Source of the DNA: Pleurocapsa sp. FMAR1
GTDB lineage: Bacteria > Cyanobacteriota > Cyanobacteriia > Cyanobacteriales > Xenococcaceae
Length of the DNA: 64,000 nucleotides
NCBI RefSeq assembly: GCF_963665995.1
Contig: NZ_OY762512.1
Span: 3,844,001 to 3,908,000, forward strand
Direction: 5' to 3'
The notes beneath the pieces are model-generated. The model had not been told where the DNA came from and searched no databases. It saw nothing but the letters and a program-made list of their open reading frames with translations. This document shows positions 1 to 64,000 of the stretch, piece by piece; positions within the stretch are counted from its first letter, which is position 1; every line of letters starts with the position of its first letter. The translations under genes were made by a program, and so were the position numbers.

Positions 1-430
1 ACTTCTTTAATTAATATAATGCTCGAAAGCATAAGTTGCTGGTAGCTGAGATGTAGATAGGGAATTGGATATCGAACCCTTTAGGCAGTCTTCTCTCATT
101 TCCTCGCCTCAAACATTTAAAGCGATCGCCTCACCGACATTTTCGATAATAGGAAGAATACTTTAAACAACCTTCATTTAACTATTCAACCGAATGTTTT
201 GTTGTGGATGATTGTTCCTTGACTAGACATTTTTCCGAACCGTTTTTTGTTACTTGGTTTTCATCATAGTTACAGTAACTATAAAACAGCACTAAAAGCG
301 ATCGCACTGATGATTTGTCAGAATTTTGTCAATACTGACATAACAATGACATAGCTATGAAAGAAGTGCTTGCTAGCTTAGGACAACAAATCATTTGTTG
401 TTAAGCTTTTTATTTTTTGGGGTAAAAACC
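1..430. other. Intergenic leader with palindromic sites
   Basis: No convincing gene is visible in these 430 bases. The stretch is AT-rich and contains HIP1 octamers. A near-perfect palindrome, ATAGTTACAGTAACTAT, lies at 266-282. An inverted pair TGTCAG ... CTGACA lies near 318-342, just upstream of the zinc-ribbon/glycosyltransferase pair. Either could be an operator for that pair, but no factor can be named from sequence. Confidence 0.3.
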
Positions 431-613
431 ATGAATACTTGCATTTGCTGTTCCCATAATTTACTGCTTCATCTTCGTTCTCAAAACTTCTACTGGTATT
501 GTCAACACTGTCGTTCAGAATTTAATAGCTTTTCAAGTATTTGTCAGCCATCAAAACCATCTAAGTTAGAGCAAATTCAATCTTATAGCTCATGTTTAAT
601 TCCTGCACAATAA
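431..613 (+). CDS. Small zinc-ribbon-like protein (60 aa)
   Basis: A 60-residue protein, starting at the ATG at 431 behind a GGGGT purine stretch. An in-frame TTG at 395 is less likely because it would add a hydrophobic leader with no family support. It shows a Cys-Ile-Cys-Cys cluster at residues 4-7 and a CQHC pair near residues 24-27, separated by an aromatic stretch, which looks like a small zinc ribbon. From memory, similar micro-proteins occur in cyanobacteria as orphan proteins beside glycosyltransferase genes. The gene ends 18 bp before the GT4 gene and is probably cotranscribed with it. Molecular function unknown; metal binding is inferred from the cysteine spacing only. Confidence 0.6.
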   Translation: MNTCICCSHNLLLHLRSQNFYWYCQHCRSEFNSFSSICQPSKPSKLEQIQSYSSCLIPAQ

Positions 614-631
614 TTATTAATATTTATAACG

Positions 632-1906
632 ATGAATCCATCTCAAACAATTGCTTTAATTTCAGTTTATAGCGATCCTGCTACGGAAGTTGGAAGTCAA
701 AATGTATATGTGCGTTCCTTAGCAGAATCTTTATCTCGTTTAGGATGGCAGGTAGATATATTTACTCGCAAAACCAATGCTGTCCAAGCAAATATAGTAC
801 AGCATAATCCTAATTGTCGAACTATTCGCCTCAATGCTGGGGTAATGCAATATATCTCCCAACAACAATTAATTGGTTACTTACCAGAATTTCTCAAACA
901 ACTACGTCAGTTTCAAATAATTAATAGAATTCAGTATGGTTTAATTCATACTAATTATTGGCTGTCAGCTTGGGTAGGTATGGAACTTAAGAAAACGCAG
1001 CCTCTCAAACACGTCCATACTTATCATTCTCTTGGTGCTGTAAAATATGCTCATACTAACAATCTTACCAATATTGCCAAGACTCGTTTAGCAATAGAAA
1101 AAGCTTGTTTAGAAACAGCCGATTTAAGTATTGCCACTTGCCCTCAGCAAAAAGAATACCTACAAGAATTAGTTTCTACTAAAGGTAACATCGAGATTGT
1201 CCCCTGCGCTACGGATACTAGAATATTTGGCTCGGTTGCCCATGAAACAGCCAGACAAAAACTAGGAATTAAGCCTGATATATTCAATATTCTTTATGTT
1301 GGCAGGTTCGATCATCGTCACGGATTAGAAACTCTATTAAAAGCAGTTAGCAAACCCTATTTGCACAGCGCAGGTAATATTCGTCTGACCTTAGTTAGCA
1401 ATTCTCATCGCTATTCACATAATCGGCTAGAAAGAAAACGAATTGAGAAACGGGTGCGGGATTTAGGCATTGAGAACATTACTACTTTTGATGAACGACT
1501 CAGCCGAGAAAAATTAGCGGTATGCTATGCTGCTGCGGATGTCTGTGTAGTGCCTAATCATTATAGTCCTTTGGGAATGGTGGCAATTGAAGCTATGGCA
1601 AGTGGGACATCTGTAATTGCTGCTAATGCAGATAGTTTAAAATACATAGTTCAACATGAACAAACAGGTTTACTATTTCCTGCTCGAAATTCGTTTGTCT
1701 TGACTAAAGCAATTTTTCGCTTGATGAACGAACCTGAATGGAGATTAAAGTTGAGCGTTTCTGCCAGAGAAAGAGTTTATGAGTTATTTGACTGGGATGG
1801 CGTGGCTAATCAACTAGGAAAATTTTATCTAGAATTAATCGTTTCACAAGATATAAAGATGCCAAACAAATTATTAAAATATTCAGTTCAACCTGTAGGA
1901 GTTTAA
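632..1906 (+). CDS. GT4-family glycosyltransferase
   Basis: A 424-residue GT-B fold glycosyltransferase of the retaining GT4 group, a cytosolic enzyme that moves a sugar from a nucleotide donor to an acceptor. The N-terminus carries the glycine/Asn donor-fold signature 'EVGSQNVYVRSLAESLSRLG' at about residues 17-37. The C-terminal half has the Rossmann start 'NILYVGRFDHRHGLETLL', and the donor-binding E-x7-E block is in 'SPLGMVAIEAMASGTSV' at about residues 311-327. Length is normal for the family. It resembles the sucrose-phosphate-synthase/MshA-like branch, but the substrate cannot be read from sequence. It follows the zinc-ribbon gene by 18 bp. Confidence 0.88.
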   Translation: MNPSQTIALISVYSDPATEVGSQNVYVRSLAESLSRLGWQVDIFTRKTNAVQANIVQHNPNCRTIRLNAGVMQYISQQQLIGYLPEFLKQLRQFQIINRIQYGLIHTNYWLSAWVGMELKKTQPLKHVHTYHSLGAVKYAHTNNLTNIAKTRLAIEKACLETADLSIATCPQQKEYLQELVSTKGNIEIVPCATDTRIFGSVAHETARQKLGIKPDIFNILYVGRFDHRHGLETLLKAVSKPYLHSAGNIRLTLVSNSHRYSHNRLERKRIEKRVRDLGIENITTFDERLSREKLAVCYAAADVCVVPNHYSPLGMVAIEAMASGTSVIAANADSLKYIVQHEQTGLLFPARNSFVLTKAIFRLMNEPEWRLKLSVSARERVYELFDWDGVANQLGKFYLELIVSQDIKMPNKLLKYSVQPVGV

Positions 1907-2006
1907 GTCTATTAGACTTCTGGCAAACTTGCTAACCTAAAACGATTTTGTTAAGCATTACTGCATTCATCAATATCAAGTGTAGTTTATCTTTAACGAG
2001 GAATTT

Positions 2007-2123
2007 ATGATCGTAGCTCATCTTATTTTGTTTCTTTTTCTTGGCTTTAATATTTTAGCTCTCACTTGGCTATTTCCGATTAAACATAGTTACAAAAAAA
2101 CTTCAAAAACTAAAAAGATTTAG
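2007..2123 (+). CDS. Possible single-pass membrane micro-protein (38 aa)
   Basis: A 38-codon reading frame that starts with ATG preceded by an AACGAGGA purine tract 5-6 bp upstream, a good ribosome-binding site. The product has one hydrophobic helix (about residues 2-24, rich in Leu/Phe) followed by a strongly basic Lys/Ser/Thr tail, so an inner-membrane protein with a cytoplasmic C-terminus is predicted. No family is recognised. It stands alone between the GT4 gene and nrtR, which points the other way. Support is the RBS plus the clean TM-basic tail pattern. Confidence 0.4.
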   Translation: MIVAHLILFLFLGFNILALTWLFPIKHSYKKTSKTKKI

Positions 2124-2265
2124 ATCTTGTTTATAAGGTAATTTATTTTATGGCGATCGCATTATATTTACGCTCGATGAGTCAGGTTTCAGTTTTAAAA
2201 CCGCAAGAAGTTGTGCAAATTTTGAGAAATCTTATTTTCACTAATAGCTAATAATAACAAACAAA

Positions 2266-3012
2266 TCAAATAAACAATAAAGGCTTGTCTTTTAAAGGTG
2301 CAAAAGCTTTTGACTCAAACTTGTACAGACTTGCAGGACGACCAGCACCACGAGATACTTTTACTCCTGTATCTAATAAAATACCCAACTTTAATAAACG
2401 CGAACGAAAATTAGAATAGTCAGAAAAGTTTCCACCCAAAATTGTGCAGTAAAGCTGATAAACTTCATTTAAAGTAAATTCTAGTGGCAAGACATCAAAA
2501 GCAATAGGGCTGTATTGTAGCTTGTTTTTAAGACGATTCCAGCCATAGCTGAGGATTTGATCGTGATCGAAAGCCAACTCAGGAATCTCGTTTACCTTGT
2601 ACCAAGAAATACTATTATCTGATTTAGCAATTATTTTGGCATTATCATATCTAAGCAGAGCAAAATAGCTTACCGATAAATATCTGACCCCAAAGCTATC
2701 AGGATCTTCTCGAGGATCTCTACCAGGATTACCAAAGGAATATAGTTGTTCTAAATATAAATTATCTACCTGAATTTTTTCGGCTAAAGTACGATAAGCA
2801 GCATCGGTTAGAGATTCTCCTTGACGTACTAATGTACCTGGTAAATTCCAGTGGCTTTTAAAAGGTTCTTCTTTTCTTTTACGTAGCAAAACTAAAACGC
2901 GGTTATAGGTAGTATCAACCGAAAAAATAACGTTATCTACACCGACTTTAAAATCAGCTAAACTCTCTGATTTGATTTTAGTTTTGGGTTTAATTTGAGA
3001 ATTAGTTTTCAT
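2266..3012 (-). CDS. nrtR: NrtR-type Nudix-fold transcriptional regulator
   Basis: A 248-residue protein with an N-terminal Nudix fold (about residues 20-150) and a C-terminal winged helix (about 165-240, ending with 'SRGAGRPASLYKF'). The Nudix box is degenerate: in 'GESLTDAAYRTLAEKIQ' the REUxEE core reads RTLAEK, so the Mg-binding glutamates needed for hydrolysis are missing. This two-domain build with a dead Nudix box is that of NrtR, a repressor of NAD-metabolism genes that responds to ADP-ribose. The ATG overlaps the stop of nadD by 4 bp (ATGA), so the two genes are translationally coupled, which fits a role in NAD control. A catalytic Nudix hydrolase is less likely. Confidence 0.75.
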   Translation of the reverse strand: MKTNSQIKPKTKIKSESLADFKVGVDNVIFSVDTTYNRVLVLLRKRKEEPFKSHWNLPGTLVRQGESLTDAAYRTLAEKIQVDNLYLEQLYSFGNPGRDPREDPDSFGVRYLSVSYFALLRYDNAKIIAKSDNSISWYKVNEIPELAFDHDQILSYGWNRLKNKLQYSPIAFDVLPLEFTLNEVYQLYCTILGGNFSDYSNFRSRLLKLGILLDTGVKVSRGAGRPASLYKFESKAFAPLKDKPLLFI

Positions 3013-3611
3013 ACTATTTTTTCTTGTCTATGCTGATTTGTTTTTATTTCATATAAATTATGTTGAATAATATAATCATTAACGGTAGGAGTAATTAAGT
3101 TTCGATCTTTTTGCAGACGATAAGTGCTAGAAGCTACTTTTGGGGCATTTAAACTGGCGATCGCAACTTTTCCCCCAACTCCTTTTAATGTTTCTAATTC
3201 TTGTTCTTGAATATCATATTCTACACGAGGAATAATTAAAACTTTCACTTCTTTTAATAAATCTTCGATACGATACCAGCTACTTATCTGTTGCAAGATA
3301 TCTGAACCAATTATTAAAGTAAACTCTGCTTTTTGTCCCCATTTTTTCCTGGCTTTTTTGACCGTAATTAAAGTACGGCGATCGCTTAATTCGGGATGCA
3401 GGCTAATATTATTATTAGTTAAGCTAATATCTTTGATTGCCGTATGCAACATCTGTGTACGATGTTTTAAAGAAGTTTGATGCTGTTTAAAAGGATTATC
3501 TGATGCCCAAACTACCACAAGCTCAAAGTGTTGGGACAACCAAGATAAAATAGTTTGATGTCCTATAGTTGGTGGATCTGCACTTGTACCAAAAAGAGCA
3601 ATTTTTTTCAT
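3009..3611 (-). CDS. nadD: Nicotinate/nicotinamide-nucleotide adenylyltransferase
   Basis: A 200-residue nucleotidyltransferase that joins NaMN or NMN with ATP to give the dinucleotide, the penultimate step of NAD synthesis in the cytosol. The N-terminal 'LFGTSADPPTIGHQTIL' is the GxFxPxHxGH nucleotide-binding signature. 'IGSDILQQISSWYRIEDLL' matches the NadD substrate loop, and 'SSTYRLQ' near residue 161 corresponds to the C-terminal ISSTxIR motif. Length is standard. It is the first gene of a two-gene unit with nrtR (4-bp overlap). Whether NaMN or NMN is preferred cannot be told here. Confidence 0.85.
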   Translation of the reverse strand: MKKIALFGTSADPPTIGHQTILSWLSQHFELVVVWASDNPFKQHQTSLKHRTQMLHTAIKDISLTNNNISLHPELSDRRTLITVKKARKKWGQKAEFTLIIGSDILQQISSWYRIEDLLKEVKVLIIPRVEYDIQEQELETLKGVGGKVAIASLNAPKVASSTYRLQKDRNLITPTVNDYIIQHNLYEIKTNQHRQEKIV

Positions 3612-3752
3612 TAGTTAATGATCGAGTTACTAAATACAGCTTCAAACTTATTATTTATTATCTGCCCAAACCAGTTTCTAATTAACTGAGGTTACACATT
3701 TAATCTAACTGCTGTGATGAAGTAACGGGGAGACAAGAAGCAACTATATGTG

Positions 3753-3867
3753 TAGCGCGAGAAGCCGTTGCGGGGGGAATCCGCGTTGAGGCGGCTCCAT
3801 CCGCAAGAAGCGGTATCCGTAATAGACGCAGGTAGTAACTCTATTCCCAAGTCCCCAAGTCCCCAAG
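3753..3867. repeat. Palindrome-rich repeat plus 8-bp tandem repeat
   Basis: The gap between nadD and lptB holds GC-rich, self-complementary sequence (3753-3816, for example GCCGTTGCGG ... CCGCAAGAAGCGG) unlike the AT-rich surroundings. Three copies of an 8-mer, TCCCCAAG (the first as TTCCCAAG), follow at 3844-3867. This is typical of small dispersed repeats in cyanobacterial intergenic DNA. A 70-codon open frame crosses it on the minus strand but is a by-product of the repeat. Confidence 0.6.
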
Positions 3868-3965
3868 CAAAACAGATCGATGAGTGCGTAACATTAGTAA
3901 TCAATTGTACCTACCTACTTGTATCACTTTAAAATGTTCTGTTCAAATCGGATTTAGTATCAGAT

Positions 3966-4694
3966 TTATTTTTGAAACTTGTCTCCCAGATAATATTGTT
4001 TAACTAAGGGATTGCTATACAGTTCTTCGGCTGCGCCAGAGGCTAAAATTTGACCGTCTCGCATTACATAGGCGCGGTCAGTGATGGCTAAGGTTTCGCG
4101 AAAATTATGGTCTGTAATTAAGATACCAATTTGGCGATCGCGTAATTGAGCAATAATTTCCTGTATCTCCGCCACCGCAATCGGATCGATCCCTGCAAAT
4201 GGTTCATCTAATAATAAATATTTAGGACCGTCTAGCCCTGCTGCTAAAGCTCTGGCTAATTCTGTTCGTCTTCTCTCTCCACCCGAAATTAGAGAGCCTA
4301 AAGTGTTGGCTACTCTTTCTAAGCGAAACTCCCTCATTAATTGTGCAAGACGAATTGGGCGGGCGGGACGAGGAATTCCTGTTTGCTCTAAAACCAGTAA
4401 AATATTATCCTGAACGCTGAGATTGCGGAAAATACTTGCCTGTTGAGTTAAATATCCTATGCCCAAACGCGCCCGTTTGTGGAGTGCCAAGGTGGTTATA
4501 TGACGCTCATTTAACTTGACTGTTCCATCGTCGGGCTTGACTAAACCTGTAGCTATGTAAAAAGTGGTGGTTTTTCCTGCACCGTTAGGGCCTAGTAGTC
4601 CGACAACTTCTCCTGGGGACACCCGAAGATTAACGCGCTTAACTATACATCTTTTGCCATAAGACTTATGGATATTCTCTAAAATTAATGCCAC
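3966..4694 (-). CDS. lptB: LPS export ABC transporter ATPase LptB
   Basis: A 242-residue ABC ATPase that powers extraction of lipopolysaccharide from the inner membrane. It has the Walker A motif 'GPNGAGKTT' (about residues 35-43), a Q-loop 'YLTQQASIF', the signature 'LISGGERRRTELARAL', Walker B 'LLLDEPFAGIDP' and the switch His in 'ILITDHNFRETL'. The 'GGERRR' signature and 'DEPFAGIDP' are characteristic of LptB rather than other ABC ATPases. The start is GTG at 4694, 21 bp after lptA. No LptF/LptG-type permease follows within this window; the partner permeases must be elsewhere. Confidence 0.9.
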   Translation of the reverse strand: MALILENIHKSYGKRCIVKRVNLRVSPGEVVGLLGPNGAGKTTTFYIATGLVKPDDGTVKLNERHITTLALHKRARLGIGYLTQQASIFRNLSVQDNILLVLEQTGIPRPARPIRLAQLMREFRLERVANTLGSLISGGERRRTELARALAAGLDGPKYLLLDEPFAGIDPIAVAEIQEIIAQLRDRQIGILITDHNFRETLAITDRAYVMRDGQILASGAAEELYSNPLVKQYYLGDKFQK

Positions 4695-4715
4695 AGGTTT
4701 TTTGTTAATCAGTAA

Positions 4716-5132
4716 TCATTGCGGGTTGGTAATAATATAGGTTGATTCTACTTGGCGATTGCTTTTGGGGGTAGCAACAAAGCGACCTTCATCGATTAAA
4801 TAGGTCATGCTTTCGGCTCGCATACTGTTCCCATCTTGAATCACATAAACATTTCCCGTCAAAATCAAGCGACGTTCACGACTAAAATATTGTGCCTGAG
4901 CAGCAGTAGCCTGAATTTGGCGGGCTGGATAATCAATTTGAACATTACCTCGAGCGGTAATGATACCCGTTTGGGAATCAGATTCTTGAACATCTGACTT
5001 GAGGGTAATTTCTCCTGGCTTAGGAGATTGCGCCTGTAATGATGAAGGGATAAAAGTAAAAGCTATAACGGTAAACAACGTCGCACTTATTAATCTTTGC
5101 CATCGACTACGCAGAAACAGAATAGGAAACAT
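4716..5132 (-). CDS. lptA: LptA/OstA-domain periplasmic protein
   Basis: A 138-residue exported protein. A signal segment (about residues 9-35, ending near 'SSLQAQ') precedes one OstA/LptA beta-jellyroll repeat region with the pattern 'TARGNVQIDYPARQIQATAAQAQYF' split across strands and 'GNVYVIQDGNSMRAESMTYL'. LptA polymerises into the bridge that carries LPS across the periplasm. It is upstream of lptB in the same unit. It is somewhat shorter than the enterobacterial protein but normal for cyanobacterial single-domain versions. Confidence 0.82.
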   Translation of the reverse strand: MFPILFLRSRWQRLISATLFTVIAFTFIPSSLQAQSPKPGEITLKSDVQESDSQTGIITARGNVQIDYPARQIQATAAQAQYFSRERRLILTGNVYVIQDGNSMRAESMTYLIDEGRFVATPKSNRQVESTYIITNPQ

Positions 5133-5295
5133 AAATAGAAATATAAGCTAAATCTGAATAACTTTGGTTAAGTTCTGATATTAACAATTTCTCAGACGCT
5201 ACTTATTCTAAAGAAGTTGCATCCTAACCAGTAAAGATTGAATTCTCGACCAGATTTTGTATTCCTGCGTAGACAAAAGATTAGAGAGCCTGATT

Positions 5296-6033
5296 TTATA
5301 GTTCTTGCTTGGTAGGACGGATAATCATCTCGTTAACATCTACATCCCCTGGTTGTTCAATAGCGTAGGCAATGGCACGAGCGATCGCATCGGCATCGAT
5401 AGCTACTCCATATAGTTGATTGACGTTTTTTGCTGTTTCCTCGTGGGAAATAGTGTTGGTTAACTCTGTATCTACCGCCCCAGGAGAGATATTGGTTGAA
5501 CGAATTTCACCATTAGATTCTAGTCGGATTCCTTCTGAGATAGCTTTAACAGCAAACTTAGTGGCACAATAGACTGTTCCTCCAGGAAATACTTTGTGTC
5601 CTGCTACAGAAGAGAGGTTGATTATATGACCAGATTTTTGCTGCTGCATGATCGGCATTACCGCAGCAATAGCATACAGGACTCCTTTGATATTTACATC
5701 TACCATCTTGTCCCATTCATCTACCTTGCTTGCAGCTAAAGGTGATAGGGGCATCAAACCTGCATTATTGACTAAAACGTCAATACGTTCATAAGCTTGG
5801 TGGGTAGCTTTGGCTAAAGCTTCTACCTGATTGCGATCGCTAACGTCTGTGACCTGATATTTTGCTGTACCACCATCTTTTTGAATCTCAGCAACTAACT
5901 CTTTAAGGCGATCTTCTCGTCTGGCAGCTAGCATCAATTTAGCTCCACTTTTGGCTAGTCTACGGGCAGTAGCTTCCCCTAGTCCACTACTTGCTCCTGT
6001 GATGATAACTATTTTGTTTTGAATCTCAGACAT
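5296..6033 (-). CDS. SDR-family NAD(P)-dependent oxidoreductase
   Basis: A 245-residue classical short-chain dehydrogenase. It shows the cofactor motif 'TGASSGLG' at about residues 12-19, 'NNAGLMPL' near residue 89, the catalytic Ser in 'NLSSVAGHK', and the Tyr/Lys pair in 'YCATKFAV'. Overall it resembles the YdfG/clavaldehyde-dehydrogenase-like group of NADP-dependent 3-hydroxyacid or serine dehydrogenases, but the substrate is not predictable. It is monocistronic, in a gap between lptA and the RTX gene. Confidence 0.85.
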   Translation of the reverse strand: MSEIQNKIVIITGASSGLGEATARRLAKSGAKLMLAARREDRLKELVAEIQKDGGTAKYQVTDVSDRNQVEALAKATHQAYERIDVLVNNAGLMPLSPLAASKVDEWDKMVDVNIKGVLYAIAAVMPIMQQQKSGHIINLSSVAGHKVFPGGTVYCATKFAVKAISEGIRLESNGEIRSTNISPGAVDTELTNTISHEETAKNVNQLYGVAIDADAIARAIAYAIEQPGDVDVNEMIIRPTKQEL

Positions 6034-6207
6034 AATTGCTCTTTATTTTGTTAACTTAAAATTAATTGCTCTGTTTTTCTAGTCTGCTTATTGCCTAACT
6101 GATGGGAATATCTAAAGTCGCTAGTAGACCAGTCGCCTAGACTAGATACTACTGAATTAAGCAGAGGTATTAAATCTTACTGGAGGTAGATATAGTTAAA
6201 ACCCGCT

Positions 6208-6238
6208 CCGATGCAAACTTTGTCAAAGTTTGCATCGG
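6208..6238 (-). terminator. Strong hairpin downstream of the RTX gene
   Basis: A perfect 14-bp inverted repeat (6208-6221 with 6225-6238) with a 3-nt loop. On the minus strand it is followed by AGCGGGTTTTAA, a weak T-run, so it can act as a terminator about 140 bp after the RTX gene stop. The rest of the 342-bp gap (6034-6375) shows no gene. A dispersed palindromic repeat is the alternative reading. Confidence 0.5.
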
Positions 6239-6375
6239 CTTAAAGCGCAATTCAAATCGATGACGATGATTACGGTAAGGCTGTGCCAGAATCGGAAAAA
6301 TCTTCAGGCAACGAAAACAGGTTAGGGATGTTTCACCAATACTTTATCTCTCTTGCCAATGCACGAGAATTGATA

Positions 6376-7287
6376 TTAGCTCCATGAATTTTTGTCGAAT
6401 CCTTCTGTAACGAAATCACTTTGATTGATCGAGTCAGGTTTAGCACCGTATAAGGTGTCTAAAAGCTCTCCATTTTTTAGTATTTCTGTTCCGTTAACGT
6501 TTCCCATAGAGACAAAAGTCAAGTCAGTAAAGCTTAATCCTTCAGATAAACCCAGAAAATCTACGCCATCTTGGAAATCCAGTACAAGATCTTTACCGCT
6601 ATTCTGCTCTAATACATAAATATCAGAGCCTGAACCTCCATTTAACGTGTCTTGACCATTTCCACCAATGAGAATGTCATTACCGTCTGCACCGAGCAGA
6701 TTGTCATTACCGTCGTCTCCTGACATTCTATCGTTGCCTTCGTTACCCCAGAATCGATCGCTATCAGCACCTCCAAATATAAGATCGTCTCCTACACCAC
6801 CGTAAAGACTATCCATACCTGTATCACCAAATAGCGTATCATCTCCTGAAGTTCCCCCCAATCTATCGTCACCAGATCCACCATAAAGTAAATCTTCTTC
6901 GGCTCCACCAGATAAGGTATCATTGCCTGCACCACCATCTAAGACATCTTTATCAGGACCCCAATCTTTGCTAAACTCCCAAGCGACATCTTCACCACCC
7001 ATCAGTAAATCGTCGCCATTCCCACCAATTAGTGTATCGTTTCCTATGTAAGCATCTAACCTATCATTACCGTTACCACCATCTAAGACATCATCTCCAA
7101 TACCATCCCATATAGAGTCATTTCCCTCGCCACCAACCATACTATCGTCGCCTTCACCGCCAAAGATACTATCGTTACCTTCACCGCCAAAGATACTATC
7201 GTTGCCCATGTTTCCTGACATTCTATCGTTGCCTGCATAACCATACAAAAGGTCATCGCCTTCACCGCCATAGATAGCATCTATCAT
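6376..7287 (-). CDS. RTX calcium-binding repeat protein
   Basis: A 303-residue acidic protein made of RTX nonapeptide repeats (GGxGxDxUx), such as 'GGEGNDSIFGGEGDDSM' and 'GGNGNDRLD', running almost from residue 4 to about 235, then a short non-repeat tail ending in 'FDKNSWS'. Such repeats bind Ca2+ as a parallel beta-roll and usually mark proteins exported by a type I system through a C-terminal signal. The start is the ATG at 7287, preceded by GGAAG; an upstream in-frame TTG at 7332 has no advantage. No catalytic domain and no TolC/HlyB/HlyD-type genes are nearby. It is probably a small secreted surface protein. Confidence 0.8.
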   Translation of the reverse strand: MIDAIYGGEGDDLLYGYAGNDRMSGNMGNDSIFGGEGNDSIFGGEGDDSMVGGEGNDSIWDGIGDDVLDGGNGNDRLDAYIGNDTLIGGNGDDLLMGGEDVAWEFSKDWGPDKDVLDGGAGNDTLSGGAEEDLLYGGSGDDRLGGTSGDDTLFGDTGMDSLYGGVGDDLIFGGADSDRFWGNEGNDRMSGDDGNDNLLGADGNDILIGGNGQDTLNGGSGSDIYVLEQNSGKDLVLDFQDGVDFLGLSEGLSFTDLTFVSMGNVNGTEILKNGELLDTLYGAKPDSINQSDFVTEGFDKNSWS

Positions 7288-7368
7288 TACCAAAACTTCC
7301 AAGTATAATATTTGTTGATATGCCTTATTCAATCATCGCCAGGTGACGATGTCAAAAAGCTAAGTTTA

Positions 7369-7412
7369 AGCGCGAGATTCGGCGAACCTGAGTCGCCATG
7401 AATAATCGCGCT
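7369..7412. repeat. Small nested palindromic repeat
   Basis: A 44-bp element bounded by AGCGCGA ... TCGCGCT, with an inner pair GGCGA ... TCGCC at 7381-7397. It lies between the RTX gene and the decayed transposase. It belongs to the same general class as the other palindromic inserts in this window. Confidence 0.5.
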
Positions 7413-7449
7413 GTTGGGCGTTGGTAAGCTTACCTAAAACTCTAGAAAC

Positions 7450-8010
7450 CGAATAATCTAATTTTTATTGATGAATCAGGAATTAATTTAGGCATGACAC
7501 GGTTAAGAGGTCGCGCAATTCGTGGCGAAAGATTACACGAGCGCTGTCCTCGCAATCGAGGTTCAAACATTTCTGTAATTGGAGCATTAAGCATGGATGG
7601 CTTGATTGCGACGATGAGTTTGCGCCCGAAGTGTCAACACAGATGTTTTTAGCACCTATCTATATTGAAGAGATTTTAGTCCCTCAACTATGGGTAGGAG
7701 CTTATGTCGTGATGGACAATCTTTCTGTTCACAAAGCTACTAAGATTCGGGAAATTATCAACCAAGCTGGAGCAAAATTAGTTTTTTCACCTCCTTACTC
7801 ACCCGATCTTTCTCCCATAGAATTGTGTTGGTCTAAATTAAAACAATGCCTGCGTCGTGCGCAGATCGTCGAAGACGACGACTGAGAGGCAAAAGCCTCT
7901 GCGCAAGAACAACCGACGCAATCAACCAAGCTTTAACTGAGATCGTTAATCAGCAAATTTCTGATGATGATCTTGTTGGTTGGTTTGAACACTGTGGTCT
8001 ATTCATTTGA
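7450..8010 (+). pseudogene. Decayed IS630-type transposase
   Basis: Broken remains of a DDE transposase of the IS630/Tc1 type. The first frame gives '...IFIDESGINLGMTRLRGR' and '...SVIGALSMDGLIATMSL'. A frameshift near 7625-7635 moves the reading into 'VVMDNLSVHKATKIREII' and 'FSPPYSPDLSPIELCWSKLK', which carry the second Asp and the final Glu of the DDE triad. A third frame then gives '...TTDAINQALTEIVNQQI' up to the stop at 8008-8010. The N-terminal helix-turn-helix half is missing. The last break coincides with a 48-bp palindromic insert (7858-7905). Not functional. Confidence 0.85.
7858..7905. repeat. 48-bp palindromic insert inside the transposase remnant
   Basis: Bounded by the inverted pair TGCGCAGA (7858-7865) and TCTGCGCA (7898-7905), with inner self-complementary stretches GTCGAAGACGAC and GAGGCAAAAGCCTC. 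It separates 'LKQCLRRAQ' from the downstream '..ARTTDAINQAL' of the transposase and introduces a stop, so it entered a formerly continuous coding sequence. Confidence 0.65.
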
Positions 8011-8307
8011 AAACCGCTGTAATTGATTTTGCAACCTTAGCCTGTAAGATAGCCCCTTCCCAGCAGAGAGAATAAACCGAGCTAAATCATCAGCCAAATA
8101 CTGTTCTTAAGTGATTTTTTCTACTACATAAGCTGCTTCTAAGCACCGACTAAAATACTTTTCTAGTAATCGACAAGTCGTCTATCTGTAATGAGCAATT
8201 TCTATATCTTATTAAAAACTTATCAATCAGTAAGTTAAATTTGTTAGGGTTAAATGCAAGTAAAATTACCCAGTAAATTATTTGGTTGTAAGAGGCGATT
8301 TTGAATA
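8011..8307. other. Intergenic region upstream of tonB
   Basis: Nearly 300 bases between the transposase remnant and tonB. No open frame, riboswitch or terminator is recognised. It presumably carries the tonB-exbB-exbD promoter, but no Fur-like site could be assigned with confidence. Confidence 0.3.
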
Positions 8308-9387
8308 ATGGCAGAGGTGAAACCAGTAAATCGAAACAATCAAGAAACCCCAGTCAAAAATTATTCTGGTTTTCGTCGTCAACAACTTTTGTTGTTTATT
8401 TTAGCTTCTGTGCTAATTCATAGTTTGGGCTTAGTCATCTTTGGCGTATATCAACGCTTTCATCCTATTGCTAAAGATAAACCTGAAGATAGTAAACCCA
8501 TTGAATTTGTGGTTGTTCCTCCCGAAGAATCTAGCAAAGAACCACCACCAGAAACGCAAAAAAGAGCAGCAGAAAATTCTGTTGCCGAAAAAAAAGTTGA
8601 GCCAAAGAAAACTTCTACCGATCGAGAAATCGGCGATGATACAGCCCCTCCCCCAGCATCAACTCCCTTGGAAGAATCGGCTCCTGCCCCCCAGGTAGCC
8701 TCACCTGAACCTGAACCTGAACCCGAACCAGTCGAACCTGAACCCGAACCTGAACCCGAACCCGAACCGAATTTAACTAAATTACCTAAAAACAGTCAGC
8801 CACTACTATCAAATCCAGATACTGTTTCAACCTCAAAAATAGACCCGAAACCTACATCTGAATCAGCCAAACCTGAAGCCAAATCAGAACCAGAATCATC
8901 TGTCGCCACCACTTTACCACCAAAAGAACCATCCCAAACCGTTCCCAAATCAGGTTCAGAGGCAGTTCCAAGTAATAGTGCCTCTAGTTTATTAGGTGGA
9001 GATTATAAAAAAACTCTTGCTAATGGTGGAGGAGATGCGTTTTTTAGCCCAGAAGCTTTAGCTTATAAAGATGTTCTCAATCCTTCTCAGTTAAATGCTC
9101 TCAAGGATATCGACTTGAGCGATTATTTTGCCGAGGTTAAACGGCGAGTCAAGAGCAATTGGAATCCCTCTTATGGAGCGGAAGAATATACTACCTATCT
9201 AAGCTTTAATATTGAAAAAAATGGTCAAATTACAGGACTCAGGGTAACCCAAACTTCAGGCTCAGAAAAAGTAGATCGAGAATCTTTAGATGCAGTCCAA
9301 AATTCTGCTCCTTTTGCTCCTTTGCCTCCTGAGTTTCCTTTAAAGGCGTTAGAAGTTCAATTTAGCTTTAACATTTATATCTATTAA
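8308..9387 (+). CDS. tonB: TonB-family energy transducer
   Basis: A 359-residue TonB protein. It has a short cytoplasmic N-terminus, one membrane anchor (about residues 26-47), a long periplasmic Pro/Glu spacer with Pro-Glu dipeptide runs (about residues 130-153), and a C-terminal TonB domain (about 265-359) with 'YFAEVKRRVKSNWNP' and 'SGSEKVDRESLDAVQ'. It transmits proton-motive force from ExbB/ExbD to outer-membrane siderophore or cobalamin receptors. It is the first gene of an operon with exbB 15 bp downstream and exbD after that. No receptor gene lies in the window. Confidence 0.85.
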   Translation: MAEVKPVNRNNQETPVKNYSGFRRQQLLLFILASVLIHSLGLVIFGVYQRFHPIAKDKPEDSKPIEFVVVPPEESSKEPPPETQKRAAENSVAEKKVEPKKTSTDREIGDDTAPPPASTPLEESAPAPQVASPEPEPEPEPVEPEPEPEPEPEPNLTKLPKNSQPLLSNPDTVSTSKIDPKPTSESAKPEAKSEPESSVATTLPPKEPSQTVPKSGSEAVPSNSASSLLGGDYKKTLANGGGDAFFSPEALAYKDVLNPSQLNALKDIDLSDYFAEVKRRVKSNWNPSYGAEEYTTYLSFNIEKNGQITGLRVTQTSGSEKVDRESLDAVQNSAPFAPLPPEFPLKALEVQFSFNIYIY

Positions 9388-9402
9388 AACGGGATTTAAT
9401 TT

Positions 9403-10047
9403 ATGGAAAATATACTACAGCTTTTAAAAAGTGGTGGGGTGGTTATGATTCCCTTATTAGGGCTATCAATTTACTCTGTGGCAATAATTTTAGAGCGATC
9501 GCTTTTTTGGCTGAAGATATCCCGTGGGCAAAACAGTGTAGTAAAACAACTGCTCAACCAATATCGAGAAGATTCTCAAGCAGCTAGCATCATGCTCAAA
9601 CGTCACCTCAATTTACCCATTGCCCGCATTTTTTCTGTCGCCCTGTCATTAGAGCGCTCGACACCAGAAAAATTCAAGCTGGCATTAGAAAGTGCTGCTC
9701 AAGCAGAAATACCAATCTTGAAGCGATTTAACAATTCTTTGGAAACAGTAATCGGTGTTGCGCCATTATTAGGCTTGCTGGGTACGGTTTTAGGTCTAAT
9801 CACTGCTTTATCTTCTTTAAAATTAGGTGATATAGAATCATCTCAGGCAGCAGGAGTTACAGGAGGTATTGGTACAGCTTTGATTTCTACCGCAGCAGGA
9901 TTAATTGTGGCGATCGCCACTCTCTTTTTTGCCAGTATTTTTCGAGGGCTATACCTACAGCAAATCGCCCTAATTCAAGAAGTTGGGGGACAATTGGAAC
10001 TATTTCACCTTGATAAATACGAACAGCAAGAAATTTATCGAAAATAG
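9403..10047 (+). CDS. exbB: MotA/TolQ/ExbB proton-channel subunit
   Basis: A 214-residue inner-membrane protein with three transmembrane helices (about residues 10-32, 117-138 and 155-178). It contains the family's conserved 'LETVIGVAPLLGLLGTVLGL' stretch and 'GGIGTALISTAAGLIVAI', which line the proton channel. With ExbD it energises TonB. It lies between tonB and exbD in the same orientation and is slightly shorter than enterobacterial ExbB. TolQ is the alternative name, but the TonB-type partner upstream favours ExbB. Confidence 0.87.
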   Translation: MENILQLLKSGGVVMIPLLGLSIYSVAIILERSLFWLKISRGQNSVVKQLLNQYREDSQAASIMLKRHLNLPIARIFSVALSLERSTPEKFKLALESAAQAEIPILKRFNNSLETVIGVAPLLGLLGTVLGLITALSSLKLGDIESSQAAGVTGGIGTALISTAAGLIVAIATLFFASIFRGLYLQQIALIQEVGGQLELFHLDKYEQQEIYRK

Positions 10048-10110
10048 AGGCTAAAAGCTACGTGCAATGTCACTCTGAATTTTATTGTCAAATTAACAAC
10101 AATCTAAATC

Positions 10111-10524
10111 ATGCGCTTACCTGAAGAACCAGATTTACCACCCCAAATTAATATTTTGCCGATGATCGATGTGATCTTCGCAATTTTAGTATTTTTTATT
10201 GTTTCTAGCCTCTATTTGACTCGCTCTGAAGGTTTACCCGTCAATCTGCCTGGTGCTAAAACTGCCGTAGTTCAAAAGGCTAAACAGATTACCGTAAGTT
10301 TAGACAAAGAAGGCAAGTTAACTATAGATAGTAAACCCGCTCAACTGAATCAGTTAAAAACCGAGATTGAAAAACTTATTAAAACCGAGTCAAATGCTAC
10401 GGTAATAATCAATGCTGATAAAACCGTAGAGCATGGTCAGGTAGTAGACGTAATCGATCAGCTACGGCAAATTCCTCAAGTGCAACTGGCGATCGCTGCT
10501 AAAAAAGAATCTATAGAGAATTAA
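10111..10524 (+). CDS. exbD: ExbD/TolR biopolymer transport protein
   Basis: A 137-residue protein with one N-terminal membrane helix (about residues 17-37) carrying the conserved protonatable Asp in 'NILPMIDVIFAILVFFIV'. A periplasmic domain follows, ending with 'ADKTVEHGQVVDVIDQLRQ', a typical ExbD/TolR stretch. It is the third gene of the tonB-exbB-exbD unit, 63 bp after exbB. Confidence 0.87.
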   Translation: MRLPEEPDLPPQINILPMIDVIFAILVFFIVSSLYLTRSEGLPVNLPGAKTAVVQKAKQITVSLDKEGKLTIDSKPAQLNQLKTEIEKLIKTESNATVIINADKTVEHGQVVDVIDQLRQIPQVQLAIAAKKESIEN

Positions 10525-10677
10525 AGGCTAATAGTTATGGGTTTACTAAATATGATAGATAGTCTTAAAAAGTTATCAAGTAAATAGTTATTAACAACAA
10601 ACTTTTTGCATGAATATATTTTTTCGATACTAGTTTTAAATTCCTGACTTCTGACTAGCTGCGATGGGTACACCATT

Positions 10678-10710
10678 CTGACCTCTGACCTCTGACCTCT
10701 GACCTCTGAA
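10678..10710. repeat. Heptamer tandem repeat (CTGACCT)n
   Basis: Four copies of the 7-mer CTGACCT at 10678-10705 plus a partial fifth, in the gap between exbD and the glycosyltransferase gene. Short tandem heptamers (STRR type) are well known in filamentous and related cyanobacteria. The same unit recurs at 50997-51016. The 66-codon minus-strand frame across it is not a gene. Confidence 0.75.
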
Positions 10711-10741
10711 CAGCTAATCATGAGGAAATTAAATGGAATGA

Positions 10742-12010
10742 CTATAAAACTGGCTTACCTGTAGAAACCACCTGTTCGATAATATCGGCAGCTTTACTTG
10801 CTCCCCCAGCTTGCTTAATTGCCTCTTGTAGCTTTAGAGCATTCTCTTGATAAGAATCGTCTGTTAAGACTTGCTCGATCGCTTTGCGTAGCCTCTCAAC
10901 GCTTACTTTTTTCAATGGTACTACTTCTCCTGTACCCGTCCAGGCAATCCGTGCTGCTATTCCTGGTTGGTCATTGGTGATGGGAATAGCTATCATTGGT
11001 ACACCGTTACTTAAAGATTCGAGGGTTGTATTCATGCCTGCGTGAGTTATGGTCAAAGCTGCTTTTTGTAATAGTTCTAATTGAGGTGCATAGCCAACAG
11101 CGATCGCATTTCCAGGTAATTCTGGCAGAGAGTCGGGACTAGTTCCACCGCCTAAAGCAACAACTAATTGAACATCTAAATCAACGCAGGCTTCGGCAAT
11201 CATTTGAAAAATCCAGAGCAGACGATTTTGGACAGTACCCAGCGAAGCATAAATTAGTGGTTGTCCCGTTAGTTGGTCATAGGGAAAAGAAACAGGCTCT
11301 CGACTTGCTGGGTTGCTAAAAGAGCCTGTGAAATGAAAGCAAGTTGGTAGTGTCTTTCTCGGAAATTCAAATTTCCGTGGCTGTTGGCAAATTTGAGCCA
11401 ATGAGGAATAAGATTCATTAAAATTGTTATAGGGAGATAGATTCCACTGCTGGCGGTAACCATTAATAACCTTGCGTAGAGACTTTGCTAAACTATTACG
11501 CAGTACTTTACCCAATTGATTGCGAAGAAGTCCTCGCCAAGAAGGATCGTAATCCCAAGAAGTAAAGTAGGGAGGCACATTTAAGTCTTGATTTAGCATC
11601 ATGGCACTACACACACTTATAAAAGGTATACCTAGATATTCGGCAACCGAACCTCCTTCGGGAGAAACCTGATCTACCAACAATGCTTCAATATCTGCTT
11701 TCTGAATCACTTCTGGGGCATCTCGCAAAACGGTATCTGCATAATCGGCAATCCATTGAAGTGTGTGCTTGACTGCCTTCAATCCACTGAGATTGCCTAA
11801 GTGAGTAAAAAAATCTTTGCTTGCTCCTTTGGGAAAATTAGACTTGCCAATTACCTGAAATCCCAATCCCGCTGCCTGAACCTTTGAGTGAGCATCTTCA
11901 ATGCCGATTACGGTAACGCGATGTCCTCGTTGTTTGAGTTCATAACCGAGAGTCGTCATCGGGTTAAGATGACCTGTTGCTGCTGGGCAAATAATACCAA
12001 AATGAGTCAC
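10742..12010 (-). CDS. UGT/MGT-type (GT1) glycosyltransferase
   Basis: A 422-residue GT-B enzyme of the GT1 family, which glycosylates small lipophilic acceptors such as carotenoids, sterols or macrolides. The N-terminal acceptor domain begins 'FGIICPAATGHLNPMTTLG'. The C-terminal donor-binding signature is 'ITHAGMNTTLESLSNGVPM' followed by 'PITNDQPGIAARI' (about residues 315-350). The start is GTG at 12010; no better upstream start exists and family alignment fits. Resemblance to zeaxanthin glucosyltransferase (CrtX) makes carotenoid glycosylation a reasonable guess but not proven. The gene stands alone. Confidence 0.82.
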   Translation of the reverse strand: MTHFGIICPAATGHLNPMTTLGYELKQRGHRVTVIGIEDAHSKVQAAGLGFQVIGKSNFPKGASKDFFTHLGNLSGLKAVKHTLQWIADYADTVLRDAPEVIQKADIEALLVDQVSPEGGSVAEYLGIPFISVCSAMMLNQDLNVPPYFTSWDYDPSWRGLLRNQLGKVLRNSLAKSLRKVINGYRQQWNLSPYNNFNESYSSLAQICQQPRKFEFPRKTLPTCFHFTGSFSNPASREPVSFPYDQLTGQPLIYASLGTVQNRLLWIFQMIAEACVDLDVQLVVALGGGTSPDSLPELPGNAIAVGYAPQLELLQKAALTITHAGMNTTLESLSNGVPMIAIPITNDQPGIAARIAWTGTGEVVPLKKVSVERLRKAIEQVLTDDSYQENALKLQEAIKQAGGASKAADIIEQVVSTGKPVL

Positions 12011-12077
12011 GTTATTTTTTCATGTAAAAAAATCTATTTAATTTAGTTTAAAGCTACAGTGCAAATCAATTTGTATC

Positions 12078-12172
12078 ATAATTAAATTAGCTGTTTTCAT
12101 ATCTATGTATTGGATTAGATATGAGGAAATGCGATCGCCTATCAAAATTGGAGACCAATTGCGATTACGCTG
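12078..12172. repeat. 95-bp direct repeat, copy A
   Basis: Copy A of a 95-bp sequence repeated in the same orientation at 14491-14585, with 6 differences (about 94% identity). It contains an 8-bp inverted pair CATATCTA ... TAGATATG with a 10-nt spacer and a HIP1 site. The two copies bracket the GTPase gene. Confidence 0.85.
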
Positions 12173-12201
12173 CCCATAGCCCAATCGCCTTTTTATAGAT
12201 A

Positions 12202-14430
12202 TTAATTAAACTTGAAGTCTTCTAGGTTATTTTTATTCTGTGCTTGTTTTACTGTATCAATCCATTCTTTTTTGAGTAGAGAACTAGCGTTTACTGATTC
12301 AAATTTCTCCTGCCAAATTTGAGATGCAAATTCCTGCAAGAAAATCTCCCATTCTTCTCTCATTCCTTCTGCTCTAACAACACGATCAACAAATTCTTCG
12401 ACAATTGCAAAACCTGCTTGACTAGGTTCAACTAGTATATTTTTTAGTTCTTTCTCACAATTACTAACCGCTTCTATCTGAGCCTGACAAAGATGGTGGT
12501 ATATTTTTTTTGCTTTTTCTTCATTAGAATTAGGTTGACCAAAGAAATTACTAAACAAGTCATTAAACTTATATCTAGTTCTGTCTGGAGTTAAAACATC
12601 CAAGTGCTTTCTGATACGATGCTGAATTAAGCCATGATATTGCAAGTCGAAAGTTGCTAATGTTGAAAATCCCAATTTTAAATCAGCCAAATCTTCTGGT
12701 ATTTTGCTTTCTATATCGAGTAAAAAATCAGTTCCTTCCCCTTTTGCTACGTACTTTAATTTGGCATATTCTGCTAATACATTAGACACTTGAGATTTTG
12801 ATTTATCAAGAGACTCCCTCAAAGCAATATTGAGATTTAAAAAGCGTTTTGATAATCGAGTTCTAACTTCATGTTGACATTCTGAGTAGGCACTTTCAAA
12901 TGAACCATGGCGATCGCGTTTTTTAAGAATCTGCTCGACACTGGGAACACCAGGATGATTACGACAATGTTTAATAGCTTGTATTACTGCTAACTTGAAA
13001 TTAATATCTTCGGCATCTCTATGTCGAATCATAGATCTTGTCAGCCCCTCTAGATTCTCCCTTAGTTCATTCCAAAGTTTATGAAATAGGCGAACTGAAT
13101 AACGTGACCAGTCATAGCTTGTAGCTTGTCCAAATGCAACATCAGCTTTGTCTAATTCCTCTTTAATTTGTCGCTGAAGTTCTAATAATCTATACTGGCA
13201 AGCTGAAGCATACTTATTGTCTAAAATATCAATTCTATGAGTCAAATAATCAATAACTCGATCTAAAATTGCTGTTTGTGCTTCTGTTTTGTTTGCACAG
13301 TCGCAAATGATAACGTCTTGAACATCTATATGCTGATTGGTAATATCATTTTTTAAACTAATACAGTTCTTATAATTGTCAATTGTAGCAACGTGATTGA
13401 GAACCATAAAAGACCATTCATTAATCGGCAAATCTGTCAAAGCACTGTTGGCTAAATCATAAAGATCGACATCTACTTCTGCCCAAACATCTCCCATAGA
13501 TTTGGGCATACGCATAAATAAAACTATATCAATATCCTGTCCTAAAGTTTTAATCAAACGCTCTGCGTCGCCAATCCCTGTATCTCCCAAGCCTGGCATA
13601 TCTACTAAAGAAATTTGTCCAATATCTTGGTTGGGAAATGAGCAGTAAATATCTACTTTTTTGACAGCTAAATAAGCAAAGTAAGTGCGATCGCCTTCAA
13701 CAGTGTCTTGAGCAACATATTCTCGAATTTGCTCTTTGCTAATTCGCTTAGGAACAGTTTGTGAAAAAAACTGACGATATTGATTAATATGCTGATGATA
13801 TTGACCAAGATGTTTATATTTAGCTTTGTCCAAAGCCGCTTTTACTGTGTCTATTTCTGGTAGTGGAAAATTGGCAAACGTTTCTAATGATAAAGGAACA
13901 ACACCTAAACTTAGCTGATGATAATAAGGTGCTATAACTTCATTTAAAAAAGAGTGTTCTGAATGAAAATAAACTTCAGCGTAAGTTTCTATTCCTGCAT
14001 GATGATAAATATTACTTCTTACCCCTGTACAATGTTGATCGTCACCATCAGGAATTTCGGCTTTAGACAATCCAGTCAAGCTTTGTAGCAAACGGCTTTT
14101 TCCTTGTCTAGCTCTCCCAACAACTCCAATGTTTAAAGTACGACGGGAAAAACGAGACTTTAGTTTTTCTAAAGCGTTTAATTCTGTACTGATTTGATTA
14201 ACAATTGATCTACAGTCAATATGTTCTAGTTTAGTGACAATCGTAACATCATCAACTTGTTCTAGTAACCTATCTCGTTTATCTCCAATTTCACTCACCA
14301 AATTAGACATAAAATTGAGATTATTTTGAACTGTTTCAATTTGATTGACTAATGGTTGACGCTTGGCAACAATTTGTTCAATTTGAATAGATCTTGAAAA
14401 CTTATTATTATCTGTAATCGTCTGAATCAT
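12202..14430 (-). CDS. Dynamin-like large GTPase
   Basis: A 742-residue protein with an N-terminal coiled segment (about residues 15-95), a P-loop GTPase domain with G1 'GRARQGKS' at residues 105-112 and G3 'VDMPGLGDTG' near residue 275, and a long helical C-terminal region. This is the layout of bacterial dynamin-family proteins, which bind or remodel membranes. The G4 base-recognition motif is not a clean NKxD; 'LNHVATID' near residue 345 sits where it is expected. No transmembrane helix is obvious. The gene is alone, framed by two 95-bp direct repeats. Function unknown: membrane dynamics or phage/stress response are both possible for the family. Confidence 0.7.
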   Translation of the reverse strand: MIQTITDNNKFSRSIQIEQIVAKRQPLVNQIETVQNNLNFMSNLVSEIGDKRDRLLEQVDDVTIVTKLEHIDCRSIVNQISTELNALEKLKSRFSRRTLNIGVVGRARQGKSRLLQSLTGLSKAEIPDGDDQHCTGVRSNIYHHAGIETYAEVYFHSEHSFLNEVIAPYYHQLSLGVVPLSLETFANFPLPEIDTVKAALDKAKYKHLGQYHQHINQYRQFFSQTVPKRISKEQIREYVAQDTVEGDRTYFAYLAVKKVDIYCSFPNQDIGQISLVDMPGLGDTGIGDAERLIKTLGQDIDIVLFMRMPKSMGDVWAEVDVDLYDLANSALTDLPINEWSFMVLNHVATIDNYKNCISLKNDITNQHIDVQDVIICDCANKTEAQTAILDRVIDYLTHRIDILDNKYASACQYRLLELQRQIKEELDKADVAFGQATSYDWSRYSVRLFHKLWNELRENLEGLTRSMIRHRDAEDINFKLAVIQAIKHCRNHPGVPSVEQILKKRDRHGSFESAYSECQHEVRTRLSKRFLNLNIALRESLDKSKSQVSNVLAEYAKLKYVAKGEGTDFLLDIESKIPEDLADLKLGFSTLATFDLQYHGLIQHRIRKHLDVLTPDRTRYKFNDLFSNFFGQPNSNEEKAKKIYHHLCQAQIEAVSNCEKELKNILVEPSQAGFAIVEEFVDRVVRAEGMREEWEIFLQEFASQIWQEKFESVNASSLLKKEWIDTVKQAQNKNNLEDFKFN

Positions 14431-14490
14431 TTTAGGTATCTTATTTTTTGATCAATCCTCAACCTAAGTGTTCCCAGATTAAATAAATAA

Positions 14491-14585
14491 ATAATTAAAT
14501 TAGCCATTTTCATATCTATGTATTGGATTAGATATGAGGAAATGCGATCGCCTATCAAAATCGGGGACTAATTGCGATTATGCTG
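14491..14585. repeat. 95-bp direct repeat, copy B
   Basis: Copy B of the repeat at 12078-12172, same orientation, 61 bp upstream of the GTPase start codon. The hairpin-forming core is identical in both copies. The rest of the 415-bp gap (14431-14845) holds no recognisable gene. Confidence 0.85.
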
Positions 14586-14845
14586 TATTGAATGCGAGTT
14601 GTTAGCAGAAGAGCGTTAAAAAAATTTTGGGAGCAACATTCAAATGCTCAACCTAGTCTATTGTTGTGGTATCAGTGCCTATAGCTTTATCTAGTTTTGA
14701 ATAAAAAAATACGACCAAATATTACGTTGCTCGTATTGATAATCAAGTTGATTTGTTAATTAGCTAAGAATGTTGGTTTCCTCCTAAGCTTAAATATTAA
14801 TCACGAAAATACGCCGTTTAAGCACATCAAATTTACCCAAACTAT

Positions 14846-15652
14846 TTAGCCATAAGATTCTAGTTTTTCATCGCCATTGGGCATTTTAGGCGCAAATTTT
14901 CTCAAACCTAAATACTGCTGAAATACGTTCCAAAGATATAGAGGATTAAGAATTGCGTAACGCTGCCACAATCTTTTTGGCTCTTGAATTAGACGAAAAA
15001 ACCATTCTAAACCCGCATCTTGCATCCATTTGGGAGCTTGAGGTAATGTTCCTGCATGGAAGTCAAAAGCAGCACCAACTGCCAAAATTGGTATACCTAA
15101 GAGGTTTCGATACTCATAAGCCCAGGTTTCTTGTCGGGGACAACCAAGACCTAAAAAGACGGCATTAGCTCCAGATGCTTTGATACGTTCAACCAACTCT
15201 AAACGCTCTTCTTCGGTAAGTCTTCTGAATTTAGAAGCTTCCATTCCCGCAATTTTTAATCCAGGATAAAGTTGAGCTAAATTATGAGCAAACTTGTTTA
15301 GAGTTTCTTTTTCGCTGCCATATAGATATATGCTCAAGCCTTCTTTTGTCAAAGATTCGGCTACTTTGAGAGTCAGGTTAGGACCATAAACACGGTCTGG
15401 TAGCTGCTGCTTGTATAGCCAGGACAATGCCCAACGCACAGGTTGACCGTCGGGCAGAACTAAATCTAAGCCATTTAAACGTCTGGCGTGGGTACGATCC
15501 ATAAATCCAGTCATTACGCCATGTACGGCTAAGGCACTAACGGCGCAAGGCTGTTTGTTTTTAGCCGCGGAGGTAATTTTGCAGACGGCAAACTCATAGT
15601 CTACAGCACAGACATTGATTCCTAATACTGAGTATTTTCCTTGATTAAGCAT
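14846..15652 (-). CDS. WecG/TagA/CpsF-family glycosyltransferase
   Basis: A 268-residue GT26 enzyme that adds a sugar (ManNAcA in WecG, ManNAc in TagA) to a lipid-linked precursor at the membrane's inner face. Visible family motifs are '[17 protein letters not shown]' (about residues 63-79), '[15 protein letters not shown]', '[17 protein letters not shown]' and '[20 protein letters not shown]'. Length is typical. It directly abuts the epimerase gene with no spacer (stop at 15653-15655, ATG at 15650-15652), so the two form one unit at the edge of the polysaccharide locus. Confidence 0.88.
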
Positions 15653-16714
15653 TTAATTCCACCTCTCGACACCACTTTCGTAAATTTCCGCTAAAATCTG
15701 ATTGATATTGTATTTGAGTGACCAGTCTGGATAATGAGATTTAAATTTGGAAAGGTCGCTCACATACCAGATATGATCGCCACTACGATTATCTTCAGTA
15801 TATGAATAATCAAGTTTTTTGCCCGAAAGCTCTTGGGCAATGGCGATCGCCTCTAGCATTGAACAATTGCTTTCTCGTCCACCACCAATGTTGTAAACTT
15901 CCCCAACGCGAGGATTTTTGTAAAATTCGTGGAAAGCTGCAATTAAATCAGAAGAATGAATATTGTCTCTGACCTGCTTTCCCTTATAGCCATAGATTGT
16001 GTAGGGTTTGCCAATAGCCGTACATTTTACCAAGTATGCCAGAAAGCCATGTAGCTCAGTTCCAGAATGATTTGGTCCTGTTAAACAACCGCCTCTAAAG
16101 GAAGCTGTACGAATGCCAAAGTAGCGTCCATATTCCTGAACTAGAACATCTGCTGCAACTTTAGAAGCTCCAAATAAAGAGTGTTTACACTGGTCAATAC
16201 TCATGTCCTCCGATATTCCATCATAATATTTATGAGCAGAATCTATTTCCCAGCGTTTTTCTAGCTCTTTTAAAGGCAGGGCATTGGGTAGATCTCCATA
16301 TACTTTATTAGTAGATGTAAAGATAAATACTGCTTCAGGACAATATTCACGAGTTGCCTGTAAAAGATTTAACGTTCCGTTGGCATTAACCGTAAAGTCG
16401 GAAAAGGGATCGCTAGCAGCCCAGTCGTGAGAAGGTTGAGCAGCAGTATGAATTATTAAAGCAATATCTTGACCAAAATGTTGAAAGATTTCTTCGATCT
16501 TTTCGTAATCTCTTATATCTACTTCACGGTGCTGATAACTATCAATTTCTTTTTCTAACTTTTGGCGATTCCACTTCGTCGAAGCTTCTTCTCCAAAAAA
16601 GAACTTTCTCATGTCGTTGTCAATACCAACAACGTCCATTCCTAGACTGCTAAAGAATCTTACAGCTTCAGAGCCAATTAAACCCGCCGATCCAGTGACA
16701 ATTGCTACACCCAT
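15653..16714 (-). CDS. NAD-dependent nucleotide-sugar epimerase (CDP-paratose 2-epimerase-like)
   Basis: A 353-residue extended SDR. The NAD-binding '[10 protein letters not shown]' is at about residues 8-17, '[11 protein letters not shown]' near residue 90, and '[19 protein letters not shown]' near residue 131. The insertion '[18 protein letters not shown]' lies where the catalytic YxxxK is expected, so the Tyr position is Phe (codon at 16172-16174) while Lys is kept. Overall it resembles CDP-tyvelose/CDP-paratose 2-epimerases. It should supply a modified sugar for the polysaccharide made by the neighbouring genes. First gene of a unit with the WecG-type transferase. Confidence 0.78.
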
Positions 16715-17137
16715 ATTTAACTTTAGTTTTTAACCGTTTATTTAGATTAACTACCCGACCTTTGCATAAACTTTATAATCCCCAAAGATTTATGAAGGTT
16801 TTGCGTACTTACTATTAAGTATATTTACTATCAAGGCTTTATTATGATACATGAAATTTTCTGATGTGTCGATACATAATCAGTAAAAAAACTGGCACAA
16901 AAGTTTCAAACTGAAAATACAATAGTGATATGATTGCTAGGCTTAAAAATCTAAGTTTTTAGTTGGAAAATAGACACTTTTAGTAGTAATTTACACAGCC
17001 CTTGTAGATTGATGTTGGTATTAATAGTAGACTTTAAACAGAGATCATGTTTGCATCTAGACAGATTAAGTAATTTAAGATATCTAGTTGTTTTTACGTA
17101 AGTATTTATAGTTAAAATAGGGTCAATTCGTAATTTT
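16715..17137. promoter_or_regulatory. Divergent intergenic region of the polysaccharide locus
   Basis: A 423-bp AT-rich gap between the minus-strand epimerase/WecG pair and the plus-strand glycosyltransferase run. It must hold promoters for both directions. No specific operator, hairpin or small RNA was recognised. Confidence 0.4.
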
Positions 17138-18328
17138 ATGCTTATTGGAATAATTGAAGTTAGTGAACCAAACCATTATTCGGCAGTTAATGGTCTGCTC
17201 AAAACTTATGCCAGCAATCCCCACAACGAGATCATCGTTTACACTTTGCCATCAATTAAAAAAGCTTTAGAAGAAAATGGTTTACCAGAAAATTCTAGTT
17301 TAGTAGTCTTAAACGTAAGCGAAAATCAGTCTCTAAAAAATCTGCTAAAGGATATAGAAAATACTGCTTTTGATCGGATACATATTTGTACTATGTTCGA
17401 CAACTATTCTGAGTTTGCTGGGTTCAAGCCTCAAACTAAAGAAATCTGGCTTCACGTACATCAATGTGAAGAATGGTATAACGATGACTTTAATAGAGCT
17501 ATTAATACTTTAATTCCCAGCCTTAAAAACAAGGATCAAAACAGAGAATATTCACGCATAATTGCCAGGACGGTTAGGGATTATTTAGTTTACAAACCTC
17601 TGAGAAAAAAAATATTGACCCAGTTTGATAAAAATTATCAGCTACGAATCATAGTCCATAGTCAAGGACAAAAGGAAGTTTTATTAAAGTATTCATGCCA
17701 GTCACCAATTACCGTATTTCCTTTTGCTATTTATGAGGGAATGGAAGACTTATCTGAGTCGAACCAAGTTTTAAGAATATGTATCCCTGGTGTAATTACT
17801 CAGGCAAAAAGGGATTATCTAGGGGTGTTTAAAGTTTTACAAGAAAATGCAGCAGCCTTAAGCGATCGCCTGGAACTTTATTTGTTAGGATACGTTACCG
17901 AGCGTGAACAGCCAGAAATGACAGATGCCATAGCAGACTTGCAAAACTCTGGCTACAAGGTTCTCTATCATGACTCTTTTGTTTATGGCGAAGAGTTTGA
18001 TAGGGCGATCGCCAGTTCTGATTTATTGCTTAATAACCAGTTTATTAGTAAAAACAGTACTGAGGTTTATGGCAAAACTAAAGAGTCAGGTATGATTTTT
18101 AATATGCTGAGGGCAGCTAAACCAGGGCTATTACCAAAAGAGTATAATGTAGCTTCAGAATTTAGTGACTGCACCCTATTTTTTGATAGCTATCCCCATT
18201 TAGTTGATTTAATTAAAGAAATTATTAATGATCCTCAACATTTGCAGCAGTTGAAGGCTGCTGCCAAAAAGTTATCAGTAAGCTATTTGCCCAAAAATCT
18301 TTATTCAAGATTGATTTCTGAAGATTAA
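17138..18328 (+). CDS. Putative GT-B glycosyltransferase
   Basis: A 396-residue soluble protein with two Rossmann-like halves. The second begins 'LRICIPGVITQAKRDYLGVF' (about residue 208), as in GT4-like enzymes, and later has 'FDRAIASSDLLLNNQF'. The classic E-x7-E donor motif is not clearly present; 'KTKESGMIFNMLRAAKPGL' occupies that place. Divergent glycosyltransferase is the best call, supported by its neighbours: the flippase ATG follows its stop codon with no gap. First gene of the plus-strand polysaccharide run. Confidence 0.6.
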   Translation: MLIGIIEVSEPNHYSAVNGLLKTYASNPHNEIIVYTLPSIKKALEENGLPENSSLVVLNVSENQSLKNLLKDIENTAFDRIHICTMFDNYSEFAGFKPQTKEIWLHVHQCEEWYNDDFNRAINTLIPSLKNKDQNREYSRIIARTVRDYLVYKPLRKKILTQFDKNYQLRIIVHSQGQKEVLLKYSCQSPITVFPFAIYEGMEDLSESNQVLRICIPGVITQAKRDYLGVFKVLQENAAALSDRLELYLLGYVTEREQPEMTDAIADLQNSGYKVLYHDSFVYGEEFDRAIASSDLLLNNQFISKNSTEVYGKTKESGMIFNMLRAAKPGLLPKEYNVASEFSDCTLFFDSYPHLVDLIKEIINDPQHLQQLKAAAKKLSVSYLPKNLYSRLISED

Positions 18329-19684
18329 ATGCTTAACAAATTCAAATTATTAGATGAAAAACTAAGCCCAGGATTAAAGAAAATTATTTCCAGTATAGGC
18401 TGGTTAACCGCAGAGCGCGTCTTTATGATGGGCATATCATTTTTTGTGGGCATTAATGTAATACGATATCTCGGTCCAGGAAATTATGGAAAATTAAGCT
18501 ATAGCATCAGTTTTGCTGGTCTAATTGGCGTGATTGCCAAATTAGGTTTAGATCAAATCGTAGTCCGCAATCTAGTCAAGGACGAAGAGTCTACCCAAGA
18601 AATATTGGGAACAGCTTTTTTGCTGAAGTTGATTGGCTCTTTATTTACAGTTGCTTTGATTGGGATCGGTATTTGGATTTTCAGTAATGATAGTCAAATT
18701 CGCTGGATGACAGTGATTGTGGGCATTGGCTTAGTATTTACTGCTTTTGAGATCATCGACTTTTGGTTTCAGTCAAAAGTCTTATCAAAACCAATGGCTG
18801 TCGTCAGAAGCGGACAACTAATTTTGACAAGTGCGGCTAAATTAGTCCTAATTTTCGGAAAATTCCCTTTGATGGCATTTGCCTGGGTGTTTCTAGCAGA
18901 ATTTGTGCTAAAAGCAATCGGCATGATTTGGATTTATAATCAAAGCCGTCAGTCTATTCTTCGCTGGCAGATCAGTTGGTCAAAAGCGACAGAATTAATG
19001 AAAGATTCCTGGCCTCTAATTTTGTCTGGCGTAATGATTTTGATCTATATGAAAATCGATCAGGTAATGCTGGGTAATATGGCAGGAAATAAAGCCGTAG
19101 GTAACTATGCAGCAGCGGTAAAATTATCCGAACCCTGCTACTTTGTACCAGGAGCAATTTGCTCTTCTATATTTCCCGCACTGATTCAGGCTAAACTAAG
19201 AAACCAGCAGGAATATCAAAATAAAATACAGCAGCTATATGATTTGATGGCTTGGCTTGCTTTGGCAATTGCAATTCCCATAACTTTTGTCTCAGATATT
19301 TTGGCTACTACTTTGCTTGGTCAAGAATATGCTGAGGTAGGCACAATCTTAAGATTACATATTTGGGCTAGTCCTTTTGTTTTTTTGGGAGTAGCTCAGA
19401 GTAAATGGTTAATGGCGGAAAATTTTACTCGTTTCAGCATGATGGCGACTTCTTTGGGAGCTTTATCTAATATAATTCTAAATTTTTTGTTGATTCCTCA
19501 GTATGAAGGCGTTGGTGCAGCGATCGCTACTGTAACATCATATGCTATTGCGACTTACTTATCCTGTATTTTTTACCCTCCAGTATATAAAAATGCCTGG
19601 ATGTTGACTAAGGCTTTATTTATACCACTACGTTGGCGTCAAAACCTAATTTATTTGAGGAATATCAGAAAAGTTTTTTCGTAA
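18329..19684 (+). CDS. Wzx-type polysaccharide flippase
   Basis: A 451-residue membrane protein with about 12 or more hydrophobic helices. It starts with the MOP-family pattern '...ISSIGWLTAERVFMMG' and 'YLGPGNYGKLSYSISF', then 'IDFWFQSKVLSKPMAVVRS' and 'MILIYMKIDQVMLGNMAGNK', all typical of oligosaccharide-unit flippases (Wzx/RfbX). It would flip lipid-linked repeat units made by the surrounding glycosyltransferases to the periplasm for polymerisation by the 24.3-kb gene product. Its start immediately follows the stop of the previous gene. A 30-bp piece of this gene recurs at 20539-20568. Confidence 0.88.
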   Translation: MLNKFKLLDEKLSPGLKKIISSIGWLTAERVFMMGISFFVGINVIRYLGPGNYGKLSYSISFAGLIGVIAKLGLDQIVVRNLVKDEESTQEILGTAFLLKLIGSLFTVALIGIGIWIFSNDSQIRWMTVIVGIGLVFTAFEIIDFWFQSKVLSKPMAVVRSGQLILTSAAKLVLIFGKFPLMAFAWVFLAEFVLKAIGMIWIYNQSRQSILRWQISWSKATELMKDSWPLILSGVMILIYMKIDQVMLGNMAGNKAVGNYAAAVKLSEPCYFVPGAICSSIFPALIQAKLRNQQEYQNKIQQLYDLMAWLALAIAIPITFVSDILATTLLGQEYAEVGTILRLHIWASPFVFLGVAQSKWLMAENFTRFSMMATSLGALSNIILNFLLIPQYEGVGAAIATVTSYAIATYLSCIFYPPVYKNAWMLTKALFIPLRWRQNLIYLRNIRKVFS

Positions 19685-19744
19685 AAATCCAATGATTATT
19701 ATTGATTACTTGTACACATAACTAAACCAAAGCTAAATATTCAT

Positions 19745-20479
19745 ATGCAAAGTATCAAAAGACGATACCAAAGTTTTAAAAAGAAATACGAATTGGTTAG
19801 GAGGAAGTCATACGAAGCTTTTGGCTCATCCAAATATTCTAGAGCATCATTAAATGATATAGATCGTAAATTAGAAAAATATTTGGATTATCGAAATGGT
19901 TTTTTTATTGAAGTTGGTGGAAATGATGGCTTCAATCAAAGTAATACTTACTATCTTGAAAAATTCAGAGATTGGCAGGGAATTTTAGTAGAAGGAATAC
20001 CAGATCTTTATAATAAATGTGTTCGTGAACGAAAAAATTCAAAAGTATTTAATTATGCTTTAGTTTCTGCTGATTTTAAAGAATCACATATTACTATGAG
20101 TTATGCCTACCTAATGTCTTTTGTAAAAGGAGCTCTTAAAAGTAATGATGCTGAAACAAATTATTTAAAAGAATGGATTATAGGTGAAAAGAAATGTAAT
20201 AAAAGAGATGTGGTTTCCTATGAAATAAAAGTCCCGACTAAAACCTTAACTGCAATTTTAGATGAATGTAATGTTGAAGAAATTGATTTTTTTTCATTAG
20301 ATGTAGAGGGGTATGAATTAAATGTACTGAAAGGACTTGATTTTAAACGATATAAACCAAAATATATGTTAATCGAGGCAAGATTTAAAGAAGAAATAGA
20401 TGAATATATTTCCGATCTGTACGTTCAAGTGGATCAACTGTCATATCATGATTTCCTCTATAAATGTAAAACTAAATGA
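19745..20479 (+). CDS. FkbM-family methyltransferase
   Basis: A 244-residue SAM-dependent methyltransferase. The cofactor motif 'FIEVGGNDGFNQSNT' is at about residues 54-68 (with the ExGxNxG pattern of FkbM proteins), followed by 'LVEGIPDLYNKC'. The family's second block 'IDFFSLDVEGYELNVLKGL' lies near residues 181-199. FkbM enzymes O-methylate sugars or polyketides, and in polysaccharide loci they usually cap or decorate glycans. The last 51 bp of this gene are duplicated at 21698-21748. Confidence 0.85.
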   Translation: MQSIKRRYQSFKKKYELVRRKSYEAFGSSKYSRASLNDIDRKLEKYLDYRNGFFIEVGGNDGFNQSNTYYLEKFRDWQGILVEGIPDLYNKCVRERKNSKVFNYALVSADFKESHITMSYAYLMSFVKGALKSNDAETNYLKEWIIGEKKCNKRDVVSYEIKVPTKTLTAILDECNVEEIDFFSLDVEGYELNVLKGLDFKRYKPKYMLIEARFKEEIDEYISDLYVQVDQLSYHDFLYKCKTK

Positions 20480-20538
20480 TAAATGTCTTATCGTTGATTA
20501 AAACCTAATTTTCATTAGAAAGATCTCCCAGTAGACGA

Positions 20539-20568
20539 TTAATGGCTGAATATTTTACTCGTTTCAGC
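20539..20568 (+). pseudogene. 30-bp remnant resembling the flippase gene
   Basis: Bases 20539-20568 match 19409-19438 inside the flippase gene at 28 of 30 positions, in the same orientation. They lie in a short non-coding gap after fkbM. This looks like the leftover of a second flippase copy lost by recombination. Confidence 0.6.
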
Positions 20569-20641
20569 TCGTTCTCAATCTCCTTCTTTAAGAACTCGAT
20601 CAAATTCAATTTTGAATATTTTAACGAGATACTTAATTTTT

Positions 20642-21559
20642 ATGAGCAAAAAAATAATTGATATTGCGAAAAAAGCCAAAGAATCCCTAAGATTAAAATC
20701 TGCAAAAACCAATAAAGTTTACAAAAATCTTGTACAGGCAGAAATTGTCAATCATCTCATTAGAAGTTTTTTAGTTTTAGATACTCCCTTAATGATTTCT
20801 CGCTTCGGATCAACTGAAGCTGCTTGTACAGATTTTTTTTTGAGGAAGAGACCTAAACAGCAATACAAAGATTGGATTAGAAACCAGATGATTAATAATT
20901 CAGGATTTTTTCCTGCTGATGATTTGTCACTTGATAAATTTGCTCAATTAAACTCTGACTCAATTAAGCAAGTAGATCTCTTAGGTGTTTGGTATCCTCT
21001 AGGCGAAACGAAAATTATTCAAAATTTATGCCCAGAAGCTTATCTTGTCCCGCTATATTCTTTAGAACCTTATTTTCATAAGAATCCTTGGAGCTATCTG
21101 CTTAAAGGTAAAAGGGTTTTAGTCGTTCACCCTTTTGCAGAATCAATCCAGGAAAATTTTTTAAATAGTAGGAATCGACTGTTTAAAGATCCACAAACCC
21201 TACCAGATTTTGATCTCCAGGTTTTTAAAGCAGTTCAGAGTATGGGTGGTGATTGTAACTTTAATAACTGGTTTGATGCTTTTGATTATATGCGCGATGA
21301 AATTAGTAAAAGAGAATTTGAGATTGCGATTATAGGATGTGGTGCCTACGGCTTACCCTTAGCTGCTTTTGTTAAAGATTTGGGTAAGAAAGCAATTCAT
21401 CTCGGAGGTGCAACTCAAATATTGTTTGGTATTCGAGGACAAAGGTGGGATACAAAACCCTTTTTCCAAAGTCTATTCAATGAATTTTGGACTTCTCCTC
21501 AAGCATCTGAGATTCCAGACATCCTTCAACAGAATCAAATAATTCGAGATTATTGGTAA
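20642..21559 (+). CDS. GT-D fold glycosyltransferase-like protein
   Basis: A 305-residue protein, start chosen at the ATG at 20642 (an in-frame TTG lies at 20612). 'LMISRFGSTEAACTDFF' (about residues 51-67) sits where GT-D/DUF1792 glycosyltransferases carry their 'RFGDGE' metal-binding motif; here the Asp is replaced (RFGSTE) and only Glu is kept. The C-terminal 'IIGCGAYGLPLAAFVKDLGK' followed by 'AIHLGGATQILFGIRGQRW' corresponds to the GT-D nucleotide-binding end. Such proteins occur in capsule and O-antigen loci. Role as a transferase is inferred from this resemblance and context, not proven. It is flanked by remnants of two neighbouring genes. Confidence 0.55.
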   Translation: MSKKIIDIAKKAKESLRLKSAKTNKVYKNLVQAEIVNHLIRSFLVLDTPLMISRFGSTEAACTDFFLRKRPKQQYKDWIRNQMINNSGFFPADDLSLDKFAQLNSDSIKQVDLLGVWYPLGETKIIQNLCPEAYLVPLYSLEPYFHKNPWSYLLKGKRVLVVHPFAESIQENFLNSRNRLFKDPQTLPDFDLQVFKAVQSMGGDCNFNNWFDAFDYMRDEISKREFEIAIIGCGAYGLPLAAFVKDLGKKAIHLGGATQILFGIRGQRWDTKPFFQSLFNEFWTSPQASEIPDILQQNQIIRDYW

Positions 21560-21697
21560 TTTGAGTTCGGATGATGTCTTAAAAGTATGAAAACCTTAAT
21601 TAAAACTTTCTACCAGAGATAACTATAAGTTTTATAGATAATATAGGTATAATGCTGAAATTAACCGCGAATCCTCATCGATTGCCATAAAACACAA

Positions 21698-21748
21698 TGG
21701 ATCAACTTTCGTATCATGATTTTCTCTATAAATGTAAAATTAAATGAT
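21698..21748 (+). pseudogene. 51-bp remnant of an fkbM 3' end
   Basis: Bases 21698-21748 match the last codons and stop region of the fkbM gene (20430-20480) with 4 differences in 51 bp, same orientation. The preserved frame would read '...DQLSYHDFLYKCKIK' then a stop. No upstream fkbM body remains, so this is the tail of a deleted second copy. Confidence 0.75.
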
Positions 21749-21789
21749 TAATTACTTAATGACTAATTAGTTATAGTTTGCAAGTTTCT

Positions 21790-22758
21790 ATGATCGACCC
21801 AACTATAACTGTCGAAGAACAGATGCCTGATTTTCAGCTTGAAACTCCAGTTGTTTTTATAATCTTTAAACGACCAGATACGACTGAAAAAGTATTCGAG
21901 GCAATTCGCCAAGCCAAACCACCTAAACTTTTGGTAATTGCAGATGGTTCTCGTTCTGACAAACCAGGAGAAGCGGAAAAGTGTGCTGCTGCAAGAGAAA
22001 TTATAGATCGAGTTGACTGGGATTGCGAAATTTTAAAGAACTATTCAGAAATTAATTTGGGCTGCGCCAAGCGAGTTTCTAGTGGTTTAGATTGGGTATT
22101 TGAGCAAGTACCAGAAGCCATTATTTTAGAAGATGATTGTTTACCTCATCCTACATTCTTTCGCTTTTGTGAAGAACTGCTGAAGAGGTATAGATATGAT
22201 GAACGAATTGCTTCGATATCTGGTCAAAATGTCCAGCTAGGACGCAACAAAACTGAATATAGTTATTACTTCTCTCGCTATCCCCACATCTGGGGTTGGG
22301 CAACTTGGAGAAGATCCTGGCAGTATTATGACTTTGATATGAAGCTTTGGCCAGAAATCAAAGCGAAGAATTTGCTGCGTAACATATTGCAAGATCCAGA
22401 GGCGAAAAAATGCTGGAGTGAGATTTTTCAGTCTACATATGAGCATGATAAACGTATAGATAACTGGGACTTTCAATGGACATTTTCCTGTTGGGTTGAG
22501 AGCAAATTGAGCATTCTGGCAAACGTAAATTTAATCTCCAATACTGGTTTTGGTCTAGAATCAACTAACACGAATAATGAAAAAAGCTTATATAGCAATC
22601 TAGCCGTAGAAGCAATAGAATTTCCTATGAAACATCCACCATATGTAATTCGTGATACACAAGCAGATAGATTTACACAGAAAACTTTATTCAATTATCT
22701 AGGTATTATTAAGAAGATTGGCGTTAAAATCGAAAGATTTTGGGAAATATGGTCATAA
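21790..22758 (+). CDS. GT2-like glycosyltransferase (HlpA-type)
   Basis: A 322-residue GT-A fold protein, start at the ATG at 21790 (an in-frame TTG at 21778 is also possible). It begins 'TPVVFIIFKRPDTTEKVFEA'. It carries the acidic metal/donor motif 'AIILEDDCLPHPTFFRF' near residues 114-130 and a tryptophan-rich 'YPHIWGWATWRRSWQYYDFD' acceptor segment. This arrangement is known in proteins annotated as glycosyltransferases or hemolytic protein HlpA-like in polysaccharide loci. It is probably cytosolic and adds one sugar of the repeat unit. Confidence 0.75.
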   Translation: MIDPTITVEEQMPDFQLETPVVFIIFKRPDTTEKVFEAIRQAKPPKLLVIADGSRSDKPGEAEKCAAAREIIDRVDWDCEILKNYSEINLGCAKRVSSGLDWVFEQVPEAIILEDDCLPHPTFFRFCEELLKRYRYDERIASISGQNVQLGRNKTEYSYYFSRYPHIWGWATWRRSWQYYDFDMKLWPEIKAKNLLRNILQDPEAKKCWSEIFQSTYEHDKRIDNWDFQWTFSCWVESKLSILANVNLISNTGFGLESTNTNNEKSLYSNLAVEAIEFPMKHPPYVIRDTQADRFTQKTLFNYLGIIKKIGVKIERFWEIWS

Positions 22759-22823
22759 CTTCAGATTAACCCAAAGATGAACTTACAACAACTTTAAATA
22801 AAAGCTAGAATCAGTGTAGTAGC

Positions 22824-22893
22824 GTTTTATAAACAGCAAACTGGTTTGGAAAATCTCAACAAAACTAAAACTAATGGTCGCTGTTTATAAAAC
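22824..22893. repeat. 14-bp perfect inverted repeat pair
   Basis: GTTTTATAAACAGC at 22824-22837 and its exact complement at 22880-22893, separated by 42 nt, in the 253-bp gap between two glycosyltransferase genes. It could form a stem-loop or be the ends of a tiny non-coding element. No T-tract follows. Confidence 0.6.
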
Positions 22894-23011
22894 TAAAGTC
22901 GTTTGCAAAATAAGCATTTTTCGTGAAGTTAATTGTTTGAAATTTCACCTCAACTAATTGTTATTATAACCGACTCAGGATATAGCTACCTGTAGCTATT
23001 CATTATTAATT

Positions 23012-24262
23012 ATGAATGTTTTGCTTCTTAGTACTTCTGATGTTAAGGGAGGCGCTGCACGTGCGGCATATCGATTACATCAAGGCTTTAAAAATATCGA
23101 TCATCATTCTCAGATGTTAGTCCAAACTAAGCATACTGACGATCAACAAGTTATTGGTTTTTCAGATGAATCAGGTATAGGAAAAATTACTGCTGGGTCA
23201 AGACTAAGTTTAGGTCAACTGCCGTTGAGATTTTATCGCGATCATGATAGTTTTTATTCTCTTCAATGGCTTCCAGATAAGATTGCTTCTAAAGTTATTC
23301 AACTTAATCCAGATGTGATCAACCTACACTGGATTTGTAATAGTTATCTACAGATTGAAACTCTGGCAAAGTTAAACAAACCCTTGGTTTGGACGCTTCA
23401 TGATATGTGGCCATTTACAGGGGGATGCCACTATAGTCGTGAGTGCGATCGCTATATGGCTTCTTGTGGTAGCTGTCCTCTACTTGGCAGCAGCAAAGAT
23501 TGGGACTTATCTCGTTGGGTATGGCAACGCAAAGCAAAAGCCTGGAAAAATCTCAATCTGACCATTGTTAGTCCTAGCTATTGGTTGGCTAAGTGTGCCA
23601 GTTCGAGTTACTTATTTCAAGATTTACCAATCAAAGTAATTCCCAATAGTATTGACACGAAAAAGTATAGACCAATTAATCGCCAGGTAGCGCGAAAACT
23701 GCTTCGTCTACCTCAAGACAAGCAACTAGTTCTATTCGGGTCAATGAAAGCAACTAGGGACAAAAGAAAAGGATTTCAATTTCTGCAACCAGTACTACAA
23801 AAGTTGAGTCAATCTGGGTGGCAAGATAAGTTAGAGTTGGTAATTTTTGGAGCTTCTCGATCTGATAATCTACCTGAGTTTGGTTTACCATCTCACTATG
23901 TAGGCAATTTGAACGACGATCTTTCTTTGGCGGCAGTATATTCGGCTGCGGATATTTTTGTCTTGCCTTCAGTTCAAGATAACTTACCTAACACTATCAT
24001 GGAGGCGATCGCCTGTGGTACTCCTTGTGTCGCCTTTGATATTGGTGGCATACCCGATCTGATCGAACACCAAAAAAATGGCTATTTAGCCCAACCTTTC
24101 CAAACTGAAGACTTGGCTCAAGGAATTGCTTGGGTGCTAGAAAAAGAAGAAAGACATCAGAAATTGTCCCACCGCGCTCGTGAAAAAGCAGAACAAGAGT
24201 TTACTATGCAGATCCAAGCAAGTCGTTATTTATCTCTTTTTAAGGAAACTATGGATAATTAG
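23012..24262 (+). CDS. GT4-family glycosyltransferase (WcaC-like)
   Basis: A 416-residue GT4 enzyme. It starts 'LLLSTSDVKGGAARAAYRLH' and has the cysteine-bearing segment 'FTGGCHYSRECDRYMASCGS' (about residues 138-157) seen in colanic-acid-type WcaC/WcaI transferases. The donor site is 'VLPSVQDNLPNTIMEAIACG' then 'TPCVAFDIGGIPDLI', containing E-x7-E. Cytosolic; adds a sugar to the lipid-linked repeat unit. It is followed 75 bp later by the polymerase/ligase gene. Confidence 0.85.
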   Translation: MNVLLLSTSDVKGGAARAAYRLHQGFKNIDHHSQMLVQTKHTDDQQVIGFSDESGIGKITAGSRLSLGQLPLRFYRDHDSFYSLQWLPDKIASKVIQLNPDVINLHWICNSYLQIETLAKLNKPLVWTLHDMWPFTGGCHYSRECDRYMASCGSCPLLGSSKDWDLSRWVWQRKAKAWKNLNLTIVSPSYWLAKCASSSYLFQDLPIKVIPNSIDTKKYRPINRQVARKLLRLPQDKQLVLFGSMKATRDKRKGFQFLQPVLQKLSQSGWQDKLELVIFGASRSDNLPEFGLPSHYVGNLNDDLSLAAVYSAADIFVLPSVQDNLPNTIMEAIACGTPCVAFDIGGIPDLIEHQKNGYLAQPFQTEDLAQGIAWVLEKEERHQKLSHRAREKAEQEFTMQIQASRYLSLFKETMDN

Positions 24263-24337
24263 GCAATTAATGAAGTACGTAAATAAGCTTAACTGTAGTT
24301 GTCTAAAACTTAATTCAGCAAAGCTATTTTAAATATT

Positions 24338-25711
24338 ATGATAGACCTAATTTTATATCCACCAGTATTGGGGGCAACATTAGTTGCTTTAATTGCTAGT
24401 TTTATCATCTTATTTTATCTTACAAGAGACAAAGCGATCGCCTCGATTTTTGAGCAATTAGCCGTCTATATGTTTTTGTTTGTTGTCTCTGGGGTTAGCA
24501 TATTTCCTTTTTCCCATTTGGATCTTGCTTCCTTGGGAAGTCCTGAAAAAAACTTGTTTTCAGCCATTTTTCTATTTGTTGTCTACGCTGCTGTATTTAT
24601 TTTGCTGCGAGTTCGCGTCAGTCAAATTATCTTAAATGTAATAATTCTTTTTCAGCAAAATTATTTAAGCATATATCTCGGTCTGACAGTTTTTTCGGCT
24701 TTTTGGTCAGCAACCCCTTTCATAACTCTAAAAGCAGCAATATCTTTAGTCCTTATTAGCAGTTTTGCAGTTTACTTTGCTAGAAAGTATAATTGGCGAC
24801 AACTTCTTGAATTATTACGCTGGAATCAAACCTTCGTAGCCCTTTTAAGTGCCTTTTTGGCTATTTTTGTTCCTTCGGAAGGACTCAATGAAAAAGGATG
24901 GGCAGGAGCTCTTGGTCATCCTATCAATTTGGGAAATATGATGGCATTAACTGCTGCATTATGGTTGTTAAACGCTACGCAAAATTCTAAATATCGCCGG
25001 CGATCGTTACTGTTTTGTGTCCTGAGCATTGTCATTATGCAATTGGCTAACTCTGCTGGAGCATTTGTTGTTTTTCTCTCTTTAATAGTAATAATATTTA
25101 TTCCGCAAATATTTAGAAAGCTAACTTTTTTACAGGCTAATTTTCTGTTTACATTCATTTTGTCAATATTTGCGGCACCTAGTATTTGGTTATTCAGCAA
25201 CCCTAACAATACGATGTCTTTGTTAGGAAAAGATATGACCTTTACGGGAAGAGTTCCTTTGTGGAATTTATTAATCACGGAGATTATTCCAGAACGCCCT
25301 TGGTTTGGTTATGGATATTCTGGTTTTTGGCAACCATGGCGAGGTTCAGATAATCCTGCTGCTATAATTTTTCGTCTAATTGGAGACTGGGCAGTTCATG
25401 CTCATAATGGATTCTTAGATATTATTATTAGCGTGGGTTTGATTGGACTTATGATATTTGCTTTATCCTTTTTAAATAACGTTGGTAGGGCAATAAAATT
25501 AATATTTGGCAATCGCAGCCCTGAATCATTTGTGCCTCTGTTTATGTTGACGGATGTATTTATGACTAACCTTTCTCACTCTACAATTGTTATGCCGACC
25601 TACATATGGTTTTTGTACGTTCTGACAACAGTTCGATTGCAGATCGATAGCGGTCAGAAAAAGAAAAAAAGAAATTTAAGTTTATTTCAAAATCAAACAT
25701 TTACCTCCTAA
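24338..25711 (+). CDS. O-antigen polymerase/ligase (Wzy/WaaL) family membrane protein
   Basis: A 457-residue protein with about ten or more hydrophobic helices and the Wzy_C hallmark: a periplasmic loop with 'FTGRVPLWNLLITEIIPERP', 'WFGYGYSGFW' and the His-containing 'WAVHAHNGFLDIIISVGLIG' (about residues 350-369). Proteins of this family polymerise lipid-linked glycan units or ligate them to lipid A or other acceptors. Sitting with a flippase and many transferases, it probably polymerises the locus's glycan. The stop is 26 bp before the GH10 gene, suggesting cotranscription. Confidence 0.83.
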   Translation: MIDLILYPPVLGATLVALIASFIILFYLTRDKAIASIFEQLAVYMFLFVVSGVSIFPFSHLDLASLGSPEKNLFSAIFLFVVYAAVFILLRVRVSQIILNVIILFQQNYLSIYLGLTVFSAFWSATPFITLKAAISLVLISSFAVYFARKYNWRQLLELLRWNQTFVALLSAFLAIFVPSEGLNEKGWAGALGHPINLGNMMALTAALWLLNATQNSKYRRRSLLFCVLSIVIMQLANSAGAFVVFLSLIVIIFIPQIFRKLTFLQANFLFTFILSIFAAPSIWLFSNPNNTMSLLGKDMTFTGRVPLWNLLITEIIPERPWFGYGYSGFWQPWRGSDNPAAIIFRLIGDWAVHAHNGFLDIIISVGLIGLMIFALSFLNNVGRAIKLIFGNRSPESFVPLFMLTDVFMTNLSHSTIVMPTYIWFLYVLTTVRLQIDSGQKKKKRNLSLFQNQTFTS

Positions 25712-25737
25712 ATACTTTAAAAGAATAAATCTTTCAG

Positions 25738-26964
25738 ATGGGCAAAAAACGCAAATCAATCACAAGGCGAGCTTTTTTACTGGGTTTAAGTGCTTTAGCA
25801 GGTATTGCTGTAGTAATAGCGGGCAAATTGAAATTTAGAAAAGAGCGGATTTCAGAATCGGGCAAACCTAAAGAAGATTTTTCGGCAAAGGGAACAACTC
25901 CTTTAGGCGATCGCGCTGCCCCTAATGGACTGTTATATGGAGCATTTCCTCAGGCGGGATACCAGGATTTTGTTAAAGATCCCCTGTTTCAATCTCAGCT
26001 TGTGCAAGAGTGTCGTCTTTTAGTAATTAGTTTCTACTGGAATTGGGGAGGTATTCGTCCTAGTGAAAGTACATACGACTTTACTGCAACTGACTACTTT
26101 GCTAAATTTGGCGCAGAAAACGACATGGTGTTGCGAGGACATCCTTTAATATGGCATCGCTCTACTCCTGATTGGCTGCTGGCTAAATTTAATGACCCCA
26201 GTACGACTAGTCAAGAAATAAAAAATATAATGAGCGATAGTATTACCACTGTAGTAAAAAGATATGCAGGTAGAATTCATTCCTGGGATGTAGTCAATGA
26301 AGCAATTAATGTTGAAGATGGTCGAGCAGATGGATTTCGAGATACAAAGATAAGTGGTATTAATGACGTAAAATCTCCTAGTTGGCTTGATTTTCTGGGG
26401 ACAGATTACATTAACCTTGCTTTCCAAATTGCCTCACAAGCCGATCCTCAAGCAATGCTTACCTATAACGAATTTGGGCTGGACTATGACACTCCCGAAC
26501 AGGAAGCTAAAAGAATTGCCACATTGAAACTGCTAAAAAGTTTAAAAGCTAAGGGAACTCCAATTGATGCTTTTGGTATTCAGGCTCATTTGAATGCTGC
26601 TATGAATGATAAGTTTAGCCCCCAAAAGTTGCGTCAGTTTCTTAGGGATGTGGCTGATTTAGACTTAAAAATTATTATCTCTGAACTAGATGTTACAGAT
26701 AAATATCTTCAAGGAGATATTGCCCGTCGCGATCGCGCTGTTGCCCAAGCCTATCAAGATTTTTTGGCAGTCGCTCTAGATGAACCTGCGGTAGTTGCTG
26801 TAGCTACTTGGGGATTGAGCGATCGCTATAGTTGGATACAAGATAAAAATGAACCTCGTCAAGATGGTACTCTCCAGCGACCTTTACCTTTAGACGCTCA
26901 ATTAAATCGTAAACTGGCTTGGTATGCGATCGCCAACGCTTTTGATAATGCGCCTAAACGTTAA
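25738..26964 (+). CDS. Tat-exported GH10 endo-beta-1,4-xylanase-like glycanase
   Basis: A 408-residue exported glycoside hydrolase of family 10. The N-terminus has a twin-arginine signal, 'SITRRAFLLGLSALAGIAVV', at about residues 7-26. The catalytic (beta/alpha)8 barrel shows 'LRGHPLIWHRSTPDWL', the acid/base Glu188 in 'WDVVNEAI', and the nucleophile Glu316 in 'IIISELDVTD'; 'TYNEFGLDYD' and 'IDAFGIQAHL' are further GH10 landmarks. Classic substrates are xylans and related beta-1,4 glycans. Its place directly after the polymerase gene suggests trimming or release of the organism's own polysaccharide rather than digestion of plant material; this is inference. Confidence 0.88.
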   Translation: MGKKRKSITRRAFLLGLSALAGIAVVIAGKLKFRKERISESGKPKEDFSAKGTTPLGDRAAPNGLLYGAFPQAGYQDFVKDPLFQSQLVQECRLLVISFYWNWGGIRPSESTYDFTATDYFAKFGAENDMVLRGHPLIWHRSTPDWLLAKFNDPSTTSQEIKNIMSDSITTVVKRYAGRIHSWDVVNEAINVEDGRADGFRDTKISGINDVKSPSWLDFLGTDYINLAFQIASQADPQAMLTYNEFGLDYDTPEQEAKRIATLKLLKSLKAKGTPIDAFGIQAHLNAAMNDKFSPQKLRQFLRDVADLDLKIIISELDVTDKYLQGDIARRDRAVAQAYQDFLAVALDEPAVVAVATWGLSDRYSWIQDKNEPRQDGTLQRPLPLDAQLNRKLAWYAIANAFDNAPKR

Positions 26965-27007
26965 ACTATTGTACGCACTAAAAAAATACTCGTTTTTATT
27001 TAAATAC

Positions 27008-27982
27008 TTACCTATCACTTAATCTAGTTAGTGCAAAAATTTCCTCTTGTACTGCTTTGTTCCATTGTTGACGATATTCACCCAAATCTATTTTTTTAAG
27101 AGTTAATTCTCTAATCGCATTGACGATAGACTCTGAAGAATTTTCTACTAATACAGCCCATTCCCCAAATAATTTTTCAGTTAATGATGTCTTGCTAATA
27201 ACTAATTGAGTATCTGACGATAAAGCTTCACAGGCACCACTGGGTTGAGTTGCATTACTAGTGGTCAATACTAAAGATGCCAAACTTGAACATAAGACTT
27301 GATGATATTCTTCAGTGGCTAGAAAACCAGTCAAGGTGACATTATCTAATCTTTGCAAACTGGCTGCCGTTTTTGCATTCAGCTTGTTAATATCAGCGGT
27401 AATTACAAAGTTATATTCAATCAGCTTTGCCATAGTTTCAATCAATAAATCTACTGGTTCATCCCACGGATCGAATGAGGCAATAACTAAAATCTGTTTG
27501 GCTTGGCGTTTTTGGGGTTTGGTTGGCGCGATCGCCTTAATAGGATCGGAAATTGTAAACAGCTTGGCTTGAGGATAAATTTTGGAAACTAACTGAAACA
27601 TTTCGGCATTGTGAACAATAATTGCCAAAGCATTTTTTAGCAAAGCTTTGCTTAGAGGCAAGCTTTGCCACATTTCCACTTGAAATAAAGGATTATGAGC
27701 ATCAATTATATAAGGAGTTTTGGTAAGTAAAGCTGGCAAAGCACTAAAGGTAGGAGGACATTGAGCCACTACAAAATCAGGCTTTTTAGTTAAAATAGCT
27801 TGAACGCTTACTACCAGTTTTATTAGATAGTCTAAAGGTCGTAAATATTTACTTTTGAATAAATGAGGAATAAACTTTAGCTCACAATTAATCAGAGGAG
27901 CGAGAACTTCAGGTCTTCTTTGATACTGCTTCCAAACTAGGAACAAACCAGAAAATTTATTGGCTGAATTGCTATTCGACAT
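27008..27982 (-). CDS. GT-B glycosyltransferase
   Basis: A 324-residue protein resembling short GT4/GT33-type transferases. An N-terminal acceptor domain contains 'KPDFVVAQCPPTFSALPALL' and 'TPYIIDAHNPLFQVEMW'. A C-terminal domain starts 'QILVIASFDPWDEPVDLLIE' and has 'SNATQPSGACEALSSDTQLV', in which a single Glu sits at the usual donor-binding place. It is somewhat short (usual 350-400). It converges with the GH10 gene 43 bp away. Likely another transferase of the polysaccharide locus. Confidence 0.7.
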   Translation of the reverse strand: MSNSNSANKFSGLFLVWKQYQRRPEVLAPLINCELKFIPHLFKSKYLRPLDYLIKLVVSVQAILTKKPDFVVAQCPPTFSALPALLTKTPYIIDAHNPLFQVEMWQSLPLSKALLKNALAIIVHNAEMFQLVSKIYPQAKLFTISDPIKAIAPTKPQKRQAKQILVIASFDPWDEPVDLLIETMAKLIEYNFVITADINKLNAKTAASLQRLDNVTLTGFLATEEYHQVLCSSLASLVLTTSNATQPSGACEALSSDTQLVISKTSLTEKLFGEWAVLVENSSESIVNAIRELTLKKIDLGEYRQQWNKAVQEEIFALTRLSDR

Positions 27983-28517
27983 TACTCACAACATAATTAA
28001 CTATAATTAGCAGCTGTCTTAAACTTTTAAATTAGTATTGGTTTATTAAACTTGAAAGGAATAAAAGTTAGTAGGTTTGACTTCATATAATAGTATAGTC
28101 TAGTCAGATTTTTTGTTAAAGGCTATTTTTTGTCCTATTGTCAATAAACTATCAGCTAGATAATTAATATATGATAACTACTAACTAATTTACAGTTTAA
28201 ATAGGTAAAAAATCATAATGTTTTTCATTATATTTTTGTAATAGTTATGTATTTTAATATTATGTTTGACAATACGATTAAAACTAGTTAACCTTTTATT
28301 TACTAATATTGTATTACACATTTAGCGATTATTTTTTTAAAACTAGCTTAATTGGAAGCTATACAAGTTAATTACTTCTATGAAAAATAGTACAGATAAT
28401 GAATACATAAATCTAATTTTTTTTTACTGCTGACAATATTTTTAAGATCGGCTATGCTAAGTTGTTTGTTTTTGTTAATTACATATTTAAATAGTAGTTT
28501 GAAGTTGACAACAACTA
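27983..28517. other. AT-rich divergent intergenic region
   Basis: A 535-bp stretch of very AT-rich DNA between divergent glycosyltransferase genes. No open frame, repeat pair or RNA was recognised. It must supply promoters for both flanking genes. Confidence 0.4.
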
Positions 28518-29552
28518 ATGAAAATTTATACTTTCAATGCACCTGTAGATACTCGTGTAGAATTATTATGGTCTTTGAGATCTAGAAACAGAGACAAGAT
28601 ATTTGACAATTTTATACATCAAAACAAATACACAGAGGTCAGTTCAATTCAAGACTGTGATTTAGCCGTATATCCTAATAAAGTTTTTCATCCAGAAACT
28701 CTAAATTTTGATAGATCTGTATTCACAGCAGCAAAAAAAGCTGAACAATATAATAAGCCTCTAATTATTGATGCAACTAGTGATTCTGATATTTTTCTAA
28801 AAATACCAACAGCTAAAATACTGCGCTGTGGTTTGTATAAAAGCTTGAAAAAACCTTTTGAAATAGAATGTCCTTTTTGGAGTAATTATAGGACTAAAAA
28901 AAGCCTAGATGCTTTAATAGCATTACCTAAAAAATTAAAGCCAGCAATTGGTTTTTGCGGGACTATATCATCTATAGGCAAATTATCCCAGCTAGGGAAA
29001 TTAATGTTACCCGCGAAAGTTGCCAAAGCAGTTTTGGCTGAAGGTAAATTAGCTCACAAGGTTAATATTAAACTTCGAGAAGGCATGAGTCTAAAATTAA
29101 GAACATTAGCTATTAACATTCTGTCACTAGATACAAGAATTGAGGGTCATTTCGATATTAGCGATCCCTATCAAAGCTACTATTTTAAAAATGAAACTAA
29201 TCAACAACTATTAGAAAATTTGTTTGTAACTAATACAAGTAAATGCGACTATATTTTGTGTATTAGAGGAACTGGTAACTATTCTGGACGCTTTTACATG
29301 GCTTTAAATGCAGGACGTATACCAGTGGTTTTAGACACTGATATAGTTATTCCCTTTGAAGACAAATTACATATAGTCAAGATTCCAGTTCAGTCTCTAG
29401 AAAATATTGGAGATTTTGTTTTAAAGCATTTTGAGCAAACAACTGATAAAGAACTAAATACAATGAAGGCGCAAAATCGTTTTGTCTATAATCGATTTAT
29501 ATCGCCTGAAAAGTTTTTTCCTAACCTATTACATAGTATCGCAGTACGTTAA
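28518..29552 (+). CDS. Exostosin-like (GT47) glycosyltransferase
   Basis: A 344-residue protein whose C-terminal half matches the exostosin family: 'CDYILCIRGTGNYSGRFYMA' (about residues 247-266) then 'LNAGRIPVVLDTDIVIPFED', the nucleotide-sugar binding region, and the tail 'FVYNRFISPEKFF'. The N-terminal half is poorly conserved. No signal or membrane helix is seen, so it should act in the cytosol. It is the last glycan gene of the locus and is separated from it by a long AT-rich gap. Confidence 0.72.
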   Translation: MKIYTFNAPVDTRVELLWSLRSRNRDKIFDNFIHQNKYTEVSSIQDCDLAVYPNKVFHPETLNFDRSVFTAAKKAEQYNKPLIIDATSDSDIFLKIPTAKILRCGLYKSLKKPFEIECPFWSNYRTKKSLDALIALPKKLKPAIGFCGTISSIGKLSQLGKLMLPAKVAKAVLAEGKLAHKVNIKLREGMSLKLRTLAINILSLDTRIEGHFDISDPYQSYYFKNETNQQLLENLFVTNTSKCDYILCIRGTGNYSGRFYMALNAGRIPVVLDTDIVIPFEDKLHIVKIPVQSLENIGDFVLKHFEQTTDKELNTMKAQNRFVYNRFISPEKFFPNLLHSIAVR

Positions 29553-29559
29553 TCGGTTA

Positions 29560-29610
29560 GCGGTGCGACCCCGCGTCGCCGTCAGGCGCAAGGGAACGCG
29601 CACCAAGACA
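29560..29610. repeat. 51-bp palindromic repeat, short form
   Basis: A GC-rich element starting GCGGTGCGACCCCGCGTCGC and ending GCGCACCAAGACA. The same start and end occur at 43164-43265 inside the chelatase gene, where a longer middle is present, and the same end occurs at 41769-41781 in the IS1-type element. It begins 8 bp after the exostosin-like stop codon. The remaining DNA up to 29960 holds no gene. Confidence 0.75.
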
Positions 29611-29634
29611 GGAAAAAAAATTTAATTGCTCGTA

Positions 29635-29660
29635 AGTAAAAAGTAAAAAGTAAAAAGTAG
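29635..29660. repeat. Heptamer tandem repeat (AGTAAAA)n
   Basis: Three copies of the 7-mer AGTAAAA plus a partial fourth. A short tandem repeat of the STRR kind, next to the palindromic repeat. Confidence 0.7.
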
Positions 29661-29960
29661 CCAAGGTGTACCCACCGCAGGGAGTATCTTAACACAGCCT
29701 CGTATTGCTATATGTAAGCGCACCGAGTCAAAATGGCTTTGGAAAAGACGAAGAAAAAAACCGCAGCGATTAAAAGCTTACATAGTTAGATTAAGCCATT
29801 TGTCATTACGGTTTGAAATTTATATTTTTAATTTCTTGTGTCTTTCGCCTCATTAGTTAGGCAAAACTTAAGTATTGAGCAACTAGCGACTAGTAACTAT
29901 CAAAATCAAGCAAAGCATTAAAACTAAACCTTTTGAAAATATAAAAACGCTATAAACAGG

Positions 29961-30170
29961 CTACTTTAATTTATAGTTACTGTCTAACCAGCATTGGGGA
30001 AGACTTTCTCCAGAAGGAAAAACAAGATTTTGCTTATCAAAAGGTTCTGGCGGCTGTTCGTTTTGACCAGCTTGCATTTGACCTGTTACTTTATCTTTGA
30101 AGGGATCGATTAGCTCGTCTATTTCAGAAATTTCGATCAATTCATCGTCTTGCTTGTTTTTCAATAACAT
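29961..30170 (-). CDS. Conserved small acidic protein (69 aa)
   Basis: A 69-residue protein. The start is fixed at the ATG at 30170 by a consensus AAGGAG ribosome-binding site 7 bp upstream; an in-frame TTG at 30206 is rejected. The sequence is acidic at the N-terminus ('DELIEISEIDELIDPFKD') and ends with 'FPSGESLPQCWLDSNYK'. From memory, that C-terminal block recurs in small cyanobacterial proteins of unknown function. No known domain, membrane segment or signal peptide. Monocistronic. Confidence 0.6.
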   Translation of the reverse strand: MLLKNKQDDELIEISEIDELIDPFKDKVTGQMQAGQNEQPPEPFDKQNLVFPSGESLPQCWLDSNYKLK

Positions 30171-30361
30171 TGAGTAGCTCCTTGCTTGTGAGTGTAGATA
30201 AAACATTGTAGATAGTTTGCAATTTTCTTACAAAAACAATCAGCAATATTTACACACTCTAAAGTATTACTAAGCCGATGCTATTTCCATCTAGCAAAAG
30301 GCTTAGATTTCAAGACACGCATTACAAGCTTATCCCACGGCTATAAAGCTTAAATCAGCAT

Positions 30362-30937
30362 TTAGTCAGTTAAACCGCCAAATACACCTTTAAGCGCAGC
30401 AATCCCATCTTCTGCTGCTGCCCAAATACCGTCTTCTGGTTCGTTCCCTGTTAACTGGCGCACGCCATAATAGTAGATTGAGCCTTTTAATTGTTCTTGA
30501 TGGGCGCGGTTCTTGAAGTTGACTTTGTTTATCGGGTCTACTAATTTCTGTAAAATACCGTCAGTTGCTTGGGCTGCTTTATGTACCAATAAACCAGTCA
30601 TCACTAACTGATGCTTTAGCCCTTCGTGCTGCATAAATTTTTCGTATATGTCCAAATCATTTTCAGACATAAGACTTTCCATAACCTGCACCATTTCGGT
30701 AATAGTATCACTAGGTTGAGAAGTCACTTCCAATTCAGCAATAGCTTCGTCAATTGCAGTTAAACTTTTGCGATCATCCTCTAACATATTTGTTAAGGTT
30801 TCTGAAACTTTTTTGTTATCAGTACTTGCCTTTAATAACTTTTCTTCGTTGGAAATCATTAAATTTTGCAGAGTTTTCATATCTGCTAATTTGCGAGCGA
30901 TCGCATTTTTTTTGGTGGTTTCTAATGTAGCTGCCAT
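30362..30937 (-). CDS. Predicted all-helical protein (191 aa)
   Basis: A 191-residue soluble protein predicted to be almost entirely helical, with heptad-like charged stretches near residues 10-70 and 'EKFMQHEGLKHQLVMTGLLV' near residues 100-119 holding two His and one Glu. Start ATG at 30937. It resembles the N-terminal domain that precedes the hemerythrin HHE domain in some cyanobacterial proteins, but no HHE domain follows the stop at 30362. A ferritin-like or stress-related role is possible. The family could not be named with confidence. Confidence 0.5.
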   Translation of the reverse strand: MAATLETTKKNAIARKLADMKTLQNLMISNEEKLLKASTDNKKVSETLTNMLEDDRKSLTAIDEAIAELEVTSQPSDTITEMVQVMESLMSENDLDIYEKFMQHEGLKHQLVMTGLLVHKAAQATDGILQKLVDPINKVNFKNRAHQEQLKGSIYYYGVRQLTGNEPEDGIWAAAEDGIAALKGVFGGLTD

Positions 30938-31133
30938 AAGCTGCTTTTACTCCAATTTCTAATTAATTTTGTCTAACGATTATAGTCTGACGTTAATTTT
31001 GAGGAGAAACATCTTACTTATGATTGATCAATGTTTTCATTTATTAATTAGGCAAACAATAAAACTAGCCAAAAGTTATAGATTAAGTTTAGTAATCTAT
31101 TAAATATTGATTAATTGATGATTGTTCATTGTC

Positions 31134-32474
31134 TTATAATGCTCCTGCTGCGGTTTTGTCAATGATGCTTCCACCGTTTAAGTGAGTAGTAATGTTGATG
31201 GCTTGCATTACTGGTTTACCTAATGCGCCGTTATGATAATCGATGACGCTAACTGCACAGTTACCCTGTTTAATGTTCCAAAAGTTATCTGGCTTTAACC
31301 CAAGTAAATAGCAAAGAATCACTTTATTTATGGCATCGTGAGCTACTACTAGAACTGTTTTAGGTGTGTCTGTATTACTGTAATCAGCGGCAATTTTATT
31401 CCAGGCTGCTACACCTCGATCCCAAACCTGCTGTAAATTTTCTCCTTCTGGCATTTGTACTGTTTCGGGTTTATCTTTCCATTGTTGCAGCAAGTCAGGA
31501 TACTCTGTCTGGATTTGGGTCTCTAACATCCCTTCCCATAAACCATGACAAATTTCAATCAATTCAGAAGTTGTCTGTAGTTTGACACCTGGATGTTCTT
31601 CCAAGATGATCTCTGCGGTTTCTTTGGGACGCATCATAGGACTTGAGATGGCAAAATCTATCGGTACATTCTGTAGAAACGTGCCAGCTTTACGGCTTTG
31701 CGATCGCCCGTTATCATTAAGCGGAATATCTCTAATACCCTGAAAGCGGGATTCTTTATTCCAGTTGGTTTCTCCATGTCGCACCAACAACAAACGAGGT
31801 CCTTGGTGAGATGGACGAGTGGGGGGAACTGGAATACCTAAATGGGATGTTTGATTAAGAGATTCTAGCTGTACAGAGTCGCCAAAGTTAAGCGAAAAGT
31901 TAATAATATTGATACAGCAATTAGACTGCTGAATCGAATGATAGCGATCGCTTGAGATGCCAATCGCACTCATAATTAGACAACGATTGATACCGTTATG
32001 AGCCACAATCAAAATTGTTTTGCCAAAATGCTGGGCGATTGCCTCACGCCAGAAGTCTTGTGCCTGTTGATAGAGAGCTAGTACAGGGTAGTGTTCTGTA
32101 CCGTCTTCGAGAATCATCTTAAATTCTTGCGGATTTTCTTTCCACTGACGATAATCATCAGCAAATCTGGACATTACTTCATCTTTTTTTAGTTTTTCCC
32201 ACAAAGGTAAATCAATTTCCATCAATTTGTCTGTAGGCTCTAAATCGGGAAGATTCGCTAAACCTGCATGAATCGTTTCTGCCGTCTTTTTTGCTCGCTG
32301 CAAAGGACTACAATAAAAGGCATCAATCTTTACGTCACTGAGAGCTTGCCCTACCTGTTGCGCGTCAGCAATCCCTCGATCAGTTAAGACAGATTCATTA
32401 CAACGACCTTGAATTATCTTCTGAGCGTTATAGGTGCTTTGTCCGTGGCGAACGATAATTACACGAGTAGCCAA
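31134..32474 (-). CDS. Tandem-domain histidine phosphatase (phosphoglycerate mutase family)
   Basis: A 446-residue fusion of two histidine-phosphatase domains. The first has 'IIVRHGQSTYNAQ' (RHG at residues 9-11), 'FYCSPLQRAKKTAE' and 'LIVAHNG'. The second has 'LLVRHGETNWNKES' near residue 230, 'AISSPMMRPKETAE' and 'LVVAHDA'. Both keep the RHG and distal His, so both may be active. This double form is known in cyanobacteria, where one member was described as a phosphoserine phosphatase. Substrate here is unknown. The start is TTG at 32474, supported by GGAGG 8 bp upstream. Monocistronic. Confidence 0.85.
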   Translation of the reverse strand: MATRVIIVRHGQSTYNAQKIIQGRCNESVLTDRGIADAQQVGQALSDVKIDAFYCSPLQRAKKTAETIHAGLANLPDLEPTDKLMEIDLPLWEKLKKDEVMSRFADDYRQWKENPQEFKMILEDGTEHYPVLALYQQAQDFWREAIAQHFGKTILIVAHNGINRCLIMSAIGISSDRYHSIQQSNCCINIINFSLNFGDSVQLESLNQTSHLGIPVPPTRPSHQGPRLLLVRHGETNWNKESRFQGIRDIPLNDNGRSQSRKAGTFLQNVPIDFAISSPMMRPKETAEIILEEHPGVKLQTTSELIEICHGLWEGMLETQIQTEYPDLLQQWKDKPETVQMPEGENLQQVWDRGVAAWNKIAADYSNTDTPKTVLVVAHDAINKVILCYLLGLKPDNFWNIKQGNCAVSVIDYHNGALGKPVMQAINITTHLNGGSIIDKTAAGAL

Positions 32475-32651
32475 TCTTTTAATCCTCCAAATTGATTCAC
32501 CTCAGTTATTGTATCCACAAACCGAAGAATCTCCAGTATTGTAAGTTTTTATTCATTAGTTGCCCTTACTTAAAAGATTGATAAGTATTCTCGGAAAGGG
32601 GATAATGCCAAAGGCATATAAGAAAATAATGATTATTAATTTCCCTATCTA

Positions 32652-34217
32652 ATGACACCTAAGCGAATAATTCTAGCTTTACTGACCATATTTGCGATCG
32701 CTATGATTGGTTTTTCTCTAAACAACAGTCTTTCTCAACCACAGATTCAAAGCCGTTTAGAGCTATATCAAACTAATTTAGTCCTCCAGGTAGCAGAATT
32801 TAAATCGAGTCCTACAGATGAGTTCGATCTCAACAGTGCAGTTAGCTCTTTAGTAGGAGAAGATCCCTACTCCTCGGCTAGCAAACAATATCAAAAAGTT
32901 CGCCAAGAATCAGCAGCTAGTCGTCAGACTTTTAGCTCTCAGCTACAGCAGCTAGAAACATCGAATACAGACCTGGTTAGCAATAAGCCAGAAGCAAATG
33001 CTGCTGGAGAAACACAGCTTAAACAGCAAATAGGCGCATTAGATCGCTTTATTAATGAATTGGGTGTAAAACAGGGAATCTTACTGGCGGTACAGGGTAA
33101 GCCAGAAGAGGCGATTGCGATTTGGGAGCGGGAAATTAAGCGGATCGATAACCCTGAAGATAATTATGTGCAAACGGCAACGTTACTTAAGCAACTATGG
33201 CAAGGTAAATCTCCAGAATTAGAAGCAAGCGTAGGAATTATTGAAAACAATTTAGATAGTTGGTTTCGCTATCAGGCTTTGGCACAATTGGATCGGGTTA
33301 ACAATCGAACCAATGATTTAGCTGCGCTACAAACTAAAGAAATACAAATTGCTGCTAATTCAATCATCAAGCTAGCCGTAATTAGTGGTATTCCTGTTTT
33401 TGGTGGCATAGGCGGAGTGATTTTATTAGTCTTCTTAATTGTGCAGGGGTTGACCAAAAAGGAGACTTCTATTCTGGCTACAAATAATAACAACAAATGG
33501 GAAACTCCTTGGGATTGGGAAATAACCTGGCAGGTTTTGATTGTTGGCTTTTTCTTTATTAGTCAAGTTGTTTTACCTATTTTTGTAATACCTTTGTTGT
33601 TAGGTATTTTTCAGCTTAATCCTGCTAATTTTTCTCTCAGAATCAAGGCTTTATATGTTTTGGCGACTTATTTCTTGATGGCCGCCGGAGGTATTTCAGT
33701 GCTTTATTTTTCAATTAAGTCTTTTCTTCCCTTACCTGAAGACTGGTTTAAATTTAAGCTGAAAAGCAACTGGTTTATTTGGGGGTTTGGAGGCTATTTA
33801 ACTGCTGTACCTTTAGTCTTGTTGGTGTCTTTGATTAATCAGCAAATATGGCACGGACAAGGGGGAAGTAACCCATTGCTATTTTTAGCTTTGCAAGCAC
33901 AGGACAAAGTAGCGTTAGCAGTATTTTTTAGTACAGCCTCGATCGCGGCACCGATTTTTGAAGAGATAATGTTTAGAGGTTTTTTGTTACCTTCTTTGAC
34001 CCGCTATCTGCCAGTGTGGGGCGCAATTGTTCTGAGTGGCTTTATTTTTGCGATCGCTCACCTGAGCTTATCAGAAGTTTTACCCTTAGCTACTTTAGGT
34101 ATTGTCCTGGGAGTAGTCTACACGCGATCGCGTAATCTTTTAGCTCCAATGTTACTTCATAGCCTCTGGAATAGTGGCACATTAATTAGTTTGTTTGTTT
34201 TAGGTAGTGGAGTTTAG
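32652..34217 (+). CDS. CPBP-family intramembrane glutamic protease
   Basis: A 521-residue membrane protein. It has an N-terminal anchor (about residues 7-25), a soluble helical region with TPR-like character (to about 230), then several membrane helices ending in the CPBP (Abi/Rce1-type) core. The catalytic pair is in 'FEEIMFRGFLLPS' (EExxxR, near residue 437), followed by 'FAIAHLSLSEVLPL' with the conserved His and 'PMLLHSLWNSGTL' with the last His/Asn. Such proteases act on membrane proteins. The long extra-membrane N-terminal region is seen in other cyanobacterial members. Monocistronic. Confidence 0.83.
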   Translation: MTPKRIILALLTIFAIAMIGFSLNNSLSQPQIQSRLELYQTNLVLQVAEFKSSPTDEFDLNSAVSSLVGEDPYSSASKQYQKVRQESAASRQTFSSQLQQLETSNTDLVSNKPEANAAGETQLKQQIGALDRFINELGVKQGILLAVQGKPEEAIAIWEREIKRIDNPEDNYVQTATLLKQLWQGKSPELEASVGIIENNLDSWFRYQALAQLDRVNNRTNDLAALQTKEIQIAANSIIKLAVISGIPVFGGIGGVILLVFLIVQGLTKKETSILATNNNNKWETPWDWEITWQVLIVGFFFISQVVLPIFVIPLLLGIFQLNPANFSLRIKALYVLATYFLMAAGGISVLYFSIKSFLPLPEDWFKFKLKSNWFIWGFGGYLTAVPLVLLVSLINQQIWHGQGGSNPLLFLALQAQDKVALAVFFSTASIAAPIFEEIMFRGFLLPSLTRYLPVWGAIVLSGFIFAIAHLSLSEVLPLATLGIVLGVVYTRSRNLLAPMLLHSLWNSGTLISLFVLGSGV

Positions 34218-34812
34218 TATCGCTACGCTTAAGTAAGTAGCTAGGCGGAATTAAATATAAAATGTTATAGCCGATAATTGCCTATTTCACTACGATTTTT
34301 CATCTCTTGTATGAAGTATCATACAACCCCATTGCTCGCTCGAATAAACGTTCAAATGTAGAGAGTGTTCCGTCTGGTTTTATAACCAATTTAAAAAATA
34401 CGATTGGTTTGATAGGTGCTTAGAGCAATGCTGAGGTTTTGTTTTTATAGCCAGTCAAGCCAATATTGAGAACAAAGCATTTCCAAGGATGGGTTGGCAG
34501 ATAAAGATAAGCTGTTCATTTATAGCTAAGGGAAAAGTTCGCTCCTATTTTGGCATAGATAATTTTATTTAGCGTTGCTGAATAAGTAACGATATTTTTG
34601 GCAAAATAAATGGATGAAATGCTCCAAATGTATATTAAAAGCAACTAATTGGAGTGTTTGACTTGGAAACACAAGCGGACTTGGAAAAGCGCGAGAGTGT
34701 TGACTGGGGGAACTTTCCCCCAGTCTTAAATTATGGTTTTACAGATAAATTTCAACCAGAATGGGAAGATCGAATATTTTTAATTTACATCAGACATATC
34801 TAGTAAAAAATA
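34218..34812. other. 595-bp gap with a GC-rich hairpin
   Basis: No gene is recognised between the CPBP protease and the response regulator. A hairpin with arms GACTGGGGGA (34702-34711) and TCCCCCAGTC (34716-34725) stands out; without a T-run it is more like a palindromic repeat than a terminator. A 39-codon minus-strand frame near 34313-34430 is too weak to call. Confidence 0.4.
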
Positions 34813-35568
34813 TTAACCGAAGCGATAGCCAAAACCTCTAACTGTAATCAGATACTCAGGCTGACTAGGTTCTTCTTCTAATTTTTCCCGTAACCAGCGG
34901 ATATGAACATCTACGGTTTTGGTATCTCCCAAAAAGTCTGGACCCCAAACTTGATCGATTAATTGTTCCCTAGACCAAACTCGACGGGGATAGCTCATAA
35001 ACAATTCTAATAAACGAAATTCTTTAGGAGACAAATTTACTTCCGAACCCCTGACCACAACCCGACACTCTTCAGCAAACAGATTTATATCACGATACTT
35101 TTGAACCGAACTAGAACTAGAAGACGAGCTTGTGTATCTTTGGCGACGCAACAAGGCACGACAACGAGCTACAAGTTCTCTCATACTAAAGGGTTTGGTC
35201 AGATAATCATCTGCACCTACCTCTAAGCCCAATACGCGGTCTGTTTCGCTGCTTTTGGCACTAATTACTAAGATAGGTGTAATATCCTCTTCATAGCGCA
35301 ATAAACGGCAAATATCTAAGCCATTAACTTCAGGCAGCATCAGGTCTAAAATAATTAAATCTGGAGCTAATTTTGCTTGGCTCAGGTTGGGGTTTTGCAG
35401 CATATTTAGTGCTGCTCTACCATTGCTGGCGGTGTGAACCTCAAAACCTTCTTCTTCTAAAGCAATTACAACCATCTCTCTAATTAAGTCTTCATCTTCA
35501 ACTAGTAAGATGCGATTTGTTTGAGTCAATTTAGATTCGACTGGAGGCTGGATTTCTGAACACAGCAT
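34813..35568 (-). CDS. OmpR/PhoB-family response regulator
   Basis: A 251-residue two-component regulator. The receiver domain (about residues 18-135) has acidic residues in 'ILLVEDEDLIRE', the phospho-acceptor Asp in 'LIILDLMLPEVNG' and the conserved Lys in 'DDYLTKPFSMREL'. A poly-serine linker follows (about residues 150-158), then a winged-helix DNA-binding domain with 'NLSPKEFRLLELF' and 'VDVHIRWLREKLEE'. It is a transcription factor. No histidine kinase gene is adjacent, so the signal is unknown. It resembles the PhoB/SphR type, but the specific name is not safe. A short AT-rich leader separates it from the sulfite-oxidase-like gene. Confidence 0.87.
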   Translation of the reverse strand: MLCSEIQPPVESKLTQTNRILLVEDEDLIREMVVIALEEEGFEVHTASNGRAALNMLQNPNLSQAKLAPDLIILDLMLPEVNGLDICRLLRYEEDITPILVISAKSSETDRVLGLEVGADDYLTKPFSMRELVARCRALLRRQRYTSSSSSSSSVQKYRDINLFAEECRVVVRGSEVNLSPKEFRLLELFMSYPRRVWSREQLIDQVWGPDFLGDTKTVDVHIRWLREKLEEEPSQPEYLITVRGFGYRFG

Positions 35569-35663
35569 AAATAAATACCTTAAATTATCAGTAATATTAC
35601 ATATACATTAAAATTTGCACCTAGTAACATCCTAAGCAAATTATTAATGTGGTTAAGGTTTGG

Positions 35664-36260
35664 TTATCGACCTGCATAGCGTTCTTCTGCCCATGGCTCT
35701 CCCCGTCGATGATAGCCATTTCGTTCCCAAAAACCAGATTCATCGTGGTCTAAAAATTCGATGCCGTTGATCCATTTAGCACTTTTCCAAGCATATAAAT
35801 GAGGCACAACTAATCTCATCGGACCTCCATGTTCGGCAGGTAGAGGTTCGCCGTCAAGGGTATGAGCAAAAAAGTTTTCGGCGCGGGCAAAGTCATCCAA
35901 GGGCAAATTAGTCGTGTAACCACCATAGGAATGTTGCAAAATATGAGTTGCTTTGGGGTCAATCTCAAGTGCCTCAAGAAAATCTGTAACCCTGACTCCT
36001 CTCCACTGTACATCTAGCTTTGACCAACGAGTTACGCAGTGAAAATCAGCGGTAATATCCTGCTGGGGCAAACTCATAAAATCTGACCAGTCAAAGGTTT
36101 TAGGTGTAACCAAACCCCATACTTTAAACAGCCAATTATCAGTAGAAACTTGAGGCGTTTCTCCATAGGTGAGAACAGGAAACCCCTTAGCTAGATACTG
36201 ACCAGGAGGAACTCTTTGTTTTTGGTCTGCTTCTGGTTTAGTAAAAAATTTTCTCTCCAT
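35664..36260 (-). CDS. Sulfite-oxidase-like molybdopterin oxidoreductase
   Basis: A 198-residue protein with the oxidoreductase molybdopterin-binding fold (SUOX/YedY-like, YuiH group). The start is placed at the ATG at 36260; an in-frame codon at 36311 would add an unsupported leader. The Mo-coordinating Cys75 lies in 'ADFHCVTRWSKLDVQW'. 'LQHSYGGYTTNLPL' and 'HGGPMRLVVPHLYAWKSAKW' are further family blocks. No signal peptide is seen, so it should be cytosolic, unlike YedY. Its substrate is unknown; sulfite itself is only a guess. Confidence 0.83.
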   Translation of the reverse strand: MERKFFTKPEADQKQRVPPGQYLAKGFPVLTYGETPQVSTDNWLFKVWGLVTPKTFDWSDFMSLPQQDITADFHCVTRWSKLDVQWRGVRVTDFLEALEIDPKATHILQHSYGGYTTNLPLDDFARAENFFAHTLDGEPLPAEHGGPMRLVVPHLYAWKSAKWINGIEFLDHDESGFWERNGYHRRGEPWAEERYAGR

Positions 36261-36370
36261 AGTTGTCAGTTTAATAAACTTCTCGTTTAAATTAATTCTA
36301 GTAAAAAACAAAGGTGCGTAACCTTAAGGCACACACCATTACTTTCCCAATCTATACTTATCGACAAAAC

Positions 36371-36547
36371 CTATTCTTCGTCATCCTCTTCATCATCTTG
36401 AGGATAGACAAAGCTATTAGAACGTCCAGACAAGACGGATTTACCCAGAGATAAAGCTTTTTTAGCTTCTACTGCTGCCTTGCGCTTCCAGACTGCTTTG
36501 CGACTATCACGTTTCGATTTAGAAGTTTTCTTCTTTGGTACTGCCAT
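36371..36547 (-). CDS. rpmF: Ribosomal protein bL32
   Basis: A 58-residue basic protein. It begins '[20 protein letters not shown]' as in cyanobacterial L32, continues with '[20 protein letters not shown]', and ends with an acidic tail '[11 protein letters not shown]'. L32 is a small protein of the large ribosomal subunit near the peptidyl-transferase exit region. It lacks the zinc-binding cysteines, as expected for the C-minus type of cyanobacteria. It lies alone between the sulfite-oxidase-like gene and a conserved hypothetical gene. Confidence 0.92.
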
Positions 36548-36602
36548 AATTATTTAATTTAAGAGGACAACCTTACTATTGTAATGGTTATGTCCCAAAA
36601 AG

Positions 36603-37379
36603 CTAGAGAGTTTGACCAGGAAAAAGGCTAGTCTCACCCATAAATTGTTCGGCATTGCCAGGATCAGAGTCTAAAAACTTGTGATTAACTATGTCTCTAA
36701 ATTCTGCTAAATCATTTTTCCAGTTATCTAAAAAGCTTTGCACCTGGGCTAATCTCTTCTCTTGGTTTCCTTCTGGACTAACGCTGTAGTTAAAATTGCC
36801 AGAAAACAAAATTGCCATTATTGGTGGTTGTTCAAGTTGCTGTAGTCGAGCTTCAGAAACGCTGATGGTCAATTGGCACCTATCCAAAAGATACATTAAA
36901 TTAATGCTTGCCTGTACAGGAGCTTGACCAATTTTTTTCCAAGAGCCAGCACCAAGTAGGCTACTAGTAATAAATTCGCGCACAGTGGCGGGGTTATCAG
37001 GAAAAGGCATCAAAATTTTAGGACTCATTCCCAAGCCCACATAGTCTGCGTGAGGCAGTTTCTCAATGTACTTGGCTGCTACAGTTGCGATCGCTAATTC
37101 TTCTACTTTTCTATTTCCCAAAGATTCTCGTATTGTAATGGTATGAGGCTGGGCAATTATGCCGACACCATTGGTAAAGTTTAACTGCGCCAAATTAGGA
37201 TTTAGTACTGGCTGCTGGGAGAGTTCCCATTCTTTGGGGATGATGCCACTAAATTTGAGAAAATCTTGGCTCATCATGGTAGGTGTTAAGTCTTGTGCTG
37301 CAATAATGATGGACAGTTCTTCAATAGAATCAGTAATAGTCGAGGGATTAACGGCAGATGCCACGTTAGTTGTAGTCAT
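36603..37379 (-). CDS. Conserved hypothetical protein (258 aa)
   Basis: A 258-residue soluble protein without signal peptide or membrane segment. Start ATG at 37379. Recognisable features are only compositional: an N-terminal Thr/Ala/Asn stretch, 'HADYVGLGMSPKILMPFPDN' near residue 116, and a helical C-terminal part. From memory, similar proteins occur across cyanobacteria without an assigned role. No catalytic motif is evident. It is transcribed in the same direction as rpmF, 55 bp upstream of it. Confidence 0.6.
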   Translation of the reverse strand: MTTTNVASAVNPSTITDSIEELSIIIAAQDLTPTMMSQDFLKFSGIIPKEWELSQQPVLNPNLAQLNFTNGVGIIAQPHTITIRESLGNRKVEELAIATVAAKYIEKLPHADYVGLGMSPKILMPFPDNPATVREFITSSLLGAGSWKKIGQAPVQASINLMYLLDRCQLTISVSEARLQQLEQPPIMAILFSGNFNYSVSPEGNQEKRLAQVQSFLDNWKNDLAEFRDIVNHKFLDSDPGNAEQFMGETSLFPGQTL

Positions 37380-37647
37380 AATCTAATCAGCCAAAAAATT
37401 GTTTTGTGTAATATGCATATATAAATACTTTGCCCAAAAAAAGTAGTAAACTCCCATGTCGCTCAGAAAATCTTCAAACTGTTCAAAAGTTATTTCTGCT
37501 AATTGCTAGATCTTAGTATTCTGAAAACGCCATACTTTCGCCAAAAATGTAAACTAGTAAGACTAAAAATAATTTTGACTCTTAACTCTTGACTTTTGAC
37601 TTCAATATTTGCGAGTCTGCAATAACATCCCAACTTAAACCACGCTC

Positions 37648-39099
37648 ATGACTTTAAACATATACAATACTCTTACCCGCACCAAATCAACGTTTCAAAC
37701 CATTGAAGAGAATAAAGTGCGGATGTATTGCTGTGGCATAACTGTCTATGATTATTGCCATCTTGGTCATGCTAGAACTTGTCTAGTATGGGACGTGGTG
37801 CGTCGTTACCTACAGTGGAGTGGTTATCAAGTAAATTACATTCAAAATTTTACTGACATTGACGATAAAATCCTCAACCGCGCCAGACAAGAGGGAACTT
37901 CAATGGAGGCAGTTTCTGAAAAGTATATTGAGGCATACTTTGAAGACATGGAACAGCTAGGAATTGGTAAAGCCGATGCTTATCCTCGCGCCACCCATAC
38001 CCTAGATGGCATCAAGCGTTTGGTTTATGAATTAGAACAAAAGGGTTTTGCCTATCCTGCCGAGGGAGATGTCTATTATTCTGTGCAGAAGTTTCCTGAA
38101 TACGGCAAGCTATCAGGTAGAAAATTAGCAGATATGCAGGCTGGTGCTAGTGGCAGAGTTGGAGTCGAAGATCGCGAAGTAAAGAAACAGTATCCCTTCG
38201 ATTTTGCTCTCTGGAAAGCTGCTAAAGAAGGTGAACCAGCTTGGGAATCTCCTTGGGGAAATGGTCGTCCTGGCTGGCATATAGAGTGTTCGGCAATGGT
38301 CAGAGAAAGACTAGGAGAAACCATCGATCTTCACGTCGGCGGTGGAGATTTGACTTTCCCCCATCATGAAAACGAAATTGCTCAATCTGAAGCAGTAACG
38401 GGTAAACCCCTGGCTAACTATTGGCTGCACAACGGCATGATCATTGTGGAAGGGAAAAAGATGTCTAAGTCTTTAGGTAACTTTATTACTATCCGCGAGT
38501 TGTTAGATAAATATGAGCCAATGGCAGTACGTTTGTTTATTTTGCAGACTCAATATCGTAAGCCTGTAGACTTTACTGAAGAAGCTTTGGCTACAGCTAC
38601 CAATAGCTGGGAGACTTTAAAAGAAGGATTGCTATTTGGTTATCAATATGGCGAAAAGTTAGCTTTTTCAGCCTCTAGCGATCGCGCCAATCAAAACAAA
38701 GAATTAGTTAACCGATTTAAAGAAGCGGTAGACGATGATTTTAACTTTGCGGGTGGTTTAGCGATTTTATTTGAAATTGCCAAGAATCTAAGTAAGGAAG
38801 GCAATATTTTAATCCATCAAGGAACAACCAAAACGGCAACAGAAGAGTTGGCAACACAATGGCATACTTTAATTGAGCTTGCGGGAATTTTGGGTTTTGC
38901 AGTGCAGATTGAAGATGTTGGTGAGAATATTAACGAAGGCTTGAGTGATGGGGAAATAGATGCTTTGGTGCAGCAGCGCAATGATGCTAGAGCCAATAAA
39001 AACTATGGCGAAAGCGATCGCCTTAGAGACGAACTACAGGCTCAAGGTATTACTCTAATCGATCAACCAGGAGGCATTACCATTTGGAATCGAGGTTAA
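37648..39099 (+). CDS. cysS: Cysteinyl-tRNA synthetase
   Basis: A 483-residue class I aminoacyl-tRNA synthetase that charges tRNA-Cys. The HIGH-type motif is in 'MYCCGITVYDYCHLGHARTC' (about residues 27-46), whose Cys residues also start the zinc site that recognises cysteine. 'GWHIECSAMVRERLG' and 'THHENEIAQSE'-like 'FPHHENEIAQSEA' complete the zinc/cysteine pocket. The KMSKS loop is 'KKMSKSLGNF' near residue 270. The C-terminal helical tRNA-binding domain ends 'RDELQAQGITLIDQPGG'. Length is normal. Confidence 0.96.
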   Translation: MTLNIYNTLTRTKSTFQTIEENKVRMYCCGITVYDYCHLGHARTCLVWDVVRRYLQWSGYQVNYIQNFTDIDDKILNRARQEGTSMEAVSEKYIEAYFEDMEQLGIGKADAYPRATHTLDGIKRLVYELEQKGFAYPAEGDVYYSVQKFPEYGKLSGRKLADMQAGASGRVGVEDREVKKQYPFDFALWKAAKEGEPAWESPWGNGRPGWHIECSAMVRERLGETIDLHVGGGDLTFPHHENEIAQSEAVTGKPLANYWLHNGMIIVEGKKMSKSLGNFITIRELLDKYEPMAVRLFILQTQYRKPVDFTEEALATATNSWETLKEGLLFGYQYGEKLAFSASSDRANQNKELVNRFKEAVDDDFNFAGGLAILFEIAKNLSKEGNILIHQGTTKTATEELATQWHTLIELAGILGFAVQIEDVGENINEGLSDGEIDALVQQRNDARANKNYGESDRLRDELQAQGITLIDQPGGITIWNRG

Positions 39100-39149
39100 A
39101 TATAGAAGAAAACTTTTGGTCAAGAATTAAATACGAATCTAAACGCAAA

Positions 39150-39236
39150 ATGTTTTTTGTGGTTTATTTTGCTGTTAATTACGGTTTTGAAAGTGATATT
39201 CCCGATATTCTGCAATATATTAAAAAGCTATTTTAA
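39150..39236 (+). CDS. Possible 28-aa micro-protein after cysS
   Basis: A short frame between cysS and the acylphosphatase gene. It starts ATG-TTT and reads 'MFFVVYFAVNYGFESDIPDI', then a basic end and a stop 2 bp before the next start. The frame is open further upstream, into the cysS tail, with protein-like composition, so it may be the end of a decayed longer gene. No clear ribosome-binding site. Weak call. Confidence 0.2.
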   Translation: MFFVVYFAVNYGFESDIPDILQYIKKLF

Positions 39237-39238
39237 CT

Positions 39239-39514
39239 ATGAAGCAAGCAAAAATAATTGTCTCAGGAAAAGTGCAGGGTGTAGGATTTAGGTACTATAC
39301 TCGCAAAAAAGCAGAACAATTAGGCGTTCGGGGATATGTGCAAAATTTAAAAAATGGCAATGTAGAAATTGTTACCGTAGGAGAAACCAAACTTGTTGAT
39401 GCACTAATTGAATGGGCTAGATCTGGTTCACCTTCGGCTGTAGTAAATGATCTAAATTTTGAAGTTATTCAAGATACTGGTGAACAATATCAAGGTTTTG
39501 AAATTCGTAGGTAA
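39239..39514 (+). CDS. acyP: Acylphosphatase
   Basis: A 91-residue enzyme that hydrolyses acyl-phosphates such as acetyl phosphate or carbamoyl phosphate. The signature 'VSGKVQGVGFRYYTRKKA' contains the catalytic Arg18, and 'GYVQNLKNGNVEIV' contains the catalytic Asn36. Length and spacing are exactly those of the family. Cytosolic. It converges with the GT39-like gene, with only 11 bp between their stop codons. Confidence 0.92.
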   Translation: MKQAKIIVSGKVQGVGFRYYTRKKAEQLGVRGYVQNLKNGNVEIVTVGETKLVDALIEWARSGSPSAVVNDLNFEVIQDTGEQYQGFEIRR

Positions 39515-39525
39515 GCAGTGTACTA

Positions 39526-41091
39526 TTATCTCCTAACCTTGCTCAAATCATAAAGATGAGCCCATGCGCCAGGTTGCTTAAATACATCGATCTGCTGACC
39601 AATTTGATTGAGGTATTCTAGTATTGCTGTTTCTTCATCCTCTTCGGCGCGGAGTACAAACCAAACCCTAGATTTACCCCTTAAAGGTTCTATATCTGTC
39701 CGTAATTCTTGCCAGTTTTGAGTTGCTTCTTTGTCTTTGTATGATAAATTACCCAAACCCAAAATATAGTCTTGTTCTGAATAACCGAGTCTGGCTGCAT
39801 AATAAGTAAATGCCTGTGCGCCTAAAGAATAGACATAAATTGTGTCTCCCGGCTGCTTGTGAGATAAAACATATTCGGCTACTGGTCTAATTTCATGTTT
39901 TAATTCAGGATGAATTATAAAGTTGCTGGCTCTTGTAATAGGAGGAATAGTTAAAGCCACAAGGCAGAAAGCACCTAACAACCCTGCCAGAAGTGAAGTT
40001 TTAAAGCGATTGTTTTTGATAACTTTAGCAGTCTGAAATTTATTTAATAACCAAGCAATTCCCTCGGCGATTATGATGATTCCTAAAGGCACGAGAAACA
40101 CAACTAACCTCTCGCGGAAAGGATATTGATGAAGATAGGCAGCAATTAAAGTAGCAACAAAGGGAGCAATTAAAGCACCAAGAAAAGCTCTATTTTTGCT
40201 ATACCAAGCTACACAACCAAAGATAAAGGCAAATATGCCAATTCCGTCAGTTATGCCTGTAAATCCCATCGGGTTATAAAAAAATCTACCCAACGCATCA
40301 AATAACCACTCAATATCCCAAAAAGTAGCTGGATATCTAGAACTCCAGGATGAAGCTAAATCTTCGTTATTCATCGTGTTAGCAATGGTGAGAAAATAAA
40401 ATAAACCAAAGCTAATTAGCCAAGCTAGGTAAACAAGCAAACGGTTATTTAAAATCTTGAAACGAAGTTTATTGGCAGCAGTTAAAAGATAATAGCCTTC
40501 GATTCCGCCGAGCATAAATATAGAAGGATGAGAAAACCAGATAACTAAGCTGCCTAATAGTGCATAGCCAATAATTTCTTGAGTATTGAGAATTTTATGA
40601 CCGATTTTAGTCAAAAACCAAAATAATATTAGCGCGATCGCAATATCACTAGAATATTGTTTAAGTTCAGTGGCAAAGTATAAAGTATGACGACCAAAAG
40701 CAAATAAAGCGATCGCAATAGGTGCAGCCAGAGGAGAAGCATAGCGATAAACTAATTGATAGAAAACCCCAAAAGCTACAAGATTAGACACCAAAGGAAA
40801 CAACCGCAGCGCATATTCATTATTGCCAAAAATCTGCGTCGCCAATTTCTCAACCCAGAGAAACCCTAAAGGTGCTGCTTGGTTATGATCTAGAGTTTGA
40901 GTCAATTCTCCATAAGAGCGATTAACTATATTTAAAGCCAGATTAACCTCATCAAACCAAAGCGATCGATTATTGAAGTATTGAATCAAACGTATCGCGA
41001 TTCCAGATATAATCAAGAACAGAGATAGATATCTTGAAAACTTTAATAGCTTTGCCTGACTGAGAGAAGTGGAATTAATGCTGTCAAACAT
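39526..41091 (-). CDS. GT39-like membrane glycosyltransferase
   Basis: A 521-residue membrane protein with about 10-12 helices. The first periplasmic loop holds an acidic pair after an aromatic patch, 'NRSLWFDEVNLALNIVNRSY', the (D/E)E motif of GT-C enzymes such as ArnT and PMT, followed by 'HNQAAPLGFLWVEKLATQIF'. The C-terminus is a soluble domain with 'PGDTIYVYSLGAQAFTYYAA'. GT39 enzymes transfer sugars from polyprenyl-phosphate donors outside the membrane. ATG at 41091 is preferred; an in-frame TTG is at 41106. Substrate unknown. Confidence 0.75.
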   Translation of the reverse strand: MFDSINSTSLSQAKLLKFSRYLSLFLIISGIAIRLIQYFNNRSLWFDEVNLALNIVNRSYGELTQTLDHNQAAPLGFLWVEKLATQIFGNNEYALRLFPLVSNLVAFGVFYQLVYRYASPLAAPIAIALFAFGRHTLYFATELKQYSSDIAIALILFWFLTKIGHKILNTQEIIGYALLGSLVIWFSHPSIFMLGGIEGYYLLTAANKLRFKILNNRLLVYLAWLISFGLFYFLTIANTMNNEDLASSWSSRYPATFWDIEWLFDALGRFFYNPMGFTGITDGIGIFAFIFGCVAWYSKNRAFLGALIAPFVATLIAAYLHQYPFRERLVVFLVPLGIIIIAEGIAWLLNKFQTAKVIKNNRFKTSLLAGLLGAFCLVALTIPPITRASNFIIHPELKHEIRPVAEYVLSHKQPGDTIYVYSLGAQAFTYYAARLGYSEQDYILGLGNLSYKDKEATQNWQELRTDIEPLRGKSRVWFVLRAEEDEETAILEYLNQIGQQIDVFKQPGAWAHLYDLSKVRR

Positions 41092-41401
41092 CTGCTGTTT
41101 ATTCAAATAAGAGTTCTACTTAATTTAAAATTTGGTAGTCTGCTTATTACTGCCTTTACCATCGCTCATTCTAAACCCATGACAACGGCAGAAGTAATTC
41201 GACGGAGCAGCGCGATCGCCTTAATCTTTCTCCTACTAAAACTATGCGTCTTTCGCAGACACTATATGAGGGTTCGGATAGTAGGATATCGAACTCGAAC
41301 CAGTTAAATGCCCGACGACAACATAATTATAATTCGATTGATAGAATTTTGGTAGTCCTAAAGATGTAAGGATATAAGAAGAAATAATTTTGTAGAGCAA
41401 G

Positions 41402-41752
41402 ATGTTAATATCCTGTCCTTCTTGTAAGTCCAAGCAAATTGTAAAAAATGGAAAAATTCACAATGGAAAACAAAATTATCGTTGTCGTGACTGCGGTAGA
41501 CAGTTCGTCGAAAATCGACAGCAAAAAATTATTAGTCAACCGACCAAAAATTTAATTGACAAGCTATTGTTAGAAAAGATTCCATTGGCGGGGGAACCCC
41601 GCTTAAAGGAACTGTCGAGGTTGGGTCAGAGTATTCTGTCCCAACAGGCGAGTGGAACAAGCCCCCTAAACGGGGGCGTTTCCTCGCCTCAAAAACTGCC
41701 GTCCGCAACGCAAGTGTCTCACCACCGCAACTGCTTCACCGCGTCTTTTTAA
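41402..41752 (+). pseudogene. InsA part of the IS1-type transposase, truncated
   Basis: The first 61 residues are a good InsA start: a zinc ribbon with 'CPSCKSKQIVKNGK' and 'YRCRDCGRQFVENRQQKII', then 'NLIDKLLLEKIPLAG'. From there to the stop the frame translates inserted repeat DNA and has no protein-family character. The helix-turn-helix end of InsA and the junction to InsB are lost, so the protein cannot be normal. Confidence 0.8.
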
Positions 41753-41784
41753 GACGAATCGCGAAGGCGCACCAAGACAGGAAA
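41588..41784. repeat. Composite palindromic repeats replacing the middle of the IS1-type element
   Basis: About 200 bp of GC-rich self-complementary DNA, including GCGGGGGAACCCCGC, CCCCCTAAACGGGGGCGTTT and the GCGCACCAAGACA end shared with 29560-29610 and 43164-43265. CCTAAACGGG(G/A)GCGTTTCC also recurs beside the IS4-type element near 52460. The transposase sequence resumes at '...GKLTIQCDEMW'. Confidence 0.7.
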
Positions 41785-41806
41785 ACTGACCATTCAGTGT
41801 GATGAG

Positions 41807-42250
41807 ATGTGGTCATTTGTTGGCAATAAAAGCAATAAACAGTGGATTTGGCTAGCTTTAGATGTTCAGACTAAAGAAGTGATTGGAGTTCATGTCGGCG
41901 ACCGCAGCAGAAAAGGAGCTAGAAAACTTGGGTCTTCTTTACCTCCAGTCTATCGACAGTGCGCCGTTTGTTATAGTGATTTCTGGGAAGCCTATGAACA
42001 AGTAATCCCTTCCCAACGCCATCAAGCCGTAGGAAAGGAGACAGGACAAACTAATTATATCGAGAGATTTAACTGTACATTGCGTCAAAGAGTTTCTCGT
42101 TTAGTCAGAAAAACACTCTTCTTCTCGAAGAAGATTGAAAATCAGGTTGGAGCAATTTGGGGCGAGTGGAATATGGCTCTGTTTAAGAGCCATATTCCAC
42201 TCGCCCGTTGGTATTTTGTCCATCACTACAACGCATCCTTACATCTTTAG
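41807..42250 (+). pseudogene. InsB part of the IS1-type transposase with an in-frame insert
   Basis: Encodes the catalytic end of an IS1 transposase: 'DEMWSFVGNKSNKQWIWLAL', 'CYSDFWEAYEQVIP', 'TNYIERFNCTLRQRVSRLVR' and 'KTLFFSKKIENQVGAIW', then 'WYFVHHYNASL'. Between GAIW and YF lie 17 extra residues (GEWNMALFKSHIPLARW) encoded by a 51-bp insertion that keeps the frame. With insA destroyed, no complete transposase can be made. Confidence 0.8.
42161..42207. repeat. 47-bp near-perfect palindrome inserted in insB
   Basis: Two perfect 20-bp complementary arms (42161-42180 and 42186-42205) around a 5-nt loop, plus 2 bp. TTGG precedes (42157-42160) and follows (42208-42211) the element, as a 4-bp target duplication would. 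The total addition is 51 bp, a multiple of three, so insB remains open. Confidence 0.8.
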
Positions 42251-42433
42251 GACTACCAAATATCCCTTGTATATTGGCTTTCTACCCTTGTATCTTTAAT
42301 TCTTACCTTTGTATAATCTTACCCTTTTATCTTGACTTTTTTTTGTAACTTGACTTTCTACAATTTCTTTTTAGGAAAATTACTTTTACAATCAAAGTAA
42401 GAATATATAAAGAAATTTTAAGAATAAGAGTGT

Positions 42434-45400
42434 ATGAAACGTATTGTCTTGATTGCGGGATTTGAATCTTTTAACGCTAACCTGTATCGCCAGGCTGGGT
42501 CGATGGCTACTGCACGTTGTGAGGCGTTAGAAGTAATTGTCTTTAGCGATCGCGATATCACGACATATCCTGCTAAGGTAGAAACTGCGCTACAGTCTGC
42601 CGATGTTTTCTTTGGTAGCTTGCTTTTTGATTACGACCAGGTAATGTGGTTAAGAGAAAGAGTTCAAAATATTCCCATCAGGCTTGTATTTGAGTCGGCT
42701 TTGGAGTTGATGAGTCTGACGCAGTTGGGTAAATTTGCCATTGGCGACAAGCCAAAGGGAATGCCCAAGCCAGTTAAATTTATTCTCAGTAAGTTTGGTA
42801 ATGGCAAGGAAGAAGATAAGCTAGCTGGCTATATTAGCTTTTTAAAAACAGGACCTAAATTACTAAAATACATTCCTGGGAAGAAAGTACAGGATTTGCG
42901 TAATTGGTTGATTATTTACGGTTACTGGAATGCAGGAGGCACAGAAAATGTTGCTTCGATGTGTTGGACATTAGCAGAGAAATATCTCGATTTAACCGTC
43001 GGTGATATTCCCCAACCAGTTGAAACCCCTAATATGGGTTTATTGCATCCCGAATATCAGGGTTATTTTACGTCGCCACAGGATTATCTGGAATGGTACA
43101 ACAAACACGTAGGGGCGAAAGACGATGTAAGGGAGATTCCCGATGTAGGGGCGTTTCGCGAAAGCGGTGCGACCCCGCGTCGCCGAAAGGCGCGTCTTGA
43201 AAAAGTTGCTCATGGGGGAAACCCCCAAGACCGCACTTTTCCGCAAGGGAAAGCGCACCAAGACACGCCCCTACCAGTCATCGGAATTTTGTTATATCGC
43301 AAACACGTGATTACCAAACAGCCTTATATACCCCAGTTAATCAAACATTTTGCATCCCAGGGATTAATCCCTTTACCTATATTCATCAACGGTGTAGAAG
43401 GTCATGTGGCGGTTAGAGACTGGATGACAACTACCTACGAACAAGAACAAAGACAGCAAGGTAATAAAGAAATACTTTCGCTAAAGGATGATGCAGTTAA
43501 GGTAGATGCAATTGTTTCAACTATTGGCTTTCCCTTGGTCGGCGGTCCCGCAGGATCGATGGAGGCTGGCAGACAGGTAGAAGTAGCTAAAAGAATACTC
43601 ACTGCTAAGAATGTTCCTTATATAGTTGCTGCACCTTTACTCATTCAAGATATCCATTCCTGGACTCGTCAGGGTATTGGTGGTTTACAGAGTGTAGTGT
43701 TGTATTCCCTGCCTGAATTAGATGGTGCGATCGATACTATCCCTTTAGGTGGTTTAGTAGGAGAAGATATCTATCTTGTACCCGAAAGACTTCATCGTTT
43801 AACTGGCAGAGTCAAAAACTGGATTGGTTTGCGTCATACTCCTACCCCAGCTAGAAAAATTGCGGTGATCTTATATGGCTTTCCCCCTGGTTATGGCGCG
43901 ACGGGTACAGCAGCACTATTAAACGTACCTAAGAGTTTATTAAATTTTCTCCAGGCACTTAAAGCTCAAGGTTATGACGTAGGCGAATTACCCGAAGATG
44001 GCGAAGAGATTATCAAGCAGGTAAAAGAAGCCGATGAATCAGCCCCTCTTAATAAAGAAGGACAGGGGGGATTTCAAGTAAACGTCCGCACTTTAGAAAA
44101 ATGGTTGGGCTATCTGCAAACTACCAGAGTTGAAAAGCAGTGGAAATCCTTAACAGGTACAGGACTTAAAACCTATGGCGATGAGTTTCAACTTGGAGGT
44201 ATCCAGTTAGGTAATGTCTGGATAGGAGTACAGCCACCGTTAGGCATAGCAGGAGATCCTATGCGGTTGATGTTTGAAAAAGATTTAACTCCCCATCCCC
44301 AGTACACGGCTTTTTATAAATGGTTGCAAAACGAATATCAGGCTGACGCGGTAGTCCACTTTGGAATGCACGGTACAGTAGAGTGGCTTCCTGGTTCACC
44401 TTTGGGCAATACGGGTTATTCGTGGTCAGATATTTTGTTAGGTGATATTCCCAACTTATATATCTATGCAGCCAATAATCCCTCAGAATCAATCTTGGCG
44501 AAACGTCGGGGTTATGGCGTTTTGGTTTCTCATAATGTTCCTCCTTACGGACGGGCGGGTTTATACAAAGAATTAATTGCCCTGCGGGAATTGATTGGAG
44601 AGTATCGAGAAGACACTAAAAAGAATTATGCCTTGAGAGATATTATCTGTCAGAAGATTGTTGATGCTGGCTTAGAAAAAGACTGTAAGTTTACAGAGGG
44701 TTTAAAACAAGGAATTAGTTTTACCGTCGAGAATGGGAAGTTATTTAGTAAAAATGTAATTAATCAATATTTTGTTCAGGTATATGAATACTTGCAGGTA
44801 TTAGAACAGCGTTTGTTTTCTTCTGGGCTGCACGTTTTGGGAGAAAAGCCTAGCAAAGAAGAGTTGAAGTCGTATTTGGAAGCGTATTTTGATGGAGGGT
44901 TGTCGGAAGGTGAGATTGATGGGATAGTTTCGCGCAAAGACGCAAAGACGCAAAGTAATGACGCAAAGTTAACTTCTAAGTTAGAAGAGGGAGAGAAGAT
45001 TAGGGACTTGTTGGTGCAGAATACTGATGAGATGACTAATTTGCTGCGAGGTTTAAACGGTGAATATATACCCCCCGCGCCTGGAGGGGATTTATTACGC
45101 GATGGTAGTGGTGTGTTACCCACTGGTAGAAATATCCATGCTTTAGATCCTTATCGGATGCCTTCTCCTGCTGCTTATGAAAGAGGAAAAGAGATTGCTA
45201 AAAAGATTATTCAGCAGAATTTAGAGGAAAAGGACGCTTATCCTGAAACGGTAGCAGTCATGTTATGGGGATTGGATTCAATTAAAACTAAAGGAGAATC
45301 TTTAGGTATTTTACTAGAGTTAGTCGGTGCTGAACCTGTCAAGGAAGGTACGGGAAGAATTGTCCGCTATGAATTGATCCCCTTAGAAATATTAGGACAT

Positions 45401-46297
45401 CCTCGCATTGATGTTTTAGCTAACCTGTCGGGGATCTTCCGCGATACTTTTGTCAATATTATTGAATTGCTAGATGATTTATTCCGACGGGCAGCAGAAG
45501 CGGAGGAATCGGCAGATAATAACTATATTCGCAAGCATTGTTTGGCATTAAAAGCCCAGGGTGTAGACAATGCCAGTGCCAGAATGTTTTCCAACCCTGC
45601 TGGTGATTTTGGTTCTTTAGTTAACGACCAAGTGGTAGATAGTAATTGGGAATCTAGTGATGAACTTGCGGACACCTGGAAAAACCGTAACGTGTTTAGT
45701 TATGGACGCAAGGATAAAGGACAGGCTAGACCAGAAGTATTATCGCAGTTATTAGAGACAAGCAGTCAAATTATCCAAGAAATTGACTCTGTTGAATACG
45801 GCTTAACCGACATCCAGGAGTACTATGGTAACACTGGCGGTTTAAAATTGGCAGCGGAAAAACAAAGTGGAAAGGAAGTAGAAACCTCGTTTGTCGAAAG
45901 CTTTTCTAAAGATACCACTCCCCGCAAGCTAAAAGATTTACTCCGCATGGAATACCGCACCAAATTACTTAATCCTAAATGGGCAGAAGCAATGGCTGAT
46001 CAAGGTTCTGGTGGTGCTTATGAAATCTCTCAGCGCATGACGGCTTTAATCGGTTGGGGTGGTACAGCCAATTTTAAAGATGACTGGGTATATGATCAAG
46101 CAGTTGATACCTATGCTTTAGATGCAGAGATGGCACAAAAGTTACGAGATGCCAATCCTGAAGCCTTTCGTAATATTGTCGCACGAGCGATTGAGGCTCA
46201 AGGAAGAGGCTTATGGAATGCCGATGAAGAAAAGTTAGATAAGTTGAGAGAGTTATACGAGTCTACAGAAGATGAATTAGAAGGAGTTACGGTTTAA
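42434..46297 (+). CDS. bchH: ChlH/BchH/CobN-family chelatase large subunit
   Basis: A 1287-residue metal-chelatase H subunit, the porphyrin-binding partner of the AAA+ I and D subunits that inserts Mg2+ into protoporphyrin IX (ChlH) or Co2+ into a corrinoid (CobN). Visible blocks are 'LRNWLIIYGYWNAGGTENVA', 'LLYRKHVITKQPYIPQLI', 'VVHFGMHGTVEWLPGSPLG', 'NLYIYAANNPSESILAKRRG', 'LNGEYIPPAPGGDLLRDGSG' and 'NIHALDPYRMPSPAAYERGK'. It starts 'MKRIVLIAGFESFNANLYRQ', unlike the main cyanobacterial ChlH, so it is probably the second H-type paralogue that some genomes label cobN. Three repeat-derived insertions appear to lie in frame (43108-43274, 44041-44075, 44933-44968). No cobalamin riboswitch is seen upstream. 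Ends 48 bp before a convergent gene. Confidence 0.85.
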   Translation: MKRIVLIAGFESFNANLYRQAGSMATARCEALEVIVFSDRDITTYPAKVETALQSADVFFGSLLFDYDQVMWLRERVQNIPIRLVFESALELMSLTQLGKFAIGDKPKGMPKPVKFILSKFGNGKEEDKLAGYISFLKTGPKLLKYIPGKKVQDLRNWLIIYGYWNAGGTENVASMCWTLAEKYLDLTVGDIPQPVETPNMGLLHPEYQGYFTSPQDYLEWYNKHVGAKDDVREIPDVGAFRESGATPRRRKARLEKVAHGGNPQDRTFPQGKAHQDTPLPVIGILLYRKHVITKQPYIPQLIKHFASQGLIPLPIFINGVEGHVAVRDWMTTTYEQEQRQQGNKEILSLKDDAVKVDAIVSTIGFPLVGGPAGSMEAGRQVEVAKRILTAKNVPYIVAAPLLIQDIHSWTRQGIGGLQSVVLYSLPELDGAIDTIPLGGLVGEDIYLVPERLHRLTGRVKNWIGLRHTPTPARKIAVILYGFPPGYGATGTAALLNVPKSLLNFLQALKAQGYDVGELPEDGEEIIKQVKEADESAPLNKEGQGGFQVNVRTLEKWLGYLQTTRVEKQWKSLTGTGLKTYGDEFQLGGIQLGNVWIGVQPPLGIAGDPMRLMFEKDLTPHPQYTAFYKWLQNEYQADAVVHFGMHGTVEWLPGSPLGNTGYSWSDILLGDIPNLYIYAANNPSESILAKRRGYGVLVSHNVPPYGRAGLYKELIALRELIGEYREDTKKNYALRDIICQKIVDAGLEKDCKFTEGLKQGISFTVENGKLFSKNVINQYFVQVYEYLQVLEQRLFSSGLHVLGEKPSKEELKSYLEAYFDGGLSEGEIDGIVSRKDAKTQSNDAKLTSKLEEGEKIRDLLVQNTDEMTNLLRGLNGEYIPPAPGGDLLRDGSGVLPTGRNIHALDPYRMPSPAAYERGKEIAKKIIQQNLEEKDAYPETVAVMLWGLDSIKTKGESLGILLELVGAEPVKEGTGRIVRYELIPLEILGHPRIDVLANLSGIFRDTFVNIIELLDDLFRRAAEAEESADNNYIRKHCLALKAQGVDNASARMFSNPAGDFGSLVNDQVVDSNWESSDELADTWKNRNVFSYGRKDKGQARPEVLSQLLETSSQIIQEIDSVEYGLTDIQEYYGNTGGLKLAAEKQSGKEVETSFVESFSKDTTPRKLKDLLRMEYRTKLLNPKWAEAMADQGSGGAYEISQRMTALIGWGGTANFKDDWVYDQAVDTYALDAEMAQKLRDANPEAFRNIVARAIEAQGRGLWNADEEKLDKLRELYESTEDELEGVTV
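43145..43274. repeat. Nested palindromic repeat inside the chelatase gene
   Basis: An outer perfect inverted pair GTAGGGGCGT (43145-43154) and ACGCCCCTAC (43265-43274) encloses a 102-bp long form of the element at 29560-29610 (43164-43265). Its middle is itself a palindrome around CATGGGGGAAACCCCCAAGA. Translated, it gives an Arg/Gly/Lys-rich stretch foreign to the protein family. The reading frame stays open across it. Confidence 0.8.
44041..44075. repeat. Second repeat insert in the chelatase gene
   Basis: The segment reads CCCCTCTTAATAAAG then AAGGACAGGGGGG, resembling a short dispersed cyanobacterial intergenic repeat. It is translated as 'SAPLNKEGQGGFQ' between 'VKEAD' and 'VNVRTLEKWLGYLQTTR'. 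No frame disruption. Confidence 0.55.
44933..44968. repeat. Tandem CGCAAAGA repeat inside the chelatase gene
   Basis: Three near-identical units of the 8-mer CGCAAAGA followed by a fourth after TAATGA spacing. Translated as 'SRKDAKTQSNDAKL'. It is a typical cyanobacterial tandem repeat unit lying in a variable linker, upstream of the conserved 'LRGLNGEYIPPAPGGD' block. Confidence 0.65.
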
Positions 46298-46315
46298 TTA
46301 ACAATAGACAATGAA

Positions 46316-46358
46316 CAATAACCAATAAACAAATGTCAATTTCATTTATTGGTTATTG
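46316..46358. terminator. Bidirectional hairpin between convergent genes
   Basis: Perfect 14-bp arms CAATAACCAATAAA (46316-46329) and TTTATTGGTTATTG (46345-46358) with a 15-nt loop, between the stop codons of the chelatase gene and the DUF262 gene. It overlaps the last codons of the latter. It could stop transcription from both sides. Confidence 0.5.
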
Positions 46359-48421
46359 TGTTTTTGGAAAGCTTGACGAACTAAAAACATAATATCCTCT
46401 ATTTCAGATGAAGATGAAAAAGTTACTTCAACATCTCCATTTAATTTATATTTAGAGATATCTTTACATAGTTTGTAAGGATCTTGTATTTCATCAAAAC
46501 CCATATTTAATGTCAATTTTAAACATTTTTTTTGAGGATATATATCAACAAAGTTCTTAATTGTTTTATAAGCAATATAGTATTTTAGAAATTCTTCTTT
46601 TACTGATAAATTTAGATTGAGAATTTCTTGACGAATAATTTTAAACAATTCTAATGTTTTGTCTTGAAGATGTTTATTGTATTTGTTTTGAGTGGAGTTA
46701 TTTGATATACTACTTTTAGAAAAATCAGGATCAATATAAATAGATGGAAACGACCAAACTTCGGTTGCAATATCTGCTAATACTTTTGCTCGATTATTAA
46801 TTTCTATTTCATTCCAGATGTCTAATTTAGCCAGTGTTTTGTTTAAATATAAAGGACTATCAGTGAAACCATCTTTCATATTTTGTTTTTCTTTGAAAGA
46901 GCGATCGCTTAACTTGGCATTATGACCAGTTAAAGTAAGATTACCAATTGTATGTAAATACTTAGCTTGTACCTCTTGCCAATTTTCTCCCAAATTTTGC
47001 TGCCATTCTAAAGATAAATTAGAATTTTGTGGCATAACGTGTTCAATACTATAGTTTTCTATATCTACTAATTCTTTAGTACGAGTATGATTTTCCAACT
47101 TAGCTAGCAAGTATTTGCAATTTCTAAAATTATAAATATCTTTAACTATTATCTCTCTGCAAAACTCTGCATTGTCGGGAAATCTCTTGTAAGAAGTCAT
47201 TACGGCAAATGCTGTTTTAATACTTTCTAAATAATTATTTTTGTCAATATTTCTACTTAAGGAAGCAAAAGTTTTATTCATTGAGTTAGTAGGTATTCCA
47301 CAAATTGCTCTGCGAAAAACATAGCTTTCTACCAATTTGAAAATTTCAACTAAATCTTCTTGATTAATTAAATTATGAATCCAATCGTTATATATTTCTA
47401 GTAAGAAAGGATAAGCTACATCAACTTTTAAATAATTAATATCTTCAATAATTTTTTTGAGTTTCTGATTATTTTCTTTTTCAAAAGCAATACTGACAAA
47501 ATACTTAGAATAACAATATATATCTTTAATTATTTCTTCAATTGATAGATCTAAATTCTTTTGTACATAACTTTTAAAACCATTATATACGTCTCTAATA
47601 TTAGGAATAGCACCAGCTTTAGATTTAATAGTCAGATAATAGCGTATGAACTTGTCAAACTGTTCTGCATAACCAATTTGACCAAAGTTTTGCTCCATTG
47701 GATACCAATAATTATTGTAAATATAGGCTTGCTCTTTTGATTCTAAATCCATCAAAATATAATTGCGAATTAAATCTGCTTGAGACAGTTCTAATCCAGT
47801 GGAGTTTAAACTCTCAAAAATAAGCTGAGGATTATCTCGTTCGCGATCCAAACTGATATCTACAATGAATAATCTGCTAATACCTGAATACAAACTATCA
47901 AGATTAATATGATTTTTGTTGATTTGATTAACAAAAAAATCAAAATTATCCTTAATTCGACGGGATACTTGTTCTGGTAATTCTTGATCTTCGATTAATT
48001 TAACAAATGTTTCTTTATCACTCTTGGTCAAAAGTAGTTTATATCTATCTTCTTTATCTTCTTCCTGGTTCAGCAAAAAATAATTATTTATTCTTTGACT
48101 TTTTACTTTTGCTTTGTCTTCTGAATTTTCAACTACGTGAGCTAATGCTTTCAATAATAACGAGATAGTTGTTAGTCTTTGCTGTCCATCAATAACCAAT
48201 AGTTTAGGTAGAGATGTTACCTGATACAAGCCATGTTCAATATAGACAACCGATCCCAAAAAATGACCTGAAATTGTTTGCTCTTGCGCCACTTTAATAA
48301 TGTCATTCCACAATTGCTGGCATTGTTGTAAAGTCCAGCTATAAGTTCTTTGATAAATAGGAATAACAAATTGTTTTGGTTCTCTTAAAAATTCAAGTAA
48401 ATTAGTTTCGGTTGCTTTCAT
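46346..48421 (-). CDS. DUF262/DUF1524 (GmrSD-type) nuclease-like protein
   Basis: A 691-residue protein. The N-terminal DUF262 domain has 'FVIPIYQRTYSW' and the catalytic-type 'LLVIDGQQRLTTISLLLKAL' near residue 77, a ParB/Srx-like NTPase motif. The middle DUF1524 domain is an HNH-like nuclease with 'SIEHVMPQNSNLSLEWQQ' near residue 462 and 'LHTIGNLTLTGHNAKLSD'. The C-terminal 100 residues match the DUF5655-like end, 'IAYKTIKNFVDIYPQKKCLK'. Such fusions are type IV modification-dependent restriction enzymes (GmrSD relatives), so a role in anti-phage defence is likely. It is a single gene with no methyltransferase nearby. Confidence 0.82.
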   Translation of the reverse strand: MKATETNLLEFLREPKQFVIPIYQRTYSWTLQQCQQLWNDIIKVAQEQTISGHFLGSVVYIEHGLYQVTSLPKLLVIDGQQRLTTISLLLKALAHVVENSEDKAKVKSQRINNYFLLNQEEDKEDRYKLLLTKSDKETFVKLIEDQELPEQVSRRIKDNFDFFVNQINKNHINLDSLYSGISRLFIVDISLDRERDNPQLIFESLNSTGLELSQADLIRNYILMDLESKEQAYIYNNYWYPMEQNFGQIGYAEQFDKFIRYYLTIKSKAGAIPNIRDVYNGFKSYVQKNLDLSIEEIIKDIYCYSKYFVSIAFEKENNQKLKKIIEDINYLKVDVAYPFLLEIYNDWIHNLINQEDLVEIFKLVESYVFRRAICGIPTNSMNKTFASLSRNIDKNNYLESIKTAFAVMTSYKRFPDNAEFCREIIVKDIYNFRNCKYLLAKLENHTRTKELVDIENYSIEHVMPQNSNLSLEWQQNLGENWQEVQAKYLHTIGNLTLTGHNAKLSDRSFKEKQNMKDGFTDSPLYLNKTLAKLDIWNEIEINNRAKVLADIATEVWSFPSIYIDPDFSKSSISNNSTQNKYNKHLQDKTLELFKIIRQEILNLNLSVKEEFLKYYIAYKTIKNFVDIYPQKKCLKLTLNMGFDEIQDPYKLCKDISKYKLNGDVEVTFSSSSEIEDIMFLVRQAFQKHNNQ

Positions 48422-48624
48422 AATTTAATTCAAAAGAAATATATTACTGCTGTAGCAGCGGCATTTATTCTTATATTTCCCTTAAACAACAATCAAAATA
48501 CTAAGTAAAATCACTAAAAACTATTTCAAAGCGATCGCCTGAAGGGTAGGCAAAATATACGCACGCGATCGCCATAATATTTACAACAAAGATCTTTGCC
48601 CACCAAATCAACAAATCATAACCT

Positions 48625-49320
48625 CTAAATTATTTCAGCAAAACGTAACGCAGCCAAATCTAATGATAATAGCTGTTCATGGGCGTTATCGATATAACCC
48701 ATTCCCCGTAAATAACCTGTATTTGCGCCTGGTAAAATATATTTAAGAGTATTTTGATTAAGGCGATCGCGTAATTTAGCGATATTATTTAACTGTCGCC
48801 ACCAATGAAAAGTTTTAGCAGTGCGAAGAGGAGCAATTTCTGTTGGAGATTTTGGTAGCAAATGTCTGCCAGAAAATAGAACACCCCCGTGTTGAGAATA
48901 GTAAAGACAAGATGAGCCAGGAGAATGTCCAGAAGTCCAAATAAGCTCTGAATTTGGGCTTATGGTTAGATTATCAGCAAAAGAGACAACTTTGATTTCT
49001 GGTAGCAAATAAGCCTCCTGTTCTTGCACTATTACTTGGCAATCGAACTCTTGCTGTATCTGCATGATGCTCTTGCTAATTCCCCCTCGATGGGTAATGA
49101 TTAGGTGTTTAATTCCGCCTTGAGACTGTAAAAATTTTTGATTAACTTCATTCCAAGCAGGACAATCGAGGAGAATACTGCCACTTTTATCTACAATTAA
49201 ATAAGAGGTAGCACCTAAAGTATCTCTATTAGGCGCAAACGCAAATATTCCTGGCAAAATAAGACGAGGAGATTTAGCGTTACCAAGGCTTGCAGTAATT
49301 TCTGTAGAGTTTTGGGGCAT
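48625..49320 (-). CDS. MBL-fold protein with a degenerate metal site
   Basis: A 231-residue protein of the metallo-beta-lactamase fold: 'TSYLIVDKSGSILLDCPAW', then 'LIITHRGGISKSI', 'ELIWTSGHSPGSSCLYY' and 'GGVLFSGRHLLPK'. The usual HxHxDH zinc motif reads THRGGIS, so only the first His remains, while the second-site His (SGHSPGS) is kept. A conserved-fold protein with altered or lost catalysis is likely. I recall similar cyanobacterial proteins, so this is probably a lineage feature and not decay. Confidence 0.75.
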   Translation of the reverse strand: MPQNSTEITASLGNAKSPRLILPGIFAFAPNRDTLGATSYLIVDKSGSILLDCPAWNEVNQKFLQSQGGIKHLIITHRGGISKSIMQIQQEFDCQVIVQEQEAYLLPEIKVVSFADNLTISPNSELIWTSGHSPGSSCLYYSQHGGVLFSGRHLLPKSPTEIAPLRTAKTFHWWRQLNNIAKLRDRLNQNTLKYILPGANTGYLRGMGYIDNAHEQLLSLDLAALRFAEII

Positions 49321-49448
49321 TCTAGAAAATAAGGTTCTATGAATAATTGCCTAATGGCATCTTCTTTTTATATTTATATACTTAAATCCACAGTCCAAAA
49401 TAGTTTTTTAAGCAAAGAATTCCCCATATAGATTCGGAACACTTTTTT

Positions 49449-50945
49449 ATGAAATTCTGGTTAATATTAGTTGTCCTCAGTCCAATTACTTATCTGCTCG
49501 TCAATCGCAGCCTCAAAAACAAGACTACAGCACCAGTGTGGCTATGTTGGCTGATCATCATGTTGCCATCCTGTATTTGGACGATTTGGACTTATATTTT
49601 TGGGGAACAACAGCCTTTACCTTTACCAGTACTTTTATTTCCTCTGATTATATGTCCCTTACTGTACGGATGGCTAGTTCAGAGGGGAAGAATAGATAAA
49701 CCAAAAGATGCTAAAGATGCTGTTGAAACAAGTAAGAATAAAAATATAGCGATGGCTCAACCTACTGCAAAAACTACCACGCCTCGCCCCATCGATAGCA
49801 CCGAAGAAACTGCTCTACGCAACTGTTTTCCTTGGAACGTTTATTATTTACAAAATATTGATTATCGCCCTCAAGCAATTTTCTGTCGGGGGAAGCTCAA
49901 GACTATTCCTGAAAAAGCTTATCACGAAATAAAAAATAACGTCGAAAAAGCCTTTGGCGATCGCTTTTTTCTAATTTTTCAAGAGAGTTTTAAAGGCAAA
50001 CCGTTTTTTGCCCTTGTGCCTAATCCCCAGGCAAAGGCAGAAGAAGGAGAGGTAAAAAGCGATCAACGCATGGGACTTGCCTTGGTATTGTTTGTGATTA
50101 CTCTAGTCACTGCCACTGTCGCTGGAGCTACCATTAATGGTACTTCTTCAGAAAAATTGCTATCCGATCCTAGCTTGGTATTACCAGGGTTAGTTTACAG
50201 CTTGCCTTTGCTATCGATTATTGCCGTGCAGAAGTTTAGTAATTATTTTGTAGCTGCTTACTATAAAGTTCGTACCACCCTGCCTTACTTTATTCCTTTT
50301 CCTTTTTTGCTAGATAGTTTCTCTTTAGGGACTTTGGGAGCAATTTTACAGAGGAAGTCGCCTATTCCCCATCGCAAAGCCTTATTTGATATCGCCATTG
50401 TTGGGTCTTTATTAGGATTATTAGTGGTTATTCCCACTTTAATCTGGGGTTTGTCTCTTTCTAGTGTTGTTCCTTTAGACGAATCATCCATATTTAACAT
50501 TCAAGCTCAAGATCCGCGCTTATCTTTTCTACTTAGTCTCTTAGCCAAATTAGCTTTAGGCTCTTCTCTAACGGCAAAAATGGCGATTGAACTACATCCT
50601 TTAGCAGTAGCAGGTTGTGTTGGCTTGTTTATCACTGCGGTTAATTTGATGCCGATTGGACAGCTAGATGGTGGTCATATTGTTCACGCCGTGTTTGGAC
50701 AAAAAATGGCGATCGCCATAGGACAAATCACCCGTATTTTAGCTTTATTGTTAGCCCTAATCCATCCTTACTTTTGGATTTGGACAATTGTGATGTGGTT
50801 AATTCCTTTAATCGATCAGCCTGCTCTTAATGATGTGACCGAGCTTGACAATAAACGAGATTTCTTGGGCTTATTAGCTATAGCTTTGTTGATCGTGATT
50901 GTGTTACCTCTTCCTAATGCGATCGCTAGCTGGTTAAATATTTAA
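49449..50945 (+). CDS. Site-2-protease homologue lacking the HEXXH motif
   Basis: A 498-residue membrane protein related to cyanobacterial/chloroplast EGY-type S2P proteins. It has an N-terminal hydrophobic region, a soluble domain with 'DRFFLIFQESFKGKPFFALV', then about seven helices. The second S2P motif is present, 'NLMPIGQLDGGHIVHAVFG' near residue 398, with the zinc-ligand Asp. The GTLG block is also present (SLGTLGAILQRKSPIPHRKA). But the helix where HELGH is expected reads 'IIAVQKFSNYFVAAYYKV' near residue 260. The zinc-binding His pair and the catalytic Glu are absent, so it is probably a non-catalytic member like plant EGY3. Confidence 0.78.
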   Translation: MKFWLILVVLSPITYLLVNRSLKNKTTAPVWLCWLIIMLPSCIWTIWTYIFGEQQPLPLPVLLFPLIICPLLYGWLVQRGRIDKPKDAKDAVETSKNKNIAMAQPTAKTTTPRPIDSTEETALRNCFPWNVYYLQNIDYRPQAIFCRGKLKTIPEKAYHEIKNNVEKAFGDRFFLIFQESFKGKPFFALVPNPQAKAEEGEVKSDQRMGLALVLFVITLVTATVAGATINGTSSEKLLSDPSLVLPGLVYSLPLLSIIAVQKFSNYFVAAYYKVRTTLPYFIPFPFLLDSFSLGTLGAILQRKSPIPHRKALFDIAIVGSLLGLLVVIPTLIWGLSLSSVVPLDESSIFNIQAQDPRLSFLLSLLAKLALGSSLTAKMAIELHPLAVAGCVGLFITAVNLMPIGQLDGGHIVHAVFGQKMAIAIGQITRILALLLALIHPYFWIWTIVMWLIPLIDQPALNDVTELDNKRDFLGLLAIALLIVIVLPLPNAIASWLNI

Positions 50946-50996
50946 TGCCAAATCCGATTGATAAAGTACTCTTTCCTTGAAATAGCTATAATTCCT

Positions 50997-51016
50997 CTGA
51001 CCTCTGACCTCTGACC
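50997..51016. repeat. Short heptamer tandem repeat (CTGACCT)n
   Basis: Nearly three copies of CTGACCT, the same unit as at 10678-10710, just before palindromic DNA that flanks the IS4-type element. Confidence 0.65.
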
Positions 51017-51090
51017 GACGGGCGTGGAACAGCGAGACAGTCTTGCAGGACGGTTTCCCCTGGCTGCCTGACACATTTATTTGAGGACAG

Positions 51091-52313
51091 TTAAACTCTT
51101 AAGCACTTTAATTCCGAAATTCTGATAAACGAAATGGCATCATAGTATTTTCTTCTAGCCTTTGAAGATGCAAAACAGGGCAAAGTATTTTGAGAAAATA
51201 AAGGTGTAGGGTCAAACAAACTACGACCTTTATGTAAAACTCCTTTGAGCCATCTGATCCCAATTTTGAGATAACTTAAACCTCTCTCCCAATGCCGATC
51301 TACTTGACTTCTAAGTCCCTTCAATTGAACTGTCATGCCATGAGTAGTCGCAAATAAAAGTGCTAAGGCTACCACCAAATATAAACGTTCCAATGCCTTG
51401 CGATCGCGACCTCGACAGTCCCTTCAACGCGGGAAACCCGCGCAACGGGCTGTCTGGCAATTTTAGATTCTTCCAATTGAAAAGCTCCAGATTTAGAATC
51501 TAAAAATAATTCTTCAATACGAAATCTTAGAGCCTACTGCCATAAAGCTTGTAGAGTCGGGTCTTCATCAGTAATAACAGCCCAAGGTTCTTTTGTCCCC
51601 TTGACATTGGCTAAGACAAAGTTGCTTCGGCATTCTCCATCGAGCCATAGTCCAACATTGTGATACAAAATCGCCTCTGACTTTGGCGGATAAAGATATT
51701 TCAGTTCAATAGGATGTCTCCTTGCCCCCTGAATAGTTACGTCACAGGGTAAGCGTAGACAATAGTGCCATTGACTAGTGGTGAGCCAATTCATCAACTG
51801 ATGGTTGGCAAAACCTCGGTCAGCTAGAAGCATCTCATCAGGATACTTGCGGAGTAATCTACGTGAAAATTTCAGCATGGTTTTGTATTCTTTGAATGCT
51901 ACTGTTGAACTTTTATGTTCCATTACTTTCCATAAGAAAGGAATTGCCCTACCACCACAAATCACAGAAAGATGAATCATGCAGTATCGATTCCATAAAA
52001 CTGTTGTATCCAGTGCCAGATAGAGGCGTTGTCCACTCCAGTTACTAATTGCCGCCATTACTAGAGGTACATACAGAGATTTGACTTTAATTCGACTGTT
52101 ATGAACGAATCTTTGCCATCTTCGCTCAATACTCTGTGCTTGGTTCGCCCTACTTATCACGTAAGATTCCCACTCACTAAGGTTAATTTTGCTGCTACAT
52201 ATCAGCGCGTTGATCATCCAAGCTAACGCTTTGATCTGCCTGAAATCTCTGTATGTGGAATCTTGACTCAGTAGACTCAGCAGTTGATGATAAAGAGGGC
52301 TAGATCTTGACAT
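51091..52313 (-). pseudogene. IS4-type transposase pseudogene
   Basis: The N-terminal 259 residues are a DDE transposase of the IS4 group: 'LYLALDTTVLWNRYCMIHLS' with the first Asp, 'DEMLLADRGFANHQLMNWL' with the second. After 'TLQALWQ' a TAG at 51534-51536 replaces a sense codon, followed in the same frame by 'ALRFRIEELFLDSKSGAFQL', which holds the E-region. An insert of about 50 bp (51409-51458) then shifts the frame before 'RDRKALERLYLVVALALLFA' and the C-terminus. Two independent lesions, so no active enzyme. Confidence 0.87.
51409..51458. repeat. Palindromic insert of about 50 bp in the IS4-type transposase
   Basis: Bounded by GACAG ... CTGTC with an inner CGCGGGAAACCCGCG. It interrupts the transposase between 'LEESKI' and 'RDRKALERL'. 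Its length is not a multiple of three, so the frame is lost. Confidence 0.7.
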
Positions 52314-52421
52314 GGAATATAAGGCTAAAACTATTCATTTTCAGCTTCCCATAATTGCTCTACCTTTTCTTTTTTCTGACCGCATTTCGACTCTTTTAGC
52401 TACTTGTGTCAGGCAGCCAGG

Positions 52422-52480
52422 GGTTTCCCTCCGCAGAGAACTGTCTGAAGACAGCTTCCTAAACGGGAGCGTTTCCGCCC
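52422..52480. repeat. Palindromic repeat interrupted by the IS4-type element
   Basis: The outside flank continues TTTCCCTCCGCAGAGAACTG, then CTGAAGACAG, then CCTAAACGGGAGCGTTTCC. The last part matches sequence inside the IS1-type element near 41680. With the left flank (51036-51058) it forms one larger palindromic repeat. Confidence 0.6.
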
Positions 52481-52558
52481 GCTCTGACCTACTTAACCTT
52501 AAAGTGTTCTATCCGAACAGGATTTAGTATAAGGCAGTTAATATTTGCACAAAATTAA

Positions 52559-52586
52559 ACCCAACCAGAAAACTATCTGGCTGGGT
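52559..52586 (-). terminator. Rho-independent terminator of nirA
   Basis: On the minus strand an 11-bp stem, ACCCAGCCAGA with TCTGGTTGGGT (one G-T pair), and a 6-nt loop is followed directly by TTTAATTTT. It begins 26 bp after the nirA stop codon. A convincing intrinsic terminator. Confidence 0.8.
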
Positions 52587-52612
52587 CTGAATCTTCAAGA
52601 TTATTTCAATGC

Positions 52613-54517
52613 TTAAGCATCAATTACTATTGAACTGACTGGCTTAGAGCAACAGGTTAAAATTTGTCCAGGTTCTAAATCACTTAGAGCATCATAATCC
52701 TGTTCATAAGTTACCTCTCCCTTCAAGACTGTTGCGGTGCAGGTGCCACAAGTACCTGCACGACAGCTACTTTCAATTTCGATGCCTGCTTTTTCGGCTG
52801 CGTCTAAAATGTATTCGCTATCAGGACAAGCTGCTTCTTTCCAAGAGTTAGCAAAAAATACTTTGGTAGCTTGAGCAGTACTAGTCTTGGCTGATGAATT
52901 ATTTGTGTCAGACTTTGGTGTTTCTACTGTTTCTACAGTAGGTAAAAGTTCTTGGATAACTACACCATCTTTTAGCTTGGCATCAAACTTTTCAATCAAT
53001 AAACTTCGTAACGTGGTTTTGAGATCTTCACAGGCAACACCTTTATTAATTTCTGTTCCTAATTCTGCACCCTGACCGACCTTACCTCCCGCAAATATTT
53101 TTGCTCCTTCTATAGCTTTGCCGTCTTTACGTACCTTAGTTCCCATTAAGCCAATATCAGCTGCTTGAGGCTGTCCACAGGAGTTGGGGCATCCCGTCCA
53201 ATGAATACGTACACGGTTGGGAATATCTAATTCTAGGTCTAGTTCTTGAGCTAGTTTTAAGGCTCTTTGTTTAGTCTCAATTAAAGCAAAATTACAGTAA
53301 CGCGCTCCAGTACAGGAAATAACTGAGCGAGTAAGAGTACTAGGACTAATTGTAAACTTTTCTAATAAAGGTTCACTTAAAAAAGTCTCGACATTTTCGT
53401 TAGCAATGTGAGGAATAATGGCGTTTTGTTCTACTGTCAAGCGAATTTCACCATTACCGTATACCTCAGCTAATCTGGCTAATTCAAACATGGGTTCAGC
53501 GGTTAATCGCCCCATAGGAACGTGCAAACCAACATAGCTGTAGCCTTCTTGCTTTTGAGGGTGTACTCCTAAATGATCTTTCTTATCTTGAGTAATTTCG
53601 TCTTCGGGTGCAGCATCTGCCAAGGTTTTAGCAAATTCTTTGGCTATCTCTGCACGGAACTTTTCCATTCCCCAAGTTTCGATCAGCCACATCATACGGG
53701 CTTTAGGGCGACTAGCTCTTAGACCTTCTTTACCGCCGTTTTCGGTGTAGACAGTTAGTACAGCGCGGGAAAATTCCACTACATCATTATCATTTGCAGG
53801 TATCCAAACTCCCATAGGAATCGATTCAGCGCAGCGTTGAGCGGAAAGATATCCTCCTACCAAGACATTAAAGCCTAAAACACCATCTTTATAGGCTGGA
53901 ATAAAGGCTAAATCATTTAATTCTGCATGAATAGAATTATCTCTGCCACCTTCGATCGCAATATTGAATTTACGGGGTAAATTGCTAAAAGAATAGTTAC
54001 CTTCACCACTGTTGGTAATCATATCCTGAACCTTTTGGTTCATGGCGCGAGTATCTACTAATTCATCGGGATCGATTCCTGCTGTAGGCGAACCTGTAAG
54101 ATTGCGGACATTATCCATCCCCGACTGAATGCTGGTTAGACCTACTCCTTTAAACTTACTAAAAATATCGGGAATATCTTCTAGTCTTACGCCTCGCAGC
54201 TGTATATTTTGACGAGTGGTAATATCTGCCGTACCTTCATCACCATAGCGTTCAATTGCACCAGCCAATACTCGCATTTGCTCACTGGTAACAAAGCCAT
54301 TAGGAACGCGCATCCGCACCATAAACTGTCCTGGCGTAACAGGACGATAAAAAATTCCTAACCATTTAAGGCGTGTTTCTAAATCTGTTTTATCAACTGC
54401 CTCCCAGCCAATTTTAGCAAAATGCTCTAGCTCACCCTTTACATCTAGCCCGTCTTTAGCTGCTTTGACTTTTTCTACTTTGTTGAGTTTGATTGTGGTG
54501 TTAGCTTCAGTACTCAT
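52613..54517 (-). CDS. nirA: Ferredoxin-nitrite reductase fused to a [2Fe-2S] ferredoxin domain
   Basis: A 634-residue fusion. Residues about 30-510 are ferredoxin-nitrite reductase, the siroheme/[4Fe-4S] enzyme that reduces nitrite to ammonium with six electrons: 'FMVRMRVPNGFVTSEQMRVL', 'DITTRQNIQLRGVRLEDIP', and cluster cysteines in 'ISCTGARYCNFAL' (near 402 and 408) and 'TGCPNSCGQPQAADIGLMG' (near 443 and 447). After a Ser/Thr linker, residues about 553-634 are a plant-type ferredoxin with 'SSCRAGTCGTCTATVLKGEV' and the fourth Cys in 'ILTCCSKP'. A C-terminal ferredoxin on NirA is known from some filamentous cyanobacteria. A canonical NtcA-type promoter lies upstream. No nitrate transporter or narB follows. 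Confidence 0.93.
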   Translation of the reverse strand: MSTEANTTIKLNKVEKVKAAKDGLDVKGELEHFAKIGWEAVDKTDLETRLKWLGIFYRPVTPGQFMVRMRVPNGFVTSEQMRVLAGAIERYGDEGTADITTRQNIQLRGVRLEDIPDIFSKFKGVGLTSIQSGMDNVRNLTGSPTAGIDPDELVDTRAMNQKVQDMITNSGEGNYSFSNLPRKFNIAIEGGRDNSIHAELNDLAFIPAYKDGVLGFNVLVGGYLSAQRCAESIPMGVWIPANDNDVVEFSRAVLTVYTENGGKEGLRASRPKARMMWLIETWGMEKFRAEIAKEFAKTLADAAPEDEITQDKKDHLGVHPQKQEGYSYVGLHVPMGRLTAEPMFELARLAEVYGNGEIRLTVEQNAIIPHIANENVETFLSEPLLEKFTISPSTLTRSVISCTGARYCNFALIETKQRALKLAQELDLELDIPNRVRIHWTGCPNSCGQPQAADIGLMGTKVRKDGKAIEGAKIFAGGKVGQGAELGTEINKGVACEDLKTTLRSLLIEKFDAKLKDGVVIQELLPTVETVETPKSDTNNSSAKTSTAQATKVFFANSWKEAACPDSEYILDAAEKAGIEIESSCRAGTCGTCTATVLKGEVTYEQDYDALSDLEPGQILTCCSKPVSSIVIDA

Positions 54518-54583
54518 AAATCTAGATCTTGGGGGTTTATAAAGGAATGAGGAGTAAGGATGTGTTTGGCATCATTACCTACA

Positions 54584-54625
54584 AGATTATGTAGATTTTC
54601 CAGTACAGTTTGTATCTCTTGTTAC
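54584..54625 (-). promoter_or_regulatory. NtcA-activated promoter of nirA
   Basis: Reading the minus strand, GTAACAAGAGATAC (54625 down to 54612) is an exact GTA-N8-TAC NtcA site. Exactly 22 bases later comes TAATCT (54589-54584), a TAN3T -10 box. This spacing is the canonical class II NtcA promoter, which turns genes on under nitrogen limitation. The start codon of nirA is 67 bp further downstream. Confidence 0.82.
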
Positions 54626-54729
54626 GAGATATAATCTACTATGCCTTTATTGCATGGATTAAAAGCATTATGAGCATACTGTCCTTGGGCAAAAACGTCT
54701 AAAAATAAGGTATGCAGAGCCAAAGACTA

Positions 54730-54850
54730 AGCTGCTTGCTCTTTAGTTAAGTTGTTAATTAATTTGCCGTCTTCTAAAATGAATGATGCGATCGGCTACA
54801 TCTAAAATACGATTATCATGGGTAACTAATAAAATAGAGATTACAGCTTG
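54730..54850 (-). pseudogene. Remnant of a DevA/LolD-type ABC transporter ATPase
   Basis: On the minus strand the fragment reads 'ILLVTHDNRILDVADRII', the switch region of DevA/MacB-like ATPases. After a one-base slip it continues '...DGKLINNLTKEQAA', a typical C-terminus. The Walker A, signature and Walker B parts are absent upstream. It is the tail of a deleted gene in the 513-bp gap between nirA and the LysE gene; no other feature was seen there. Confidence 0.72.
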
Positions 54851-55030
54851 GTTGGTTTTTTAATTGTTCTGCATTGTTATAATCTGACTAAATTAAATAA
54901 TTTTATTTAGGTGAGTAAAAGCAAATTGGAAGTTTGAGCAACTTTAAATTTTGATATATAAATGATAATCAAGCGATAGTATCCTAAATATATTTCTCTA
55001 TCTAAAATAGTTTTCTTTCAAAATTTGATT

Positions 55031-55663
55031 ATGTTTGGTACACAAAATATTTCTGTTTTTTTATTAGCAGCAACTTCCCTCAACTTGTTACCTGGTTCAG
55101 ATACTTTATATATTATCGCTCGCAGTATAGCCCAAGGACGAAAAGCTGGTATTGTATCAGTTTTGGGTATCAGTACAGGTTCGTTATTACATACAGCTGC
55201 TGCTGCATTTGGACTCTCAGCTATTTTAGCCACTAGCGCGATCGCAAATGCGATCGTGAAATGGATTGGTGCTGTGTATTTGGTGTATTTAGGTATCCAA
55301 ATGTTTATCAACAAAAGTTCCCCAAATGATATTGATATTGCAGCGGAAAATCAAAGCTTATGGAATATTTATTCCCAAGGAATTTTGACCAATATTCTTA
55401 ATCCGAAAGTTGCGCTATTTTTTCTATCATTATTACCACAATTTGTCGCTCCAGCTAGTACTTATAAAATGTTTTCATTTTTCTTTCTTGGTTGTTTGTT
55501 TGTTGCCACTGGAACTTTATGGTGTCTATTTATTGCTTTTTTAGCAGCTAATGCTTCGATTATTGTGCATTCCAAAACTCGCTTGATAAACATTACTAGG
55601 CGAATAACAGGAGTAATTTTTATCAGCTTGGGAATCAAACTTGCTACCGAACAAGCCAAATAG
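55031..55663 (+). CDS. LysE/RhtB-family amino-acid exporter
   Basis: A 210-residue inner-membrane protein with about six helices. It carries the LysE family opening 'FLLAATSLNLLPGSDTLYII' (usual form NxxPGPxxxxV), 'GRKAGIVSVLGISTGSLLHT' and 'GILTNILNPKVALFFLSLLP' (NPKxxxFF). Exports amino acids or related metabolites by proton exchange. The start is set at the ATG at 55031; an in-frame TTG lies at 55025. Stands alone. Confidence 0.85.
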   Translation: MFGTQNISVFLLAATSLNLLPGSDTLYIIARSIAQGRKAGIVSVLGISTGSLLHTAAAAFGLSAILATSAIANAIVKWIGAVYLVYLGIQMFINKSSPNDIDIAAENQSLWNIYSQGILTNILNPKVALFFLSLLPQFVAPASTYKMFSFFFLGCLFVATGTLWCLFIAFLAANASIIVHSKTRLINITRRITGVIFISLGIKLATEQAK

Positions 55664-55850
55664 ATTGCTCAAAGCTGCGGTAATTAGTATAGTTTTATCT
55701 AGATTAACTTCTGAGCTAATTATTGAAGAAAACTTGTTTACTAAGCTTTTCTTGGTTAAAAAGTAATTTAAGTTTTTGATTCAAATTAATAGCTAATTTG
55801 CTTGTTTTTTGCTCATGATTAATATGTGTAAGTAATTAAAGTTCTTCGAT

Positions 55851-56459
55851 ATGAAAGATGAATATTTATACATCGAATTTAAAATTTTTAGTCTGGCTAG
55901 ATTTGCTTGTTTGCAAAAAATGTTTGAGAAACTGAAGGAAGTTAAAAATGATTTAATGCAGGATTTGTATCTAGAGCAAAAAAATAATTTAGATGGCATC
56001 GATCCAGTTGATAATTTTCCTTGGAAAGATTATTTAGATGATGAAGCTGTTAAATGGTTTGCTAATACCTTTGATTTTGACAGTGAGGAGGGGATGATAT
56101 ATTGGCAACTTTTAGAATTAACTGAGCCTGAAATTCGTATACAACATCCATTTTTTAAAACTCCTGGTAACTGGTATTTTGAATCTATGTTAGATGCCAT
56201 TTTTAATAGTGATTACTCTTTGATAGCTTTGGTCAAAGAGAAAGAAAATCAAGGCTGTTTATATTACAATCCTCGTGCATATCCTTTTGGTGGTTCTGAT
56301 AGCTTAGTTGAATTAATTCAATCTTTTGGTAACAAGATAACCTATAACTCTTGGCATAAACACATTAATCCAACAATAAAATCAGAATGGAATTTTGAAT
56401 TAGCCAGAGAACTAGTCAAAAAAGGCATCGGTTTTACTCCTGAATTATTACAAAATTAA
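55851..56459 (+). CDS. Hypothetical protein (202 aa)
   Basis: A 202-residue soluble, acidic protein beginning 'MKDEYLYIEFKIFSLARF'. It has no signal peptide or membrane helix. The middle part is rich in aromatic and acidic residues ('WKDYLDDEAVKWFANTF'), and 'LYYNPRAYPFGGSDSLVELI' near residues 147-166 is the only striking motif. The N-terminal 40 residues differ in character, so a later start (for example the ATG at 55920 or 55956) is possible. No family recognised. It is followed by the EVE-domain pseudogene on the same strand. Confidence 0.5.
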   Translation: MKDEYLYIEFKIFSLARFACLQKMFEKLKEVKNDLMQDLYLEQKNNLDGIDPVDNFPWKDYLDDEAVKWFANTFDFDSEEGMIYWQLLELTEPEIRIQHPFFKTPGNWYFESMLDAIFNSDYSLIALVKEKENQGCLYYNPRAYPFGGSDSLVELIQSFGNKITYNSWHKHINPTIKSEWNFELARELVKKGIGFTPELLQN

Positions 56460-56507
56460 AATATTTAACAGTGCAGTTATTAGTGAAAATAATCAAAATA
56501 TAGGTTG

Positions 56508-56945
56508 ATGAAATGTTGGATCAATACAATTTCTAAAGATTAGGTGATGTTAGGAAAAGAAGGTGATTTTGTACAAGCAGGACATGGTAAAGAAGCTACC
56601 GTTAAGAAATTACAGCCAGACGATATCATGATTTTTTATTCTCCCAAAACATCATTACAAAATGGCAAACCAGTTCAAGCATTTACTGCAATAGCAAAAA
56701 TAAAAGAGCGAGATGTTTATCAGGTTGCAATCGACGACGATTTTCAGCCATACCGCAAAAATGCTAAATATGAAGACTGCAAAGAAATATCAATTAGACC
56801 TTTAATCGAAAAATTAGAGTTTATTACTAATAAAAAACATTGGGGATTCAGATTTAGATTGGGCTTGTTGGAAATTAAGCAATATGATTTTGAGTTAATT
56901 TATAGATTAATGTGTCCTTTCGGTAAAAACCAAACGATAAAATGA
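56508..56945 (+). pseudogene. EVE-domain (PUA-like) protein gene with an early stop codon
   Basis: The frame from ATG 56508 reads 'MKCWINTISKD', then TAG at 56541-56543, then 'VMLGKEGDFVQAGHGKEATV' and the rest of a complete EVE domain: 'DDIMIFYSPKTSLQNGKPVQ', 'AFTAIAKIKE', 'ISIRPLIEKLEFI'. In the family the first strand 'WINxVSKDHV' belongs to the fold, so the TAG falls inside the domain, where a His or Gln is usual. EVE domains bind modified bases in DNA or RNA. Translation could restart at GTG 56544 or ATG 56547 but would lack the first strand. Either a recent nonsense mutation or a sequencing error. Confidence 0.75.
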
Positions 56946-56987
56946 AAATAATCAATAATTTCCAAGATTAACGGAGAATAAGTTCCA

Positions 56988-57662
56988 ATGATAGATTTAT
57001 ACACTTGGACAACACCCAATGGCTACAAAGCATCTTGTACATTAGAAGAATTAAATATTCCCTACACCGTACATCCAATTGACATTACCACTGGTATCCA
57101 GAAGGAAGCAGATTTCTTAGCTATCAATCCTAATGGCAGAATCCCTGCGATTGTCGATCGCGACAACGATGATTTTGCAGTGTTTGAATCTGGCGCAATC
57201 ATGATTTATCTTGCCGAAAAAGCAGGGAAACTATTGCCCACAGACACTAAAGGAAGATCGAAAGTAATCCAGTGGTTAATGTTTCAGATGGGCGGCTTAG
57301 GGCCAATGCAGGGACAGGCTAATGTATTCTATCGTTATTTTCCTGAGAAAATTCCTGCTGCTATTGAACGTTATCAAAAAGAAACCAAACGACTATATGG
57401 AGTTTTAGATCGACACTTGGCAGATAATGAATATTTAGCTGGTGATTTTTCTATTGCTGACATTGCTAATTGGAGTTGGGCGCGTAGTTATAAGTGGGCT
57501 GGAGTTTCTATCGAAGAATTGCACAACCTACAACGATGGTTGAAGCAAATTGAGTCTAGACCAAGCTGTGTCAAGGGTCTTAATGTTCCTTTTGCCACAG
57601 ATCCTTCAGAGGACGAAGAAGCTGAAGCAAAGGCGATTAATGGCGTTCAAGGTATACTTTAG
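56988..57662 (+). CDS. Glutathione S-transferase (YfcG/nu-class-like)
   Basis: A 224-residue cytosolic GST. The N-terminal thioredoxin-fold domain has '[19 protein letters not shown]' with the Thr/Asn pair used by the YfcG/Ure2-like class, and the cis-Pro and glutathione contact '[11 protein letters not shown]' plus '[20 protein letters not shown]'. The C-terminal helical domain has '[20 protein letters not shown]', the N-capping box. Enzymes of this class act as disulfide-bond reductases or conjugate glutathione. Starts 42 bp after the EVE gene. Confidence 0.88.
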
Positions 57663-57674
57663 GTTGCGGTGTGT

Positions 57675-57790
57675 TTACTGTAACTTTAAACATAGTTGGC
57701 AAAAATGATCGCCACGGGCTTCAAAGCTGAGATATCAATCAAAACTAGCACAGACAAGGAAGAGCAAAACTATTCCTGTTTTTCTAGAGC
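57675..57790 (-). pseudogene. Remnant of a murD 3' end
   Basis: On the minus strand the fragment translates as 'CASFD', a TGA stop, '[19 protein letters not shown]' and TAA, closely matching the C-terminus of the intact murD 1 kb away (58758 onward, '[20 protein letters not shown]'). Nucleotide similarity is visible over about 100 bp. It is the tail of a lost second murD copy, placed on the far side of the SOD gene. Confidence 0.78.
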
Positions 57791-57828
57791 GATCGCTAAT
57801 CTCAGCTAATTTGCGAATATTTTTATGA

Positions 57829-58623
57829 CTAGCCAACAAAATTCTTTGCTTGTTGAAAACGGTTATTCACCTCGTCCCAATTGACTACATTCCACCACGC
57901 ATCGAGATAATCTGTTCTCTTATTTTTATATTTAAGATAGTAAGCGTGTTCCCAAACATCGTTGCCCATAATAGGATATTTTCCTTCAGTTAAAGGACTA
58001 TCTTGATTAGCTGTACTGGCAACTTCTAGCTTGCCATCACCATTCATAAGTAGCCACGCCCAACCACTACCAAAGCGATCTTTGCCCGCAGTATTAAATT
58101 CTTCTTGGAAGGTTTCAAAGTCGCCAAAAGTATCATTAATCGCCTCAGAAATAGCACCTGTAGGTTTACCTTGACTATCAGGACTCATAATCGACCAAAA
58201 CATTGTATGGTTAGCATGACCTCCGCCATTATTGCGTACAGTGGTCTGAATATCTTCGGGAATAGTATCAAAATTGAGCAAAAGCTCTTCTACTGACTTG
58301 CCTTTTAATTCAGGATGTTGGGCGATCGCTTCATTTAAATTTTTAACATAAGCCGCATGATGTTTATCGTGATGCAAAGTCATTGTTTCGCTATCGATAT
58401 AGGGATTAAGAGCATCATAGGCATAAGGTAAAGGAGGTAAAGTAAACTCTTCACTAGTCCCTTGAGCAATAAGGCTAGTCTGGGAAAACAGTGTCTTATT
58501 AGTTTGTATTTTGGTGTCATCGATGACATTTGCCATGCTAACGTTTGACTCCAAGCTTCCCAGAATGAGAAATATGCTTAAAGCAATTGAGAAAATAAAG
58601 CCGTAAAATTGTTTGCTGCGCAT
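57829..58623 (-). CDS. sodA: Exported Mn-type superoxide dismutase
   Basis: A 264-residue Fe/Mn-superfamily SOD that converts superoxide to H2O2 and O2. The N-terminus ('[20 protein letters not shown]', about residues 6-25) is a signal or membrane anchor, so it acts in the periplasm, thylakoid lumen or bound to membrane. Metal ligands lie in '[12 protein letters not shown]', '[10 protein letters not shown]' and '[20 protein letters not shown]'. 'STANQDSPL' places Gln in the second-domain position typical of manganese enzymes. Start ATG at 58623; an upstream in-frame TTG (58656) adds only a leader. It is bracketed by murD and a murD remnant. Confidence 0.88.
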
Positions 58624-58757
58624 AAATTTGATTTGCCAATATAATAATTTAGCCAATTGTAATCCTATTGTGCCAAACCAGACTATTGATTAAAGTTGTC
58701 GTACATATTCTCTGAGAATTTCCTGAGTAACTTCTGGGAAATTGAACAATTAATAGC

Positions 58758-60155
58758 TTACCGTAATGCCATACACAACTGTCGAAAATGATCGCCTCGC
58801 GCTTCAAAGCTGAGATATTGATCGAAACTGGCACAGGCGGGAGAAAGTAAGACAACCTTTGCCTGTTGCTTTTGAGCTAGGGTAATACTTCGATTTACCG
58901 CATTTTCCATAGTTTCGACGATTTGATAATTATCATAACCGCGATCGCTCAACCTCTGAGCAAAAGCTGGTGCTGCTTCGCCAATAAGCAGTACTGTAGC
59001 AGCCTTAGCTTTAATGGTATCAATCCAAGCAAGATCATCTCCTGTTTTGGCTTGTCCGCCTGCAATCAAGATGACAGGAGCATTAAGGGAGTTTAAGCCT
59101 ACTTCTGCTGCATCGTAGTTGGTGGCTTTACTGTCGTTGATAAATCTAATTCCTTGATGGGTGCAAATATATTCGAGGCGATGTTCCACTCCAGGAAAAG
59201 AAGCTATAGCTTGAGCGATCGCCTTTTTCTCAATTCCCGCTAACTTTGCTGCTGCAACTGCCACCAAGAGATTTTGTAGATTATGTTTACCTGGCATTTT
59301 AAAGAGGGATACAGGGGCAATAAGTTCGCCAAAGGCTACAATCCAACCATCTTCAAGATAAACTTCTAAACGGCGGTGATCTCGGAAAGTATCTTTGCCT
59401 CTAGCACTTGTCCAGATAACATCCTTGCCCAATTCTAATCCTGCCTGTTCTAAAAAGCGATCGTCTCCATTGATAATTTTTTGCTTACAGCGACGAAGTA
59501 AAGAAGCTTTGATTTGATAATAATTCTCTAAAGTTTTATGGCGATCAAGATGATCCGGGGTGAAAGTAGTAAAAATAGCGATTTGCGGTGCTAATTCCAC
59601 AGTGGATTCAATTTGATAACTGCTTAATTCAGCAATAATCCAATCAAAAGCTTTGGGGTTAGCAGCATCAAAGTTTTGAATTGCTAATTCACAAGCAGCA
59701 TTGCCAATATTGCCACAGGCAGGAGCATTTAAACCCGCAGCCTTAAATATTGCTGCAATCAAAGCTGTAGTAGTAGTTTTGCCGTTAGTTCCCGTAATAC
59801 CAACCCAGGGAATCTTATTTAAATAACGCCAAGCCAATTCGATCTCGCCGATAGTCTCAATACCCTGTTTTCTAGCTTTCTCTAAGCTGGCAGTATCCCA
59901 AGGTACACCAGGACTGACGACGATTAGATCTGCTGCATTTGAAGATTTTAGAGTCAGACTGCTATTTAGCTGAACTCTAACTCCTTGGGCGATCAACTTT
60001 TGTCGTGCTGCTTGTAGTTGAAGCGCGTTAGATTTAGAAGCGATTTGTTCTTCTGTTGCCGAATCTACTAAGGTGACTTGCCAACCGTCTTTGTTGAGTA
60101 ATCTCGCAGCAGCAATTCCCGATCTTCCTAATCCAATAATTTCGCCTTTGGGCAT
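58758..60155 (-). CDS. murD: UDP-N-acetylmuramoylalanine-D-glutamate ligase
   Basis: A 465-residue Mur ligase that adds D-glutamate to UDP-MurNAc-L-Ala in peptidoglycan synthesis (cytosol). It has the UDP-binding start '[16 protein letters not shown]', the ATP-binding P-loop '[20 protein letters not shown]' near residue 117, '[20 protein letters not shown]' with the carbamylated-Lys neighbourhood 'IKASLLRRC', and the C-terminal '[21 protein letters not shown]'. The start is set at the ATG at 60155 by family alignment; an in-frame TTG at 60215 is rejected. Confidence 0.93.
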
Positions 60156-60342
60156 AAACTCTGTAAGGTAACAATTGCCATAAAATGTTAGCTTATTTTG
60201 CAGACAAGAAGCCAAATCTAATTCTGGTTATGCGATCGCCGATTACTATTTACTAATTTGCCCCACATCGTCGTAAATGACCTTATAAAAATCAAGAATC
60301 AATTTATAGTGAAAGAGTAATTCTTTAAAGAGTAAATTGATT

Positions 60343-60798
60343 GTGTCTGGTTTTATCTCAATTATCATTGGTATTATTATTACCCTATCTAGCAGTCTAA
60401 TATTTACTGCCTCGGCTGTTGCAGCTATTGGCTTAGATAATGGTCATTTAGCTGCTTGCCCTAGTTCGCCTAATTGTGTTGTTAGTCAAGATGGAGATGA
60501 AAAACACGCAGTTGAGCCTATTACTTATAAAAGCGATCGCACTACGGCTAGAGAAACTTTATTAAAAGTCTTGTCAGTTGTACCCCGCACTGAAGTTATT
60601 GAAGATACAGATAACTATATTCATGCTGAATCTACCAGCCGTATTTTTAAATTTGTCGATGATGCCGAATTTTATTTTCCTGAAGACGAAAATGCAATTC
60701 AAGTAAGATCTGCTGCACGAGTAGGAGAATCAGATTTAGGAGTTAACCGCCGACGTATTGAACAAATTCGTTTAGCAATGCAAGATCTAGGTGTTTAA
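60343..60798 (+). CDS. DUF1499-domain exported protein
   Basis: A 151-residue protein starting at GTG 60343, about 10 bp after AAAGAG. TTG at 60337 is the other candidate; no ATG is available. An N-terminal hydrophobic segment (about residues 4-27) is a signal or anchor. The DUF1499 domain follows with 'LAACPSSPNCVVSQDGDEKH', 'VVPRTEVIEDTDNYIHAEST', 'FKFVDDAEFYF' and 'NRRRIEQIRLAM', the family's landmarks. Function of DUF1499 proteins is unknown; they are common in cyanobacteria and plastid-bearing plants. Stands divergent from murD. Confidence 0.8.
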   Translation: MSGFISIIIGIIITLSSSLIFTASAVAAIGLDNGHLAACPSSPNCVVSQDGDEKHAVEPITYKSDRTTARETLLKVLSVVPRTEVIEDTDNYIHAESTSRIFKFVDDAEFYFPEDENAIQVRSAARVGESDLGVNRRRIEQIRLAMQDLGV

Positions 60799-60857
60799 TC
60801 TGATTATGAAAATCTCTGCCTAACGATAACAATTATCAATTTAGCCCTCATCCATTC

Positions 60858-61430
60858 TTAAACCCCTTTATTATTTGTTCCTTTAAAGCTTTCTAAAGGT
60901 TCAATTTGTAAACTATCTTCTCCTAACTTTTCTAGATGAAGTTCCCATTTAGGAGGGTTGCTGACACGACTATATTTATAGGTTGCTAAACATTGTTCTT
61001 TTTGATTGAAAATATTAAGATTATAGCCATATTTTCTAGCTACCGTTCCAAACTGATTAACAAAGCGGTAACGTCCTAAATAGTCAAGCATAGTCCATAA
61101 TTGCCAATTAACAATTAAGTTTATTTGTTGCTTTTTAGGATAAGCAAGCCAATTTTGCACTAATTTTCCGCCAAAGGGATCGAATTGTTCTGTTGCCCAC
61201 CAAAAGCTAGTTTGCGTATTACCAGAAACAGTTTTTGGTTGCTCAATTTGATTAATATTCTGCTTGATTTTAGCCGTCTTTTGAATGTTATCTATTGATG
61301 AGGAAACCTGTTGAGAAATTCGATCACAAGCATGAATATAATTTATATTTTTTGATTGAGCGATCGCATTTTTACTCGCTACAAAAGTAAATATTATTCC
61401 TAGACAAATCACTGTGCTATATCTATTCAT
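60858..61430 (-). CDS. Exported hypothetical protein (190 aa)
   Basis: A 190-residue protein with a clear signal peptide ('MNRYSTVICLGIIFTFVAS', cut likely after 'NAIAQ'), two cysteines (near residues 35 and 153) that could form a disulfide, and a conserved-looking aromatic block 'TSFWWATEQFDPFGGKLVQ' then 'NWLAYPKKQQINLIVN'. Predicted periplasmic. I recall similar proteins in cyanobacteria, without a function. It converges with the DUF1499 gene. Confidence 0.6.
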   Translation of the reverse strand: MNRYSTVICLGIIFTFVASKNAIAQSKNINYIHACDRISQQVSSSIDNIQKTAKIKQNINQIEQPKTVSGNTQTSFWWATEQFDPFGGKLVQNWLAYPKKQQINLIVNWQLWTMLDYLGRYRFVNQFGTVARKYGYNLNIFNQKEQCLATYKYSRVSNPPKWELHLEKLGEDSLQIEPLESFKGTNNKGV

Positions 61431-62109
61431 AAAATTAAAGATGACTCAAATTAAATGATTTTAAAGCCATAACTATTGCTCATTTATCTAAAAAGTTAGT
61501 TATTTATTTTATAGGCTGCAATTATGAGTTTATGCAGTATGAGAATTGTATTAGTAAAATGATCGAAAAGAGAAGACGAGAAGTACAGTCAAAATCTGTA
61601 GTTGATTCAAGTAATTACTAAAGGTTATAAAAATAATATAAATTAAAAATCACTATATACCAAAATTATAATTAAAAAATTTTATAATTAACGGTTTAAT
61701 AATAAAGTAAAACTCTTATTGCATCAAGATTACAAGAGATATTTGATTGATTATAGGTAGCTTAAGCAAAAAAAACAATAGCAATTAGTTGGTTGCTAAA
61801 TTGCGATCGCTCTTGATAGAAGAAATAATCTATCTGCATTTATCTCTATGATGCTGGAATAAGTAATTTTTGTTATGGAGTAAATATCCCAACCTTATTG
61901 ATTTTCCAATCATAAACAGCTATCAAAATAGCGCAGCCTTGAGCAGAAAATATCTGTCAGACTACGCTCCATTGAGTTATTAGTAGAGAGCGAATAGTTC
62001 AATTTGTCTTTGGGTTCAATTCTCATTTGAAAACTCGATCGCTAATTACTAATTAAATAGCGATCGCTTTATAGGAGCTATGTTATTAGCTAACTACTTT
62101 ATTACTTAA
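61431..62109. other. 679-bp AT-rich gap
   Basis: No open frame with protein character, no repeat family member and no RNA gene recognised; only HIP1 octamers. It contains the promoter of the 190-aa exported protein gene and the 3' region of the CHAT gene. Confidence 0.4.
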
Positions 62110-63966
62110 TCAGTTCCAGTTACCAATCAATGTAAAAGACGACCAAAAGTAAGGATGAGCAAGGGATAAATTACCTTCAGGAAACTCTTTTGGTAGAGCC
62201 AATTTTTCTCCATTTGATAAATCAACGCGTTTATCATTAATGTTAACTTTGCCATGCAACATTTCTAATTGAGTTTGTTGCAAAGCTTCAGCTTTAATCA
62301 AAGTACTATCTAATTGATTATAAAATTCACCCATCAGAGCTAATGTTCCCAAATCACTAACATACCAAAGGCTTGCTAATGCTGATTTAACGCCTGCTTG
62401 TACTGCCAATCCTGCGAAACCTAGTTCTGCTTTTTCGTCTCCTATAGCAGTGTCACAAGCACTTAAAACCAACAATTCTATTGGCGTGTTGGCGGTATTC
62501 CAACCAAGCTTATCTGATATATTTCGTAGTTGGGGAATTCTCAGCTTACCATCGTAAAACTGAATATAAGAATCATTTAAATCCCCTGCTTTAAATTCTG
62601 CATGGGTGCCAAGATGAATAATCTGAAAAGAATTTTTACGGCTATTTTGAGCTATAAAGTTAGGAATAGTAAACTGCTTATTCAGAAATGCCTCTCCTTT
62701 ACGAGGATCGCTGACAATAGTTTTTAATTCTATACCCATAGTTGGTAATGACGGTTGATCGGTAAATTCTGAAGCTCCCATAGCCAAAATAGAGCTTTTT
62801 GCAGGATCTACGTAGCGAGTATCTGTTAAACCAAAGCTAGGAACTATTGCCGTAGCATATTTTTCGACTAAAAATTGTTTACCATCATAAAGTGCTGCTA
62901 GAGGCAATAAACGTAATCCCGAATCCATTGAGAAAACCAAAATGTCGATATTATTAGCTTGCAATTGCGCTTCTAAAGGTTTAATTAATACGTTATAAAG
63001 TTTTTGCCCTGATTCCCTGTAGTCAGTATCTTGTAAATTTCTAGCGTTACTAACCTCTTCACGGAATTGAGTTGCAGTCGCGATTACATCTTTTCTAGAG
63101 GTGTCCTTGACAGTTTTCCGTATAGTTGTCTCTTTTAATTGAGGCAGATCTGTGGATTTAAGATCGCTTGAGGCAACTGTAGAACTTTTAGCAGCAGCAG
63201 ATTTTGAATCATCGGGCAGCACTGCCAATGATTCAAGCTGATTTTTTTGCAGTGATATATTGATAAATGCAGCCTTTTTACCAGTTTGCTGTTCCAATTC
63301 AGCCAATCTGCGAGAAATATCCCGAACAGAAGGCACTTTGCCATATATTTGTAATCCTGAAGAATTAATTAATTGATTTAATTGAAACTCCTCCTGCATT
63401 TGTATTGCTAAATCAGTAGGAGCGTTTTGGAATTGTACCTCATAAGCAACACGATCTAATTGTCCTGTATTTACATTTTCCTCAGCAGCTTTTTTTTCTT
63501 CCTCAACAGCCTTTTTTTCTTCCTCAACAGCCTTTTTTTCTTCCTGAGCGGCTTTTTCTGTTGCTTGTGCTTGAGCGGGTGTTTCCTCTTCTTGAGCGGG
63601 TTTTTCCGTCGCTGGAGTACTAGTTGTGGCTGGCGATTTGTTCGTATCTAATGAGCTTGTATCTGATGAACCTCCAACAGCATTGGGTGTTTCCTGAACT
63701 GCCTGATTTGAATTTTGGTTAGTACTCCCTGAAGAGGTGTTCGAGTTATCAGAAGGAGTTTCTAAAGCGTCAGAAAGTCCCGTTGTTTCAGTCAAAGTAT
63801 TGCTATCGGCAGTGTTGCCATCTGTAGGACTACCATTCATAATTTCGTTGGGATTTGGCAATGTAATATCCGACATATTCCCTGTTTGAGAACGAACTGA
63901 ATCAGTAGCTAACAATGACCAGATTAGAACTAAAAGTATTTTGACTGGCAGTTGAAATAATTTCAT
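62110..63966 (-). CDS. Secreted CHAT-domain (caspase-like) protein
   Basis: A 618-residue exported protein: signal peptide (about residues 1-27), a low-complexity Ser/Thr/Asn region (to about 130), a charged region with three repeats of the unit KKAVEEE or close variants (about 133-160, predicted helix), a helical domain, and a C-terminal CHAT domain. The caspase-like dyad is present: His in 'IIHLGTHAEFKAGD' near residue 453 and Cys in 'LLVLSACDTAIGD' near residue 501. CHAT proteases are a separin/caspase-like group; in cyanobacteria they often lie downstream of TPR or hemagglutinin-type proteins. Substrate unknown. The gene stops 34 bp before the window edge, so an upstream partner cannot be seen. 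Confidence 0.83.
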   Translation of the reverse strand: MKLFQLPVKILLVLIWSLLATDSVRSQTGNMSDITLPNPNEIMNGSPTDGNTADSNTLTETTGLSDALETPSDNSNTSSGSTNQNSNQAVQETPNAVGGSSDTSSLDTNKSPATTSTPATEKPAQEEETPAQAQATEKAAQEEKKAVEEEKKAVEEEKKAAEENVNTGQLDRVAYEVQFQNAPTDLAIQMQEEFQLNQLINSSGLQIYGKVPSVRDISRRLAELEQQTGKKAAFINISLQKNQLESLAVLPDDSKSAAAKSSTVASSDLKSTDLPQLKETTIRKTVKDTSRKDVIATATQFREEVSNARNLQDTDYRESGQKLYNVLIKPLEAQLQANNIDILVFSMDSGLRLLPLAALYDGKQFLVEKYATAIVPSFGLTDTRYVDPAKSSILAMGASEFTDQPSLPTMGIELKTIVSDPRKGEAFLNKQFTIPNFIAQNSRKNSFQIIHLGTHAEFKAGDLNDSYIQFYDGKLRIPQLRNISDKLGWNTANTPIELLVLSACDTAIGDEKAELGFAGLAVQAGVKSALASLWYVSDLGTLALMGEFYNQLDSTLIKAEALQQTQLEMLHGKVNINDKRVDLSNGEKLALPKEFPEGNLSLAHPYFWSSFTLIGNWN

Positions 63967-64000
63967 GTTGATATTTTCCTAAAAGGTAAAATGATTTTAA

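Follow-up and report, generated by a model that had tools for sequence, protein, structure and literature searches.

How can the gene of a large enzyme carry 130 bp of nested palindromic DNA and still be open from end to end? The question is raised by a segment at 43145-43274 of the window, the 64,000-nucleotide stretch of Pleurocapsa sp. FMAR1 DNA analysed here, which an earlier note had described as a nested palindromic repeat lying within a chelatase gene without loss of frame. That description is accurate: the segment resolves into units of 28, 51 and 51 bp, and the 1287-codon open frame at 42434-46297 contains no stop, insert included. The reading that we favour, with a probability of roughly 0.8, is that the units are miniature repeats, translated in the manner of the Rickettsia RPEs and tolerated mostly in linkers, and that the nest consists of three non-autonomous palindromes that have spread as selfish DNA. 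The features on which the argument rests are listed here, with the evidence for each in brackets; O, M and I denote the outer, middle and inner units.

42434..46297, plus strand: BchH/ChlH-type chelatase H-subunit paralogue, 1287 aa, carrying the insert (profile matches; dN/dS against 11 orthologues)
43109..43144, plus strand: repeat-like linker material (VGAKDDVREIPD) that starts with another GTAGGGGCG half (sequence)
43145..43163, plus strand: O, left part, 19 bp (copy comparison)
43164..43193, plus strand: M, left part, 30 bp, GCGGTGC plus nt 1-23 of the conserved 33-nt core (copy comparison)
43194..43244, plus strand: I, the whole 51-bp repeat around GGGGGAAACCCCC, lying within the M core (copy comparison; parts also on cyanobacterial plasmids)
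43245..43265, plus strand: M, right part, 21 bp (copy comparison)
43266..43274, plus strand: O, right part, 9 bp, CGCCCCTAC (copy comparison)
29560..29610, plus strand: intergenic M without I, the short form of the earlier note (copy comparison)
44042..44071, plus strand: second variable linker, APLNKEGQGG, residues 537-546 (inverted repeats here in orthologues)
44930..44953, plus strand: third variable linker, SRKDAKTQ, residues 833-840 (inverted repeats here in orthologues)

The Gene That Carries the Insert

Against the BchH profile TIGR02025 the window gene scores 1566.8 bits, above the cutoff of 829, and against NF009140 it scores 974, below the cutoff of 1300, whereas a separate 1330-aa gene of the same genome (L066) is recognized by NF009140 as Mg-chelatase subunit H with 2242 bits. 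The profile scores thus point to the window gene being a paralogue that stands beside ChlH, and because the separate gene scores as Mg-chelatase subunit H, essentiality does not follow: the window gene need not be essential. The "essential-looking enzyme" of the earlier note is weakened to that extent. The gene itself is conserved, with a dN/dS of 0.050-0.071 against 11 orthologues (1232-1281 codons), at dS values of about 0.96 to 1.9, which are near saturation. The frame is intact and conserved. Just upstream of the gene, at 41402-42250, lies an IS1-family transposase that is split into pieces matching model positions 1-68 and 103-199, and the DNA between these pieces resembles other nested palindromes of the genome (L002, L003, L007 and L024).

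Structure of the Nest

With unit boundaries set by comparison with other copies, the 130 bp divide exactly into 28 + 51 + 51, with O outermost, M within O and I within M. O, which reads GTAGGGGCGTTTCGCGAAACGCCCCTAC once the inner parts are removed from 43145-43274, is a perfect 28-bp palindrome of the form GTAG...CTAC that is palindromic to its very ends, its GTAG tag having no unpaired position outside the stem. M (51 bp) sits after base 19 of O, and the intergenic copy at 29560-29610 departs from it at 3 positions; I (51 bp) sits after base 30 of M. A rule by which insertion always occurs at the hairpin tip was considered and dropped, as M enters O 19 bp in, off-centre, and I follows base 30 of M. 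The inner 102 bp had been taken for a long form of the 51-bp repeat; the intergenic recurrence of M bears out the short form, whereas the supposed long form combines M with I, which is a 51-bp family of its own.

Folded as RNA, the segment reaches -63.1 kcal/mol (z -5.57, with none of 200 shuffles as good), and the intergenic M alone reaches -23.9 (z -1.98, with 6 of 200 shuffles as good). A search of Rfam with the segment gave two chance-level matches, both under their gathering scores. Stop-free frames number six out of six for the window M, five for the intergenic M and four for I; a stop-free design produced by selection was rejected as the explanation, since dinucleotide shuffles equal it (shares of 0.57, 0.91 and 0.91, respectively).

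Copies of O, M and I

With the segment as the query, the organism's own genome returned at least 51 matches at E ≤ 0.001 with the best 40 of 209 candidates scored, a copy number far beyond chance. Exact O-type palindromes occur at 10 places and exact M cores at 45, the reversed-pattern control giving 0 in both cases; a solo O identical to that of the window stands at G000:C1:242336-242363, and O with M and without I is found at three other places (L004, L005 and L006). Among 40 relatives, M cores are present in 17 and O-type palindromes in 29, again with a control of 0 throughout.

What is conserved in M is a core of 33 nt, the flanking bases being variable and often complementary. Stems of at least 4 bp enclose the core in 32 of 42 distinct copies of the own genome and in 20 of 28 from relatives (10 and 8 lack them), against means of 7.0 and 3.3 and maxima of 15 and 10 in 1000 re-pairings of the flanks. 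Because these flanks vary and yet often pair, M appears to behave as a hairpin whose core is fixed and whose stems vary, and the variation may reflect either covarying stems or insertion at palindrome centres.

DNA resembling I is carried by six cyanobacterial plasmids, whose matches cover the I part only, while a search of phages with the segment gave no match. On a Stanieria plasmid (L278), I-type DNA lies close to where an annotated OrfB ends. At L008:1501-1606 and L009:1501-1604 the position of I in M is taken by inserts of similar size, about 51-52 bp, and different sequence, and from these copies the insertion point inside M would itself seem to be a recurrent site.

The Chelatase Linker in Other Genomes

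Two overlapping sets of orthologues were compared. The first comprises 28 linkers from related genomes besides that of the window (L067 repeats L059, and seven loci, the genome's own ChlH among them, yielded no linker by pattern); the second comprises 80 named orthologues, 74 of them with a readable linker, and L117, L118, L119, L120, L123, L125 and L154 are contigs that also occur in the first. The whole nest is absent from 28 of 28 and 74 of 74 readable linkers, which is what the earlier note had expected of an insertion, and among these linkers there was no distant orthologue with the same segment at the same place. The 102 bp, or 34 codons, were met in the window gene only, among the linkers read. 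The proposal that the segment lies between otherwise conserved blocks did not survive the comparison: its surroundings are a hypervariable linker that differs widely among orthologues in both length and sequence, and none of the 28 linkers from related genomes holds a stretch equal to 43109-43144.

In the orthologue of Pleurocapsa sp. CCALA 161 (L061, the same as L117), the site reads GGGCGTTTCGCGAAACGCCCCTAC, so that the O core of the window gene is present there and the inner 102 bp are missing. Eight orthologues (L033, L034, L036, L037, L041, L046, L047 and L064) have a 28-bp GTAG palindrome at the site that is perfect or nearly so, broken palindromes are seen in L039 and L035, L042 has a palindrome of another kind, and L032, from another genus, has a different long insertion with the M core in another register; no palindrome was recognized at the linker in the remaining orthologues of the first set. 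Because several genomes of the same genus carry an O-type or other palindrome at the same codons, palindromes at this linker are likely to predate the 102 bp, and M may have arrived together with I as one unit.

The linker is one of three in the gene that are rich in such structures. In an alignment of 81 orthologous genes, a census of inverted repeats with perfect arms of at least 9 bp (the window's nest is too wide and was uncounted) found 46, against 13 in one codon-shuffle control; 33 of the 46 lie in three linkers, of which residues 220-285 hold 18 (in 18 of 80 orthologues), residues 540-559 hold 8 and residues 820-859 hold 7. When the own genome was searched with the window gene's second linker, no repeat match was returned, although the peptide of this linker resembles the repeat-made peptides of relatives.

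The palindromes that occupy the linker belong to several unrelated sequences. Eleven distinct 28-bp linker palindromes, picked by hand from both sets and so not an unbiased sample, and taken without a shuffle control, stay paired even where both partners have changed, a single position showing as many as four types of pair. Placed on a tree of 28 rows that was built without the linker, four hand-assigned linker classes take 7 changes, whereas shuffling gives 11.1 on average, so that by this measure the classes appear clustered, yet with turnover. The close genomes L046 and L047 are an example, carrying palindromes of the GAGAC and GGGGC types, respectively, at the same codons, which looks like a palindrome swap. 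A broader generalization, which we regard as possible rather than probable, is that linkers of cyanobacterial coding genes act as "landing pads", where palindromes throughout the phylum would insert, nest and be swapped for one another, so that a given set of codons is occupied by unrelated palindromes in turn and the enzyme on either side does not change. If this is true, repeat turnover would be a standing source of linker variation, and a DNA-level process would prefer palindromes as targets or templates.

The Same Repeats in Unrelated Genes

The repeats are not peculiar to the chelatase gene. Exact M cores lie in long open frames in 8 of 45 cases. Under a stricter test, in which each flank must have an ORF of at least 90 codons, 7 of the 45 have the same frame on either side, 1 has different frames (L220), 6 have a frame on one side only, the copy in an ISL3 transposase among them, and 31 have none. 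Since coding copies were sought via open frames, frame-breaking copies are partly hidden from the count of 8; the stricter test gave L220 as the one candidate. The frames that take up M belong to CobN, a PabB/TrpE-like synthase, Ddl, SufD, a PKS, a P450 (twice), TnpB and the ISL3 transposase. The CobN and PabB/TrpE-like copies are O with M, O alone is found in the AlaRS and IleRS genes, and a long form stands at the end of a GH15 glucosidase gene (the GH15 copy and the second P450 copy are outside the 45 exact cores). The same repeats are thus in frame in several unrelated genes of the genome, and the comparison with RPEs drawn in the earlier note, as to the mode of insertion with kept frame and putative translation, holds well.

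Some of these copies, and not all, sit between domains. In the PabB-like, TnpB and PKS proteins the M copy separates one Pfam match from the next, and in Ddl it sits where the two domains meet, whereas the P450, CobN, AlaRS and IleRS copies lie inside a family or domain match and not in an interdomain linker. In Ddl the net insertion is 45 bp; it is missing in 18 of 19 orthologues, the remaining one being a partial orthologue, and the displayed alignment is otherwise gapless (two of the orthologues, L250 and L254, have one stop each in the match). A clean empty site is thus seen in 18 Ddl orthologues, and no target duplication was recognized there by eye. The PabB-like gene was tried as another clean empty site and set aside, as the linker of its orthologues is too variable.

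The copies of M are read as sense f0 (three times), sense f1, antisense f1 and antisense f2 (three times), and the window copy as sense f2. Given that five registers are used in all, the encoded peptide is probably irrelevant and not what is kept.

Several further loci deserve mention in their own right. Both M copies of the P450 frame at L215:905-2398 (minus strand) fall within the P450 domain match and share one antisense register. A Y1 transposase match lies close to the TnpB gene at L110:1885-3246 (plus strand), in which M is in frame and has a Pfam match on either side. In CobN (L004/L277), a second gene of the chelatase family, O with M is in frame in the opposite orientation, by eye at about the third variable linker region. 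A longer composite, GFTDISKLRKDPASP...FPMSNPKG, is shared in one and the same register by L032, in its chelatase linker, and by the window genome's SufD (L211:683-2125). A 418-aa frame with the long form (L230) was dropped as a gene, as neither Pfam nor NCBIfam gave a match to it, and it may be no gene at all.

A Proposed Course from Insertion to Tolerance, and the Alternatives

In an AlphaFold model of residues 1-433, built with 49 other sequences, residues 236-276 have pLDDT below 50 and lie between a confidently modelled helix at 215-225 and a likewise confident strand at 282-288; the model is modest (mean 64, pTM 0.57), residues 98-162 are low too, and a shallow alignment and the truncation could explain the low values. 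Such a disposition would suit the sequence of events that we infer, in which mobility of the repeats, purging of harmful copies and translation of the remainder all play a part. Copies would land widely in the genome, and most of those hitting genes would be purged; the survivors would be those in frame, mostly in flexible linkers or loops, where some 34 extra residues would do little harm. Because the inner units are 51 bp long, or 17 codons, and are mostly stop-free as their composition predicts, nearly any register would be readable. Nesting could arise because existing palindromes mark places that are already tolerated, and they may even be preferred as targets.

The strength of the predicted RNA structure, unmatched by any of the 200 shuffles, and the position of the insert within an otherwise conserved gene could instead be taken as signs of ribosome bypassing, as known from mitochondrial byp elements and phage T4 gene 60, in which case the insert would be an mRNA hairpin that ribosomes hop and the protein would lack the extra residues. 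We consider this highly improbable: the frame is kept and the insert is free of stops, the net additions here (102 bp) and in Ddl (45 bp) are both multiples of three, which bypassing would not need, and eight copies within genes keep the frame, whereas only one candidate for a broken frame was seen. Still less credible is a decaying paralogue that gathers repeats as ordinary junk. It would account for a gene with repeat-prone linkers in a genome with a separate Mg-chelatase H gene, but it is at odds with the absence of stops, with the low dN/dS over the 11 orthologues (dS being near saturation) and with the occurrence of the same repeats in Ddl, SufD and tRNA-ligase genes.

The units might also be REP or REPIN elements mobilized by a RAYT-type tyrosine transposase, and the genome does contain seven Y1_Tnp matches. 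The GTAG tag, however, is reportedly an unpaired motif at one end of the REP (abstract of PMC3733652), whereas in O the palindrome takes in both ends. Neither of the exact O ends GTAGGGGC and GCCCCTAC occurs in the sequence examined at the seven Y1 loci, the sole M core there lies inside the tnpB beside L110, and no mobilizing enzyme for O, M or I was found. Even with O beginning in GTAG and ending in CTAC, and with GTAG-tagged REPs reported in cyanobacteria in PMC3733652, this origin seems to us unlikely, and the reading of O, M and I as non-autonomous, RPE-like repeats that are tolerated where they do little harm is the one that we retain. One of the Y1 transposase genes, L113, with a YVENQ motif, is flanked by two repeated kinds of palindrome (around ATGAAATTAATTTCAT and GTTTAAAC), which have no relation to O and M and may form a REP-like pair.

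The orthologues, whose sites range from empty through singly filled to nested, offer a natural series for the study of how enzymes tolerate an inserted peptide and how very small repeats spread, and annotators and protein modellers should expect linkers of this sort to be repeat-derived.

Comparison with Known Repeat Systems

Several systems of small repeats share features with those described here. The small dispersed repeats (SDRs) of Nostoc described by Elhai et al. in 2008 are reportedly small structured repeats of 21-27 nt with compensatory stems and nested insertions in cyanobacteria, features that are close to M with its conserved 33-nt core and variable complementary stems; we know of no protein-coding use of SDRs. 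MITEs, like O, M and I, are non-autonomous inverted-repeat DNA, and they are longer than the units here. Cyanobacterial examples include MITEs with ORFs listed for Anabaena PCC 7120 in PMC10969869, REPINs in Nostoc are mentioned in PMC3116915, and the HuH classes of cyanobacteria are treated in PMC6006769. A search of main texts for O, the M core, the GAGAC palindrome or VGANGRSP as exact strings gave no paper, which shows only that they are not printed in the texts searched.

As a kind, the phenomenon is established, with in-frame palindromes known in Rickettsia (PMC10969869) and intragenic GTAG REPs elsewhere (PMC3733652). The latter paper reports GTAG/CGTC REPs inside genes of several bacteria, counting RPE-4 and RPE-6 among these REPs, and the cyanobacterial families GTAG-12, -15 and -16, one species pair having intragenic copies at about the same recB site. 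O resembles these in its GTAG end, palindromic form, multiple copies and intragenic occurrence; it differs, in a comparison made without the GTAG-15 and GTAG-16 consensus sequences, in being a perfect palindrome with a variable core for which no RAYT association was found. Nesting within coding sequence, the use of many registers and the recurrent occupation of one linker across many cyanobacteria were not met in the literature searched, which does not imply that they are absent from print.

The nearest parallel is that of the RPEs, which PMC10969869 describes as dispersed palindromic repeats of about 150 bp, in frame in unrelated genes and apparently translated, each with a conserved peptide. 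The likeness, as drawn from descriptions, lies in dispersed palindromic repeats that are in frame in several unrelated genes; the difference is that the units here measure 28, 51 and 51 bp, are nested, encode no conserved peptide and belong to another phylum. Translated palindromic repeats have been discussed chiefly for Rickettsia, and here putatively translated ones are cyanobacterial, nested, spread over five registers and found in genes as different as those for Ddl, SufD and tRNA ligases.
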